Below are positions 1-64,000 of a stretch of 64,000 nt of DNA, piece by piece (position 1 is the stretch's first letter; every line of letters starts with the position of its first letter). A program made the position numbers and the translations under genes. The DNA is from Sacculina carcini (lineage: Eukaryota; Arthropoda; Thecostraca; Sacculinidae), in assembly GCA_916048095.2 (NCBI GenBank), contig CAJZIA020000002.1, positions 1 through 64,000 of the forward strand. The letters run 5' to 3'. A model generated the notes under the pieces. It searched no databases. It saw only the letters and a list, made by a program, of their open reading frames with translations, and was not told the origin of the DNA.

Positions 1-700
1 AAAATTACACTTGAACACCGGGCGACTAATTTTTTTCATTTTCTACTATTTCTCCGTAACTATTTGTTATACATGAAAATAAATTATACCATCGTGCTAG
101 AAATCTTGTTTTCTACAATACGGTATAATTTGTAATTTTCCAAAGTGTATCTGAAGGAAGTTAAGGCGGTGTAAAGTCAAAATGTCATGTTGCCAATTTG
201 ACAGCTATTATGCGCACTTGCGATTACACATGAATATACATTGATTTAATTTCACTGAAGTCCAATCACAATTTACGCACTTGCGATTACACAGGAATAT
301 ACTACTGTGTAGAGAATTTTGTGTTCTACAAGATAAGCTATAATTTATACCCACAAATGATACAAAAAACGTGTAAAATTGGCAAAATTCTCAAATACAT
401 CCCAAATTACACTTGAACACCGGGTGACTAAAATTAATTCATTTTTCTAATATTTCTCAGTAACTGTTTGTTGCACATAAAAATAAATTATACCCTCGTG
501 CTGGAAATTTTTGTTTTCTACAATACGGTATAATTTGTAATTTTCCAAAGTGTATCTGAAAGAAGTTACGGCGGTGTAAAGTCAAAAGGACATATTACCA
601 ATTTGACAGCTATTATGCGCACTTGCGATTACACAGGAATATACACCGATTAAATTTCACTGAAGCCCAATCACAATTAAGAATGCATCATATTAGCTCC
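1..700. repeat. AT-rich tandem repeat, about 400-bp unit
   Basis: About 1.7 units of an AT-rich repeat that recurs at 26820-28560 and 35441-35900. The landmark ending in caccgggcgac begins near position 7 and again near 409, a period of about 402 bp. Longer units carry an extra stretch of about 61 bp that repeats the 'gcacttgcgattacacagga' landmark. No coding potential is seen. Confidence 0.8.
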
Positions 701-2310
701 AAGCATGGATGATGTGGTTTTATTGCGTACAGTTTAATTAATGCTACACTATACTGAATATAAAGGCTTTATTGTCCTCAATAACGTTCCGCACGACGGG
801 CGGGTAAAATGCTACTGGGAACAAGGTAAACTACTGAATTTAACTGTAATTTAATTGGTTTAATTTCAAGTTGCATAAGCATAAGTTGCATAAGGATATG
901 GGTTGCAATATCATGTAATGCTAACTTATGCTGTTTTAGCGGAAGCATTAACCTGGAATTATAGAGATGACAGAAAGTTTCATTGTTTTGACAGTGTTAC
1001 ACTTCTGAATTACTACACACGAAGGATTGGTGTGAATTTGAGCAGTGTTGAGGGAAAAAAATCGTCAATAATTAAAACAAGAATTTACACATTCATATTT
1101 TTATATTGGATAAGTTTTTTGATTTTTGATTCATTATATCTTATTAATAGTTCCGCACGACGGGCGGGTTTAAATACGAGGTTGTTCGAGGAAAAATATT
1201 TTGCCACATCTAACATAAACGCATTCATATTTAGACTTTTCTATTGGTTAAGACTTTTTATGGGTTTGCTTTTTAAATTTTTTAATTTGTATTAGTAATT
1301 TTATTAATTCAATATTTATTTTACTTTTTGTTATAATTGTTCCGCTATACGGGATGGTTTCAATGCTAGATGATGTTAATTTATAAATATACTTGGGAAA
1401 CATTATGATAAAAAATGTAGACAATTTTCATTTTTCGTGTCTGAATTTTTAATTATTCCGCACGACGGGCAGGTTTAAATATGAAGCGGGTTGAGGGATA
1501 ATATTCTGTCAAAATTCAAATAAAAACATCCATATTTGGACTTTACTATTAGTTAGCATATTTACAGCTTTAATTTGTTTGCTTTTTAATTTGTATTCAT
1601 TTTTTTATGGATTGAATATGAATAGATTTTATGAATTGTTCCGCACGACGAGCGACTTTAAATTTATATATATAAAATATATCATCTGTGTGTGTGTATG
1701 CTTGGATACGAGGTGATATAACTGAGCGGGCTCAATGATATAGATCAGGGGTTTTAAACGTAAACGAAACGATGGATCCTTTTTATGAAATAAAAATGTC
1801 CCGCGGGTAGCAACTATAGACAATAGAACGTTCAATTTCACCGTGTATAATGAATTCATATACAAAAACTAACGGAGTTGACTTCAAGATCCAGAACAAA
1901 TCGTGTTCGAGTTCTGAATTATCCCGCACGACGGGTGGGTTTAAATATGAGGCGGGATGAGGGGAAATTTTGTCAAAATTAAACTGAAAATCATTACATT
2001 TACACTTTTTAATTGATATCCTTTGTTTTATTAATTGTTTTGCACGACGAACGGGTTTAACTGCTAGATGAGAACTTGAATTAAATTATATATAATTAAA
2101 TGGCATTATACAATAGATGTGAATTAATCTGTCTTACAGTTTGGTTACTATATTATATTGGCGGGATTCGAGAACATTATTGGTGGGCCGCGCGTTTGAT
2201 ACTAAAAGGGGATGAGATGATATACGATAAGATGGGATGGTTGGGTTGGGTAGGATTGGGTCAGGTTATATTGGTTTTAATATGAATGCGGAATATAATG
2301 TATGTATATA
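700..2310 (+). repeat. Array of Helitron-like 3'-end motifs in AT-rich DNA
   Basis: The motif ttccgcacgacgggcgggttt recurs at about 788, 1151, 1454, 1641, 1921 and 2037, each time in AT-rich sequence. Some copies end in GCTAG shortly after the GC-rich block, as at 2037, and a degenerate version ends near 1365. A short hairpin (CCGC...GCGG) followed by CTAG is what Helitron 3' termini look like. Segment 1660-1930 carries a 5'-end-like stretch (tatatataaaa, then a tgtg-rich run). No transposase is encoded. The ORF at 903-1295 lies in this repeat DNA and is not believed. Confidence 0.6.
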
Positions 2311-2317
2311 AATGTAA
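2040..2317 (+). repeat. Dispersed repeat, target of the Penelope insertion
   Basis: This segment (attaaatggcattatacaat... ggtgggccgcgcg... gaatgcggaatataatg) is near-identical to 11936-12240 and related to 36920-37034. Its downstream half resumes at 11536, after the Penelope block, so the repeat was split by that insertion. Confidence 0.75.
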
Positions 2318-3906
2318 TTATAGAAGGAGACCATAAACTTGCATATATATACGGAAATGTCAAAACACACAAGCCAGATTATCCATTACGTCCTATCATT
2401 AGTCAAGTACCATCGTTGACGTATAAATTAGCGAAACAATTGAATGGCTTGATTTCCCCGCATATTCCATCAGCATTCAGTCTCAGATCATCAACAGAGC
2501 TAATAGACATTTTGAGAGCTGCAACACCATCTCGCCTTATGTGTTCTCTTGACGTGGAATCCTTATTCACGAATGTTCCGGTGGATGAGACGATTAATAT
2601 CATTTGTGATTATATATATCATAAACATGCTGCAGTACTGGACATTCCTGAGCATAATCTTCGTAGGTTATTAAGTGCGTGCACCAAAGAATCACCGTTC
2701 CTCTCACCTGACGGAGACATATACGTACAATGTGACGGAGTAGCTATGGGCTCACCCCTTGGAGTTACTTTTGCTAATTTCTACATGGGTCACCTAGAAG
2801 AAGAATGCTATAAAAACCATCCGGACATGAAACCATCTATATATGTACGGTATATAGATGACATTTTTGTAAACACAGAAAATAAAATGAACTTGCAAGC
2901 AATCAATGACTACTTTGAAAAAAACTCCGGTTTAAAATTTACCATCGAAAATGAAGCAAACAACCAACTCCCATTTCTGGACATACTGATTCAAAGAGAC
3001 GTAACATCATTCATAACATCGGTGCAAGTGAAATCCACAAATCTAGGTTTTTGCATGAATGCAAAGAGTGAATGCCCAGAGCAATACAAACGCAGTGTAA
3101 TTAGCTCGTACATCAAGAGGGCGCTAACTCACTGTTCAACATGGACTAATACAGACGCGGAAATCAATAGAGTCGGCAAATTATTGACTAATAACGGCTA
3201 CACACAAAAAGACATCGATGACGTAGTCAGACAAAAGCTACATGACTTCATGATTACGAATGAAAACAACCGAGACAGAGACCAAGATACACTCAAATTA
3301 TATTACAGAAACACTATGAGCTCAAATTACAAACAAGACGAGACTGCACTTCAGAAAATCATTAGGAAACACGTTACTCCATGTCAACCAGAAACAAAAA
3401 TTAAACTAGTCATTTACTACAAAACTCGAAAAACATACCAGTCGATTGTCAAGAATAGCTGCCTACCAAGGACCGAAGAGACGCAAAAAGTGAACGTCGT
3501 GTATTCACATAAATGCCAAACTGGAGACTGCAGTCTCCGTAATTCTGAATACATCGGCCACACAACAACAACTTTGCACAAGCGACTCACTGCTCACTTG
3601 CACGACGGCGCTATTTTTCGACACTACGCGCAAGAGCATAACATCAAGCTCAACAGAACAATCCTCACGGACAATACATCCGTCATTTGCCAGGAGCATA
3701 ACATCAGAAAGCTCAAAATGATAGAGGCAGTGTTGATTTGTACGCGGAAACCAACTATAAACGTCCAACAACAGCCTGACGTAATTGTTCCATCTATTAG
3801 ACAGCAAAACAACATCAACAACCAACAGAGAAGCGCATCACAACATCCTGCACCTAGCCAGAATTTATCTACATCAAACGGCAGTGCAAATGTGCACTCG
3901 ACATGA
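2318..3906 (+). pseudogene. Penelope-like element, upstream 5'-truncated copy (RT + GIY-YIG)
   Basis: An open frame of about 530 residues from the upstream partial copy of a Penelope-like retroelement. It begins within the RT fingers; the N-terminal region present in the next copy is missing, and homology between the two copies starts at ttatagaagg (2318 and 9648). The RT catalytic box YIDDIF is at about 2849-2870. The C-terminal part carries a GIY-YIG endonuclease core (SEYIGHTTTTLHKRLTAH, about 3540-3600), the nuclease typical of Penelope elements. The frame is open to the stop at 3904-3906. A truncated copy joined head-to-tail to a longer one is the usual Penelope 'pLTR' arrangement. The apparent start at 2302 is flanking DNA. 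Confidence 0.9.
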
Positions 3907-4203
3907 ATTTTATATACTTTTATATTGGAATTTTCTAGAGTATTTAACGTCTCATTCAAATTTGATTATCAGTTTTGTGTATATTTATTTACGATTGTTA
4001 TGTGTATATATATGCCCCTGAAGATGACATTAATATATGTCGAAAGGTGCCTCGGGCAAAAATGAGTTTTTCGGTACTACTGGGAAAGCTCTCTGAGAAC
4101 CAGAAGCTGGTGAGACGTATAGAGGAATTTACATACAAAAGAAACAACACAGAAAATGCTGTAGAATTTAACAGAGCATGCATTACAAATGGCCTACTTC
4201 CAA
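3907..4203 (+). repeat. Penelope pLTR-like direct repeat, left copy
   Basis: About 300 bp, near-identical to 11234-11535. It contains the 3' end of the upstream copy, a hammerhead-like motif and the beginning of the next copy's ORF (ATG at 4062). The two copies flank the inner Penelope unit, as pLTRs do. Confidence 0.8.
4014..4057 (+). ncRNA. Hammerhead ribozyme-like motif in the Penelope pLTR
   Basis: The parts occur in type I hammerhead order: stem I GCCC/GGGC (4014-4017 with 4054-4057), core CTGAAGA (4018-4024, fits CUGANGA), stem II GACAT/ATGTC (4026-4030 with 4037-4041) with loop taatat, GAAA (4042-4045), a minimal stem III GG-TG-CC, then T and C before GGGC. One base, T4025, is extra between the core and stem II. 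Minimal hammerheads are known from Penelope-like elements. The right-hand copy at about 11335-11380 has a stem II mismatch. Activity is untested. Confidence 0.55.
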
Positions 4204-4289
4204 GATATACCCTTCGTCGAAAGGCTAACAGCAGAAATTCTCCGGATGAGAGAGGTTTATACCTCAAAGAAGAACTCAGCAGGAAACAA
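4062..4289 (+). pseudogene. Penelope-like element, inner copy, N-terminal coding part
   Basis: Starts ATG 4062 in the frame MSFSVLLGKLSENQK and runs open until it is broken after a CAA codon at 4287-4289 by LTR-1. The frame resumes at 8956, immediately after the second copy of the 5-bp target duplication, with no change of phase. This N-terminal segment is upstream of the RT and is missing from the truncated copy at 2318-3906. Confidence 0.85.
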
Positions 4290-4312
4290 TGTAGTGTTAT
4301 GTGCATGGAGTG

Positions 4313-4351
<39 letters not shown>

Positions 4352-4610
4352 TTCGCGTTTGTGCTCGTGTTGTGTACTATGTTTGTATGTATGTATGTAT
4401 GTACTAGTATGACTGACACGCCGTGAATTGTTCATGCCCCGCGGCGGCGGCGAGTGACCGGCTCGCTGCTGATTGGTTGCTGCGGCGGGTGAGGCTTTGT
4501 GTGTGTGCGTGTGTGTGTGTGTCACGGTGTGAGCGAGGAGTCGTGTTGGTGGTTTGACGGTTGGAGGAGAGACTGTGCTGTGCGAGTTGAGCGTCTGTGC
4601 GTTTATTACA
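4290..4610 (+). repeat. 5' LTR of LTR-1
   Basis: Begins tgtagtgttatg and ends gtttattaca. It contains (GT)n at 4317-4350, a GC-rich core and gctgattggttg, which includes an inverted CCAAT box. The core is shared with the LTRs of LTR-4. Confidence 0.9.
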
Positions 4611-4622
4611 AGCTATTTCGGC
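4611..4622 (+). promoter_or_regulatory. Primer-binding site of LTR-1, matching a tRNA 5' end
   Basis: AGCTATTTCGGC directly follows the 5' LTR. It is the reverse complement of GCCGAAATAGCT, nucleotides 1-12 of typical animal tRNA-Phe (recalled sequence). A normal site would begin TGG, pairing with the tRNA CCA end; this does not. The same 12-mer sits at the same position in LTR-2, LTR-4 and the minus-strand element at 22564-24066. Confidence 0.7.
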
Positions 4623-4625
4623 ATA

Positions 4626-5402
4626 ATGTCCAAGTCTGAGAGTGTTGCTCCTGGTGCGATGGCGTTTGACATCAAACTTATTCCGGAGTTCAGAGGCAAT
4701 GATGATTGCTCCGTGTCTGAATGGTTCAGCAAGTTGCATTGGATATGCAGATTGTACAACGTTTCGTTTGTTGCTGCCGTCATCCCACTTCGACTCACAG
4801 GAAATGCATACCGAGTGTATGACCAGCTTTCGGATCAAAGCAAACTTGATGTGGATCAAGTTCAGCGAGCGTTGGTGAAGGCGTTCGAGGTCGATTCTTT
4901 TTCTGCATATGATCAGCTGGTGACGCGTCGGCTACAGTCTAGAGAACCGGTTGACGCGTATCTTGCGGATATAAAACGACTCGCTCAGCTCGCTGGTGGA
5001 CTGCAGGAAGCAGCGATAAACAGCGCTTTCGTCCACGGTCTGCCCGACTACGTGCGTCGAACACTCCGTGCCAACGCTCGAATATCAGAAATGACCGTGT
5101 CTCAGCTGGTGGAGAGCGCTCGCGGAATATTGGCTGAGGAAGAGGCCGCCATTGCAGGTATGTCTTGTTCCACCTCAGTGACGAGTGACCGCCATTGTGG
5201 CAGTTGTTCCTGTGTCAATGCCACCAAAGAACAGTCATTCAAATGCGCACAAACGTGCAATCAGTTGAGTGAGAAAAGCCACAAGTCAAATACGCGTTAT
5301 AATAGCCGTCATAAGCCGAGAAATGTTTACTGCTTTAAATGTGGCGTTAAAGGACATTTTGCTGCACAATGTTCGGGAAACGGACAGCGAGAAGACGCGT
5401 GA
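4626..5402 (+). CDS. gag: LTR-1 gag polyprotein
   Basis: 258 residues from ATG 4626, the first ATG after the LTR and primer site. The start reads MSKSESVAPGAM. The N-terminal two thirds resembles retrotransposon capsid-type gag. A CCHC zinc knuckle (CFKCGVKGHFAAQC, about 5332-5372) lies at the C-terminus and would bind RNA in particle assembly. The stop TGA at 5400-5402 lies within the frameshift pseudoknot. The LTR-2 and LTR-5 gags share the 'IPEFDG/VPEYDG' start region and the overall plan. Pol is made by -1 shifting at 5375-5381. Confidence 0.9.
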   Translation: MSKSESVAPGAMAFDIKLIPEFRGNDDCSVSEWFSKLHWICRLYNVSFVAAVIPLRLTGNAYRVYDQLSDQSKLDVDQVQRALVKAFEVDSFSAYDQLVTRRLQSREPVDAYLADIKRLAQLAGGLQEAAINSAFVHGLPDYVRRTLRANARISEMTVSQLVESARGILAEEEAAIAGMSCSTSVTSDRHCGSCSCVNATKEQSFKCAQTCNQLSEKSHKSNTRYNSRHKPRNVYCFKCGVKGHFAAQCSGNGQREDA

Positions 5403-5433
5403 GCGTCGGCGTCTTCTCGTTTGCCAATGACGC
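5375..5433 (+). promoter_or_regulatory. -1 ribosomal frameshift signal of LTR-1
   Basis: Slippery heptamer GGGAAAC (5375-5381) lies in the X_XXY_YYZ phase of the gag frame. A 6-nt spacer (5382-5387) follows. Then comes a perfect 11-bp stem, CGAGAAGACGC (5388-5398) with GCGTCTTCTCG (5409-5419), around a 10-nt loop. Loop bases GCGTC (5403-5407) can pair with GACGC (5429-5433), giving an H-type pseudoknot. The pol frame is exactly -1 relative to gag. Confidence 0.88.
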
Positions 5434-8398
5434 GTTACCCACGACACTCATGCGAGTAAATGATTGTGAGAAATCTGTACTCGTCGACTCAGGCTGTTCC
5501 AAGTGCATAATTCATCAGTCGTGTTGTGGTTCATGGGAACCATATGTTTGCACTATTGTAACTGTAGACGGCACCAAGCATAGGAGTCTTGGCAGGACAA
5601 TGGTATGCTTACAAAGTGCTGCTCATTCACCAAAATTTGTTGAAGCCATGGTTGTCAGCTTCAAACCGTTGAATTTTGAATTTGTGTTGGGTATGAATGG
5701 CGTATCGTCCTACGGTGGTGTGTGCATCAGTGGCGAGGGTAATGTGAGACTTGGTGTGCATTGTGACGCTACAGCAGGAACTCAGTACACGGCTGGAGCG
5801 GCTGATGCTTCTGGTGGAATGCCGGGTAAACTGACCGACCTTGTCATTGAACGACAAGACTTTACAGCAAAGTTCAGTGCTGACAAGAAACAGTGGACAG
5901 CTGCGTGGAAATGGGCGGACGGACGGCCACCAGGTGCTCTGAAAAACAAAGTTCGTGAATACGCCATGAAGCCCAGTGTTCGAATGGAATACCGTAGAGA
6001 AGTATTGGACTGGATCAAGCGTGGCTGGCTGCAACGATATGATGAACGAGAGCACGGACCTGCGAAAGCGTTAATTCCCCTAATGGCTGTCGTTCAAAAT
6101 AATAAGCACAAAACCAGGCCAGTCCTTGACTTCAGAGAGCTCAATGACTTCATAAATCCATTCACTGCCAACAGTGACGTTTGTGCCGACAAAATTCGCC
6201 TGTGGAGACGTGTTGGAGGCAGTGCGGTGTTGATCGATTTGAGGAAGGCTTACTTGCAAATCGCCGTGAGCTCCGACTTGTGGCCTTTTCAAACCGTCAA
6301 TTTCGAGGGCCGCCGTTTTTGTCTCACTAGACTCGGATTCGGTCTCAATGTCGCCCCATTGGTGATGCAAGCCGTACTGGAGACTGTGTTGAAACAGGAC
6401 CCGACCGTGTTTCAGGGTACGTCTTCCTACATCGACGATGTGCTTGTGAACGCGAATGTCGTTGGTGTGGACAAGGTGGTTGCACACCTGGAAAAATACG
6501 GCCTCGTGTGCAAAGCTCCCGAGCGACTGCGAGACGGCGCTCGTGTCCTTGGTGTCAGAGTGGACAGCCATGGTCGTCATCTGCGTTGGCGCCGTGACAA
6601 CTGTGTTGGTGACATACCGGATGTTCTCACACGGCGGAACGTGTTTTCAGTTTGTGGCAAACTGACAGGGCACATGCCAGTGTGTGGCTGGCTGCGTGTG
6701 GCGGCAGCATACATCAAGCGTCGAGCAAATGCTGCAACTGCAAGCTGGGATGACAAGCTGCGTGATGGTGGAGAAGTCCGCAAAATGCTGGAGGAAATAT
6801 TGGCCCGTGTGAAAGATGCTGATCCTGCAACTGGACGCTGGGATGTGGTTGATGGAGACGCCACTGTTTGGACCGATGCTAGTTCATTGGCCATGGGTGC
6901 GGTATTGGAGATCGGCGGGTCAGTGATTGAAGACGGATGCTGGTTGCGCACTGAGGATGCGGCTCATATTAATATGGCGGAACTCGATGCTGCTGTCAAA
7001 GGTGTGAACCTGGCGCTTATTTGGAAGCTGAAAAAATTCCGTCTAGTTACTGATTCCCGCACAGTCTTCCACTGGATAAGCAACGCATTGAGTGGGCAAT
7101 CGAGGCTTCAAACAAAAGCCGCCAGTGAAATGCTTATTCGCAGGAGGTTGTCTGTTCTCACGTCTCTGGTGGCAGAGTACCAGTTGGACGTTAACGTCGC
7201 ATTCGTCAGCTCAAGTTGCAATCTGGCGGACCAGCTGACTCGTGTGCCCACCGCCTGGCTGAGAAAGCAACCTAATGCAGCCGTGTCAGTGGCAGCAGCA
7301 GCGACAGCACCGTGTACTTCACCGCATGATCCTCTCGCTGTCGTGCGAGCCGTGCATGAGGCCTCTGGTCACCCTGGTGTTAGGCGAACACTGTATTTCT
7401 CGAAGAAGAAAGACCCGTGTGTGAGCAGAAGGATGGCCCAAACGGTGGTGAGAAATTGTGATGCATGCCAGTCAGTTGATCCTGCTCCTGTGCGGTGGGC
7501 AGCAGGCAAGTTGCACGTAAAGCGCAACTGGCATCGTCTGGCCATCGACGTGACGCACGCAGGGCTTCACCATTACCTCACTGTGATCGACTGTGGCCCG
7601 TCGCGATTCTCACTGTGGCGTCACCTGAGACAGCAAGACAGTGTGAATGTCATCATGCAATTGGAGAACATTTTTTATGAGCGCGGTCCACCAGCGGAAG
7701 TTCTGGCCGATAACGCAACTGTGTTTCGCAGCGCTGCTTTCAGAAGCATGCTCGAAAAATGGGGTGTCAATTTGATTTTTCGGTGCGCATATGAGCCCAC
7801 TGGAAATGCCATCGCTGAGCGCAGCCATCGCACCATCAAAACAATCGCTGCTAGGTCGAACTGCTCTGTATCGGAAGCTGTACATTGGTACAACATGACT
7901 CCAAAGGACAGCCGCACAGACAGTTCCGCGCCTGCCATGAAGATATATAAATATCGCGTGCGGTCGCGGCCAATCCCGACGCCGCCACATTCTGGCAACG
8001 CTCAAGTTAACAACGCTTCTGTGCGCTGCAAGTTCAAACTTGGAGATGTTGTGTGGGTTCGGCAGCGAGGTGCAAGTTGTCACACCAGGTCACACATCGG
8101 CACTGTGACTGGTGTGACCTCTCAGCTCAGCGTCGAAGTCGACGGAGTGCCTCGTCACGTGAGAAGTCTGAGGCCGTGCAATCGACGCGTGGCTGTCAGT
8201 GTGCCGCCTGGTGTGCAGCAGCAGCAGCAGCAGGAAGAAGAACGTCGTCCGGCTCTCGTGACAGTTCCGCCTGCTGCAGTTCAGTCTGAAAGAGTTGTTG
8301 AACCGGTGCGGAATGAACAACCGAATGACTTGCCTAGTCGCTCTGATGTGCGTTTATTACGGGCCAATCCTGCGCCGCGTCAATTATTTCAATATTGA
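5381..8398 (+). CDS. pol: LTR-1 pol polyprotein (PR-RT-RNase H-INT)
   Basis: About 1000 residues, entered by -1 frameshift; the open frame runs 5369-8398. Aspartic protease: LVDSGCS near residue 38. Reverse transcriptase: RPVLDFREL near 250 and the catalytic SSYIDDVLV near 353. RNase H: WTDAS near 500, NMAELD near 537, VTDSR near 561. Integrase: HHCC zinc site (GHPGVRRT...CDAC, 664-700), then the catalytic triad AIDVT (727), LADNA (780) and AIAERSHR (818). The tail has the KLGDVVWVRQRG module and a glutamine run. All catalytic residues I can see are present and no stops occur, so it may be active. 'RRSERIR'-type tails of related copies are absent here. Confidence 0.92.
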   Translation, partial: RTARRRVSVGVFSFANDALPTTLMRVNDCEKSVLVDSGCSKCIIHQSCCGSWEPYVCTIVTVDGTKHRSLGRTMVCLQSAAHSPKFVEAMVVSFKPLNFEFVLGMNGVSSYGGVCISGEGNVRLGVHCDATAGTQYTAGAADASGGMPGKLTDLVIERQDFTAKFSADKKQWTAAWKWADGRPPGALKNKVREYAMKPSVRMEYRREVLDWIKRGWLQRYDEREHGPAKALIPLMAVVQNNKHKTRPVLDFRELNDFINPFTANSDVCADKIRLWRRVGGSAVLIDLRKAYLQIAVSSDLWPFQTVNFEGRRFCLTRLGFGLNVAPLVMQAVLETVLKQDPTVFQGTSSYIDDVLVNANVVGVDKVVAHLEKYGLVCKAPERLRDGARVLGVRVDSHGRHLRWRRDNCVGDIPDVLTRRNVFSVCGKLTGHMPVCGWLRVAAAYIKRRANAATASWDDKLRDGGEVRKMLEEILARVKDADPATGRWDVVDGDATVWTDASSLAMGAVLEIGGSVIEDGCWLRTEDAAHINMAELDAAVKGVNLALIWKLKKFRLVTDSRTVFHWISNALSGQSRLQTKAASEMLIRRRLSVLTSLVAEYQLDVNVAFVSSSCNLADQLTRVPTAWLRKQPNAAVSVAAAATAPCTSPHDPLAVVRAVHEASGHPGVRRTLYFSKKKDPCVSRRMAQTVVRNCDACQSVDPAPVRWAAGKLHVKRNWHRLAIDVTHAGLHHYLTVIDCGPSRFSLWRHLRQQDSVNVIMQLENIFYERGPPAEVLADNATVFRSAAFRSMLEKWGVNLIFRCAYEPTGNAIAERSHRTIKTIAARSNCSVSEAVHWYNMTPKDSRTDSSAPAMKIYKYRVRSRPIPTPPHSGNAQVNNASVRCKFKLGDVVWVRQRGASCHTRSHIGTVTGVTSQLSVEVDGVPRHVRSLRPCNRRVAVSVPPGVQQQQQQEEERRPALVTVPPAAVQSERVVEPVRNEQPNDLPSRSDVRLLRANPAPRQLFQY

Positions 8399-8603
8399 TG
8401 TTCATGCTATTGTGTGAGTGCGTGTGAGTATGCATGTGTGAGTGCGTGTTCAGTCGATACGCATTCGTCATTGTTATTGTCATTCGTCATACAATGGCGT
8501 TTCCACTTTACCGCATGTTTGTCTGTGCAGCGTTTCCACTTTACCGCGTGATACCGCTTGTAGATTTATACGTTTACGTTTGGCTCTTGAAGCCAGGTGT
8601 GCA
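8399..8603 (+). other. LTR-1 3' untranslated internal segment
   Basis: Between the pol stop and the 3' LTR. It contains tandem cgtttccactttaccgc repeats (about 8500-8550). No clear polypurine tract is seen directly before the LTR; the sequence there is ccaggtgtgca. Confidence 0.5.
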
Positions 8604-8626
8604 TGTAGTGTTATGTGCATGGAGTG

Positions 8627-8691
<65 letters not shown>

Positions 8692-8950
8692 TTCGCGTTT
8701 GTGCTCGTGTTGTGTACTATGTTTGTATGTATGTATGTATGTACTAGTATGACTGACACGCCGTGAATTGTTCATGCCCCGCGGCGGCGGCGAGTGACCG
8801 GCTCGCTGCTGATTGGTTGCTGCGGCGGGTGAGACTTTGTGTGTGTGCGTGTGTGTGTGTGTCACGGTGTGAGCGAGGAGTCGTGTTGGTGGTTTGACGG
8901 TTGGAGGAGAGACTGTGCTGTGCGAGTTGAGCGTCTGTGCGTTTATTACA
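8604..8950 (+). repeat. 3' LTR of LTR-1
   Basis: Matches 4290-4610 apart from a longer (GT)n run (about 8633-8690) and very few substitutions, for example gtgaggctt against gtgagactt. It is followed by the target duplication AACAA and then the resumed Penelope frame. Confidence 0.92.
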
Positions 8951-8955
8951 AACAA

Positions 8956-11233
8956 GAACAGCTTTTACAACATGAGTATGAACTCAAAAGACTACAAGAT
9001 GAGTGGACAAGGACTGCGCCTGATAATGAGACCAAAGTTCTCATCAACAGAGCCATTGAAAGGTTATCACAAGACCATCTTTTCGCGGAGAGAAAACGGA
9101 CGGGACATAAACTGTCAACACTATACGGTGGGTCAATTAAATTAGCAGATAAGGTTGATCAATACGTCAATTTGAGTACCAAAGTATTGACAGAAACACA
9201 GAAAGAGTTATTGAATCTTTGATTCAACTGCCACTACATGTACAAAGAGAAACAATTTAACAAACGCATTGAGCTTGAAATTCTGCTAGACGACATATAC
9301 CATCATGAAAAAAGTGGGAAATTAGAAACATCATCAACATTACAGGCTGAGATTATAAGAGAGGCCCAAATCCGAAGAGGTCACGCCAGAACATCAATCT
9401 TCACTGCGGATTTACAACAAGCAGCAAAGGAGTTGAGAGATGATTCAAGCATTGTAATTAGGAAAGCCGATAAATCTTCATCATATGTCATTTTAGGAAG
9501 CGAGCAATATCACAACAAGCTGCGCCAAATACTAAATGATAACAGCAAATTCAGGAAAATCGCGAGAAATCCAACTGCTTCTCTCAAAACTGAACTAAAC
9601 ATACTCATAAGAAAGTGCAATAGTAGAAGCACAACGAAACTTTCACTTATAGAAGGAGACCATAAACTTGCATATATATACGGAAATGTCAAAACACACA
9701 AGCCAGATTATCCATTACGTCCTATCATTAGTCAAGTACCATCGTTGACGTATAAATTAGCGAAACAGTTGAATGGCTTGATTTCCCCGCATATTCCATC
9801 AGCATTCAGTCTCAGATCATCAACAGAGCTAATAGACATTTTGAGAGCTGCAACACCATCTCGCCTTATGTGTTCTCTTGACGTGGAATCCTTATTCACG
9901 AATGTTCCGGTGGATGAGACGATTAATATCATTTGTGATTATATATCATAAACATGCTGCAGTACTGGACATTCCTGAGCATAATCTTCGTAGGTTATTA
10001 AGTGCGTGCACCAAAGAATCACCGTTCCTCTCACCTGACGGAGACATGTACGTACAATGTGACGGAGTAGCTATGGGCTCACCCCTTGGAGTTACTTTTG
10101 CTAATTTCTACATGGGTCACCTAGAAGAAGAATGCTTTAAAAACCATCCGGACATGAAACCATCTATATATGTACGGTATATAGATGACATTTTTGTAAA
10201 CACAGAAAATAAAATGAACTTGCAAGCAATCAAGGACTACTTTGAAAAAAACTCCGGTTTAAAATTTACCATCGAAAATGAAGCAAACAACCAACTCCCA
10301 TTTCTGGACATACTGATTCAAAGAGACGTAACATCATTCATAACATCGGTGCAAGTGAAATCCACAAATCTAGGTTTTTGCATGAATGCAAAGAATGAAT
10401 GCCCAGAGCAATACAAACGCAGTGTAATTAGCTCGTACATCAAGAGGGCGCTAACTCACTGTTCAAAATGGACTAATACAGACGCGGAAATCAATAGAGT
10501 CGGCAAATTATTGACTAATAACGGCTACACACAAAAAGACTTCGATGACGTAGTCAGACAAAAGCTACATGACTTCATGATTACGAATGAAAACAACCGA
10601 GACAGAGACCAAGATACACTCAAATTATATTACAGAAACACTATGAGCTCAAATTACAAACAAGACGAGACTGCACTTCAGAAAATCATTAGGAAACACG
10701 TTACTCCATGTCAACCAGAAAGAAAAATTAAACTAGTCATTTACTACAAAACTCGAAAAACATACCAGTCGATTGTCAAGAATAGCTGCCTACCAAGGAC
10801 CGAAGAGACGCAAAAAGTGAACGTCGTGTATTCACATAAATGCCAAACTGGAGACTGCAGTCTCCGTAATTCTGAATACATCGGCCACACAACAACAACT
10901 TTGCACAAGCGACTCACTGCTCACTTGCACGACGGCGCTATTTTTCGACACTACGCGCAAGAGCATAACATCAAGCTCAACAGAACAATCCTCACGGACA
11001 ATACATCCGTCATTTGCCAGGAGCATAACATCAGAAAGCTCAAAATGATAGAGGCAGTGTTGATTTGTACGCGGAAACCAACTATAAACGTCCAACAACA
11101 GCCTGACGTAATTCCTCCATCTATTAGACAGCAAAACAACATCAACAACCAACAGAGAAGCGCATCACAACATCCTGCACCTAGCCAGAATTTATCTACA
11201 TCAAACGGCAGTGCAAATGTGCACTCGGCATGA
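8956..11233 (+). pseudogene. Penelope-like element, inner copy, main coding part (RT + GIY-YIG)
   Basis: Continues the frame begun at 4062. It encodes the N-terminal helical region, RT (fingers from about 9648; catalytic YIDDIF at about 10177) and the C-terminal GIY-YIG nuclease (EYIGHTTTTLHKR, about 10875). Two lesions: an in-frame TGA at about 9220-9222, where GGA would read through, and a 2-bp loss in an ATATAT run at about 9940-9948 (the upstream copy has tatatatatc) that shifts the frame inside the RT. Otherwise it is about 98% identical by eye to 2318-3906. It ends at 11231-11233. Not functional as it stands, but recent. Confidence 0.9.
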
Positions 11234-11535
11234 ATTTTATATACTTTTATATTGGAATTTTCTAGAGTATTTAACGTCTCATTCAAATTTGATTTTCAGT
11301 TTTGTGTATATTTATTTACGATTGTTATGTGTATATATATACGCCCCTGAAGATGACATTAATATATATCGAAAGGTGCCTCGGGCAAAAATGAGTTTTT
11401 CGGTACTACTGGGAAAGCTCTCTGAGAACCAGAAGAAGCTGGTGAGACGTATAGAGAAATGTACATACAAAAGAAACAACACAGAAAATGCTGTAGAATT
11501 TAACAGAGCATGCATTACAAATGGCCTACTTCCAA
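11234..11535 (+). repeat. Penelope pLTR-like direct repeat, right copy
   Basis: Matches 3907-4203, including the degenerate hammerhead motif. It ends at ggcctacttccaa, after which the split host repeat resumes (aaatgtatatgaatg). Confidence 0.8.
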
Positions 11536-13130
11536 AATGTATATGAATGTATGTATATGAATTTTTTGGCAGTAAATATTATACTGGCAAAAGTATAAGA
11601 GTACTTGTGCAAATGATGTTGGGGAATGATGTTAAGTTATGCATATATTTTGGAAACATCATGATGAAAATATTTCATTTTTCATCATTCTTCATTATTT
11701 CGTGTTTAAGTTCTGAATATTTCCGTACGACGGGCAGGCTTAAATATGACGCTATTTGAGGGAAATATTTTGTCCAAATATATAAAAAATATTCACCTTC
11801 ATTCTTTTCTATTAGATAAGACTTTTAATGGGTTTACTTTTTTCTTTTTAATTTTCATCTCTAATGTAATTTGTAATATTTTTTATGAATATCAATTTTT
11901 ATAAATATGAATTTCATTTTATGAATTCTTCCGTACAACGGGCGGGTTTTAATGCTATATGAGAACTTAAATTAAATAATATATAATTAAATGGCAATAT
12001 TCAATAAATGTGAATTAATCTGTCTTACAGTTTGGTTTCTATATTATACTGGCGGACTGCGAGAACATTATTGGTGGGCCGCGTGTTTGATACTAAGAGG
12101 GGATGAGATGATATATGATAAGATGGGATGGTTGTTTTGGGTTTGGTAGGATTGCGTCAGGATATATTGGGTTTAATATGAATGCGGAATATAATGTATG
12201 TATATAAATGTATATGAATGTATGTATATGAATTTTTCGGCAGTTAATATTATACTGGTAAAAGTATAATAGTACTTGTGCAAATGATGTTGGGGAATTA
12301 TGTTAAGTTATAAAGATATATTGGAAATATTCTGATGAAAATGTTTCATTTTTCATCATTTTTCATTATGTCGTGTTTGAGTTCTGAATTATTCCGTATG
12401 ACGGGCAGCCTTGAATATGATGCTATTTCAGGGAAATATTTTGTCCAAATATAAATAAAAATATTCACCTATATACTTTTCTATTAGATATGACTTTTAA
12501 TGGGGTTACTTTTTTCTTTATAATTGGTACCTCTTCTTTTTTTAATTGAATATTAATTTTATTCTATTAATTGCTCCGCACGACGGGCGGGTTTCAATGC
12601 TAGATAGTGATGTTAAGTTATCAATATATTTTGGAAACATTATGATGAAAAAGTGTAGTCATTTTTCATTGTTTCGTGTCTGAGTTCTGAATTATTCAGC
12701 ACGGCGGGCAGGTTTAAATATGAGGCGGTTTAGGCAAACTAATATAAACATATATATTAATATATATAAATTTAGACTTTGTTATGGGTTAACTCCACTC
12801 TTCTTTAATTCATATTCCTTTTCTCTTATGAATTGAATACAAATTGAATAGTATGAATTGTTCCCCACAACGGGCGGGTTTTAATGCTAGTATATAGATA
12901 AATGTCCCGCGGGCAGCAAATATAGACAATATGTCGTTCAATTTTACCGTGTAAAACGAGTTCATATACAAAACTAACATATTTGGCTTCAAGGTCCGGA
13001 ATGGATCGTGTTCGAGTTCTGAATTATTCCGTACGACGGGCGGGTTGAGGCCAAATATGAGGCGGCTTGAGGGATAATATTTTGTCAAAATAAAAATAAA
13101 AATAATGAAATTTTGACTTCTTAGACAAGT
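11536..13130 (+). repeat. Helitron-like repeat cluster
   Basis: Contains about seven copies of the ccgcacgacgggcgggttt motif (about 11725, 11930, 12393, 12573, 12696, 12860, 13027). Several end in GCTAG (12573, 12860), as Helitron 3' ends do. 12180-12240 is the unoccupied version of the Penelope insertion site. No gene is seen. Confidence 0.6.
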
Positions 13131-13600
13131 CAATATAATTGTATATATGTATATATCAATGTGAATAGCCCTGTATACATCAATGTAAACTAGTATAGTT
13201 TTTGTATTATAGTTAAGCTCTGATTAGCTCTGTATATATCAATCTTAACTCATAAACTCGTAAACTCATAAAAATATTTACCAATAGAAAAGCCTAAAAC
13301 CCGCCTAACAATTATTAAAATGAAATTCGTATTTAATTAGTAAACATATTGCGAATTAAAACAGATTATAGTAAATCCATAGAAATCCTGATCAATTGAA
13401 GTCTAAATTTAATTAATTTTATTTTTATTTTGACAAAATATTATCCCTCAACCCGCCTCATATTTAAACCCGCCCGTAGTACGGGATAATTCAGAACTCG
13501 AACACGATCCGTTCTGGATCTTCAAGCCAAATCTGTTAGTTTTTGTATATGAACTCGTTTTACACGGTAAAATTGAACGTCATATTGTCTATATGTATGT
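12890..13600. repeat. Imperfect inverted repeat of the Helitron-like unit
   Basis: The unit 'tagacaatat.cgttcaatttt...gggataatattttgtcaaaataaa' runs forward at about 12915-13100 and in reverse complement at about 13430-13600, with about 330 bp of AT-rich DNA between. Confidence 0.7.
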
Positions 13601-13694
13601 ATCAATGTGAATATATATATATATATATGTGTGTGTATGTGTGTGTGTGCATGTTTATGTCTGATTGTGTTTGATTGTGTGTCTGATTGTGCAG
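13130..13694. other. AT-rich intron sequence upstream of the first importin exon
   Basis: Repeat-derived DNA, then a (GT)-rich tract (about 13625-13690) leading into the splice acceptor ctgattgtgcag. I see no exon here. Confidence 0.5.
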
Positions 13695-13840
13695 TATTCA
13701 CAGTCGCAAGTTGTACTTGCTCAGTTTCTGCGTTCTGCTGCGTATTAGTCCATCGCCTTCATCGGTTGTAGGGACAGGGGCCACCTCGGTGCTAGATGTA
13801 CTGCTCTACCATCTGTACCATTTGAAGCGCGCCTACAAGG
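13695..13840 (+). CDS. Importin-7/8-like gene, internal exon 1 of 3 in window
   Basis: Acceptor ...gattgtgcag|TATTC; donor AAGG|GTCAGT at 13841. The first base closes a codon from an upstream exon outside the window or unseen. 48 codons follow (IHSRKLYLLSFCVLLRI... LLYHLYHLKRAYK) and one base is left over. This matches my recollection of the helical segment just before the acidic C-terminal region of importin-7/importin-8, karyopherin-beta receptors that carry cargo through nuclear pores. The other two frames have stops. The phase joins exactly to 25275. Confidence 0.82.
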
Positions 13841-13874
13841 GTCAGTAATTTTGTGTGTGGCTGGGTGGGAGTAG

Positions 13875-14590
13875 TAATGCATGTACCGCCAATTAGGGCC
13901 CACTAGCGGCGAAAAAAAGTAACTAAAGCTTCCAATATAGATGGCGCTGCTAACCTACCGGCAGTTTTTGACTGGTTATTTATAGATGGCACCACACGGC
14001 ATACTTTTATTGAAAATCAAGTATTTTAGAATACATTATTTATATAGATGGCGCTGCTAACAAATGTTGATAGCGCTGCTAACCAAAGTGTGTGGACTAA
14101 TTATAGATGGCGCTGTGTGATATTTCTGTCAATTTTATTTTCCGCGCCATATTTGTCTCGGAATTACACACCATATTTGCATCAAATTATATATTTATCT
14201 GCGCCATTTTCGTCACATGTCTCCCACAAGAGTATACATTTTAACTACGCACATTGCTCTTAAGCTCCGACACTGCCCTCTACAGTATGATGCAATCGGG
14301 TTCATGTTTTGGTGTCGTGCACCTCGATCATGCTCATTCGTGTTGCCAGTGTCCTAGAGTGAGGTCTTTGTGCGTCAATTGTGTGCTGACCGTGGATTTG
14401 CTTGAGTGTTTGGAAGCTGCTACCCAAGATGGTGTACAAGACCCACGCACGAGAATTGTTGACATGAAGCCATCTCCGCAAGAGACCCGCATAATACCTC
14501 TGATTTTTTATAATTGTGACTTTGTCGAAGCCCAGCAGTGGCCCAAGGTCAAATATTCTCGCTTGGAACACAGATTCTGGATCATTATTG
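13875..14590 (+). repeat. Left arm of an inverted repeat near the intron 1 donor
   Basis: About 715 bp matching the reverse complement of 24360-25100 with moderate divergence. It starts about 35 bp inside the intron. It contains the TAGATGGCGCTGCTAAC array and the first half of the unknown gene at 14287. Confidence 0.8.
13938..14120 (+). promoter_or_regulatory. Array of TAGATGGCGCTG motifs (CTCF-core-like)
   Basis: TAGATGGCGCTGCTAAC occurs at 13938 and 14045, with variants at 13983 (tagatggcaccac), 14069 (gatagcgctgctaac) and 14103 (tagatggcgctgtgt). AGATGGCGCT resembles the core of the CTCF binding motif. The array lies directly upstream of the unknown gene, so a promoter role is equally possible. 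Confidence 0.4.
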
Positions 14591-14940
14591 GATCAGCTGT
14601 ATTGGAGAATATTCGGAGAGATTTGAAACGACTGAAAAAACAACTGGAAACATGTATGGACTACGCTAAATACTACGACCCTTATTGGAGAATACGAACA
14701 TCGAGTGTGAAAATCTTCGGCCACTTCCGTCGAGTTCATGTGGTGCTCGACACGATCAACAATCGTAAGGTGCGAATGGATGCGGTGTCAAGGATCATGA
14801 CAGCACTGGACATTTGTGTTGAGATGGTGGTGCTCTCGAAAATCTACGAGACTCTGGTCTACCGAATTCCTAAACAAGTCTCCAATCGACTTAACACTTT
14901 GACTACCATTCTGCTCGGGAAATATGAAGAAAGAAAATAG
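14287..14940 (+). CDS. Unknown gene, cysteine-rich start and helical C-terminus
   Basis: 217 residues from ATG 14287; the frame is open upstream to 14254 but has no ATG there. The N-terminal part has a cysteine-rich stretch (CCQC...C..C, about 14340-14385). The middle has LEHRFWIIIGSAVLENIRRDLKRLKKQ, probably helical or coiled coil. I do not recognise the family. It sits in an importin intron on the same strand and has an AATAAA polyadenylation signal at 15161. A related, truncated copy lies inverted at 24382-24709. It could be a gene of an unrecognised transposon or virus-derived element. Not a frame shadow: the two copies differ mainly by substitutions that keep the frame open. Confidence 0.55.
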   Translation: MMQSGSCFGVVHLDHAHSCCQCPRVRSLCVNCVLTVDLLECLEAATQDGVQDPRTRIVDMKPSPQETRIIPLIFYNCDFVEAQQWPKVKYSRLEHRFWIIIGSAVLENIRRDLKRLKKQLETCMDYAKYYDPYWRIRTSSVKIFGHFRRVHVVLDTINNRKVRMDAVSRIMTALDICVEMVVLSKIYETLVYRIPKQVSNRLNTLTTILLGKYEERK

Positions 14941-15160
14941 TTTCTCGTTGCTACCGAACGATACGAAGAGATGGAGATGAAGAATGCGGAAGCGCTCCAT
15001 ATCGTTTACACACAAGGAGAGCCTCTTTTCAAGAGACGTGTTTAGTGTGCGATTACCGTGCAATATCTGCCGTTGATATCTTTGCATCCTCGTTCGATTT
15101 TAACCTGCATTTACGTTGCATGTTTAGACATTTGCTACATTGTTAAAGTGTTTTTATGAC

Positions 15161-15166
15161 AATAAA
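15161..15166 (+). terminator. Polyadenylation signal of the unknown gene
   Basis: AATAAA about 220 bp after the stop at 14940, followed by a T-rich stretch. Confidence 0.5.
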
Positions 15167-15210
15167 TTCTATTACATTCTTTCGTTTTATGTTATATACA
15201 TGAAACCAAA

Positions 15211-15386
15211 TGATAAAATACATACAGCTAACTACCCCGAGGCCTTCGACGTTACCTTTCGCAGAGAGGGATCATTGGCGCACACACGGACCTAGCAGTA
15301 CTCCGCACGGACTCAACTCAGTTACACTCTAGGTCGCGCATTGACGTGTGCGTATCACAAGCGTATTCCGTGCCTAGTTCAGTCTG
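15211..15386 (+). repeat. Direct repeat, copy 1 (about 175 bp)
   Basis: tgataaaatacatacagcta ... gtgcctagttcag. Near-identical to 15544-15716 at a distance of 333 bp. A shorter echo (tagatacaaccagat) follows at about 15863. No coding content. Confidence 0.85.
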
Positions 15387-15543
15387 AGAGAATACAGGCA
15401 TTGGTAATGCGTAGACAACCGGCACTGGCCACGACCTTCCCTCAGACACAAAATATTGTCTCAGCATAACGCTAACATAACCCTAAACGGACCAAGCAAA
15501 AAAATAAAGAGCTTGAATAAACTTGCAACTAGATAAAACCAGA

Positions 15544-15716
15544 TGATAAAATACATACAGCTAACTACCCCGAGGCCTTCGACGTTACCTTGCACAGAGA
15601 GGGATCATTGGCGCACGCACGGACCTAGCAGTACTCCGCACGGACTCAACTCAGTTACACTCTAGGTCACGCATTGACGTGTGCGTAGCACAAGCGTATT
15701 CAATGCCTAGTTCAGT
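15544..15716 (+). repeat. Direct repeat, copy 2
   Basis: Second copy of 15211-15386. Together they form a partial tandem array with a 333-bp period. Confidence 0.85.
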
Positions 15717-16350
15717 TAGTTCATGCTTGTCTCAGCATAACCCTAACATAACCCTTATACAAAACCCACATACAGACCAAACAATCCCAACTATGCATAC
15801 AAAGTATACAATAATCTTATATACAAACCAATACATACAAGAAAACTCAATTTAGCGGCTAGATACAACCAGATCGCACGACAACTCAACGCGCACTTGC
15901 AGAACAAGTACCTTCAAGTTCATGCATCGGTTGTGTCATCTGTGAATTGCTCGCCCGCCATGTGGCGGCGTAAAAGCCTTCGCGTACGCTTCAAGTATGA
16001 AAGTAATATTGAGCATATTTGATTAAGAACATTAATTTTCAGCCTACAATATGTCAATTGGCAAACAATTTTGTTTTAAAAAATTCATTTTACGTGACTT
16101 TTTTAAATACGCTTGAACTTCTGGGTATATGTCTGAAGATAGAACTGAACCCCGCCCGCCCACAACCACTCAGCTGTCTGCACGATTAGCCCCGCCTCCC
16201 TCATATGCAGCCACAATCTGATGCAATCCCTCGCGCACACACACACACACACACGTTGAAGCCTGCATTGAAAAAAATATTGTCCAATTTATAATAGAAC
16301 AAACATAAAAAGAAAACACACATTCAAAATGTGTATTGAAGCTGGCACAG
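15717..16350. other. Intron sequence, nothing recognised
   Basis: Moderately AT-rich, with a (CA)n run at about 16233-16255. No gene or element is recognised. Confidence 0.5.
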
Positions 16351-16352
16351 AC

Positions 16353-16603
16353 TCAGCACAATCGTGAAACTTTCTTCAAATTCAAAACGAATACTTCAGT
16401 TCTGTTGTGATATTCAATTTCGATATGTGCGCTGCAACAATCCGGCACATCCACACTGGCGTCTAAAGCACCTTGCAGACATTCTTCAAAAGTGCAGAAT
16501 GATCGTGGACCATACGCCATAACACGACCTTGGATGGGAACACCATCTCCCACAAATTTCCAAAAGTACTCGTCTTCTCGACCATTCTCAAGCATGACTG
16601 AAA
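16353..16603 (-). CDS. Possible last exon of a small minus-strand gene, DUF1508-like
   Basis: Open frame of about 80 residues (MLENGREDEYFWKFV... VFVLNLKKVSRLC) preceded on the minus strand by a good acceptor (gttgttattgtttcag). The phrase YFWKFV..GDGV..G..M.YG.RSFCTFEECLQGAL loosely recalls the DUF1508/YegP fold, in which a Y-x-W-x-hydrophobic strand precedes a helix. That is a weak resemblance. It lies inside importin intron 1 on the opposite strand. Confidence 0.35.
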
Positions 16604-16923
16604 CAATAACAACAACAAAATATGATCAGAAATAATAAAAGGAAATATGTACATTCGAAATGACTCAACATCCATATATATACATATATATCCTCTCATA
16701 CTATATACAGACAACATTTCATAACAAGTAGATGACTTCAATTTTCACGATTATTTATATGAACGCTTTATCAAGAAATAGATTAATGAATAACTACCAA
16801 ACACTAATAGAAAACTTAGATAACAATATAAAGCAATATCAATTATATAACTAAAGTAATATCAACTTGGAAAAATATAAACAACAAAAAAACGAATCAG
16901 AACAAACGAAATTTTGCACTCAC

Positions 16924-16942
16924 CTCGCTGTCGATGTATGTG
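16924..16942 (-). CDS. Possible small upstream exon of the same minus-strand gene
   Basis: On the minus strand, tttttgtgtgag|CACATACATCG...GCGAG|GTGAGT has both acceptor and donor consensus. Spliced to 16603 it gives an open phase entering ...VMLENG. It is short and purely predicted. Confidence 0.25.
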
Positions 16943-17080
16943 CTCACACAAAAACAAGTTGATCGAATACAATTAGTAAAACAGTACCATATATATAAAT
17001 TTAGGAAGTTGTGAACACATCAATCACCAATAATCAGACGAACTCAAAACATTCATAATTCATTATCTATTTCAGGTTTT

Positions 17081-17252
17081 GCTCTCGAGTTGCTGTGGTT
17101 AGGCGCAGAACTCTCGCGGTTCGAATCCTGGTCTTGGTTTTGTTTATCAACACCCCCGCTTGAGCATACCAGGTGTCACCACTATTGGCTCACAGTGGGG
17201 CGCGACATATAGTCTTGTTGTTGCGCGCTTAAAACGACAATAAAACAAACAA
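17081..17252 (+). mobile_element. tRNA-derived SINE, copy 1
   Basis: Box A-like gctgtggttaggcgcag and box B ggttcgaatcctgg (about 17120) form a tRNA-like head. A body follows (cccgcttgag... ggctcacagtggggcgcgac... gcgcttaaaacgacaataaa). The body is shared with the SINE at 42549. It has an A-rich tail. Confidence 0.75.
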
Positions 17253-17922
17253 CAATATAACAAATACGTTGAACTCAACTGAACTATTTTGTCATCTACG
17301 CTCACTACTCATGGTTCAATAGAGTTCTTCACGTCGCCATCTTACTCCTCTAATATGTCCGCTGCGTTGAACCAGTCCACTTAGTCTACGAAATCATATT
17401 GAATTGTTGTTATTTAATTATTTCTATTTGGTGCATTTTTGTTACATATTCCAGACTCATATTGCTACATGCTTTCTTTTCTGCGGTACATGTTTATATT
17501 TATCAAATTTGCGCAGTCGACCCCATTTTTTTCCACTTGCCCCAGTCGTATTTTGCCGGTCGCGCACTTATCATTATATTGTGTGCTATATTAAATATAT
17601 GTTTGTTTAGGAAAAGACTGGTGTTTACTATGCATCGTAATTAGCGAGACAAAAGAATCGTTAGAGCTTGTGCTCCTCAAATGACGAAATGACACATGAA
17701 AATAATAAATGAAAGCAAAATTAACAATACAGTAAAAAACCTGTTCTTTGATTTCAATCATAGCATATATAACATATATATTTCAACACTGCATTTCAAA
17801 TTATTCATACTGTGGCGAAGATACATGCCACTGCACGCATGCTAGCTTGTTTTTATCTTTTGTCAGCATGTTATCCGACTGTTTATTGCGACACATGACA
17901 ATTACACATACGCACGCTTGCA
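17253..17922. other. Intron sequence, nothing recognised
   Basis: AT-rich with scattered ATAT runs. The small ORFs at 17399-17644 have no features supporting a gene. Confidence 0.5.
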
Positions 17923-17934
17923 CAGGATCAGGTT

Positions 17935-18184
17935 AGGACAGCAAAGAGAGAGTATGAGAATTTTGTCTCAAATAGACTTTGTTCCAAATGGGTCCATGTC
18001 CTTGCACAGAGCTTGCAGATGCAGAGGACGAGTGCCCCTCCTCCAATGACACACAATGTCGCCAGGGCAGAGGACACTGCGCGTAGGCTTCTGGAGGGTT
18101 CCCCCGAAGTGGTGCGTGGCGCTGTTGCACGTGGCGCTGAACTTGCATCTTGGCCACTCAAAATGTTTCGCTACATGGGTTCAT
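17935..18184 (+). CDS. Unidentified open coding-like segment
   Basis: About 83 codons open to TGA (RTAKREYENFV... WPLKMFRYMGS), more GC-rich than its surroundings and preceded by an acceptor-like gcacaggatcag. I do not recognise it. It could be an exon or a relic of a transposon ORF next to LINE-A. The phase does not tie it to the importin exons. Confidence 0.25.
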
Positions 18185-18189
18185 GAGTA

Positions 18190-19190
18190 TACGTCAGTGT
18201 GTCTTCGGTTACCGTAGTGTTTGTTTCTTCTTGGCTCCAAGTTACTTGGAACTAAGAAGTCGTTAACCGTGAGGCGTACAAACTATTCACAAGTGACGTA
18301 AATCCAATTAAGTATAAATAGTGAGCAAGAAAGCCGTGTGAGAAACGGCTGAGACAGCGAGGCGTCGGGACACTTGGTGGACAGTGTAGCCTTGAGCGTC
18401 GACCTCGGTGTCTTTGACATAACGCATCTGACCTTCGCCGACGCCGTCACTGTACACAAACACTGTCTGCGGATAGGATCCGTTCTGGCCACGGTATGCC
18501 TCCAGATATTTGTTCCCTGCGGTAGGGGGTTAGAATTATGCCGCCGTAGCTGCCGCGTGTCGTAAATGGCGGCTAAAGGCAGACATGTGTGGTCAGGTTT
18601 CGGCCTGCTACTGGTAACATGTAACCCGGTACAACCAGCCGCATGGTCGGAATGTCGGCGACTAATCCGGCCCCCCACTGGCCTATGCCAGTGAGGAGGG
18701 TGGCCAGACATCCAGCAGGAAGAAATACAAGACCTGTCAAAAGGCGGATGAACTGTTTAACAGCCAACGGCCATCTGGATACCCTCCCCCGTCGGATCGG
18801 CAAACAGGATCCTGGCCGCTGAGTGTCACGTTGCCCGGGGTATAGTGGTGGCGTGACGCAACACTCGTCTTTGGCCTGCGCGTCGAACCCCGACGGGGCC
18901 GCTGTTTGGCTCCTCGACAGTGGAGAGAATGGTCCGACGCCGGCACGGGTGGCCGGATAGGGCTCAAGAGGGTCAAGGGTGAGGTGCCTGGTGCTCGAGG
19001 GGAGTCCCGCCCGGTGCAGTGTCCGCCGTTTGCAGTGGGGCTGCAGCTGCCGGATCCAGATGGACCGGTGGGGGTCACTGGTCCGAGCCCGGCGCTGTAG
19101 CTCCCGCGGACTCGTACCGGGCGGAGCTCGCAGCGAGCTCAGGGGTATTCGGTGCCCGTACAGCGCGCACCACCACTGGCGTGGCATCCC
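18190..19190 (+). other. LINE-A 5' untranslated region
   Basis: GC-rich, overlapping ORFs on both strands without recognisable domains. The GC content continues unbroken into ORF1, so I read it as the leader. Confidence 0.5.
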
Positions 19191-19232
19191 ATGCTGGCTC
19201 TGCCCGTCCCCCCAGTTGGGCCCCGTGCAGAG

Positions 19233-20862
19233 ATGGTGGTCGTGCGCGCAGAGACAATGCAAATATATATGGTCTCCAAAACTTCAACTACCCCAACTGC
19301 TGGTCGTCCATGTGGCGATCGGCCACGGCCGCCGAAAGGTGGCCGTACTGTGAGCCACTTGTGCACCTGTGCTGGTAAAAACTAGCACCAATGAACACGT
19401 GAAATTGTCGTCGCTGAACCCATTCCGCCGTCTGGATGGGTTCAAGAACATCGGAGATGCGCCTGTCGAGGTCAGCCGACAGAGAGACGGTTCTCTGCTG
19501 GTTAAATACGGCAATGAGACGGCAGCAGCCCGCGCGATGAAGGCCGACACATTCCGGTATCGCTTGGGATCGGGCAGTGACAAGCGTTGGGTGAGCACCC
19601 CCATCTCGGTGTGTGCGCATTCGACACTCAACCATGCCAGAGGTGTTATGTTTTGTCGTGCGCTAGAGGGTGTTGATAACGAAGAAATCTGCGATGGTTT
19701 GTCATCCCAGGGTGTTATCCGTGTGGAGCGCATCGTCCGACGGCATTGGGATAGCGAGGTGCCAACGCACTCGTTTTTCCTCACGTTCGACGGTGTTGTT
19801 TTGCCGGATGATATCAAAGTCGGTGACATCCGTCAGCGTATCCGTGTCCGCCCCTACGTACCCAACCCAATGCGATGTTACAGGTGCCAACGTTTCGGGC
19901 ATACTAGCACCCGCTGCAACCGTGCTGAAATCTGCGGACGCTGCTCATCCGAACGGCACATCGCTGCTGATTGCGACAATGAGTATTTCTTCGTCAATTG
20001 CAGGAGCAGCGGTCATGCGTCCTCGTCGCGTAACTGCCCGGAATGGTTGAAGGAAAATAAATTCTGGCTATCCGCGCTGCCCAGCGCTGCAGTTTCGGCG
20101 AGGCGCTTGCTGTATATCGCAGCTCGCATCCATCGGGCCCGTCCTATGTCGGCGTCGTCACGAAGTCGGCTCAGCCTCCACAGTCTGTCGACTCGTTTCT
20201 GGAGAAGCTGTCTGTTGGACACTTCTTGAAGCTGGCGGGACGAATGGGCTTGAAGCTGGTCGTACCTGAGGCTGATGAACATGAGCTTGAACCAACACCG
20301 GTTGATCGGCGGCCTGAGGAGGCTGCCATGTCGCCGTCGCCAACGGCCTCACCCCAGCGGTCCCAGGCGTCCGCGACCCAGCGGCCCGTGACGGCCGCAA
20401 CCCGGCGGCCCAAGGCGGCCGCTCCCCAGCAGCCTGAAAAGGCTGCTGAGCGGCGACCTCAGCGGGTCGCCGATCGGCCTGTCAACCGGCCGATGGACCG
20501 CGCTGGCAAATCGGCAGCGATGCCGGCTAGGCAGGGCGGCAAAAAACCGGCCGCTCAGCAGGCTTCCAAGCCAGCAGAGCGGTCGTCTCCGAACTGGAGG
20601 AAATTCGGAGACTGGACGGTGGTTCAACACAAGAGCCGCCGTTCGGTCAAGTCAGCCTCGCCGAGAAGTGACCGGCGATCATCTCCCGGTCACAAAGCGA
20701 GCGCGGTCCCTGCATCTCCGCCCTCGGCGGCTGCTAGCGCACCGCCTTCCCACCACTGCCATGGAGGTGGAGAGTTCCTCTAAGCGGAAGCTCTCGGCCT
20801 CTCCAAGTGGGTCCCCACCTGACGCGGAGAGAGGACGATCGGCCAAGCGATGCGATTAGGTA
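19233..20862 (+). pseudogene. LINE-A ORF1 (gag-like, CCHC zinc knuckles)
   Basis: A nucleic-acid-binding ORF1 read in three pieces: from about MVVVRAETMQ (19233), then LVKTSTNEHVKL... in the next frame from about 19375, then a proline/alanine-rich tail (20226-20783) and a final basic piece ending ...GRSAKRCD at 20859. At 19876-20040 are CYRCQRFGHTSTRC, CGRCSSERHIAADC and a third knuckle whose first Cys is Phe. At least three frameshifts, so non-functional. ORF1 proteins of this type coat LINE RNA. Confidence 0.75.
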
Positions 20863-20944
20863 CCTGTGCTACCTGGTTTTTAGTGTGTATGTGCCTTTTT
20901 AACGGGAGTATCTGTTTGTATTTAATTCTACTATATTTATTTTT

Positions 20945-21127
20945 ATGTCCATTTTACAATGGAATATTAAAGGTATTAGACCGAATTTTAATGATTTACT
21001 GCTTATTTTACACTCCCGACAACCATCGATTTTCGCAATACATGAGACTAAGCTTTTAACTTCTTCGTATTTTAGTATTCATGATTGTAATGTTTTTAGA
21101 CATGATAATCCCAGCTCGACTATATAG
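20945..21127 (+). pseudogene. LINE-A ORF2, AP endonuclease start
   Basis: MSILQWNIKGIRPNFND...IFAIHETKL is the N-terminus of an APE-type LINE endonuclease: the QWNI..R strand and the ET metal-binding motif are seen. The frame ends within the inverted repeat at 21086-21212, where the rest of the endonuclease and the RT catalytic core are lost. Confidence 0.8.
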
Positions 21128-21212
21128 CTGGGACTATGAGACTATATAGCTGGGACCATGAGAATCCCAGCTCGACTATATAGCTGGGATTATCATGTCT
21201 AAAAACATTACA
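21086..21212. repeat. Inverted repeat at the LINE-A internal deletion
   Basis: Arms 21086-21133 and 21165-21212 are inverted copies of each other over almost all of 48 nt (tgtaatgtttttagacatga ... its reverse complement). The inner tcccagctcgactatatagctggga is itself near-palindromic and is partly repeated in the spacer. It lies exactly where ORF2 jumps from endonuclease to late RT. Confidence 0.85.
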
Positions 21213-21215
21213 ACA

Positions 21216-22559
21216 TTACTCGCGCTTGACCTACACCGACCATATTTCACAGCTGAGAACCACATGTCTAAAGGCACTGAATGTGCTGAAAACTGTTCCA
21301 CGCATGCGGTATGGAGCAGATCGACAGTCCCTTCTCCTTCTGTACCGCTCGTTAGTCAGGTCTCGTCTCGATTACGCGAGCATCGTATATGATCTGGCTT
21401 CGGAGTCAGCAAAAAGCTGGTTGAATGTCGTACACCACGCAGGGATACGCATTGCCACCGCCGCGTTTCGCACGTCGCCAATCGTCAGCCTCCTTGTTGA
21501 GGCTGATGAGACTCCGCTGGCGCTCCGTCGTCAAGAGCTGGGCATGCGTTATTCTTGCAAGCTGGCAAGCACCCATTAAAACTCCGCGTATGACGTGGTA
21601 TCTTCCCAGCATGTGCCCGAGCAGCACTTTCCAGGACCTCAGTGTTCTGTGCTGTTTTGCAGCAAATTGAGGGCACTGCTGGAGTCATGCGGGATGGATG
21701 CTAACGACGTCCTCAGACAAGAATACACGGCGGAGTCACCCTGGGAATTGGTCACCCCCGAGGTTGACGTCTCGCTAGCAGCTCTACCGTAACACCTTAC
21801 AGTGCCCAGTGTGCTTCGCTCAAACACACTGGAGCGAATTCATTCTTACGGGCGTTATACTGCCGTGTACACTGATGGATCTAAGTGGGCCAGTGGTGTG
21901 GGCTGTGCGTTTGTAAGTGGAGGAACGTGCCGCTCGAGCACACTGCCACCGAGCGCCTCCATTTACACGGCTGAATTTCACGCTATCCTGCTGGCCCTGG
22001 TTTGTATTCGCTCATCTTTTTCATTGTTTTGAGTTTTATCTGACTCTCTTAGTGCTTTAACTTCATTCTCGTCTTTCTCCTTACATCCTCTTATACAGAG
22101 GATTTTTATCTCTTGACATCATCTATCACCAGGGCAAGCGTGTAAAGTTCTGCTGGATTCCGGCCCATATTGGTATTTTGGGCAACGAGCGAGCTGACAG
22201 AGCCGGAAAAAGAGCTGCTGAACGAGATTTTTTTGCATTTTATTTTAACTTCCCCATTCCTTATTCGGACTTTTATCCTATTATACATCGTTTCATCCGT
22301 TCTCGCTGGCAGCTCTCCTGGGACGAATGTGGCACTAACAAACTAAAAGCATTGAAGCCCGAAATCGGACATTGGATGTGCTCTTATCGCCGGAAGAGGT
22401 CCGAGGAGGTGGTGCTCTGTCGTCTGTGTGTGGGTCACACGTACGACACGCATCGCCATCTTCTACTCGGTCAACCTGAACCCACGTGCAGCGCATGTAA
22501 TGCACGTCTCTCCGTGCAACACATTCTGGTGCAATGTCCATCATTTTCAGAGGTGCGTC
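21216..22559 (+). pseudogene. LINE-A ORF2 remainder (RT C-terminus, RNase H, CCHC)
   Basis: Matches 51240-52610 of LINE-B. It covers the RT thumb/connection (LKALNVLKTVPRMRYGADRQSLLLLYRSLV), then RNase H (YTDGSKWASGVGCAFV about 21866; FCWIPAHIGILGNERAD about 22150) and the C-terminal CSACNARLSVQHILVQC (about 22490). Several frameshifts and a stop at 21789-21791. The catalytic FVDD box is missing. It is interrupted at 22564 by the LTR element and the last part resumes at 24072. Confidence 0.85.
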
Positions 22560-22714
22560 AACGTTGTTGTAAGATGCCGAAGTCCAACTCCACAACGTAC
22601 ACAGAAACATATATTGAAAGACAGGCGCGCGTGGGACGGCGATGTCATGTGTGTGATGACACACACACACACTAATAGCTCGGCAATATACCACACGCCC
22701 CCGTGATATATATA

Positions 22715-22860
22715 TGCTTCGTCGCAGCCATGGAGTGTGCCTGGTGGAGGTTGTGCTGGATGGATCGGAGCCGGTTGTATTTGTGTATTTTGGTTTGTTG
22801 TTTTTGGTTTCCGTCATCGGTTTGACTTAAATTTTGCTGTGTTACCATATCTGTTAATTT

Positions 22861-22904
<44 letters not shown>

Positions 22905-22959
22905 GTTGTTTATATATTATAGTTTGTTTATATATTGTTTATATATCTATTGTTCATAT

Positions 22960-23051
<92 letters not shown>

Positions 23052-23196
23052 AAATTAACAGATATGGTAACACAGCAAAATTTAAGTCAAACCGATGACG
23101 GAAACCAAAAACAACAAACCAAAATACACAAATACAACCGGCTCCGATCCATCCAGCACAACCTCCACCAGGCACACTCCATGGCTGCGACGAAGC
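22715..23196. repeat. Large palindrome, 148-bp arms around an AT-repeat core
   Basis: 22715-22862 and 23049-23196 are perfect reverse complements as far as I can read (gcttcgtcgcagccatgg... to ttaattttgata). The 186-bp centre is almost entirely (TA)n with a few interruptions. The DNA could extrude as a cruciform and its RNA would be a long hairpin. Confidence 0.95.
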
Positions 23197-23613
23197 ACAA
23201 CCAGCCGTCTTCTCTGTCACCGGCCGCCGCGACAGTGCACAACACTCCTCGGCCCCAGCAACCTCCGTGCTCCCGCCGTGCTCCTCAGCAAACACCCGTG
23301 CTCCTCAGCACCCTGTCGCAGTCGGCCGTGATCCACCGTCCACACAAGCCGCGCCGTCCCGTCCTCCGCTCAGATCCTCCAGGTTCGGCAGTCCCAATTC
23401 ATCAACCCTCCAGCAGCTTCCTCTGACGGGACAGCGACGCATCCAGGGAAGGCGGGACGACGAGCAATCGCCCCCTGCAACACTATTGGCATGTCGCTGA
23501 ACACCGCTCTATGCCTGTCCCTTTCTGATGATCGCCACAACTGCTGCCGAAACCGGGTCAAAGCTCCCACCACACCAAAACTCTCCAATAATAGCCATCC
23601 AAAAACAAAAGAT

Positions 23614-23625
23614 GCCGAAATAGCT
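23614..23625 (-). promoter_or_regulatory. Primer-binding site of the nested minus-strand LTR element
   Basis: On the minus strand, ctttaca|AGCTATTTCGGC: the same tRNA-Phe 5'-end complement that follows the 5' LTR of LTR-1, LTR-2 and LTR-4. Confidence 0.7.
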
Positions 23626-24010
23626 TGTAAAGAAAACGAAACAACTTCTGCCCTACAAAATGAATGTGCATTCAAAGACAGACGCACGTAGGACAGCGAT
23701 GTCCCACGCGCGCCTACAAGACCACACCACTCGTAGATACGCCTCAGGAACGACTCTGCATTTCCCCTAGTAACAGTGACCAACAAAGTTCAGCACACAC
23801 GCGCAACATCACACGCACACATACACAATCACGCGCAAACACATACACACACGTGCACACCATCTGCCTGTACAACCAGTGCTGCGCATACAGACACGCA
23901 CGCATTCACAAACAAACATCTACCGCTCGCCCAAGGACCACAGCCACACAAACACGCGCACACTTTCACTCGCGCTAACATACACACTTGCATACGCAAA
24001 CATCATAGCC

Positions 24011-24046
<36 letters not shown>

Positions 24047-24071
24047 TAGCTCGGCAATATACCACACAACG

Positions 24072-24355
24072 TTGTCTTGGATCCGTTCGGACTATTGACG
24101 AGGTTTTGGGACATGAGCAATCGGCGGTCATTGAGGGCCGCAATTTTCACGGCTTTTGCCTTTTAAAACTATTTATTGAGTTTTATTCTTCTGACTTTCA
24201 TATTAATATCATTCACCCTCACGCTTATTTATTTCATCGCTCCATTACGTTCATTTGCATAGTTATAGTTTAATTTAGTTAACAACAGACTGGGGGTGTC
24301 GTATGGTCCTAGAGGCCGGTGCACCCCAAAAACTCAATATTCAGTCAATCAATCA
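24072..24355 (+). mobile_element. LINE-A 3' end, downstream of the nested element
   Basis: Resumes the LINE reading (ttgtcttggatccgttcggactattgacgagg), matching 52596-52860 of LINE-B, then the 3' UTR and a short tcaatcaatc tail. Confidence 0.85.
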
Positions 24356-24381
24356 GATCTCTCCGAATATTCTCCAATAGC

Positions 24382-24709
24382 TCATCCAATAATGATCCAG
24401 AATCTGTGTTCCAAGCGAGAATCTTTGACCTTGGGCCACTGCTGGGCTTTGACAAAGTCACAATTATAAAAAATCAGTGGCATTATGCAGGTATCTTGCT
24501 GAGATGGCTTCATGCCAACAATTATCGTGCTTGGGTCTTGTACACCATCTTGGGTAGCAGCTTCCAAACACTCAAGCAAATCCATGGTCAGCACACAATT
24601 GACGCACAAAGACCTCACTCTAGGACACTGGCAACACGAATGAACATGATCGAGGTGCACGTCACCAAAACATGAACCCGATTGCATCAGACTGTAGAGG
24701 GCAGTGTCG
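24382..24709 (-). pseudogene. Truncated inverted copy of the unknown gene
   Basis: Encodes about the first 105 residues of the 14287 protein (from MQSGSCFGDVHLDH... to ...RFWIIIG) and then stops being homologous at the LINE-A junction. Substitutions keep the frame open, for example DVHLDHVHSCC against VVHLDHAHSCC. There is no upstream ATG in this copy either, which supports the internal ATG as start. Confidence 0.7.
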
Positions 24710-24864
24710 GAGCTTAAGAGCAATGTGCGTAGTTTCAATGTATACTCTTGTGGGAGACATGTGACGAAAATGGCGCAGAGTAAAAAATATAATTTGATGC
24801 AAATATGGTGTGTAATTCCGAGACAAATATGGCGCGGAAAATTAAATTGACAGGAATATCACAC

Positions 24865-25050
24865 AGCGCCATCTATAATTATTCCACACACTTTGGTTAG
24901 CAGCGCTATCAACATTTGTTAGCAGCGCCATCTATATAAATAATTTATTGTAAAAAATATTTGATTTTCAACAAAAATTATGCCGTGCGGCGCCTTCTAT
25001 AATTAATCAGTAAACAACTGCTGGTAGGTTAGCAGCGCCATCTATATTGG
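24865..25050 (-). promoter_or_regulatory. Inverted TAGATGGCGCTG motif array
   Basis: gttagcagcgccatcta at 24912 and 25027, with variants at 24865, 24896 and 24981. Opposite orientation to the array at 13938. Confidence 0.4.
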
Positions 25051-25274
25051 ACGGAAGCTTTAGTTTTTCGCCGCTAGCAGCGCTACTTGGCGGTACATGT
25101 ATTACAACTGTGGGTGTGTGTGTTTGATAGTATATAAGGTGGCTTACACTTCGATAAGTGCATAACACACACATGCGATACACACACATTACATTATCGG
25201 CTGCTTGTTGATGTACAAACATTCCCTGAATCTCTGTATGCATGTTTGTATGCTTGTATGTGTGTATGTTGCAG

Positions 25275-25483
25275 AGCGAGCCCAAGACGAGGAGGACGAG
25301 TCTGAGAGCGAGTCAGAGTTGGACGATGACCAGGAGGCGCTGGACGATTACCAGGAGTGGCTGGACGATGACGAGGATGAGATTGACGAAGATGACGCCA
25401 ACTATCTGGACGTCGTGCGGCACCCTTTCGACACGACAAACATCGACACAGCCATGTTTGAATTATCGACCAAAATTCTCGAG
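25275..25483 (+). CDS. Importin-7/8-like gene, internal exon 2 of 3
   Basis: Acceptor gtatgttgcag|AGCGA. Two bases complete the codon left by 13840, then 69 codons run to GAG at 25481-25483. The donor is GCGAGT, a GC-AG class site. The product is strongly acidic (QDEEDESESESELDDDQEALDD...DEDEIDEDDANYLDVV), which matches the acidic loop near the C-terminus of importin-7/8. The acidic frame is the only one consistent with both neighbours. The next in-frame stop lies beyond the donor. Confidence 0.8.
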
Positions 25484-26390
25484 GCGAGTAATTATATTAT
25501 TATTATTATTATTGTTATTAACTAGAGGCAAGTGAATGACATGGGAAGAGTGCAAGCACAGTTACCACCATGCAATCGCCCCATGTATGTAACAAAAACG
25601 CCCAAATTATGTATACATAGAGAGTTTGAGAAATTCGCGTTTGGTCAGCAAGATGCTTGTGATGCTTGATGGGGAGCTTATGATGAACGAAGCAGAACCA
25701 ATGTTGAATGTTGTTCCTGTAACAGCGTTGGCTGTTGTCGTGATAGTCTTGTGTAGCAGGCCTCTTGAAGTTGTGTGCCGCGATAACGCTTATTGCCGAT
25801 TCCAAACACAGTTGATAGTTGAAAATAATGTATTGCGTCGTGATATTATATCTAATGTTGCGGTTCCTAACTCTATCTGTCCTAATGTTATCCCCATGTT
25901 CTATCCAATGTGCTATCTTCTGTTCTACCTCGTCTTCTAACCCGCACTCACTCCCTACATGGTGGTCTAGTCTGTATTCTCCAATGCTCTCATCCGTATT
26001 CACCTATTCTTCTATGTTCTATCCTCTGGTGTTGCTATGTTATGTTCCGTTCTCCCCGAATGGTTAAACACTGTGTTTATATAGTGCTAACTGGCGCCGC
26101 CTACTACATTCTCCAGCTGCAAGCTGTGAGTGTGTGTTGTCAAACCGTTGCACCGCGGTCACGCAAGTGTCTGGTCATTATCAATGTGAAATCATACTAT
26201 GATGTGTGTATGCGTGCACACGACGATGTTCTAGTTCTATTCCCACCATATTGTGGTTGCCGTAATGTGTGTGTGTGCGTGCGCGCGCGCGACCAATGTT
26301 GTGTTTCTCTATGCCTAACTTAATGTTGTCATAAATTTACACAATGCACAACGCATAATAAACAATGCACAAAACAAGCAACAATTACTA
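25484..26390. other. Start of intron 2, no recognised element
   Basis: (TTA)n after the donor, then mixed sequence with a long open frame on each strand (25626-25940 plus, 25518-26003 minus) that I do not recognise, and an alternating GC run (gtgcgcgcgcgcg, about 26278). Possibly an old transposon. Confidence 0.4.
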
Positions 26391-26391
26391 A

Positions 26392-28670
26392 ATCTATATA
26401 TATATAAAAGAGATCCTCTGTCTGTCTGTCTGTCTGTGTGTTTGTCTGTCCCACCCTCCTTGGTCACATTTTCAGCAAGCTGCTACTCGGTAACCACTTA
26501 ATGTACCCGCCAACAATTTATACCATTACGCTGGAAATTTTGTTGTCTACAGGATAGGATAAATTTCAAATTTTAAAAATGTAACCAAAAAAAGTTATCG
26601 CGGTGAAAAGACAAAATGAACCCTGAAAAATGCGAAAATTTTGGTCAATATTCCTACATCTACTCCTCATAAACCAGAAATGGTACAGCCAAACAGATTA
26701 TACCACTGTGTATAAAATATTCTGTTCTACTCGGTAGGCTATAATTCATATCCAAAAATTAAATATAAAATATGTAAAAATGACAAAATTTCAGTCTACA
26801 TTCAAAATTATATTTAAGCTCGACGCGTCCGATTTTCTGTACTTTTTTCTCTATTTCTCAGCAACTAACTATGACACATCTAAATAAATATTACCATCAT
26901 GCTGGGAATTTTGTTTTCTACAGCACGGTATAATTTTTAATTTTCCAAAGTGTATTAAAAAAAATGTTACGGCGGTGTGAAGTCAAAATGACAAAGTCAA
27001 AAAGGCATAATTAGCACTAAAAACGCGAATATTTTGGTCAATATTCCCCTATCTATTCCTCATAAACCAGCAGAGTTACAGCTATAAAAATTATACTATT
27101 GTGTAGAGAATTTTGTGTTCTACAAGAAATATTCTAATATATACCCACAAATGATACCAAAAACGTAAAATTGGCAAAATTCTCAAATACATCCAAAATT
27201 ACACTTGAACACCGGGCGACTAAAATTAATTAATTTTTCTACTATTTCTCAGTAACTATTTGTTACACATAAAAATAAATTATACCATTGCGCTGGAAAT
27301 CTTATTGTCTACAATACGGTATAATTTTTTATTTTCCAAAGGGTATCTGAAGGAAGTTACGGCGGTGTAAATTCAAAAGGACATATTGCCAATTTGACAG
27401 CTATTATGCGCACTTGCGATTACACAGGAATATACACTGATTTAATTTCACTGAAGTCCAATCACAATTTACGCACTTGCGATTACACAGGAATATACTA
27501 TTGTGTAGAGAATTTTGTGTTCTACAATATAAGCTATAATTTATACCCACAAATGGTACAAAAACGTGTAAAATTGGCAAAATTCTCAAATACATCCAAA
27601 ATTACATTTGAACACCGGGCGACTAAAATTAATTCATTTTTCTACTATTTCTCAGTAACTATTTGTTATACATGAAAATAAATTATACCATCGTGCTAGA
27701 AATCTTGTTTTCTACAATACGGTATAATTTGTAATTTTCCAAAGGGTATCTGAAGGAAGTTACGGCGGTGTAAATTCAAAAGGACATATTGCCAATTTGA
27801 CAGCTATTATGCGCACTTGCGATTACACAGGAATATACTACTGTGTAGATAATTTTGTGTTCTACAAGAAAAGGTATAATTTATACCCACAAATGATACA
27901 AAAAACGTGTAAAATTGGCAAAATTCTCAAATGCATCCAAAATTACACTTGTACACCGGGTGACTAAAATTTATTCATTTTTCTACCCATTTCTCAGGAA
28001 CTGTTTATCACACCTTAAAATTAATTATACCATCGTGCTAGAAATAATGTTTTCTACAATACGGTATAATTTTTAATTTTCCAAAGTGTATCTGAAGGAA
28101 GTTACGACGGTGTAAAGTCAAAATGTCATGTTGCCAATTTGACAGCTATTATGCGTACTTGCGATTACACAGGAATATACTACTGTGTATATAATTTTGT
28201 GTTCTACAATATAAGCTATAATTTATACCCACAAATGGTACAAAAAACGTGTAAAATTGGCAAAATTCTCAAATACATCCAAAATTACACTTGAACACCG
28301 GGCGACTAAAATTAATTCATTTTTCTACTATTTTCCAGTAACTATTTGTTACACATAAAAATAAATTATACCATCGTGCTAGAAATCTTGTTTTCTACAA
28401 TACGGTATAATTTGTAATTTTCCAAAGGGTGTCTGAAGGAAGTTACGGCGGTGTAAAGTCAAAAGGACATATTGCCAATTTGACAGCTATTATGCGCACT
28501 TGCGATTACACAGGAATATACACCGATTAAATTTCACTGAAGCCCAATTACAATTAAGAATGCATCATATTATCTCCAAGCATGGATGGTGTGGTTTTTT
28601 TGCGTACAGTTCAATTAATGCTACACTATACTGAATAGAAAGTCTTTATTGTCCTCAATATTTACACATC
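26392..28670 (+). repeat. Helitron-like 5' end followed by 341/403-bp tandem units
   Basis: Begins TCTATATATATATAAAAGAG then (TCTG)n, as many animal Helitron 5' ends do. From about 26820 it is a tandem array: the landmark acacttgaacaccgggcgac begins at 27201, 27604, 27946 and 28287, giving intervals of 403, 342 and 341 bp. The long unit carries an extra 61 bp. No coding potential. Confidence 0.75.
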
Positions 28671-29290
28671 AAATGTTCCGCACGACGGGCGGGTAAAATG
28701 CTACTTGGAACAAAGTAAGCTACTGAACTTTACTGTGTAATTTAATTGGTTTAATTTCAAGTTGCATACGCTTGAGTTGCATAAGGATACGGGTTGTAAT
28801 ATCATGCAATGCCAAGTATATGCATATGCTGTTTTAGAGGAAGCATTAATCTGGAATTATAGAGATGTTTCATTGTTTTGATAGTGTTACACGTCTGAAT
28901 TACTACACACGAAGGACGGGTGTGAATTTGAGTAGTGTTGAGGGAAAAACATCGTCAATAATTAAAACAAGAATTTACAAATTTGACCTTTCTATTGGTC
29001 GTTTTTCATCAATTTTATTTGTGTTTGTTTCGTGTTTGAGTTCTGAATTATTCCGCACGACGGGCAGCTTTAAATATGAGGCGGGTTGTGGAAAAACATG
29101 TTTTCTAAATTGAAACATAAATTTCACATTTAGACTTTTATATTAGCTATGACTTTCCTGTGGGTTTGTTTTTCTTTTTCAATTTGCACTAAATTTTTTA
29201 TGAATTGAATATTAATTATATTTTATGAACTGTTCCGCACGACGGGCGAATTAAATGTATCTATAAAGAGTGGGTTTAAATGATAGCGAG
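28670..29290 (+). repeat. Helitron-like motifs downstream of the tandem array
   Basis: Copies of ttccgcacgacgggcggg at about 28676, 29050 and 29231. This stretch plus the last tandem unit (28081-29290) is repeated almost exactly at 35441-36651. Confidence 0.8.
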
Positions 29291-29848
29291 GTAGTTCTGT
29301 ATTGGCGTGTGCGTGCATTTGTGTGTGAGTGTGAGCGTGTGCGTATGTATGTATGTATGTGTGTGTGTGCTTGTGTGTAGTTCTGTATTGGCGTGTGCGT
29401 GCATTTGTGTGAGAGTGTGAGCGTGTGCGTATGTATGTATGTATGTATGTGTGTGTGCTTGTGCGTATGTTCTAGTGTAGTGAGTGTCAAGGGCATAAGC
29501 GGAGCTAGTGTAGTGATGATTGAAAGCTGTAGTGTAAGCTGATGCGCGAGTGTGCGCATACAGTGGTGCGTTGTTGCGCTTATGAGCTTTACAGTTGGGA
29601 GTTCAGCTATGAAGTTGTTGGTAAGAAGGGCAGTGCCATACGAGGAGTGGTTGTGTGTGTTGTGAGCTGTGGTGGTACAGGAATTGTGTTAGTGCGCGGT
29701 TGAGTTGTTCTCGTGGCGTTCTGTGTATTCTTCTTGGTTGCGTTTTTGCTCGTCATTCTCATCTCTACGGCCTTGTTTCATCTTCATCTTTAATACATCG
29801 TGCAATCTTCCCTTTGTTATTGGGTGAAGACATGGAGCACAAGTTACA
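29291..29848 (+). repeat. 5' LTR of LTR-2
   Basis: Contains two copies of tagttctgtattggcgtgtg (29291, 29380) with tgta/tgtg runs, and near its end the gag start codon (29832). Confidence 0.9.
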
Positions 29849-30665
29849 AGCTATTTCGGCACCGCGTACGGAGGCAACGTTGGATTTCAGACTCGTACCG
29901 GAATACGATGGGACGACAGATCCGTCTGCATGGATTGGGAAGGTGAAAAAGATATGTCGTTTGCACGGAGTGGGTCAAGTGGCAGTGGTGGCCGGCATGC
30001 GCCTCGTGGGTGATGCTTATGAAGTGGTGGATGCCTTGTCTGACAGTGACCAGCTGGATATGTCTAAATTGGAAGAGGAGCTTCAAACCGCGTTCGGAAT
30101 GGATTCATTCACTGCTTACGACGAATTCACAAAACGGAAGTTAGTGGCTGGCGAAAGTGTCAACGTTTTATTGGCAAGTCTACGCAGGCTGGGCAAACGA
30201 TGCAACATCTCCGACGACGTTTCGTTAAAATGTGCGTTTGTGGCGGCCCTCCCTCAACACGTGAGGCAGACCATGCGAGCAAACGCCAGACTTGATGCTA
30301 TGGGCATGGAGGAAGTTGTGGACCGGGCGAGAGTAGTGCTGGCAGAGTCAAACGCTTCAGGATGTGGACCGGCAATTGACCAGCAGCCTGAAGGGGGCGC
30401 AGTCGCTACCGTGGTGGCACACGCCGCATCACCGCGACGCGTAGGAACGTCTCCAGCGAGGTGCTATGTGTGTCACAAGGTGGGTCATATAGCGCGTTAT
30501 TGTAGTCAGCGACAAATGGCGACAATTGAACGAGGCGTTGGCGATCCGAAAAGCCGTGCACGACTGACGTGTTATACCTGCGGCAACTACGGACATATTA
30601 GCCCTGTGTGTCCTTTAAATGCCAAAGGAGAGGAGGCCTCGACGCGAGCCTTTTCTCCGCAGTGA
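29832..30665 (+). CDS. gag: LTR-2 gag polyprotein
   Basis: 277 residues from ATG 29832, which lies inside the 5' LTR, 17 nt before its end. The primer site is therefore translated (codons 6-10). No other in-frame ATG occurs before the conserved VPEYDG region. Capsid-like N-terminal part, then two CCHC knuckles, CYVCHKVGHIARYC (about 30463) and CYTCGNYGHISPVC (about 30571). Frame intact. Pol is reached by -1 slippage at 30614-30620. Confidence 0.85.
   Translation: MEHKLQAISAPRTEATLDFRLVPEYDGTTDPSAWIGKVKKICRLHGVGQVAVVAGMRLVGDAYEVVDALSDSDQLDMSKLEEELQTAFGMDSFTAYDEFTKRKLVAGESVNVLLASLRRLGKRCNISDDVSLKCAFVAALPQHVRQTMRANARLDAMGMEEVVDRARVVLAESNASGCGPAIDQQPEGGAVATVVAHAASPRRVGTSPARCYVCHKVGHIARYCSQRQMATIERGVGDPKSRARLTCYTCGNYGHISPVCPLNAKGEEASTRAFSPQ
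29849..29860 (+). promoter_or_regulatory. Primer-binding site of LTR-2, tRNA-Phe 5'-end complement
   Basis: AGCTATTTCGGC directly after ...acaagttaca, identical to the site in LTR-1 although the gag sequences have diverged strongly. Confidence 0.7.
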
Positions 30666-30676
30666 ATCCAGCGTCG
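30614..30676 (+). promoter_or_regulatory. -1 ribosomal frameshift signal of LTR-2
   Basis: Heptamer TTTAAAT (30614-30620) in X_XXY_YYZ phase, 6-nt spacer, then an 11-bp stem (30627-30637 with 30648-30658, two G-U pairs) and a 10-nt loop. Loop CGACGC (30640-30645) pairs with GCGTCG (30671-30676) to give a pseudoknot. Same geometry as LTR-1 with a different heptamer and stem sequence. Confidence 0.85.
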
Positions 30677-31540
30677 CTGATCACACTGATGGTCACCGTA
30701 AATGGCAGGCGGTGCCGAGCAATGCTGGACACTGGTTGTACTAGGAGCCTAGTATACAAACGTTTATGTGATAGCCGTTTAAGAAGAACTGATACAACAT
30801 TGGTAACTATCAGTGGTGACGAGATGGCGTGTGAAGGAGAGTGTCGCGTAGTCGTTGAAGTGGACGGTGCAAAAAGAATTGACATCGACGCCCTGGTGGT
30901 GAACCACAGGCCTGTTGGTATGGACGTCGTACTTGGATTGGACTGCGTGAAAGCGTTGGGGGGATTATCGTTGGATGTCGACCTACATCCCTCCATCGGA
31001 CTAGATTCACAGGCATGGTGTGTCAGCCGCACAGAGGACGCTATGGCGGTGGCGGAAACCCAATGTCTCTCGATAGAGCACAGCGATTTCTCTGCCACAT
31101 ACGATAAAGAGGGAAATTTTTGGAGCGTCAAATGGAAATGGGCCATTCAACCAGAGATTCTGACTAATCAGACGGTTGAGTACAACATTCCTCACAACCT
31201 TCGGGAAGCATACAAAGATGAAATTCAGCATTGGATCAGTGAGGGCTGGTTAATAGAGCACGACTCGAAGATCCATGGACCAGCAAAGGGACTTATACCA
31301 CTGATGGTGGTAAATCAGAAAAACAAGTCCAAAGTTCGCCCAGTTATGGACTTTCGTCAACTCAACCACTATATCGAGCTGCACACTGCAGAAGCTGATG
31401 TTTGCCATCAAAAGTTGCGGGATTGGCGAAGAAAAGGTGACAAAATTGCACTACTGGATTTGAGAAAGGCATACCTTCAGATACATGTTGACCCCGAGCT
31501 CTGGAGTTATCAAACGGTGATTGTACAAGGGAAGAGATAA
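30620..31540 (+). pseudogene. pol: LTR-2 pol, first part (PR and RT N-terminal half)
   Basis: Protease with LDTGCT (about 30727) and RT fingers/palm (RPVMDFRQL about 31342; LLDLRKAYLQ about 31452). Ends at an in-frame TAA at 31538-31540, where LTR-1 has a sense codon between GRR and CLTR. The frame continues beyond the stop (CLTRLGFGLSVAPM) to the MITE at 31600. One nonsense mutation plus the MITE make it non-functional. Confidence 0.88.
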
Positions 31541-31599
31541 TGTTTGACACGGCTCGGATTTGGACTCAGTGTTGCACCAATGATTATGAAGGTTATTGT

Positions 31600-32903
31600 T
31601 AGGGCTGTCAAAAAAGTAACCTAAAAATCAGAAAAAAGTAACTTTATTTTCGAGAAAAAGTAACCTAAAAAGTAACCTAAAAATAACCTATGAGTTTTAA
31701 TGATATTATCACATTTGCATCGCTATATCACATGTGTATCACGCCTTTGCTGATTAGTGCGCTATAGGAAATACACGGGTTGTTCGTGGTTTGTTTGTGA
31801 ACCTAAAGAATCACCTAATAACCTATAAGAAGGTAACCTAAAATAACCTAATCTTCCTAAAAATAACCTTAAAAAAGGTCAATTTCAGTTTGCAGTTCTG
31901 AAGGAAGAAACTACACCAGTCCTTCTTTTCTATCCTCTTTCCGAGTTGGTACTATTTTTCCACCCTCTCTCCGATCTGGTACCATTTTTACAACAAACCA
32001 CCAGAAGTGACTAAATATTGTTTGGCTAACATCGCAAAAAGGAGCATAACCATCAAAATGTAATTTAAAAGTGGAAAGATAATACAAGAGTGAAATACAC
32101 TAATTTCAAATGTAAATATTTCAGTAATGGTCGCAATAATGTTTTATATATTGTTTCAGCGGAACTTTTTATCAAATAGCACGTACTAAAGCTTGTATAA
32201 TAGTGTTGGCGTAAACACTGCATGTGTGAATGCCCCCGTCCTCCCATATGTAGCACCCTGTGCTCACAGTCTTATAAATGTCAAACGTGGGAAAATGGCT
32301 CTATATCACGCCATGAAAATCACGCGCTAATTCCTGTTCAAGTAAATTCGTACTGTCAAGTGCTACAGTGCAGTATATGTTAAGGAGAGCTCACACATCG
32401 TACTATACCACGTTCCAAACATCTCACGACACCCTCCGGCTCGTGGGCATTTCCTAAAACGGAATGACGCTATCCTGCGTACCCAAAAACGTGTAAATAT
32501 TGAGTAGCACAGATATGAAGGTGAATATCAATTGCTAAATCCTAACAGCAGAAATTTTGGAATTTCATGATCTTGAGACCTAATATTCCAACTCTTTTCC
32601 TATTTTATCCTCATATATACCATTTTTGTACCTCTTATCTGCAAAAAGTCACCGAACGTCGTGGTAAACTTACTTAATAACAAGACAAATAACAAAAGGT
32701 AACCTGACGCTAAAAATGTAACCTAAAAGCAAAAAAGTAACCTAAAAGCAAAAAAAGTAACCTAACGATGAAAAAGTAACTTTTGGTAACCTAATAACTT
32801 TTTTAATAATTATCGTACACCACTGTTTCATGCAGTTTTAGGTAGCTTATGAAAAATTGACCTTTAGGTGAAAAAGTAACTTTATTAACTTTTGACAGCC
32901 CTA
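31600..32903. mobile_element. hAT-type MITE inside LTR-2 pol
   Basis: 1304 bp. Terminal inverted repeats TAGGGCTGTCAAAA at both ends and an exact 8-bp target duplication GTTATTGT (31592-31599, 32904-32911), the signature of the hAT superfamily. Non-coding. Many internal aaaagtaacctaaaa repeats near both ends may be transposase-binding sites. Removing the element and one duplication restores the pol phase. Confidence 0.93.
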
Positions 32904-34865
32904 GTTATTGTCGAGTATGTGCTGGCTCAAGACGACGTAATCCAGGGTTCAGCTTCGTCGTATATTGACGACATCATTGTGGACGAGTCGGGAGTAACTG
33001 CGGAAAAGGTGAGCGAACATTTTAATCAGTTTGGCCTGGTGTGCAAGGCGGCCTCGCGGGCCAATCCGACTTGTCGCGTATTGGGGTTGAGTCTTCAACG
33101 CGACAATGGCAAGTTGTCATGGACAAGAGACAACATCATAGAAGAGTCAAGAGACCCGATAACTCGGAGGAAAGTTTTCAGTTTCTGCGGGCAGGTGATT
33201 GGGCACCTACCAGTGGGAGGATGGATGCGAGTCGCGGCTTCATTTGTAAAGAGACTGGCAAATGAATCAAGTCAAGGTTGGGATGACGAGATTGTGGATC
33301 AGAGATGTTTGAGTGTATTGAAACAGTTTGCAGATAGAGTTAAGAACGAAGACGCTGCGAGAGGAACGTGGAGTGTGAAAGGAAACCAGATGAATCTTTG
33401 GGTAGATGCAAGCCAGTTGGCGCTGGGGGTGGTGCTTGAAATAAACGGCGACGTGGTAGAGGACGCATGTTGGCTACGAAAGGACAGTCAGCATATTAAC
33501 ATGGCGGAAATGGATGATGCTCTAAAAGGGCTGAATTTGGCTGCAGCGTGGAATATGAAAAATATAACAGTAAAAACCGATTCGTTCACTGTTTTTCGAT
33601 GGTTGAAAGATGTGCTTACCGGAGCCGTAAGGGTAAAAACCAAGGCTATTGGAGAATTATTGATTAGGAGACGACTCGAAACTCTCAAATGTGTGAGGGA
33701 GGAGCTAGGACTGGCAATAGAAGTTGTCCACGTACCATCGAAAGAAAACATCGCCGATGTTTTGACCCGAATGCCTCTCAGGTGGTTGAATGCTTCAGAG
33801 GAATCGAATGTGTGTTGCAGCGGCACTCCACGGGAGAGCATGAGTGAGGCAGAGATGAAAGAGGTGCATCAGCTGGCAGGACATCCGGGAGTACGGAGAA
33901 CGCTGTACTTTGCCAAAAGGAGGAACCGCTTCGCGACAAGAAGACTAGCACACAATGTAGTGACATCATGCGACTCGTGCCGTTCTATTGACCCCGCCCC
34001 TGTGAAGTGGGAGCGAGGCAGCCTGACTGTGAAAACCGTTTGGCAGCGACTGGCAATGGACGTCACTCACTACCGCGGGACATCGTATTTGTCTATTATT
34101 GATTGCGGTCCATCGCGTTATGCAATTTGGAGAGCGTTGTGGCGAGAGGACTCCAAGCATATAGTAGCTCAATTGCAAGAAGTATTCTTGGAACGAGGAG
34201 CGCCACGGGAAGTGCTGCTTGACAACGGAACAGCATTTTGCAGTCGGGAATTTCGATGCTTCTTAGCAGGGTGGAAAATCAACCCCATGTATCGTTGTGC
34301 CTACGAGCCACACGGTAATGGTGTCATTGAGAGGTGCCACCGGTCGGTAAAGGTCATTGCAGCTCGGTGTGGCTGCTCGGTTCAAGAAGCCGTCTACCGA
34401 TACAACGTGTCACCGCTTGACGATGTGAATGAATTTTCAGCTCCAATGAATCGTCTCTACAAATATGTTGTAGGTGTCCGCGGACTTGATCCAGAAGCAG
34501 CACAAGTGACGAGACCCATTAGAGGTCCAGGAGCGTATCGGCCGGGTCAAAGAGTGTGGGTGAGGAGACCTGGCACACGATGTGATAGATTGTCTGCGCG
34601 TGGTGTGGTTACTTCCAACATATCTGAACAGGCGGTGGAAGTCAACGGAGTACCGTACCACTACAAGGATATTAGACCGAGGGGCGAGTCGGAAGAAATG
34701 AAGACAACACTGCATCAGAGCGCAGTTGACTCAACTGATGAGGTTCCTATGACTCTGCGGTTTCAACATGAAGTTCCGGAAGAAGTGGCCCAAAGCCAGC
34801 AAGCGGAACTTAGAAGGAGTGAAAGAATCAGACGAAGGAGAGAGTGCCAACTATGTGATTCTTGA
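32904..34865 (+). pseudogene. pol: LTR-2 pol, second part (RT catalytic site to integrase)
   Basis: Resumes in phase: SSYIDDIIVD catalytic box (about 32955), RNase H (LWVDASQLALG about 33399; NMAEMDDALKG; VKTDSFTVFRW), integrase HHCC (GHPGVRRT...CDSC about 33880-33990), then AMDVTH (about 34056), LLDNGTAF (about 34217) and GVIERCHR (about 34320), the VWVRRPG tail module and the end RRSERIRRRRECQLCDS. The catalytic residues are all kept, so only the upstream stop and the MITE inactivate it. Confidence 0.9.
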
Positions 34866-34879
34866 AAATCAGAGGGAGG

Positions 34880-35440
34880 TGTAGTTCTGTATTGGCGTGT
34901 GCGTGCATTTGTGTGTGAGTGTGAGCGTGTGCGTATGTATGTATGTATGTGTGTGTGTGTGCTTGTGTGTAGTTCTGTATTGGTGTGTGCGTGCATTTGT
35001 GTGAGAGTGTGAGCGTGTGCGTATGTATGTATGTATGTATGTGTGTGTGCTTGTGCGTATGTTCTAGTGTAGTGAGTGTCAAGGGCATAAGCGGAGCTAG
35101 TGTAGTGATGATTGAAAGCTGTAGTGTAAGCTGATGCGCGAGTGTGAGCATACAGTGGTGCGTTGTTGCGCTTATGAGCTTTACAGTTGGGAGTTCAGCT
35201 ATGAAGTTGTTGGTAAGAAGGGCAGTGCCATACGAGGAGTGGTTGTGTGTGTTGTGAGCTGTGGTGGTACAGGAATTGTGTTAGTGCGCGGTTGAGTTGT
35301 TCTCGTGGCGTTCTGTGTATTCTTCTTGGTTGCGTTTTTGCTCGTCATTCTCATCTCTACGGCCTTGTTTCATCTTCATCTTTAATACATCGTGCAATCT
35401 TCCGTTTGTTATTGGGTGAAGACATGGAGCACAAGTTACA
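34880..35440 (+). repeat. 3' LTR of LTR-2
   Basis: tgtagttctg... acaagttaca. It also carries the gag ATG in the downstream copy. Confidence 0.9.
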
Positions 35441-36651
35441 CCAAAGTGTATCTGAAGGAAGTTACGACGGTGTAAAGTCAAAATGTCATGTTGCCAATTT
35501 GACAGCTATTATGCGTACTTGCGATTACACAGGAATATACTACTGTGTAGATAATTTTTGTGTTCTACAATATAAGCTATAATTTATACCCACAAATGGT
35601 ACAAAAAACGTGTAAAATTGGCAAAATTCTCAAATACATCCAAAATTACACTTGAACACCGGGCGACTAAAATTAATTCATTTTTCTACTATTTTCCAGT
35701 AACTATTTGTTACACATAAAAATAAATTATACCATCGTGCTAGAAATCTTGTTTTCTACAATACGGTATAATTTGTAATTTTCCAAAGGGTGTCTGAAGG
35801 AAGTTACGGCGGTGTAAAGTCAAAAGGACATATTGCCAATTTGACAGCTATTATGCGCACTTGCGATTACACAGGAATATACACCGATTAAATTTCACTG
35901 AAGCCCAATTACAATTAAGAATGCATCATATTATCTCCAAGCATGGATGGTGTGGTTTTTTTGCGTACAGTTCAGTTAATGCTACACTATACTGAATAGA
36001 AAGTCTTTATTGTCCTCAATATTTACACATCAAATGTTCCGCAAGACGGGCGGGTAAAATGCTACTTGGAACAAAGTAAGCTACTGAACTTTACTGTGTA
36101 ATTTAATTGGTTTAATTTCAAGTTGCATACGCTTGAGTTGCATAAGGATACGGGTTGTAATATCATGCAATGCCAAGTATATGCATATGCTGTTTTAGAG
36201 GAAGCATTAATCTGGAATTATAGAGATGTTTCATTGTTTTGATAGTGTTACACGTCTGAATTACTACACACGAAGGACGGGTGTGAATTTGAGTAGTGTT
36301 GAGGGAAAAACATCGTCAATAATTAAAACAAGAATTTACAAATTTGACCTTTCTATTGGTCGTTTTTCATCAATTTTATTTGTGTTTGTTTCGTGTTTGA
36401 GTTCTGAATTATTCCGCACGACGGGCAGCTTTAAATATGAGGCGGGTTGTGGAAAAACATGTTTTCTAAATTGAAACATAAATTTCACATTTAGACTTTT
36501 ATATTAGCTATGACTTTCCTGTGGGTTTGTTTTTCTTTTTCAATTTGCACTAATTTTTTTATGAATTGAATATTAATTATATTTTATGAACTGTTCCGCA
36601 CGACGGGCGAATTAAATGTATCTATAAAGAGTGGGTTTAAATGATAGCGAG
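35441..36651 (+). repeat. 1.2-kb duplicate of 28081-29290 on the other side of LTR-2
   Basis: Begins mid-unit of the tandem repeat (ccaaagtgtatctgaagg) exactly at the LTR end and stays near-identical to 28081-29290, then continues past the point where LTR-2 starts in the first copy. Confidence 0.93.
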
Positions 36652-37034
36652 GTATATGATATTTTGCTAGCAGTAAATATTCTAGCGATAAAAGTAGAAT
36701 AGCTCTTAAGCAAATGATTTTGGAGAATGATGTGAACCTTTAAATATATTTTGCGATCTGATGATATATGTATTAGGAATAATACGTAGCAGAATATAGA
36801 TTGCATAATATAATATCCGCTGTAATATCAAGGGCTGTAATATCGGTGTAATCCAAAAAATAACAACTGTATGAATATGATGCATTAGTGGAAGCATTAA
36901 CCGGGAATTATGAGATACTATGATAATGGTGTATAATTATATCGCATTAAGCAACAAATGTGAATTTAGCTGCCTTACAGTTTGGTCCCGATACTATATT
37001 GGCGGGTTGAGAGAGAAGTATTGGTGGGCCGCGT
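36652..37034 (+). repeat. Dispersed repeat, target of LTR-3
   Basis: Related to 2040-2310 and 11936-12240 (gtgaatttagctgccttacagtttgg... ggtgggccgcgt). It is interrupted after CGCGT by LTR-3. Confidence 0.75.
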
Positions 37035-37302
37035 TGTAGTGTCTTGTATCATGTGCGGTTTACTGTATTGCGATTGTAAAGATGGCGCGACGTGTATCGC
37101 GATGTTGTGACGTGTATCGTACGATTGTGAAATGGACCAATCAGAGGAAGGCACGTATGACAGCAAGGTACAATCGGGGTCAGGCTATAGAGTCAAATCA
37201 GTCTAGGTGTAGGTCTCGTTGAGTTAACTTGTCTGTGTTTTAATATACTTGTGAGTCAAGCCACATCTCAGATTCGCTCGCCATCGCTCCGACACTACAA
37301 TT

Positions 37303-37313
37303 TGGCGACGAGG
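37303..37313 (+). promoter_or_regulatory. Primer-binding site of LTR-3, ordinary tRNA-Ser 3' end
   Basis: TGGCGACGAGG, three bases after the LTR, is complementary to the CCA-bearing 3' end of tRNA-Ser(GCU) as I recall it. This is the normal priming arrangement. Confidence 0.7.
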
Positions 37314-37355
37314 TCAGTTTCAGTATTGATAATTTGTCTATTTACAAATATCAGT

Positions 37356-38625
37356 ATGGATGGTGTCGCAGCACCTCCCACTTTTCTTTCGCGCCCGGGA
37401 AAGCCTCTCATCCCCTGGACTGAGTGGAAGTTTACGTTCGGCCATCAACGGCGACAGTTTTTCCGTGTCCCGGCGCAAGGCTATTTTGCTTCACTGTGTT
37501 GGAGCTGAGGCGCAGCGAGTTTTTCTCTCCCTTCCAGACTCTCCTAAGAGGGAAGGCGAAGACGATTACAACAAAGTGCTACGTCAAATGGGCGAATTTT
37601 ATTCACCTAAGCTGAACGTTATTTCAGAACGGTTCAACTTCAGACAAAGAACGCAGACCCAGAATGAAACTACTGCAGAGTACGTTTCTTCATCACGCAG
37701 CTTGTCGGCGAATTGTCAGTTCGGTCAACTGCAGGATGAAATGATAAGAGACCAGGTTGTAGAACATACGGTGCACCCTAGACTCCGCGAACGATTTCTA
37801 CAGGACGCAAAACTCACACTGGACTCCCTGCTGGATCTGGCAGAAGCGTACGAAACTTCGCGCAGGCATTCGGATTTAATGAGCTCCAGTGAAGAACCCG
37901 ACGCGGTCACTATGAATGTCACAAGAATGTCCTGTAAAGGCAAACAGCGTGACGGTGGTGTGACAGATAGCCAGTGCACATACTGCGGCCGTTCGCACGG
38001 CTCACCCAGAGCTGAATTTTGTCCGGCTCGTAATTCAAAATGTAATGCGTGCGGTCGGCGTGGGCACTGGGCCGTTGTGTGCAGATCAAATGAAAGGACG
38101 AGTGTGACAACCAAATTCAAACCGGTCAAAGAGGTCATCATTCTATCCTGCGCAGATGCACAAGACAAAAGATTGACATGCAACACAAGAGTCACAGTCG
38201 AGTCAGGCCAGTCAGCAGACATCGAACTTCAGGTAGATACTGGTGCTAGTGTCTCTGTCATGAGTTTGCCGCTAGCAAGGAAGCTTTTCAGAGGCTCAGC
38301 GGTAACAGCGTCTGACACTCATCTTTTCGGCATTGGCCGACGCCCGCTGAAAGTCGTCGGAACGCTACCTGTGTCAGTCACTGTGGGTGATAGCACGACT
38401 ATGGCTGATTTTTTCATTATCGATACCAGATATTCAGAAGGTATATTGGGCTTCTCCACGCTGGCGAAACTTGGAGTTACGATTCAACCCGGAAAAGGAC
38501 AGTTGTTGGAAATAGTAACCGAACCAAAAAAAGTCGCAGCTTTACTACCAAACGAAAGGTATTGCCACAAAACCAGATTGAAGCAAAACCACGCACCGAC
38601 AGCGCATCCTCTGCGTAAACTGTGA
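37356..38625 (+). pseudogene. gag: LTR-3 gag-protease
   Basis: Starts MDGVAAPPTFLSRPGKPLIPW (ATG 37356), with a frameshift at about 37400-37440 into the frame that runs to 38625. Gag capsid-like region, then Cys/His clusters (CTYCGRSHG.. CPARNSKCNACGRRGHWAVVC, about 37975-38080) and a retroviral-type protease (LQVDTGASVSVMS about 38228; GILGFSTLAKLGV about 38440). The typical mag/Gypsy pol follows this in full elements, but here the frame ends. Non-coding DNA (38626-39103) fills the space to the 3' LTR. Confidence 0.85.
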
Positions 38626-39373
38626 TTCTCCGCAAGCGCACGACAGCGTACAACAGTCGCTGTTTTGGCTGAGAAGGGGGAGCAGAGAGAAGTCACGACA
38701 GCTACAGTGACGGCACGACAGCGACACGACAGCGACTGTGACGAGGACACAGCAGTGTCAGGCTGTGATCCGGTCAGATCCACTGTGCGCAGCATCGGCA
38801 TTTTTGCAGGTCGGCGAGGCGCGGTCTGCAAGCCGGTGGGCTCCGGCTTCCGACGATCCGGAGATATTCCGATAATTTGCCGTTCGCGAACCAGGCGATG
38901 TAGCTGCCGTAGATATCGACCTCGACGATTCCTCACCACCACGTGCGACGGCACCGACGGTCGACATCAGACAGCTCACTGCTACTGCGTCTGTGATCCC
39001 GGCATCGGTGAAGACTGGCGGCGTCGCTGCCAAAGAACATGTTACTATCGACGAAACCCCGCTTATCTTTCTGATGGTGTGTATTATTTTAAGTGAGGGG
39101 TTATGTAGTGTCTTGTATCATGTGCGGTTTACTGTATTGCGATTGTAAAGATGGCGCGACGTGTATCGCGATGTTGTGACGTGTATCGTACGATTGTGAA
39201 ATGGACCAATCAGAGGAAGGCACGTATGACAGCAAGGTACAATCGGGGTCAGGCTATAGAGTGAAATCAGTCTAGGTGTAGGTCTCGTTGAGTTAACTTG
39301 TCTGTGTTTTAATATACTTGTGAGTCAAGCCACATCTCAGATTCGCTCGCCATCGCTCCGACACTACACGCGT

Positions 39374-41104
39374 GTTTGGGACCCCTGGGGTAGATAATCT
39401 CAGTCTTCTGATTACAAATTATGATCGCATCAGTATATTTTGTGATCACAAACTAATAAGTTAAATCACCTCAGACTAGGCTGAGGCTGAGGGTTGGGTT
39501 GGGTAGGTTTGACTCAGGTTATATTGGGTTTTAATGATAGCGGAAAATATATAAATTTTAACAACAAATATTATAGCGGTAAAAGCGAAATAGTACTTAA
39601 GCAAATGATATTGGGGAATGATGTTAAGTAATAAATATAGTTTGGAAACATTCTGATGAAAAGATTTCATCATCTTTCATTGTTTGTTTCGTGTTTGTGT
39701 TCTGAATTATACCACACGACGGGCAGATTTTTATATCAGGCGGGTTGAGGGGTAATATTTGTCAAAATAAGAACAAAAATATTCACATTTAGACTTTTCT
39801 ATTGGTTAAGATATTTATAGGTTACATTTTTTGGTTTTCAATTTGTATTCATTATATTTTATGGGTTTGATATGAATTTTATTGTATGAATGGTTCCGCA
39901 CGACGGGTGGGTTTAAAAAAGTGTTTTTAGATCATTTTTTCAAATGGTTCATTTGAAAAAAAAATAAAATAAAAATGTTCCGCGTGCAGCAACTGTAGAC
40001 AATAGAACGTTCAATTTTCCCTGTAGAATTAATCCATACACAAAACCAATGGATTTGACTTCAAATATGAATTTTATTGTATGAATTATTCCGCACGACG
40101 GGCGGGTTTAAAAAAGGTGTTTCGATTTTTTAGTTCATTTTTTTCAAATGGTTCATTTAAAAAAAGTATTTTTTACAAATAAAAATGTTCCGCGGGCAGC
40201 AACTATAGACAATAGAACGTTCAATTTACCCTGTAGAATTAATCCATACACAAAACCAATGGATTTGACTTCAAGATGCAGAACGGATCGTGTTCGAGTT
40301 CTGAATTATTCAGCACGACGGGCGGGTTTAAAAATGACTCAGGCGGACTGAGGGGAAATATTTTGTCGAAATAAAAATAATTAAACTTATAATTTTCAAT
40401 TGATTAATATTTTTATGAGTGTACCCTATTTCATTTTTATTTTTCCATATTTTTTATGAATTGAATATGAATTTCATGTTATGAATTGCTCCGCACAACG
40501 GGCGGGTTTTAATGCTATATCTATATATATATAAAAGAGATCCTCTGTCTGTGTGTCTGTCTGTCTGTTTGTCTGTCCCAACCTCCTTGGTCCATTTTCA
40601 GCAAGCTGCTACTCGGTAACCACTTGGTGTACCCGCCAACAATTTATACCATTACGTTGGAAATGTTCTTGTCTGTTCTTGTCTGTTATTTGTCTGAGGC
40701 GGTTTAAGCAAACTATTTTGTCAAAATAAATATATAAATATAGAAATTTATACTTTTATGGATTTATTATTTTCTTTTTTAATTCATATTCCATTTCTCT
40801 TATGAATTGAATACAAATTTAATAGTATAAATTGTTCCGCACGACGGGCGGTTTACATGCTTGAATTTTCATTGTTATTTACGTGATTGTGTTCTGAATT
40901 ATTCCGCACGACGGGCAGGTTCATATATGAGGCGGGTTGAGGGATTATATTTTGTCAAAATTAAAATATCCACATTTCGACATTTATATTGGTTAACATA
41001 TTTACAGGCTAAATTTCTTGCCATTTAATTTGTATTCATTTTCTTTTATGGATTGAATTCACATTTTATTGTATTCATTTTTCCGCACGACGGGCGGATT
41101 CAAA
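39374..41104 (+). repeat. Helitron-like repeat cluster
   Basis: The cgcacgacgggcgggttt motif at about 39712, 39893, 40087, 40312, 40489, 40833, 40901 and 41083, interspersed with the gttccgcgggcagcaactatagacaa block. At 40489-40520 a 3'-end-like motif is directly followed by a TCTATATATATATAAAAGAG 5' end. No genes. Confidence 0.65.
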
Positions 41105-41566
41105 TCTACATATATAAAAGGAATTATCTGTCTGTGTGTGTATGCTTGAATATGAGGTGACTTAATTGCGCGGGCTCAGTGGTATAGATCAGGGGCTTTA
41201 AACGCAAACGAAGCGATGTTTATGAAATAAAAATGTCCCGCGGGCAGCAACTATAGACAATATGACGTTCAATTTCACCGTGTAGAATGAATTCATACAC
41301 AAAACTACCGGATTTGACTTCAAGATCCAGAACGGATCGTGTTCGAGCTCTGAATTATTCCGCACGACGGGCGGGTTTAAATATGAGGAGGGCTGAGGGA
41401 GAATATTTTGTTGAAATTAGAATAAAAATTATTTAATTTTGACTCCAATTGATAAAAAATGTATGAGTTTACCTTTTTTCCTTTTTAATTTGCCATATTT
41501 TGTATAAATTGAATACGAATTTCATTTTATGAATTTCTCCGCACAACGGGCGGGTTTTAATGCTAG
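41105..41566 (+). mobile_element. Complete short non-autonomous Helitron-like element
   Basis: 462 bp: starts TCTACATATATAAAAGG, ends with hairpin CCGC-acaacgg-GCGG and TTTTAATGCTAG, flanked by A and T. These are the Helitron rules (5' TC, 3' CTRR, insertion between A and T, no target duplication). Confidence 0.75.
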
Positions 41567-41885
41567 TAAAGATATAAGATTAAAATTGGTATATAACACC
41601 GCATGAAATATAAACGTTGTTACAGTTCCAATTCAGTTGCGGTTGACAGTGAATGAGCAATAAATATCATTCACTGTTTGCTGTTTTATGGTGTCAAAAC
41701 TGAAATAAAAAGGTTGTGCTCAATTTTAGCTCAGATATAATTATTGTGTGTGGGAAAAATCACCAAATTTACCGATTTCTAATATTTCTCATGATTTATT
41801 TATGCTGATCAGCTCAATGTGTTCTAGTGTGTTTATATGCTTTCACTGTTGTTTTTCTCCTAGCAATTTGTTCATCTACATATAT
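41567..41885. other. Intron sequence, nothing recognised
   Basis: AT-rich, non-coding. Confidence 0.5.
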
Positions 41886-42548
41886 GTCTACTCCAATGCC
41901 ACCTAGACTACAGGCCCTTCCACGAAAGAAAGACGACGTCAATAAAGTATGACGTCGAAAAAGAAAGTATCACGAAGTAGTCAAGAAAGTATGACGTCGT
42001 CGTCACGTTACAGTGCTCGGACGAGTTTTTAAGGTGTCAGCATGGCAGTTGCACAGTAGCGAGCGCACGTGGTTAGTGCTCTCGTGTGTTTAGTGTTTTA
42101 TCGCGTGCTATTCTTGGCGATAATTGACGTGTTTAGTGAGTTTCACTTCAGTGTGGCTTAGAGTGATGTGCGAATTTGTCAAATTTCGTGTCAAGTGTGA
42201 TTTGCGCAGCCATTTTGTGATCCTCACTCGGATGATTCTGCATGTCATCATCCTGAACATTTTGCTGCGGTCAGAGGTTTGGTTACGTTGATAGGCTCAG
42301 TAAAATATGCACATCTGCTCGTTTCTCATGTGGTCTTGGCTTCGTTAAATATGTCTTATATATATTTGCATACCATCATAGTTATAAATCAACAGAGGTG
42401 AACACTGTTTAGCTGTTCAGCTTTGTAGCTGCTAGTGTTTCGCTTTTCGTCTAAATTGGTTGTTTAAAATTAGGTTATTCATCATGCAATATATATATTA
42501 GTGATGCTTGAAACTCATTAGCGACAATATATAACAGAAATCATTTCA

Positions 42549-42745
42549 GATCTCGAGTAGTTCAGTGACTAAGGCGCTGAAATCTTGCGTCAGAGGCTCG
42601 CGGTTCGAATCTTGGCCCGTGTGTAAATTTTATTACCCGCTTGAGTTTACTGGGAGGCATCGCTGTAGATTGGTTCACAGCGGGTCGTGTCATGTAGTCA
42701 CCTTATGGTACGCGCTTAAAATACCAATTAATATTAATCATAATA
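42549..42745 (+). mobile_element. tRNA-derived SINE, copy 2
   Basis: Box A tagttcagtgactaaggcg (about 42558) and box B ggttcgaatcttgg (about 42602), then the body cccgcttgag...ggttcacagcgggtcgtgtcatgtagtcacc...gcgcttaaaat shared with the SINE at 17081. AT-rich tail. Confidence 0.8.
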
Positions 42746-43240
42746 AATAACTGCTGGTAGTATGAAATGTATAGCTTATCACAGATATATTGATGCTTTC
42801 TTGTTTGTGTTCATTATGATGTATTATCAGAAAATTCCTGAAGCTGTGTTCCGGGGTACAAAAAGGAATGACGACCGATAGTCTAAATTCAGCATGTTCT
42901 CATTCCCAGAAAAGCAAGAATTACTATATAGCGTGTCATGGAAATATCCAAGCACACCGGAGCATCTTCAATCATATTAGCATCATAGAGATTGTGTGAA
43001 TCACGCTTAAATCAGGTATTGTTTCAAATTGTTTGTGTTTTTATGGAAAAAAGACACAAAATCCAGTGTGCTAATGCTCGAATTTATTGATCATCGTACG
43101 GTTTGTCGCTCAAAGCTGTTCGTCCGTCGAGTATTGAAGGACAAAATGTTAAACTTGTGCTGAATGTTAGGAGTGATTTTGCGGTGTTGGTTCTAAGATC
43201 ATTGGGTGCTACAAATAATCCTGGTTTCTCTGAAGATACT
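42746..43240. other. Interior of the TIR unit, nothing recognised
   Basis: AT-rich, non-coding by inspection. Confidence 0.45.
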
Positions 43241-43886
43241 GCTCATTTTATACTGTTCAATCCAAACAATTGTTGAAACGGGACTTTGGTCAAAAAAATT
43301 TATTATCTTTTTCCAATGAGTTAAGTGATTTCGAGTGGGATCATGTATTGTCATCAGTTTGCCCTAATGAAGCATATGATTTGTTCTCCGACGCTTTCAG
43401 AGAAATGTTTGAATGTCATTTTCCTTTGAAGTACTTCAAACCAAAGAAAGCATCAAGCTATTTATCCACAGGATTAATAAACTGTATCAAAGAGAAGCAC
43501 AGACTAAGCAGACTAGCGTATAAGTGGCCGCTCACCTATAAAGAGAGATTTAAAAGATATAGAAATATACTGACTGGAGCGTTGAGAACTGCCAAAAATG
43601 AATTTTTCAGAAACCAGCTGAAAGTTAAACAGGGAAACCCAAAAGAAACGTGGAAAGTGTTAAATACTATTCTGGGTAATAATGAAAGTGCTATGAATAG
43701 AAATATAAAATTGGACCAGGTAGAAGAGAAGGAAACAGCTGAAACCTTCAACAAGCACTTCACTGGCTTGATAGACAAAACAAATGAAAACACTAATATA
43801 TCGGGACCGAGCTTCACCACCTATCTCAAACAACCGACATTGTCCTCCATGTATTTGTATCCTTGCGCGGAATCAGAAGTACTATC
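43240..43886 (+). pseudogene. LINE-D, first part (linker and start of RT)
   Basis: 5'-truncated non-LTR element of Jockey/CR1-like type. The open frame 43270-43886 (LLKRDFGQKNLLSF...EVLS) covers the region between endonuclease and RT. The endonuclease itself is missing. It is interrupted by LTR-4 within CTATC, and the frame resumes in phase at 45462-45467. Confidence 0.85.
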
Positions 43887-44150
43887 TGTGGTGTAATCGT
43901 GTGTAGTGAGAGAGAGAGTGTGTGTGTGAAAGATTGTGAGTGCGTGAACGTGTTAGTGTGTCTATGTGTGATCGTGTATAGTTGAATTGTATTTTGCGTG
44001 CGAGAGTGTGTGAGCGAGTGTGTCTAGTTGTTTCGGTGTGTGTGTGTGCAGTTGTTTCGGTGTGTGTGTATGCGTTTGTGAATTGTCCATGCCCCGCAGC
44101 GGCGAGTGAATGACCGGCTCGCCGCTGATTGGTTGTTGCGGCGGGTGAGG

Positions 44151-44183
<33 letters not shown>

Positions 44184-45461
44184 GTGTGTGCTCCCGTGTG
44201 ACACGGTGTGAGCGGAGAGTCTTGTTCGTGGTGCGATTGTGGTGTGACGTCTTGTAGGCGCGCGTGGGGCAGTGATGCCCCACGCGCGCCTGTCTGTAAT
44301 ATAATTTAGTCTCTTCAGTTTTGTTACAAGCTATTTCGGCTTTTTGTTTTGGAATTATTTTTGTCTGCGACCCGGCTTCAGCAGCGGAGATGGTGCCTTC
44401 CAGCATCAGTAGCGGCCTACCAGCGGAGAACAGCGGTGGAGGTGCTCGGTGGCGTGTCAGGTGGTGTGCAGGGGGACGGCAGTGCAGCATGATGCCGGCG
44501 GGAGGCAGCTGAGGAGCTGTGGCCGAGGGATGCTGGTCGTCTCGCCTGCACTGGTGTAAGGCACGTCGCCGGGCAACTACAGGATTGTCGGTGGAGGCGA
44601 CGATCGCTCGTGGAGGATGCTGGTGCTGGACGGCAGGTGACAGAGAGGGGCTGCTGAAGCCGGAGGAAAACATGACGAACGACGGCGACGGCGTGGCCTG
44701 TGTGAACGGTGACGTCCCGGCTGCTTGCGGCAGGGTGCTGAAGAGCACTGGAGTCGACGGGAGCATAGTGGGTGCTGGGGTCGAAGTGTTGTGCCCTGTC
44801 GCGGCAGCCGGTGATGAAGAGGACGACAGGCTGCGGCGAAGCACCGAAGAGCACGGGCGGAGGCGGGAGCGTGGTCGACGCTGGGGCCTGACGTGTGTGC
44901 TTCGCCGCAGCCAAGGTGTGTGCATCTGGTGGAGGCCGTCGTCTAATTAGATTTTGGTTATTGGTTCATTTGTCTTGGTTTGCTTGGTTCGCGGTTTTTT
45001 GTTGATTTATGTTTCTTTAAAAACAGGTGGAGGTGTGGTGTAATCGTGTGTAGTGAGAGAGAGAGTGTGTGTGTGAAAGATTGTGAGTGCGTGAACGTGT
45101 TAGTGTGTCTATGTGTGATCGTGTATAGTTGAATTGTATTTTGCGTGCGAGAGTGTGTGAGCGAGTGTGTCTAGTTGTTTCGGTGTGTGTGTGTGCAGTT
45201 GTTTCGGTGTGTGTGTATGCGTTTGTGAATTGTCCATGCCCCGCAGCGGCGAGTGAATGACCGGCTCGCCGCTGATTGGTTGTTGCGGCGGGTGAGGACT
45301 GTGTGTGTGTGTGTCCGTGTGTGCTCCCGTGTGACACGGTGTGAGCGGAGAGTCTTGTTCGTGGTGCGATTGTGGTGTGACGTCTTGTAGGCGCGCGTGG
45401 GGCAGTGATGCCCCACGCGCGCCTGTCTGTAATATAATTTAGTCTCTTCAGTTTTGTTACA
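43887..45461 (+). mobile_element. LTR-4, non-coding LTR element (LARD/TRIM type) nested in LINE-D
   Basis: LTRs 43887-44328 and 45034-45461 (tgtggtgtaatcg ... gttttgttaca), target duplication CTATC (43882-43886, 45462-45466). The LTRs differ mainly in GT-repeat length. Internal region 705 bp, GC-rich, no gag or pol domain on either strand. Primer site agctatttcggc. aggtggagg precedes the 3' LTR. The LTR core (catgccccgc.gcggcgagtga... gctgattggttg) is shared with LTR-1, suggesting it is copied with proteins of that family. Confidence 0.9.
44329..44340 (+). promoter_or_regulatory. Primer-binding site of LTR-4, tRNA-Phe 5'-end complement
   Basis: AGCTATTTCGGC exactly at the LTR end, in an element with no coding constraint. 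Confidence 0.72.
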
Positions 45462-45466
45462 CTATC

Positions 45467-46964
45467 ATATATTAATTCATTAAAATCTAACTCTGCTGGT
45501 CATGATGAAATTCCTGCATCTATTTTGAAGCGGATTGCTATTCACATAGCCACTCCTCTAAGTCACATAATAAATTTGACTTTGTACAAGGGTGTCTTCC
45601 CGGATAAGTTGAAGATTGCTAAATCTCTACCCTTACATAAATCGGGTGTGAAATCTGATGTAAATAATTATAGATTAATATCGATTCTACCAGTTTTCAG
45701 CAAAATTTTCGAAAAAACAATCGCAAAAAGATTGACTGATTATTTAGAAAAAAATGGCTTATTAACTAAATCTCAATTCGGGTTCAGGAAAAACCGCTCA
45801 ACTGAAACAGCCCTTCTTCATTTTGTATCTGAAATTAACAATAAAATGGATAATAAAATGCATGTAGCTGCCGCATTTCTGGATATATCAAAGGCGTTCG
45901 ACTCATTAAATCACAATATACTGTCGAAAAAGCTACAAAATATTGGAGTGAGAGGTAATGCTCTCAAATTGCTGAATAGTTACTTATCTAACCGATTTCA
46001 ATATGTAACATGCAATAATGAAAGTTCTAGTCAAAAAATTATCAGACATGGTGTCCCGCAGGGCTCCATATTAGGGCCCATATTGTTCTTGATCTACATC
46101 GATGACATTGTTAATTGTGCTGATGCACACTTCACAATTTATGCAGACGACACAAGTATTGTAATCTCGGACAGAAATATACACAATCTGCATGCTAAAC
46201 TTTCTTCAGTGTTAGACAAAATCTACAATTGGATAAAAGCTAACAAGCTGAAACTAAACGTAAAAAAGACACAGTTAATGTTATTCCAAAATCGATCGTT
46301 GTCACATTGTATAGGTGCAGTAAAGGTGGATGGTGAAATTATTCAGAGAGTACATGCAACCAAATTTTTGGGTGTAACAGTAGATGATAATTTAAATTGG
46401 AAAGATCACATTGACTCGCTCTCTACAACATTATCGAAAATAGCTGGAATCATCTACCGTACGAGATACAGTCTAACACATGATGCGCTTTTGTCATTAT
46501 ACTATTGCTTATTCTATTCCAAATTAATCTATTGTATTTCAATTTGGGGATGTACATGGCCTTCATTTACAGAAAAATTGAGTGTTGTACAAAAGCGCAT
46601 GCTACGGATAATGTCGTTCATGAGAAGAGCAGAAACTACCAAAATAGTATTTAGTGAACTTAAAGTACTCAAAATGAAGTATGTACACAAATTTTTCCTA
46701 TTACTAAGGGTGTTCAGATCAATGAAGTGTAACGAAAGTATATTTCACGTACAGAGGCATCAACAATCCACGAGAAGGAACAACCTTGACTTAAAAATTC
46801 CGAGCTACAGAACATCACTGTATAAAAACTCTATTATATATCGTGGACCAGAAGTTTGGAACTCCTTACCCAACTGGATAAAATCCCAATGCTACTTCAT
46901 GTCAGTTGACACATTCAAGCGATATATTAAAAAACACCTCTATACTTTGCAGAGCGGAGAGTGA
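45467..46964 (+). pseudogene. LINE-D, second part (reverse transcriptase, C-terminus)
   Basis: Open RT frame: FGFRKNRSTETAL (about 45778), FLDISKAFDSLNH (about 45877), HGVPQGSILGPILF (about 46047), catalytic IYADDTSI (about 46138), then the thumb and the C-terminal YRTSLYKNSIIYRGPEVWNS...FKRYIKKHL typical of Jockey/CR1-type LINEs. No stops until 46964, so after its 5' truncation the copy is little damaged. A 3' fragment of the same family lies at 53588-53815 on the minus strand. Confidence 0.9.
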
Positions 46965-47625
46965 CAAATCTGGGTATAGCAAGTTAATTGGAACATTGGG
47001 TATGTTGTTGGGTATTGAGTTGCGTCTTTCTTTCCGCCTTGATATTGTCTTATAATAATATAATTTGTCCTGTACGTGAGATTAAGTGCTTGTGTGTGTT
47101 ATTGTTGTTGTGTATGTTATTGTTGCACGCGTATTTGCGTATGTGTACGTACGAAGGTGATTGTATGTATGTAAGTGCATGCTGCTGGGGGTATTTGGTG
47201 TGAAAATATATATGTGTGGCTTTCGTGTGAGGAAATATAAATTTTAATGTGCTAGCAAATATGCGATAAACGTCGGGAATTTTGTCACTTTCCCCATTTT
47301 GTCTCTTTTTTCACTTTGATTAAATGTATATGAAAGTTGTGAATTTATGGCTACATAAGCGAGATTATTATGGTATGAATGGTTATAAAGGTGATGATAT
47401 ATGTGGATAATTTTTTGTGTGTCTAAATGTGTCCGTTTATTTTATCTGTTTATGTTAACTGTTAACGTTTGACAATATTTCGCTGTATCACGTTCAATTA
47501 TTTATCAATGCCTGTCTAAAAGTCCGCTTGACAGGCACTAGCCTAATGTTTTGTGTTGAATTTTGCAATGTTATTGTTTGATGGAATTGGCAATAAACTC
47601 AAACTCAATAAAAAAAACTCAATTT
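46965..47625 (+). other. LINE-D 3' UTR and tail
   Basis: AT/GT-rich non-coding sequence ending caataaactcaaactcaataaaaaaaactcaattt, a polyadenylation-like 3' end. Confidence 0.65.
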
Positions 47626-48931
47626 AAATAATTTTGCGTTGGTGGACTATTTGTAATGTAATGACACCGTATAAAGGCCCAGGTTGAGAAATACTTATTC
47701 TCATCTGTTGACTGATGCAGCTATGGATGTCAGGCATTTGTTTGTGGAGCGTTTAGTGAGATGGTTGGATGGATGAATGTCAGACAGGAATATGGTCGGT
47801 TTGACTAGAGACATTTTGGCTGTGTATCACACATCACATATCACACAACATATGCGCTCTGTGAGATCACGAAATTGTGTGCCAATGAGCTGGGATTGTC
47901 GTGCATTATCACATCGAATAATATTTATTTATATTGATTTCATCAGGCAATATTGATTTATCACTTCAGACAATATTGATTTGAAATATTTAACGTGTTT
48001 CGCGGAATACTTTCGTTATATTTTTTAAGATGCGGCTGAACATGTCATCTTTCGTATATGTGAGGCTGATATTTCACATTCTCATGATCCAGTGATCGTA
48101 TATGTTGCAGGTTATTGTTGTTATTATTGCTATTCTCAAAAACAGGATTGTAATTCATGTAAAAACATTTTGGCTGCGCGAAGTGAAACCATATCATCCG
48201 AACATTTCTCGTATTTGAGATAAATTGGTCGCCGAAGTCTGTTATATTATAGTGATGTTGATAATATTGTTTTGCTTTGGTTTCAACTGTGCAGAAGTAT
48301 ACTAAGTTTGATAAATTGAGTATTGTTGGAAACCAGCGCGCAAAAGATAGGTTTCATGCTCTAGAAAAACTGTGATTGATTGTGAAACTGTGATGAAACT
48401 GTGAGTGATTGCGGTGTTATGCTTGACTTCTTGTACTGTTCTCAACATAGTAATTTACAAAAAGTGTGTGCACCGCTTTAAATGTTCTTCTGAACAATAA
48501 TTGATGTGACAGATATTCATCTACATTTAATTAGAGAGAAATTGAAGCGAAAACGTTCCACATTGTCACGTGTGTAGTGGTTGCATGTTTGTGTTGTGAC
48601 TTTTTTCATGCCTGGGTGGTTTTATAATGTATTCAGTTATTCCATTTGGAATTGTATTTGAAGCTTTGTATGTTGGTCACATGATTTTTCAAGTCAGTTA
48701 AACCGGAATGTCAGTCAAACACCCGCATTAACACATAGCAACGCGTATCGCCCGTACGAGTGAAGGGACCGCCATCGATGACGTCATACTTTCGTGAAAC
48801 GGCCTGTATCTAGGTGGCGTTGTGTCTACTCTTTCACGAGCTTTTAGTATATTCTACTTTTTATACACCAATCCACAAGCTTCATGTGACAAACAGCTGA
48901 AAAGCCATGTTTGATGCATGTGTGCTCGCAG
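47626..48931. other. Right part of the TIR unit and end of intron 2
   Basis: AT-rich. It carries the right inverted repeat (about 48775-48836) and ends with the acceptor tgtgtgctcgcag before 48932. No gene. Confidence 0.5.
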
Positions 48932-49246
48932 GACGGAGGCGTGATCTATGATGATAAGGATGACGAAGATGATGACGAGGTGAGCAGTGATGGGTCTTAC
49001 TGCTATGTGGACATTTACGCCGACTACACGACCACACTGGACGCCACACTCACCGACGACGGAGACCCGGCGCTCGTTGTCGACGAGTTTGTCGTGCTGC
49101 GCGACACTCTGGAGCACGTGCGCCAGCAGGAGCAGCAGATGGCCGGCTGGCACGCGGCACTCACAGCCACTGAGCGACAGCAAACACTGCGAGACTTGTG
49201 TGCCGCGACCGAACTGCGGACGAGCAGCAGCCATCAACAAGCATAA
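48932..49246 (+). CDS. Importin-7/8-like gene, C-terminal exon
   Basis: Acceptor gtgctcgcag|GACGG, phase 0, fitting the phase-0 end at 25483. It encodes an acidic run (DDKDDEDDDEVSS) and then a conserved-looking segment (YADYTTTLDATLTDDGDPALVVDEFVVLRDTLEHV...WHAALTATERQQTLRDLCAATELR). This aligns with my recollection of the last part of importin-7/8, where a tyrosine/leucine-rich stretch is followed by a tryptophan-containing helix. It stops at TAA 49244-49246, a little short of the family's usual end, and runs directly into LINE-B. Confidence 0.85.
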   Translation, partial: DGGVIYDDKDDEDDDEVSSDGSYCYVDIYADYTTTLDATLTDDGDPALVVDEFVVLRDTLEHVRQQEQQMAGWHAALTATERQQTLRDLCAATELRTSSSHQQA

Positions 49247-52200
49247 TCAATCAGATTTGCAGGTGGTTGCGGTTCGGTGCTCGCTGGGTGGTAGGGAGGT
49301 GAGTGTGTGCTCATTGTACCTGCCGCCTGGTCGCCCGTTCCCAAGGGCTGATGTCGAGTTTTTAATCAGTTCACTTTCACCCCATTTTTGTGTGTTGGGC
49401 GATTTTAATGCTCACAACCCTTTTTGTGGTTGTGATGCATATTGTAGCCGTGGTTTTATTATGGGGATATTTTAACTGTTTTAGACATAGGTATTTTGAA
49501 CACAGGCACATATACGCATTGCACCATGCCATCGGGTAGCATGTCCGGTCTGGACCTCAGTCTGTGCAGTCCCAGTCTGCAGGCATCCACGAGCTGGACC
49601 GTTGAGAACAGTCTGCATGGGAGTGACCACTTCCCTATATGGATCTGTCTCAATGAGGTACCTAGGTTGGGAACACGACCACCGAGGTGGAATTTCAAAC
49701 GAGCTGATTGGGTCCGCTATGATTGCTTGACACTGGAAGTCATGGGCAACCCAACACTTCGACCCAGCGTCGAAAATTTTACTGAGGCAATTGTCACCTG
49801 TGCCAAACATAGCATTCCGCGTACGAGATCGCGTCCCCGGCGGCGTCCTGTTCCTTGGTGGACAGACGCGTGTTCTGTGGCGTTGCGAGAGCGACGTCGT
49901 TGCTGGAGTCGCTTCCGGCGCAACAGCACGGTGGCAAACATGATTTGCTTTCGCCACGCTCGCGCACAAGCTCGATGGACCTTTCGCGAGGCGAAGCGGG
50001 CCTCGTGGGTGTCCTATGTGTCCACCATTAATCGGCATTGTCCTATATCCACCATATGGACCGTATAAAGCGCATATCTGGGAAGTACCGTCCCACTCCT
50101 CTGCCTTCTCTGAATATCAGTGGCGTGGACGTGATATATCCGGTGCATGTTGCTGACGAAATTGGCCGATATTTAGCGGAGCGCTGTCGTGCAAACGTGG
50201 ACGACCCTGATTTTGCGGCGATCAAACAGCAGTGCGAGATATCACCCGTTGATTTCTCCACCAGCTGTCAGCTGCCAATCAACAGCGATTTTTCTGCATC
50301 TTAGCTGAGAGCAGCCTTGCGATTGCTTCGCGATGTGGCTGAAGGCCCTGATGAGGTGCACAACCTCATGCTGAAACGTCTGTCGTCCGCAGTGCTGTCC
50401 ACCTTGCTGCAGGTCTTCAATGATCTGTGGAATGGTGGGCAGTTTCCGGCCTCCTGGCGACGGGCAATCGTGATACCCATCATGAAACAGGGCAAATCGG
50501 GCGATCATCCGTCTGACTATCGCCCGATATCGCTTACCTCCAGTCTCTGCAAGCTGTTTGAGAAAATGGTTTGCAGACGGCTGGTATGGTTTTTGGAACG
50601 CGGTCGGCTGTTCAATGATGCTCAGTGCGGATTTCGCCAGGGTCCCTCAACGTTAGACCACTTGGTGACCATCGACTCTCGCGTACGTGAAAGTTTCGTG
50701 CGAGGTCACCACGTCGGGCGATATTCTTTGACATCGAGAAGGCATATGACACCACATGGCGACATGGTATTCTTCGCAAACTGCATCGCTGTGGTGTCAG
50801 AGGCAACATGGGGAGGTTCGTACACAATTTCCTTTTGTACCGCACATTCTGTGTGCGTGTGGGGAACTCCCTGTCTCGTCCGTTCGATCAGGCAGAAGGC
50901 GTTCCACAGGGTAGTGTGCTCAGCGTGGCCCTTTTTGCCATAATGATCAACGACATTGACAATCCTTTGCCTCCCTCGATTGGACGGTCTCTATTTGTGG
51001 ACGACTTCGCCGTATGGTGTTCCTCCTGCAGCACTGTTGCTGTCCAGCGTCAACTGCAGCGGGCGGTGAATAAAATAGAGACTTGGGGGAACGCGTAACG
51101 GCTTCCGCTTCTCGACGTCCAAAAGGGTCGGTGTACACTTCTGCCGCCGTCGAGGTGCCTGCCCTGACATGGAAGTGGAATTGTACGGCAGTGCTGTCTC
51201 ATTCCAACGCACGGCTCGGTTTTTAGGGGTCACGTTGGACTCGCGCTTGACCTACACCGCCCATATTTCACAGCTGAGAACCACATGTATAAAGGCACTG
51301 AATGTGCTGAAAACTGTTCCACGCATGCGGTATGGAGCAGATCGACAGTCCCTTCTCCTTCTGTACCGCTCGTTAGTCAGGTCGCGTCTCGATTACGCAA
51401 GCATCGTGTATGATCTGGCTTAGGAGTCAGCTAAATGCCGTTTGAATGTCGTACACCACGCAGGGATACGCTTTGCCACCGGCGCGTTTCGCACGTCGCT
51501 AATCGTCAGCCTCCTTGTTGAGGCTAATGAGGCTCCGCTGGCGCTCCGTCGTCAAAAGCTGGGCATGCGGTATTCTTGCAAGCTGGAAAGCACCCATGAA
51601 AACCCCGCGTATGACGTGGTATTTTCCCAGCATGTGCCTGAGCAGCAGCACCTTCCAGGACCTCAGTGTTCTGTGCTGTTTTGCGGCAAAATGAAGGCAC
51701 TGCTGGAGTCATGCGTGATGGGTGCTAACGACGTCCTCAGACAAGAATACACGGCGGAGTCACCCTGGGAATTGGTCACACCCGAGGTTAACGTCTCGCT
51801 AGCAGCTCTGCCGAAACACCGTACAGTGCCCAGTGTGCTTCGCTCAAACACACTGGAGCGAATTCATTCTTACGGACGGTTCTTACTGCCGTGTACACTG
51901 ATGGATCTAAGTCGGCCAGTGGTGTGGGTTGAGCTTTTGTAAGTGGAGGTACGTGCCGCTCGAGCACGCTGCCACCGACCGCCTCCATTTACACGGCTGA
52001 ACTTCACGCTATCCTGCTGCCCCTGGTTTTTATTCGCTCATCTTCGTTTTCATTGTTTTCAGTTTTATCTGACTCCCTTAGTGCTTTAACTTCATTATCG
52101 TCTTTCTCCTTACATCCTCTTATACAGAGGATTTTTATCTCTCTTGACATCATCCATCACCAGGGCAAGCGTGTAAAGTTCTGCTGGATTCCGGCCCATA

Positions 52201-52710
52201 TTGGTATTTTGGGCAACGAGCGAGCTGACAGAGCCGCAAAAAGAGTTGCTGAACGACACTTTTATTCGTTTTATTTTAACTTTCCCATTCCGTATTCGGA
52301 CTTTTACCCTATTATGCATCGTTTTATCCGTTCTCGCTGGCAGCTTTCCTGGGACGAATGTGGTACTAACAAACTCAAAGCAGTGAAGCCCGAAATCGGA
52401 CATTGGATGTGCTCTTGTCGCCGGAAGAGGTCCGAGGAAGTGGCACTCTGTCGTCTACGTGTGGGTCACATGTACGACACGCATCGCCATCTTCTACTCG
52501 GACAACCTGAACCCACGTGCAGCGCATATAATGCACGTCTCTCCTTGCAACACATCCTGGTGGAATGTCCAGCATTCTCAGAGGCGCGTCAACGTTTTCT
52601 TGGATCTGTTCGGACTATTGACGAAGTTTTAGGACATGAGCAATCGGCGGTCATTGAGGGCCGCATTTTTGAATTTTTACGGTTTTTGCCTTTTACAATT
52701 ATTTATTGAT
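49247..52710 (+). pseudogene. LINE-B ORF2 (endonuclease remnant, RT, RNase H, CCHC)
   Basis: Endonuclease part: VVAVRCSLGG...CVLGDFNAHNPFCG (to 49470) and HGSDHFPIWI (about 49616). RT: PSDYRPISLTSSLCKLFEKM (about 50510), FRQGPSTLDHL, FDIEKAYDTTWRHG (frame change near 50720), GVPQGSVLS, catalytic FVDDFAVW (about 50994). RNase H about 51885-52260 with WIPAHIGILGNERAD; C-terminal C..YNARLSLQHILVEC (about 52525), in which the second Cys of the first pair is Tyr. At least five frameshifts or stops (about 49480, 50045, 50304, 50720, 51100, 51420, 51890). I/R1-like by RNase H and motif order. Dead copy. Confidence 0.85.
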
Positions 52711-52860
52711 TTTTATTCTTCTGACTTTCATATCCATATCACTCACCCTCACGCATATTTATTTCATCGCTCCATTACGTCCATTACGTTCATATGCATA
52801 GTTTTTGTTTAATTTAGACAGACTGGGGGGTGCCATATGGTCCTAGATGGTCTCGACCTC
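49247..52860 (+). mobile_element. LINE-B, RNase H-bearing non-LTR element, 5'-truncated
   Basis: Same family as LINE-A (late RT and RNase H nearly identical). It begins inside the endonuclease, about at the stop codon of the importin exon, and ends with gacagactggggggtgccatatggtcctag. It keeps the RT core. Confidence 0.85.
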
Positions 52861-53156
52861 GTGAAATCATACACACACACGTTATCCTGGATTTATTGTT
52901 TATGTGTGTGTGTGTGTGTTTGTGTGTTTACAGGGTATAATTTTGAACAAACGACGGTGCCGAATTCGTTCGACTTCGGCTCCAGTAACGGCCAGTTTGG
53001 ACATACATAGCCAGGCAGTTTGCCGAAACTTACACTCACACACACTCACACATACACACATGTGATCAATGGACTTGTAGGATTGTCTGGTTGTTAATCA
53101 TAACAAGTTTTAATGTTTGTGTTGGACGATACGCAGCGGGTGAACTGAGACATTGT

Positions 53157-53202
<46 letters not shown>

Positions 53203-53580
53203 TGAACGACTTCAGATTGTGTGTGTTTGGATTTTGGTGTTTAGTAAGTTTATTGGTCACTCATACAAGCAGTTCAGTCAATAGTACATGTACACGAGTA
53301 CGTATACACGAGATAAAAACTCATGTGACAATAGTCCGACAAGCTCACGCTTCTTTTCGGACTGATACTTAAACACTAAGCAAGACTACTACTATTTGCT
53401 AGCTAGCGCCACAGTCATTCTGATGTATTTATATAGTCGACAACAATCAAATATAGATCACACGCAGAATGAATACATGCATACACGCAGGCTTATATGC
53501 ACACTGGTACGCATGTACATTCATACAGACACATTTACAGAGTTGCATATAAACACACAATGACATATACTTGCACATAT
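52861..53580. other. Intergenic or downstream sequence with microsatellites
   Basis: (CA)n and (GT)n runs (about 52870-52930, 53040-53060, 53155-53200). No gene recognised. Confidence 0.5.
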
Positions 53581-53587
53581 ATATGCA

Positions 53588-53815
53588 TCACGGTACACTG
53601 GAGTATTGTTTGGCCAGTAAATGTTTGCTTAACTCTTTTTTGAAATTGGTAAAGCTTCCTTCTATGAGAAGTTGTTTTATCTCTGACGGCAGACCGTTGA
53701 ATATTCTTGGTCCGTCGTATATAATACTGTTCTTGTATATTTGTGTTCTATATGATGGTAATTCCAGGTCTATGTTGTTTGATCTTGTCAGTCTTTCTCT
53801 GTTCAACAATTGAAA
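53588..53815 (-). pseudogene. 3' fragment of a LINE-D-family element
   Basis: About 74 residues (LNRERLTRSNNIDLELPSYRTQIYKNSIIYDGPRIFNGLP...) matching the C-terminal end of LINE-D at about 46780-46940. Otherwise eroded. Confidence 0.8.
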
Positions 53816-54340
53816 CGGTGTGCACGTGTGTGTATGTGACTTGATATGTGGGTGTTGTTTAGTTTTGTGCTAATATATTGTATTGTGTTTGATTGTTGTG
53901 GGGCTCATGCACAAATTAGTTCTGGAATTATATGAGGAGAGACGAGGATGGTCAATTGTCATTTTGTCTGCTCAGTTGTAAGTTTCTTCATTTCCATCGT
54001 AACATCTCATATTGGGTGTTGCGATTTGTTCGAATATTTCCAACTACTCTGCTAGCTTTCAATGTAAATTTGCCTTGAATTATGTTTGGATATGGACAAA
54101 GGAGGGAGAGGAGAATGATATTGTAGCAGTATATTTAACAATAGTAAAAAAGAACAGGAACAAGTCAATAACGCAAACATTATATACACTATAACCATCC
54201 TCTAGCACACTGAGGAATTTCAAACCTCCGCGTATATCGTTAATTCTAATCACGGCAAAGTATAAACAATAACATCATGTGACATATTGATCAAAGCACC
54301 TCTCATATCAACATCTAACTTAACTCACCTGATTACTACA
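53816..54340. other. Nothing recognised
   Basis: AT-rich, short ORFs only. Confidence 0.45.
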
Positions 54341-55062
54341 ATCACACAAATGACACACACGGCCTCTTCCACGTCTAGAACGAATTCGCTCTGATCTACG
54401 AATTGGCACACGATCATCCGGTGTCAAGCCGGTTCAGGCCGAGCCACTGTCAATCTGGGACGTTGTTTGATCACCCTCAGAGAAACGGACGACGAGGTAT
54501 TCGTCACTCGTGTCCACAGGTGCATTCATGCGGGTTTCCGTACACGCGTCCTTCAGCCGCACATCGTAAACGTGTCTGTACATTCCATCTACTTCAATAT
54601 ACTGAGCAGACACTACATCAGTCACTACACCCTCTGTGTATCTGTCATCACATCGTGCTCCTGGCGGATTCACCCACACTGTATCACCCTTTTTAAACTT
54701 GGGTGCCGCCGGCTCATCATCCAATGCAGAGTTTATCAACGAATCTCACACTGACCCAGTACTTTTAGATCAAAGAGGGTGATGCACTGCCATGAGAGAC
54801 GTCGTCCTGAGGTGTAATGTTGTAAATATGAACAGCTTCAGTGACACTGCATCTTTTTCTTGTTGCAATTACTTTGACGGTACGGTGATTGCGTTCTATT
54901 AATCCGTTGCCAGAGTGTATGCGCGTCTGAACCTAACCTGTACTCCCCATTGATGGGCAAACTGGACAAAGCGTTGACTCCGGAATGACGCTTCGTTGTC
55001 GGTGAGGATCGATTCTGGAGAACCACGGTCGTAAAACACGCCTTGCAGAACGTCGGTTGAAT
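54340..55062 (-). pseudogene. pol: Integrase C-terminal part of an LTR-1-group pol
   Basis: Minus strand: VFYDRGSPESILTDNEASF (about 55050-54990), ERNHRTVKVIA (about 54895), tail module FKKGDTVWVNPPGARCDDRYTEGVV (about 54690-54620) and RRSERIRSRRGR (about 54390), as at the end of LTR-2 pol. Frameshifts and stops break it. It is fused at about 55062 to a different, Gypsy-type integrase. Confidence 0.8.
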
Positions 55063-55544
55063 AGTGATGGAATTGTCTTGTCCCAATCACGTTGAGATAC
55101 ATCAACTGTTTTTGCCAGAAAATCATTCTGAACTCGATGGTAACGCTCTACTTTAGCATTGGCTTGAGGGTGGTATACAGATGCTCGAATATGCCTGATA
55201 TTGCAGAACATATTCAATTGATTGATCACCTCATTGCAAAATTCTGATCCATTATCACTGACAATGACACGGGGACAGGAATGACGGGGAATAATATCTT
55301 CAATTAAAATTCTACATATTTGATCTGCAGACTTGTCTGGTACTGGGAAGGACTCGGGGAATCCGGAAAAATGATCAACAATATTTATTATGAACTTATT
55401 TTCAGCATAACTCAAAGGGAATGGACCGCAACAATCAATTGAGATAATTTCAAAGGGATAATGAGGGATTTGCATGTCTTGCAGAGGTGGCTTTTGTTTG
55501 TGGAGTTTTTTCATATTACATTGAACGCACTTTGTGACATACTG
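55063..55544 (-). pseudogene. pol: Ty3/Gypsy integrase core, downstream part
   Basis: Catalytic triad in a typical Gypsy context: ISIDCCGPF (about 55435), VIVSDNGSEFCN (about 55270), QANAKVERYHR (about 55155). Its upstream continuation (HHCC and RNase H) lies beyond LINE-C at 60182-61053. After the E of the triad the sequence switches to another LTR family. Confidence 0.88.
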
Positions 55545-55848
55545 TGGTATAGTTCAGATACCAGAAACTGGAGGTCGGTCTCTCACTCATCTGCGTGCAC
55601 AGCGTTTGCTTGCATCTCTTCAGTCCTTCAGTCCTTCATATTTGTTATCGTGCAATGTTGATAGTTTTGTTTGTTCACTATTGTGCATAAAAGCATTCTT
55701 TCCAGTATTTTGGGCGTTTTGGATATGCAGTGAAAAGTTTTGCTTTAAATTTCCTTGCAATTCCGTCTTTTTCCGGTGCATCCCGTCATTTTATAGGCAT
55801 TTGTGCGCGCATACTCACTTCAAACCCGAATTTCGGATCGCCTACGCC

Positions 55849-56916
55849 ATGACCACGGACATCTGCGTCATATGCAAGACCGGCGGTGGTGACTCCACGA
55901 GATGTGTCACATGTTCGCTCTGTGACTCATGGGCGCACACTAAGTGCGCGTCGATGCAGGGGGTGAAGCTGGACTCTCTCAAGTCCATCAATTGGGTTTG
56001 CTCTCCATGCATTGGTCGCGCCAAGCTGGCCATTGACATTGCCGGCAATGTGGGTGGTTTCGGTGCCCGGCTGTCATCCATAGAGTCGAAAATTTCTTCG
56101 CTGGCGACTGCCTCGGTCTCTCCTCCGCCGATTTCTGCATTTCCGTTGACTGGTACTGAGAGAGTCCCTGTGCGCTCCTATACTGTCGTTGTCAAGTCGC
56201 GTGGTTCTTCTCCTGTGGTCGCTGAGTCGGTGGCTCCGGCACTCACGGATGTCCCGGTAGCAAGTTCTCGCCCGACTGCCGGCGGTGGGCTTGTTCTGCG
56301 CTGCAATTCGTCTGCTGATGCTGTGCGTGCCGCTGATTGCGTTCGCTCGGCGCTGCCCGATACTGACGTCAGTGTTCCGGCGGACTCTCCTCGGCAACCT
56401 AAGATTACGCTTGCGCATGTGCCTGTCGATATTTCAGCCGAAGATATAGTCGCCTCCCTCAAGAGGAAAAATTCATTTCTGTCGGCTGTTTCGTCCTCTG
56501 AACTTCATCTGCTTTTCTTGACGAAACCCAAGACCTCAGGCGTTCATGCGGTGTTTTCTTTGTCACCGAAATGCCGCTCTCTGATCCGCTCTATGGGAGA
56601 CCGGTTGTTCGTGGGCTTGCAGTCGTGTGCGGTGTACGACCGCTTCTGGGTAGCTCGCTGCTTCCGCTGTGCTGGTCTGGGCCACAAGGCCATCCACTGT
56701 AATCACCCTGAATCTTGTGGACATTGTGCAGGTCCTCATCGGTCCTCTCAATGTGATCGTACTGGGGCAGCTAAATGCCGCAACTGTGTTCAGGCAGGAC
56801 TTCCTCACTCCCACTCGTCTTTCAGCTCCTCTTGCCCTTCATTCATCGGTGTGCGTAATTCTCTTCGCCTCCGCACTGCGACTGATGATTCTCCTGTTGC
56901 TTCTCCTCAGGCTTGA
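55849..56916 (+). CDS. LINE-C ORF1 (PHD finger and zinc knuckles)
   Basis: 355 residues from ATG 55849. N-terminal PHD-type finger (CVICKTGGGDSTRCVTCSLCDSWAHTKC...WVCSPC, residues 5-55). Middle Ser/Pro-rich, then a possible RRM-like segment (ITLAHVPVDISAEDIVASLKRK). C-terminal CCHC-type clusters (CFRCAGLGHKAIHC, CGHCAGPHRSSQC, CRNCVQAG, about 56660-56820). ORF1 proteins with PHD fingers occur in CR1/L2-type LINEs and presumably bind the element's RNA. Intact. The only stop before ORF2 is the TGA at 56914-56916. Confidence 0.85.
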   Translation: MTTDICVICKTGGGDSTRCVTCSLCDSWAHTKCASMQGVKLDSLKSINWVCSPCIGRAKLAIDIAGNVGGFGARLSSIESKISSLATASVSPPPISAFPLTGTERVPVRSYTVVVKSRGSSPVVAESVAPALTDVPVASSRPTAGGGLVLRCNSSADAVRAADCVRSALPDTDVSVPADSPRQPKITLAHVPVDISAEDIVASLKRKNSFLSAVSSSELHLLFLTKPKTSGVHAVFSLSPKCRSLIRSMGDRLFVGLQSCAVYDRFWVARCFRCAGLGHKAIHCNHPESCGHCAGPHRSSQCDRTGAAKCRNCVQAGLPHSHSSFSSSCPSFIGVRNSLRLRTATDDSPVASPQA

Positions 56917-59817
56917 CTACTTCCCCTTTCTCACCACTCCTCTCACTCTACTGTTGCTACCCCTATTACTTTCCCTCCAACATCCCGTCCTTCTCATCTT
57001 TCCATTGGGCTTCTTAACATTCGTTCCTGCAGAAATAAAACTCTTCCGATCTGTAATTTAATCTCTTCATTCAATCTCTCTATTTTGTGTTTAACTGAAA
57101 CCTGGCTTCTCGATTCTGATGTTTCTTCTTTCGCTGCAAATTTTCCCTCCTCTTACAATTTCTTGCACGAATCTCGCTCACATTCTAAATCTTCTGGCGG
57201 TGGAGTTGGCTGTATATTTTCCAAGTCTTTCTCTGTTTCTCCTGTAAATGACCTGATTCCGGATTGCTCCTCATTTGAATTCCTTGCACTCTCCCTTGCT
57301 GTTCCTTCTTTCTCTAAATTTTGTTTTTTGATAGTCTACCGTCATAATCACCCTGGCTCATCTCCTCTTTTCCTTAACGAATTTCCTTACCTCATCGATG
57401 CTGTCTCCTCGCGTTTCTCCAGCGACTTCTTCGTCGTAGGGGATTTCAATTTCTGGGTTGACTCCCCATCCAATAATCCTTACTGTCAAAACTTCATTCC
57501 TCTTCTTCAGGCACTCGGTCTATCAATTTTGAATTCTTTTCCTACTCACATATCTGGTCACTCTCTTGACCTATTTCTCTCTCCCGCTTCCGCTATCTCC
57601 TCAGACCGTCCTCCTCCTGATGTTTTCACATTGCCTTCTGATCCAAATATTTCTGACCATTGCCTCTTCTTCACTTCCTTTCTCCCGTGCTGCTTGTCCT
57701 CCACCATTCTCATATCGCAATTACAAACAGTTTGATCCTGCTAAATTTACTTCACTTTTATCTTCCTTACTTCCTCTCGACCGCTTCTACTGGCTCCCTC
57801 TCCGCGATATTTTTCCAGCCATTTCAGATGTTCTCTCAGGTATAAATGATGTTATGTTTCCTTTGGTCACTCGGTCTAAACCTCTCACTTCTTCTCCCCC
57901 TTGGTTCTCCTCTCATCTTCATTCTCTTAAACATACTCAGCGGCGTGCCGAAACTGTCTGGAGTAGAACTCGATCTTCACAGGATTGGGAACTACTTTGC
58001 TCTGCCCGGTCGTCTTATGTTTCTGCATTACATATTGCCAAACAAGATTTTTACAAATCCAAACTTGCTTCCCTTTCCCGTTCTTCTAAATCTCTTTGGT
58101 CCTCTCTCAATTCTCTCTGCGGTCTCCGATCTCCTTCTACCTCGTGTGATCTTACAGCCTCTCAGTTTGCGTCTTTTTTCTCTGCAAAAATTGATTCTGT
58201 TCTAAAGAATATCCCTCCTTTCCGATCCTCCCTCTGTCATACTCGCACTTCCGAAAATTTTCCTTCATTTTCTTTTGTCTCGCTTCCTGACATTCTCCAC
58301 CTTTTGTCTTCAATCAAGATGTCCCACTCTCCCTCGGACTCAATTAATTTTCGAGCTATTTCAGTGTCTCTTCCTTATCTTGTGCCTTACATTCTCCACC
58401 TTATCAACTCTTCTTTTCTGCATGGTGTTTTCTTGCCAGACAAACATGCTATTGTTCGACCCATTATAAAAAACCTACTCTTGATCCCGCTGCTGTCCCC
58501 AATTACCGTCCTATATCTCTCCTCAGTCTTCCCTCCAAACTCCTTGAATCCGCTATTTCATTGCAACTCTCTCCTTACATCTCTAAATTCCTTGACCCGT
58601 GTCAATCTGGTTTCCGCTCTGCTCACTCTACTGAATCTGTACTTATTTCCTTGTGTAATGATACCCTTTCACACTTCTACCGTCAATCTGTCCTCTTGGT
58701 ATTACTTGATCTGTCCTCGGCTTTTGATCTTGTTAGTCACCCTATTATTATTCGTGATCTTTCCTGTTTGGGTCTATCTTCTTCCGCCCTTTCTCTTCTG
58801 AAATCTTACCTCACTGATCGTGCTTACTCAGTTGACTTCAATTCCTCTACCTCTGCTCACTTCCCTCTTCGATCTGGTGTTCCCCAAGGTTCCGTCCTTG
58901 GCCCACTATTATTTAATCTTTATATGTCTTCTCTTTGCCCTGTTCTTCGAAAACATTCCATTACATTCAAAATCTATGCCGATGACATCCAATTCCTCAT
59001 TCCTGTCACTCCTGATACTCCCTCCTTTCTCTCTGATATACTTTCTGAAATTTCCTCATGGGCCGCCTCTCGGCAGTTGTACTTGAATACTTCTAAGTCT
59101 GAGTTCATCGTCCTCCATCGACCTCGTATTTCACCTCCTCTTCTCCCATTTCCTATCTCAACTGCTGTTCGCAATCTCGGCTCTATCTTTGTCTCTTCGC
59201 TCTCCTGCTTTGACAATATCGTTTCTGTCGCCCGCACTTGTCGTCTTATTCTGCGCTCTCTCTACCCTATACGTCCCTATCTTGATAAAAATTCCGCCAT
59301 CACTCTTGTTCATTCTCTCATTTTCCCCAGGTTAGACTACTGCAACTCGCTATACTTTATTGCTCCTCGTTCTCATCTCTTAATCCTTCAGCGTGTGATC
59401 AACCAATCTTGTCGATTTGTCTTTCATCCTACCTTTTCTCGCCACACGTCTCACCTACTTTTTCAACTCCACTGGCTTCCTATCATCCCACGAATTCATT
59501 TTCGCCTTTGCTGTCTCATTTACAAGCTTCTGCATGATCCTCACCAACCTTCTTATCTTGCTAATCTTTTGTCTCCCACTGACTCACACTCCTCTCGTCG
59601 CCCCCTTCCTCTCGCTTGTCCTCTTGCATCTAATGAGTCTTCCTGGTCCTCTAAATCGTTCTTCTTTTACGCCCCTCGCTTGTATAATTATCTTCCCTCT
59701 CATATCACCCGCGCCTCTTCATTTCGGTCATTCCGCCATCGGCTTCGCCTGTACCTTTTTGACATTTCATTTGATCCCGTCTCTCACTCACTCTCTCCTT
59801 TCGCCTCTCTGTGATAT
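56917..59817 (+). pseudogene. LINE-C ORF2 (AP endonuclease and reverse transcriptase)
   Basis: Open in the same frame as ORF1 directly after its TGA, with no ATG for well over 100 codons. Endonuclease: LLNIRSCRNK, CLTETWLL (about 57091), VVGDFNFWVDSP (about 57436), SDHCLFF (about 57652). A frame change at about 57660-57735 and a compensating one at about 58465-58560. RT: YRPISLLSLPSKLLESA, FRSAHSTESVL, LLDLSSAFDLVSH (about 58705), GVPQGSVLGPLLFNLY (about 58876), catalytic IYADDIQF (about 58973), then the C-terminal LHWLPIIPRIHFRLCCLIYKLL typical of L2/CR1. Ends at 59815-59817. Two frameshifts are the only damage I see. Confidence 0.87.
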
Positions 59818-60181
59818 TGTTTGAACTATTTCTCCGTTTCATGATTGTTTCAATTCTCGTTGTCTTATTTTTCCCTGTCTTGAGCACAGTTACTGCTTCC
59901 TTTCTTTCCTTGCTGCTATATTTATTCTATTGTGAATGTTCTTTGTGATAATTCTCTGTCGATTTTATTGTTCGAACATACCACTTGATTTTTTGGAACT
60001 GTGCCCTTTGTGCTTGTGCTTGCTATTTACCAATTTTGGTTGTTTTGTGACTTCTCTTTCTTTTACTTGCTCATTTCTCCCATATTCTTTACAATTGTCG
60101 TTTTATCTCAATTGATGTTTTCCCTTTTTCGCGCTTGTGTTTTACCGGCGCTATAGCAAATACACGTTGTCGTTGTCGTTG
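59818..60181 (+). other. LINE-C 3' UTR and microsatellite tail
   Basis: Pyrimidine-rich non-coding sequence ending in a short (TTGTCG)n tail. Confidence 0.7.
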
Positions 60182-61053
60182 TACTGAACTACATCTTTAT
60201 ACATGTCGGGCCAGAAATATCGTGATCGTATTTTTGTATACGTTTTATCAATTCCAAAGTGTCCACCTAAGTATCCGTCATGGGCTTCCTTAATTAATAA
60301 TGGTCTGAAAAGTGATGAAACGCACAACTGCATGCCGGGATGTTTGTTACAATGGTCGGGGTCTGATATGTGATACAATAATTCATCATGCATTACAAAT
60401 GATTTCACTTCTTTTGTTGGTCGTAAGTTGCATTCTTTACCTTTATCATTAATTATGGTAATTATGGCTGCAAAATATTTGTCTTCTCTTTGTAAATTTT
60501 TAAGATTTTTCGAGATTCTTATAATTTCTTCACAGTTATCCTCAATATCTTTATTTTCTGGGCATGCCTCTATTGTACTATTCAATTGTGCCCCTGCGTA
60601 AGTATCAGAATCAATGAGGTTTACTTCAGTTTCTTCTGTCGGCAATCTTGATAGAGCGTCTGCAACAATATTCTTTGATCCTGGAATATATTCGACATTA
60701 CATTTATATTCGTCCAGCATGATAGCCCATCGTTGTATGTGTGGGTTCCTCATTTCAGATGTAAAAAGATGTTGCAACGGCTTATGATCACAATATACGG
60801 TGAATTTAGCTCCGTACAAATATGGTCGAAACTTCTGACAAGAGTACATAATATCATAAGCTAGATATCATATCATAAGAGATCACAATGGCATAAGCTT
60901 CTTTTTCGATTATTGGCCAGTTCATCTGTGAGTTAGATAGCTGATCTGACAGAAACTGAATCACCCTTTCTTGTCCATTATTTGTTTCTTGTACTAATGC
61001 ACTGCCTATTCCAACATCTGAGGCGTCTGTGTATAATTTGAATGGCTTGTTCA
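60182..61053 (-). pseudogene. pol: Ty3/Gypsy RNase H and integrase zinc-finger part
   Basis: Minus strand: KLYTDASDVGIGSALVQ (about 61035), EKEAYAIV, VYCDHKPLQHLF (about 60795), QRWAIMLDEY, IPGSKNIVADALSR (about 60670), then the spacer and GHFGIDKTYTKIRSRYFWPDMYKDV (about 60265-60190). Small duplication/frameshift at about 60850. It is the upstream continuation of the integrase at 55063. RT and protease are missing; at 61053 it is cut by LTR-5. Confidence 0.9.
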
Positions 61054-61390
61054 TGTGTATTATGTGTATTGTGTGCGTGCATGTGTATTTGTGTGCGTAC
61101 GTGGGAGTGTGATTTTGTGTACGTTGTTGTATGCGCGCGCGGAGGTAGCTGCGTCACACAAGCGCGAGCGATGAGTGCATGCATGCGCGGGTGGTATCCG
61201 CCCGGAGTCAACGGTCGCTCGTGCATGTTGGGCAGGGCGTTACTGGTGAAGTGAGAGTGTGGTGTTTGTGCAGTGGTTTAGAGTGTTGTTCGGTGGAGAG
61301 AGTAGTATTTAGTGCATTGTGTTGCGGTGTGATCGTGTGGAATTGTGCTTTCTTGTTGTTTTTTATTTTTCGTGCTTACATTCAAATACA
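61054..61390 (+). repeat. Presumed 5' LTR of LTR-5
   Basis: tgtgtattatg ... ttcaaataca. The end is defined by the primer site; the start by the end of Gypsy homology. It cannot be confirmed without the 3' LTR. Confidence 0.65.
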
Positions 61391-61402
61391 AGCTAACCGG
61401 CC
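61391..61402 (+). promoter_or_regulatory. Primer-binding site of LTR-5, tRNA-Ile 5'-end complement
   Basis: AGCTAACCGGCC directly after ...aaataca is the reverse complement of GGCCGGTTAGCT, nucleotides 1-12 of animal tRNA-Ile(AAU) (recalled). Same length and position as the tRNA-Phe version in the other elements. Confidence 0.7.
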
Positions 61403-61411
61403 GTTCGAAAA

Positions 61412-61993
61412 ATGGAGTCTTCATGTGGTTTCGACGCTCGCGTGATACCAGAATTTGATGGTCAGAGTGACATTGTGGAATGGTGGACTCGCACGGAGAT
61501 GATGTGTCAGCTCAAAGGCGTCGATGTGATGAGCGTAGTGCCACTACGTCTCTCAAAAGGCGCGTTTGTTGTGTGTTCCCAACTGCCGGATGAAATTCGT
61601 CGTTGTGCGAAAGGGACTCGCAGCGCTTTGTTCTCGGCGTTTGGAGTGGACAGATTCCGTGCATTCGCCCTGTTCACCAGTCGTCTTCTGCAAGAAGGTG
61701 AGTCGCCTGACGTATATTTGGCAGACTTAAAAAAGCTTGCAGTTTCATTCGGTGGCGTATCCGATAATCTGCTGATATGTGCATTTGTAAATGGCCTACC
61801 CGAGCACGTGGCGACCAGTATTCGTGCAAGCACAGTGTCAGAGTCTCTGTCGCTGAGTGATATTACGAGCAGAACTCGCATGGTATTACAAACGACAAAA
61901 AGCCCGCCGAACTGTTTAGCCGCCAATGTCGGGTCGCTTTCACCCCGAAAATGCTATATTTGCATCGTGCATCGTGTAAATCATCGTAAATAA
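61412..61993 (+). pseudogene. gag: LTR-5 gag, truncated
   Basis: MESSCGFDARVIPEFDGQ... similar to LTR-1 and LTR-2 gag through the capsid-like region (DVYLADLKKLAVSFGGVSDN...FVNGLPEHV). At the first knuckle (KCYIC, about 61950) it runs into the inverted segment and a stop at 61991-61993. Confidence 0.85.
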
Positions 61994-62605
61994 TCATGTA
62001 AATAATCGTGGTAGTCAAGCCACTTCCACTTGCAAGTCCACATGTTTTTAGCTGCATCGAACCGTGCCTCATGTCCAGGTTTTGACTGAACAATATCACC
62101 AGCCGCAGCACAGTATGCAGCCTTGGCACTCACTTGAAAATGCACCCCACCGTCAGCACTTACACAAACACCCCCCAGCGCTGATATGGCGTTCATTCCC
62201 AGAATCGCATCATATCCCATCGGCTTGTGCTGCACAACAAGGGCTTTTACAACAACTGACTGTTTCTCGACACTCACACAACATTCACCAACACCCGAAC
62301 AGTCAAAGCTCATGCCACCCAAAGTATTCACATGAGTCGTTACTGGTGTCCATGCTCTACAAACTCCACTCCACACAATACAGCGAGAGCAACCGGTATC
62401 AACAAGCACACAAGACTCACGTTGATCAATAAACACAGTGAATGAGGGAAGCGCCTCATTGCTCACTGAGGAGAGGGTGCTGGCGCTGACGAACCCTCTC
62501 CTTCCTCGTTTCCCTGACAGTCCTTCGCCATGTGACCCAACTTGGAACAATTGTAACATCGCATCCGATATTTCCTTTTGGGGCACTCTCTACTCAAATG
62601 ATCAG
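61981..62605 (-). pseudogene. LTR-5 inverted segment: gag zinc knuckle and protease
   Basis: Read on the minus strand: HLSRECPKRK, CYNCSKLGHMAKDC (gag knuckle, about 62550), a frameshift cassette, then the protease-region frame (CVLVDTGCSRCIVW about 62400; YDAILGMNAISALGG) ending at ...TCKWKWLDY. In LTR-1 this lies between gag and RT on the plus strand, so the segment is flipped. Confidence 0.88.
62451..62514 (-). promoter_or_regulatory. -1 frameshift signal of LTR-5 (in the inverted segment)
   Basis: Minus strand: GGGAAAC (62514-62508) in X_XXY_YYZ gag phase, 6-nt spacer, 9-bp stem GGAGAGGGT/ACCCTCTCC (62501-62493 with 62478-62470), 14-nt loop; loop GCGCC (62486-62482) can pair with GGCGC (62455-62451). 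Confidence 0.82.
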
Positions 62606-64000
62606 TCTGCAGATATCAGTTGACAGTTCATTGTGGCCTTTCCAGACGGTGAAGTTCAATGGTGTGTTGCACTGCTTGACCAGGCTTGGACTCGGGTTGA
62701 GTGAGGCGCCCATGATCATGCATACGTTGGTCGACTCGGTGATGGCACAGAACGACCAGATAAGACGTGGGACATCGGCATATGTTGCAATGTTCTCATT
62801 GACGGAAACATTGTGTCACCCGAAGCGGTGAAGGAGCACTTTACTAAGTACGTCCTTGAATCGAAAGAGATTCAAAAGCTCTCTGACGGAACCCGAGTGC
62901 TCGGCTTACACGTGTTTTCTTCAGAGTCTGGCAAGCTGATGTGGAAAAGGGACAATGCCGTGGGTGAGTGTCCGGAACAGCTCACGAGACGAGTCGTGTT
63001 TTCACTATGCAGCACTGTAGTGTCGCATTATCCTGTCGGTGGCTGGCTGCGAGTTGCCGCTTCGTACATCAAGCGACTTGCATCCGAAGCGACAAACAGC
63101 TGGGACGAACCGATTTGTGACTCGGCACTCCAGAGTCATGTGAACGAAGTGATATCGAGACTAAAGCATAGCGATCCCGTGAGAGGCGTGTGGAAGATCG
63201 ATGGTGATTCGGCGAATGTATGGGTAGACGCCAGCAACATTGCCATTGGTGCGTTGGTTGAGGTAAATGGCGAGACAGTGGAGGATGCTTGCTGATTGAG
63301 AAGGGACAGCCACCACATAAACCTCAGTGAGCTAGAGGCCGTGATAAAGGGGCTTGGACTGGCGATCAAGCTCAATTTTCGAAAAATTCGGCTTTTCATA
63401 GATTCATCCACGGTGCATGTATGGCTCAGGGGACTCCTAACGGCAAAGGAGCGTGTCAGGACCACTGCCTGTAGTGAGTTTCTGATCAGGCGCCGACTGG
63501 AGATCATCGGTGGATTGTTGGACGAGTACGACCTGACGGCTGAAGTAATGAAGGTGGCGTCTGAGAGGAATAAAGCAGATTGCCTGACTCGTGTGCCTGG
63601 TCACTGGTTGAAACAGGACAAATCAGTGTGTGCCGCAGGTGCTGAACCGACTGACGTGCGTTCTCGCATCAGGCAGATTCACCACGACGCCGGACATCCG
63701 GGCATCCACCGAACGCGGTACTTTTGCCGGAGGAAAAAGCTTTACTTGAGCAAGCGGGAAGTCGCAGATGTTGTGAGGTCGTGTGACATCTGCAATTCGA
63801 TTTGCCCGGCGTCAGTGAAATGGAGACACGGGAAACTGAGCGTGAATCAAAACTGGCACCGACTGGCAGCAGATTTTGTGCATGTGCGTAATTTATTGTA
63901 TGTGTCTGTCATCGATTGTGGTCCTTCGACGTTTTCTCTCTGGCGCAAGGTTCGCACTCGCAGCAGCGATGAAGTGGCGGACACTTTCGATGATATTTTT
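62606..64000 (+). pseudogene. pol: LTR-5 pol remnant (RT second half, RNase H, integrase start)
   Basis: Starts at LQISVDSSLWPFQTVKF; the RT fingers are deleted. A frameshift falls at the catalytic box (SAYV... about 62780, where relatives have YIDD). RNase H: VWVDASNIAIGALVEV (about 63220). An in-frame TGA at 63293-63295 replaces a Trp codon. Integrase HHCC: GHPGIHRT...CDIC (about 63690-63795) and the first catalytic Asp context AADFVHV (about 63870). Frame open to the window edge. Confidence 0.87.

Follow-up and report, generated by a model that had tools for sequence, protein, structure and literature searches.

A conserved 12-mer at the LTR edge of Sacculina carcini retrotransposons hints at a new way to start reverse transcription

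The choice and preparation of the primer are a defining step in the life cycle of an LTR element. A stretch of 64,000 nucleotides from Sacculina carcini (the window) raises the question of what primes a group of LTR retrotransposons in which no TGG, the mark of priming by a tRNA 3' end, stands at the LTR edge. Exact copies of the 12-mer AGCTATTTCGGC were found by a scan of the window at the primer sites of element 1 (4611-4622, + strand), a minus-strand element (23614-23625, - strand), element 2 (29849-29860, + strand) and element 4 (44329-44340, + strand). When up to one mismatch was allowed, the window contained no copy beyond these four, with 0.15 expected in shuffled sequence. Reading of the DNA at all four sites showed that the 12-mer abuts the LTR end ..TTACA with no spacer, and the sites begin with AGCT right after CA. 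A sequence-only reading of the window had reported an identical 12-mer at the 5' LTR end of these four elements, and the exact matches directly after ..CA confirmed this. It had also named a further element, element 3, as a contrast of the standard type. This was borne out by the DNA: the 5' LTR of element 3 (37035-37299, + strand; target duplication CGCGT) is followed by ATT and TGGCGACGAGG, and the sequence after the LTR, ATTTGGCG, is a TGG-type site.

For elements 1, 2, and 4 the presence of a second LTR established where the LTR ends, whereas in the minus-strand element the tail of the LTR was looked for on the 3' side and not found. The 5' LTR of element 1 (TGTAGTG...TTACA; 4290-4610, + strand) and its 3' LTR (8604-8950), with edges read in the DNA, lie between copies of the 5-bp target duplication AACAA (4285-4289 and 8951-8955). 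The LTR pair is 99.7% identical over 295 aligned bases, the (GT)n part being of unequal length, and this identity together with the duplication indicates a recent insertion. The gag ORF of element 1 (4626-5402, + strand) matches Retrotrans_gag with 24.0 bits (cut-off 24.1) and contains a zinc knuckle above cut-off. The pol ORF (5351-8398, + strand) contains DUF7047 and an integrase core above the curated cut-offs, as well as RT (E 9e-6), RNase H (3e-4), and H2C2 zinc finger (2.5e-4) matches below the Pfam cut-offs. The pol protein is 46-61% identical to 17 aligned relatives, and among the best 120 of 589 matches the named ones come from Trichuris, Trichinella, and crustaceans. Two near-identical RT ORFs flank element 1 (2299-3906, in which a Pfam RT domain was found, and 9845-11233); both are presumably Penelope-like.

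Element 2 has a 5' LTR at 29291-29848 (+ strand) and a 3' LTR at about 34880-35440, and a simple target duplication is absent. Its gag ORF (29832-30665, + strand) starts within the LTR and crosses the primer site, which is in frame and reads QAISA within gag; protease, RNase H-like, and integrase domains are above the Pfam cut-offs. The flank before this element (28081-29248) recurs after the 3' LTR at 35441-36609, near-identical where sampled and with a spacing of about 7361 bases. Since its flank is repeated on the far side, element 2 seems to lie inside a large tandem duplication. Element 4 is a short element without gag or pol, with LTRs at 43887-44328 (+ strand) and 45034-45461 and the 5-bp duplication CTATC. 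A long G+C hairpin is located about 35-80 nt upstream of its LTR end, and a similar one is present in the minus-strand element. The leader that follows the site is common to element 4 (43887-45466) and nine other loci (L005, L006, L013, L014, L021, L022, L025, L026, and L028); these form one downstream cluster, and their leader contains GCGACCCGGCTTCAGCAG or a near variant of it.

The target duplications of elements 1 and 4 and the gag, RT, RNase H, and integrase of element 1 (several of them below the Pfam cut-offs) identify these elements as LTR retrotransposons. Judged by gag type (a borderline Retrotrans_gag match) and gene order, they are probably Ty3-like; BEL/Pao elements have the same gene order as Ty3/gypsy elements. 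The sequence-only reading had described four elements with different LTRs and with strongly diverged or absent genes, and both parts of this description had to be amended. The LTRs form two clusters rather than four, because those of element 1, element 4, and the minus-strand element fall into one loose cluster. The absence of genes applies to element 4, but element 1, with its long gag and pol ORFs and almost identical LTRs, is not strongly diverged.

The frequency of the 12-mer was determined in the whole assembly (264,436,087 bases in 43 contigs). AGCTATTTCGGC occurs 2021 times (1005 forward and 1016 reverse) and the reversed control 5 times (2 and 3). The dinucleotide ..CA precedes 29 of the first 30 sites, all of which are on contig 1. 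In 76 of the 2021 copies HH comes next after the complementary 12-mer and is incompatible with the TG that a ..CA end would give there, so that at most 1945 copies have a ..CA edge. A set of 34 loci was compiled, 30 from contig 1, chosen by the exact 12-mer, and four from the window. These loci form 15 clusters by downstream sequence and 12 by LTR similarity, the latter obtained by single linkage on GT-rich LTRs, which may merge families. In 12 representatives, one per LTR cluster, the ACA before the site carries 1.6-2.0 bits and the bases at -8 to -4 are weakly conserved (0.4-1.1 bits), whereas the base just past the site carries 0.96 bit and those further on at most 0.5. The 12 columns of the site itself are constant by construction, since 30 of the 34 loci were selected via the exact match. 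Sites that follow CA and were not chosen by the 12-mer were therefore counted across 107 sequences totalling 363 kb, which comprise the window and loci fetched from the assembly: four are exact (all in the window), one has one mismatch, none has two, and 17 have three. For the reversed 12-mer after CA in the same sequences, the corresponding counts are 0, 0, 3, and 15. This indicated that copies are exact or nearly so, without a spread over intermediate matches. The site with one mismatch (L079, position 1771, + strand) has a leader resembling that of the L009 family. On contig C24 (1090956-1103369) the 12-mer recurs five times at an exact spacing of 3100 bases, L226 being the first unit; as the single unit that was read is an LTR/gag piece, the repeat seems to be an element fragment turned into a tandem array. 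A 14-mer scan of viral contigs matched at least 120 stretches, and no related loci were found in viral or prokaryote contigs.

A constant site that lies close to gag may be conserved for its peptide rather than for its DNA. In some families gag starts within the LTR and continues through the site. The site translates as QAISA, SYFG, or KLFR, or sits in a gene-free leader, and because it falls in different reading frames it is the DNA rather than the peptide that matters; this frame independence opposes peptide conservation as the cause of the constant site. The residues AISA are invariant in the seven rows of a gag alignment (A2), but six rows come from loci or window elements having the exact 12-mer, and the seventh, P0121, from a search favouring shared 5-letter words such as QAISA. 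The alignment thus shows an open frame through the site, not independent conservation. When the exact host peptides were written as a regular expression, two of 53 gag-like proteins matched, P0121 and P0161; each has QAISA and is open to the word bias just described. Inspection by eye added seven of the 53, in which a site-like peptide stands shortly upstream of gag: KLSRP in P0131, P0134, and P0145, KLSRL in P0136, SYPG in P0159, QAIPA in P0166, and QANKP in P0163. KLSRP is compatible with AGCTATCTCGGC, a one-base variant of the site, and the four KLSR proteins are mutually related. A loose test for site peptides gives background matches at 0.46% of nucleotide positions, or about 0.4 per 30-residue leader, and is for this reason not significant alone; three of 11 leaders (P0126, P0135, and P0137) had no site-like peptide in this test, and P0145 was missed through the anchor.

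The sequence-only reading had interpreted the 12-mer as the reverse complement of nt 1-12 of tRNA-Phe. The site agrees with human tRNA-Phe. A northern probe for Drosophila tRNA-Phe ends ..TGAGCTATTTCGGC-3' (also given as ..CAACTGAGCTATTTCGGC-3'; PMC6542536), and because this end agrees as well, the 12-mer is complementary to the first 12 nt of tRNA-Phe, its final C standing opposite nt 1. Under half-tRNA priming the site would be complementary to the anticodon-stem region, whereas it corresponds to nt 1-12. As the last C lies at nt 1 and the terminal A of the LTR cannot pair with C13, the edges of the constant block are the edges of the tRNA match. The proposed identity is thus backed by the Drosophila probe, whereas a gene starting with GCCGAAATAGCT was not found in the assembly.

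In this 264-Mb assembly many other tRNAs were recognised and a tRNA-Phe gene was not: neither pattern searches nor BLAST found one of canonical form. All 15 sites of GCCGAAATAGCTC in the assembly were read, and none of them lies in a tRNA according to ARAGORN. Patterns of the D arm and anticodon of tRNA-Phe yielded nothing in the assembly (three matches of one pattern were not tRNAs), and two patterns of anticodon and T arm gave 13 and 7 matches, again without a tRNA. A D-arm/anticodon pattern did find six genes read as tRNA-Tyr with an intron, which indicates that the method can find tRNAs; ARAGORN classified four of the six as tRNA of unknown type and missed two. The Rfam tRNA search scored 63 of 15013 candidates, and its isotype list is not a census. 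Runs of N were present in 5 of the first 98 loci, so assembly gaps could hide tRNA-Phe genes, and a host tRNA-Phe of odd form is possible.

The failure to find the gene while many other tRNAs were found may also mean that the primer is another host RNA, one that ends in GCCGAAAUAGCU or is cut after it. The reading of the 15 GCCGAAATAGCTC sites, none of which is a tRNA, counts against such an RNA. Of the 76 copies with HH, which are the sites of GCCGAAATAGCTHH, only a few overlap these 15, and the one unit of the 3.1-kb array that was read in addition is an LTR/gag piece. Since a further element of the window also appears to fit a tRNA, we consider another host RNA unlikely, and tRNA-Phe remains our preferred candidate.

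This further element, element 5, was missed in the sequence-only reading, whose list of elements was incomplete. Its site, AGCTAACCGGCC (61391-61402, + strand), comes directly after what appears to be the LTR end, ..CATTCAAATACA; the edge is placed by ..ATACA, as the 3' LTR lies outside the window. A gag ORF (61412-61993, + strand), recognised by its likeness to other gags and without a Pfam match, and a pol fragment with DUF7047 (62705-63295) follow. In a second copy of the family (L024), AGCTAACCGGCC again stands after ..ATACA and the bases past the site are different. AGCTAACCGGCC is complementary to GGCCGGTTAGCT, which we take to be the first 12 nt of human tRNA-Ile(AAT), and element 5 would accordingly fit a different tRNA in the same geometry. 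Both site types have AGCTA directly after CA. For the other seven bases, a chance fit to any one of approximately 20 tRNAs with TAGCT at nt 8-12 may be put at about 20/16384, roughly 1 in 800. The 12-mers of 13 other host tRNAs occur in the 363 kb of fetched sequence within tRNA genes only and none as a site, so that use of the 5' end has so far been seen for two tRNAs only.

The shared AGCTA is also what would be expected if the 12-mer were a conserved packaging, integration, or translation signal and not a primer site, as an integrase end could need the first bases. However, the 12-mer occupies the exact place of a primer binding site (PBS), its independence of frame argues against a peptide, and the seven distal bases differ between elements 1, 2, and 4 on the one hand and element 5 on the other, yet both versions appear to fit acceptor strands. 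A signal of this kind is in our view decidedly improbable. The interpretation given in the sequence-only reading, a primer site that matches a tRNA 5' end rather than a 3' end, is partly supported: the 2021 copies, the many unrelated LTRs, the element fitting a second tRNA, and the Drosophila probe speak for the geometry, and the identity of the primer is what we infer from it.

We judge it probable, if only just, that a host tRNA provides the minus-strand primer of these retrotransposons in the form of its 5'-terminal 10-12 nt; the primer, its cut, the enzyme, and the recopying are all inferred from the placement of the site. The first 12 nt of the tRNA would pair with the PBS abutting the LTR. 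Because the LTR ends in A, opposite C at nt 13 of the tRNA, pairing stops there and the 3'-OH must arise at or near nt 12. Alternatively, the 3'-OH could be formed at nt 10, in which case integrase would remove the final two bases, AG. The predicted joined primer RNA is GCCGAAAUAG(CU), and its tRNA-Ile counterpart would start with GGCCGGTTAGCTC; most copies would use tRNA-Phe and one family tRNA-Ile. Most likely, the RNase H encoded by the element would nick the tRNA where the duplex ends. This would resemble Tf1, in which RNase H reportedly makes the primer cut (Levin 1996, cited in PMC4600332); the Tf1 self-primer pairs over 11 nt. A ready-made 5' tRNA fragment might otherwise be trimmed back to the duplex; tRNA-Phe 5' fragments of about 35 nt were described in flies in a study of tRNA-methylation mutants (PMC7038984). 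With either source of the short tRNA primer, plus-strand DNA would copy it to its first nucleotide and thereby renew the PBS. Conservation stops at G1 of the tRNA, since plus-strand copying would end at this nucleotide. It is about evenly balanced, with a slight lean towards doubt, whether a large clade of animal LTR elements uses as primer the initial 10-12 nt of host tRNAs (those for Phe and Ile, perhaps also others), released by its own RNase H, with a PBS that tracks tRNA 5' ends when the host or the tRNA changes.

A whole tRNA might instead be held by its 5' end and prime elsewhere via its CCA end. TGG occurs within 18 nt past the site in 19 of the 34 loci, often as the ATGG of a start, and Ty3 makes more than one contact with its tRNA. 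The distance and context of this TGG vary among the loci, however, and synthesis of the minus strand should begin at the LTR edge; a tRNA bound in this way would have its 3' end facing in the opposite direction there. A second contact with nt 13-76 of tRNA-Phe was looked for in 30 tests and nothing beyond chance was found, the best complement being 8 nt long, a length reached in 2% of shuffles. Priming via the CCA end is thus quite improbable, and the short 5'-terminal primer is preferred.

The sequence-only reading had further offered self-priming as an alternative. In such a mechanism, Tf1-like or by a hairpin, the PBS would anneal to RNA of the element itself. In Tf1 and Tj1, too, an LTR-adjacent PBS has an RNA 5' end as its partner, in their case that of their own mRNA (PMC4600332). 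A local inverted repeat is present at the site in L002, and when G-U pairs are admitted, stretches with 1-3 mispairs occur in 34 of 34 loci, a count without a shuffled control. The best upstream Watson-Crick match to GCCGAAATAGCT within 600 nt, however, has 3-6 mismatches in 33 of the 34 loci, with shuffled means of 3.9-4.5, and the match with two mismatches in the exceptional locus, L013, lies 533 nt upstream. A 12-mer common to unrelated LTRs would also demand the same transcript start everywhere, and the predicted folds of 15 loci have no common structure at the site that would point to a hairpin. Self-priming in either form is very unlikely indeed. Its Tf1-type version found no support and was rejected, as none of the 34 loci has an LTR-encoded Watson-Crick complement in the 600 nt upstream.

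A plant survey that covered 5410 Ty1/copia and 8453 Ty3/gypsy elements names three types of primer: a complete tRNA, a half tRNA cut in the anticodon stem, and the element itself (PMC6317226). In the available portions of the open-licence literature, no description of a PBS pairing with tRNA nt 1-12 was found. If the proposed mechanism is true, it would add a fourth class of primer to full tRNA, half tRNA, and self-primer. It would imply that RT/RNase H or a host nuclease is able to generate, within the D stem, an end from which priming can start, and that primer-site finders keyed to tRNA 3' ends overlook such elements.

The elements described here share with standard tRNA-primed LTR elements, which element 3 resembles, a tRNA-complementary PBS beside the 5' LTR; the standard PBS, unlike theirs, starts with TGG and pairs with the CCA end. 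Copia is primed by a half tRNA, and in the elements of this type (copia, Osser, and Bianca, and also FunCo1) the primer is likewise a piece of a tRNA whose 3' end is internal. The half-tRNA systems of the plant survey are cut in the anticodon stem (PMC6317226), whereas here the 3' end would lie near nt 12 and the PBS includes nt 1. FunCo1 matches an internal region of tRNA-Lys (PMC5445492) and not nt 1-12. The fungal GalEa elements have no PBS but a hairpin site; they resemble the present elements in the absence of a tRNA 3'-end PBS and in carrying a short motif that is constant where the LTR ends (PMC5445492), and differ in that this motif is palindromic with a downstream partner and is not nt 1-12 of a tRNA. 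In two bivalve TRIMs the similarity after the repeat is to the central part of tRNA-Tyr, not to nt 1-12 (PMC6934838), and a Culex element is described with two tRNAs inserted at the PBS (PMC3286476). There is also a likeness in geometry to the self-primed Ty3-type elements Tf1, Tj1, and sushi, in which a PBS at the LTR edge pairs with an RNA 5' end that needs a cut to provide a 3'-OH (PMC4600332). Here, in contrast, this 5' end would belong to a tRNA, acting in trans, and in the 34 loci the element's own LTR is without a Watson-Crick complement. If true, priming from a tRNA 5' end would thus link tRNA-primed elements with the Tf1-like elements that use a cut primer.
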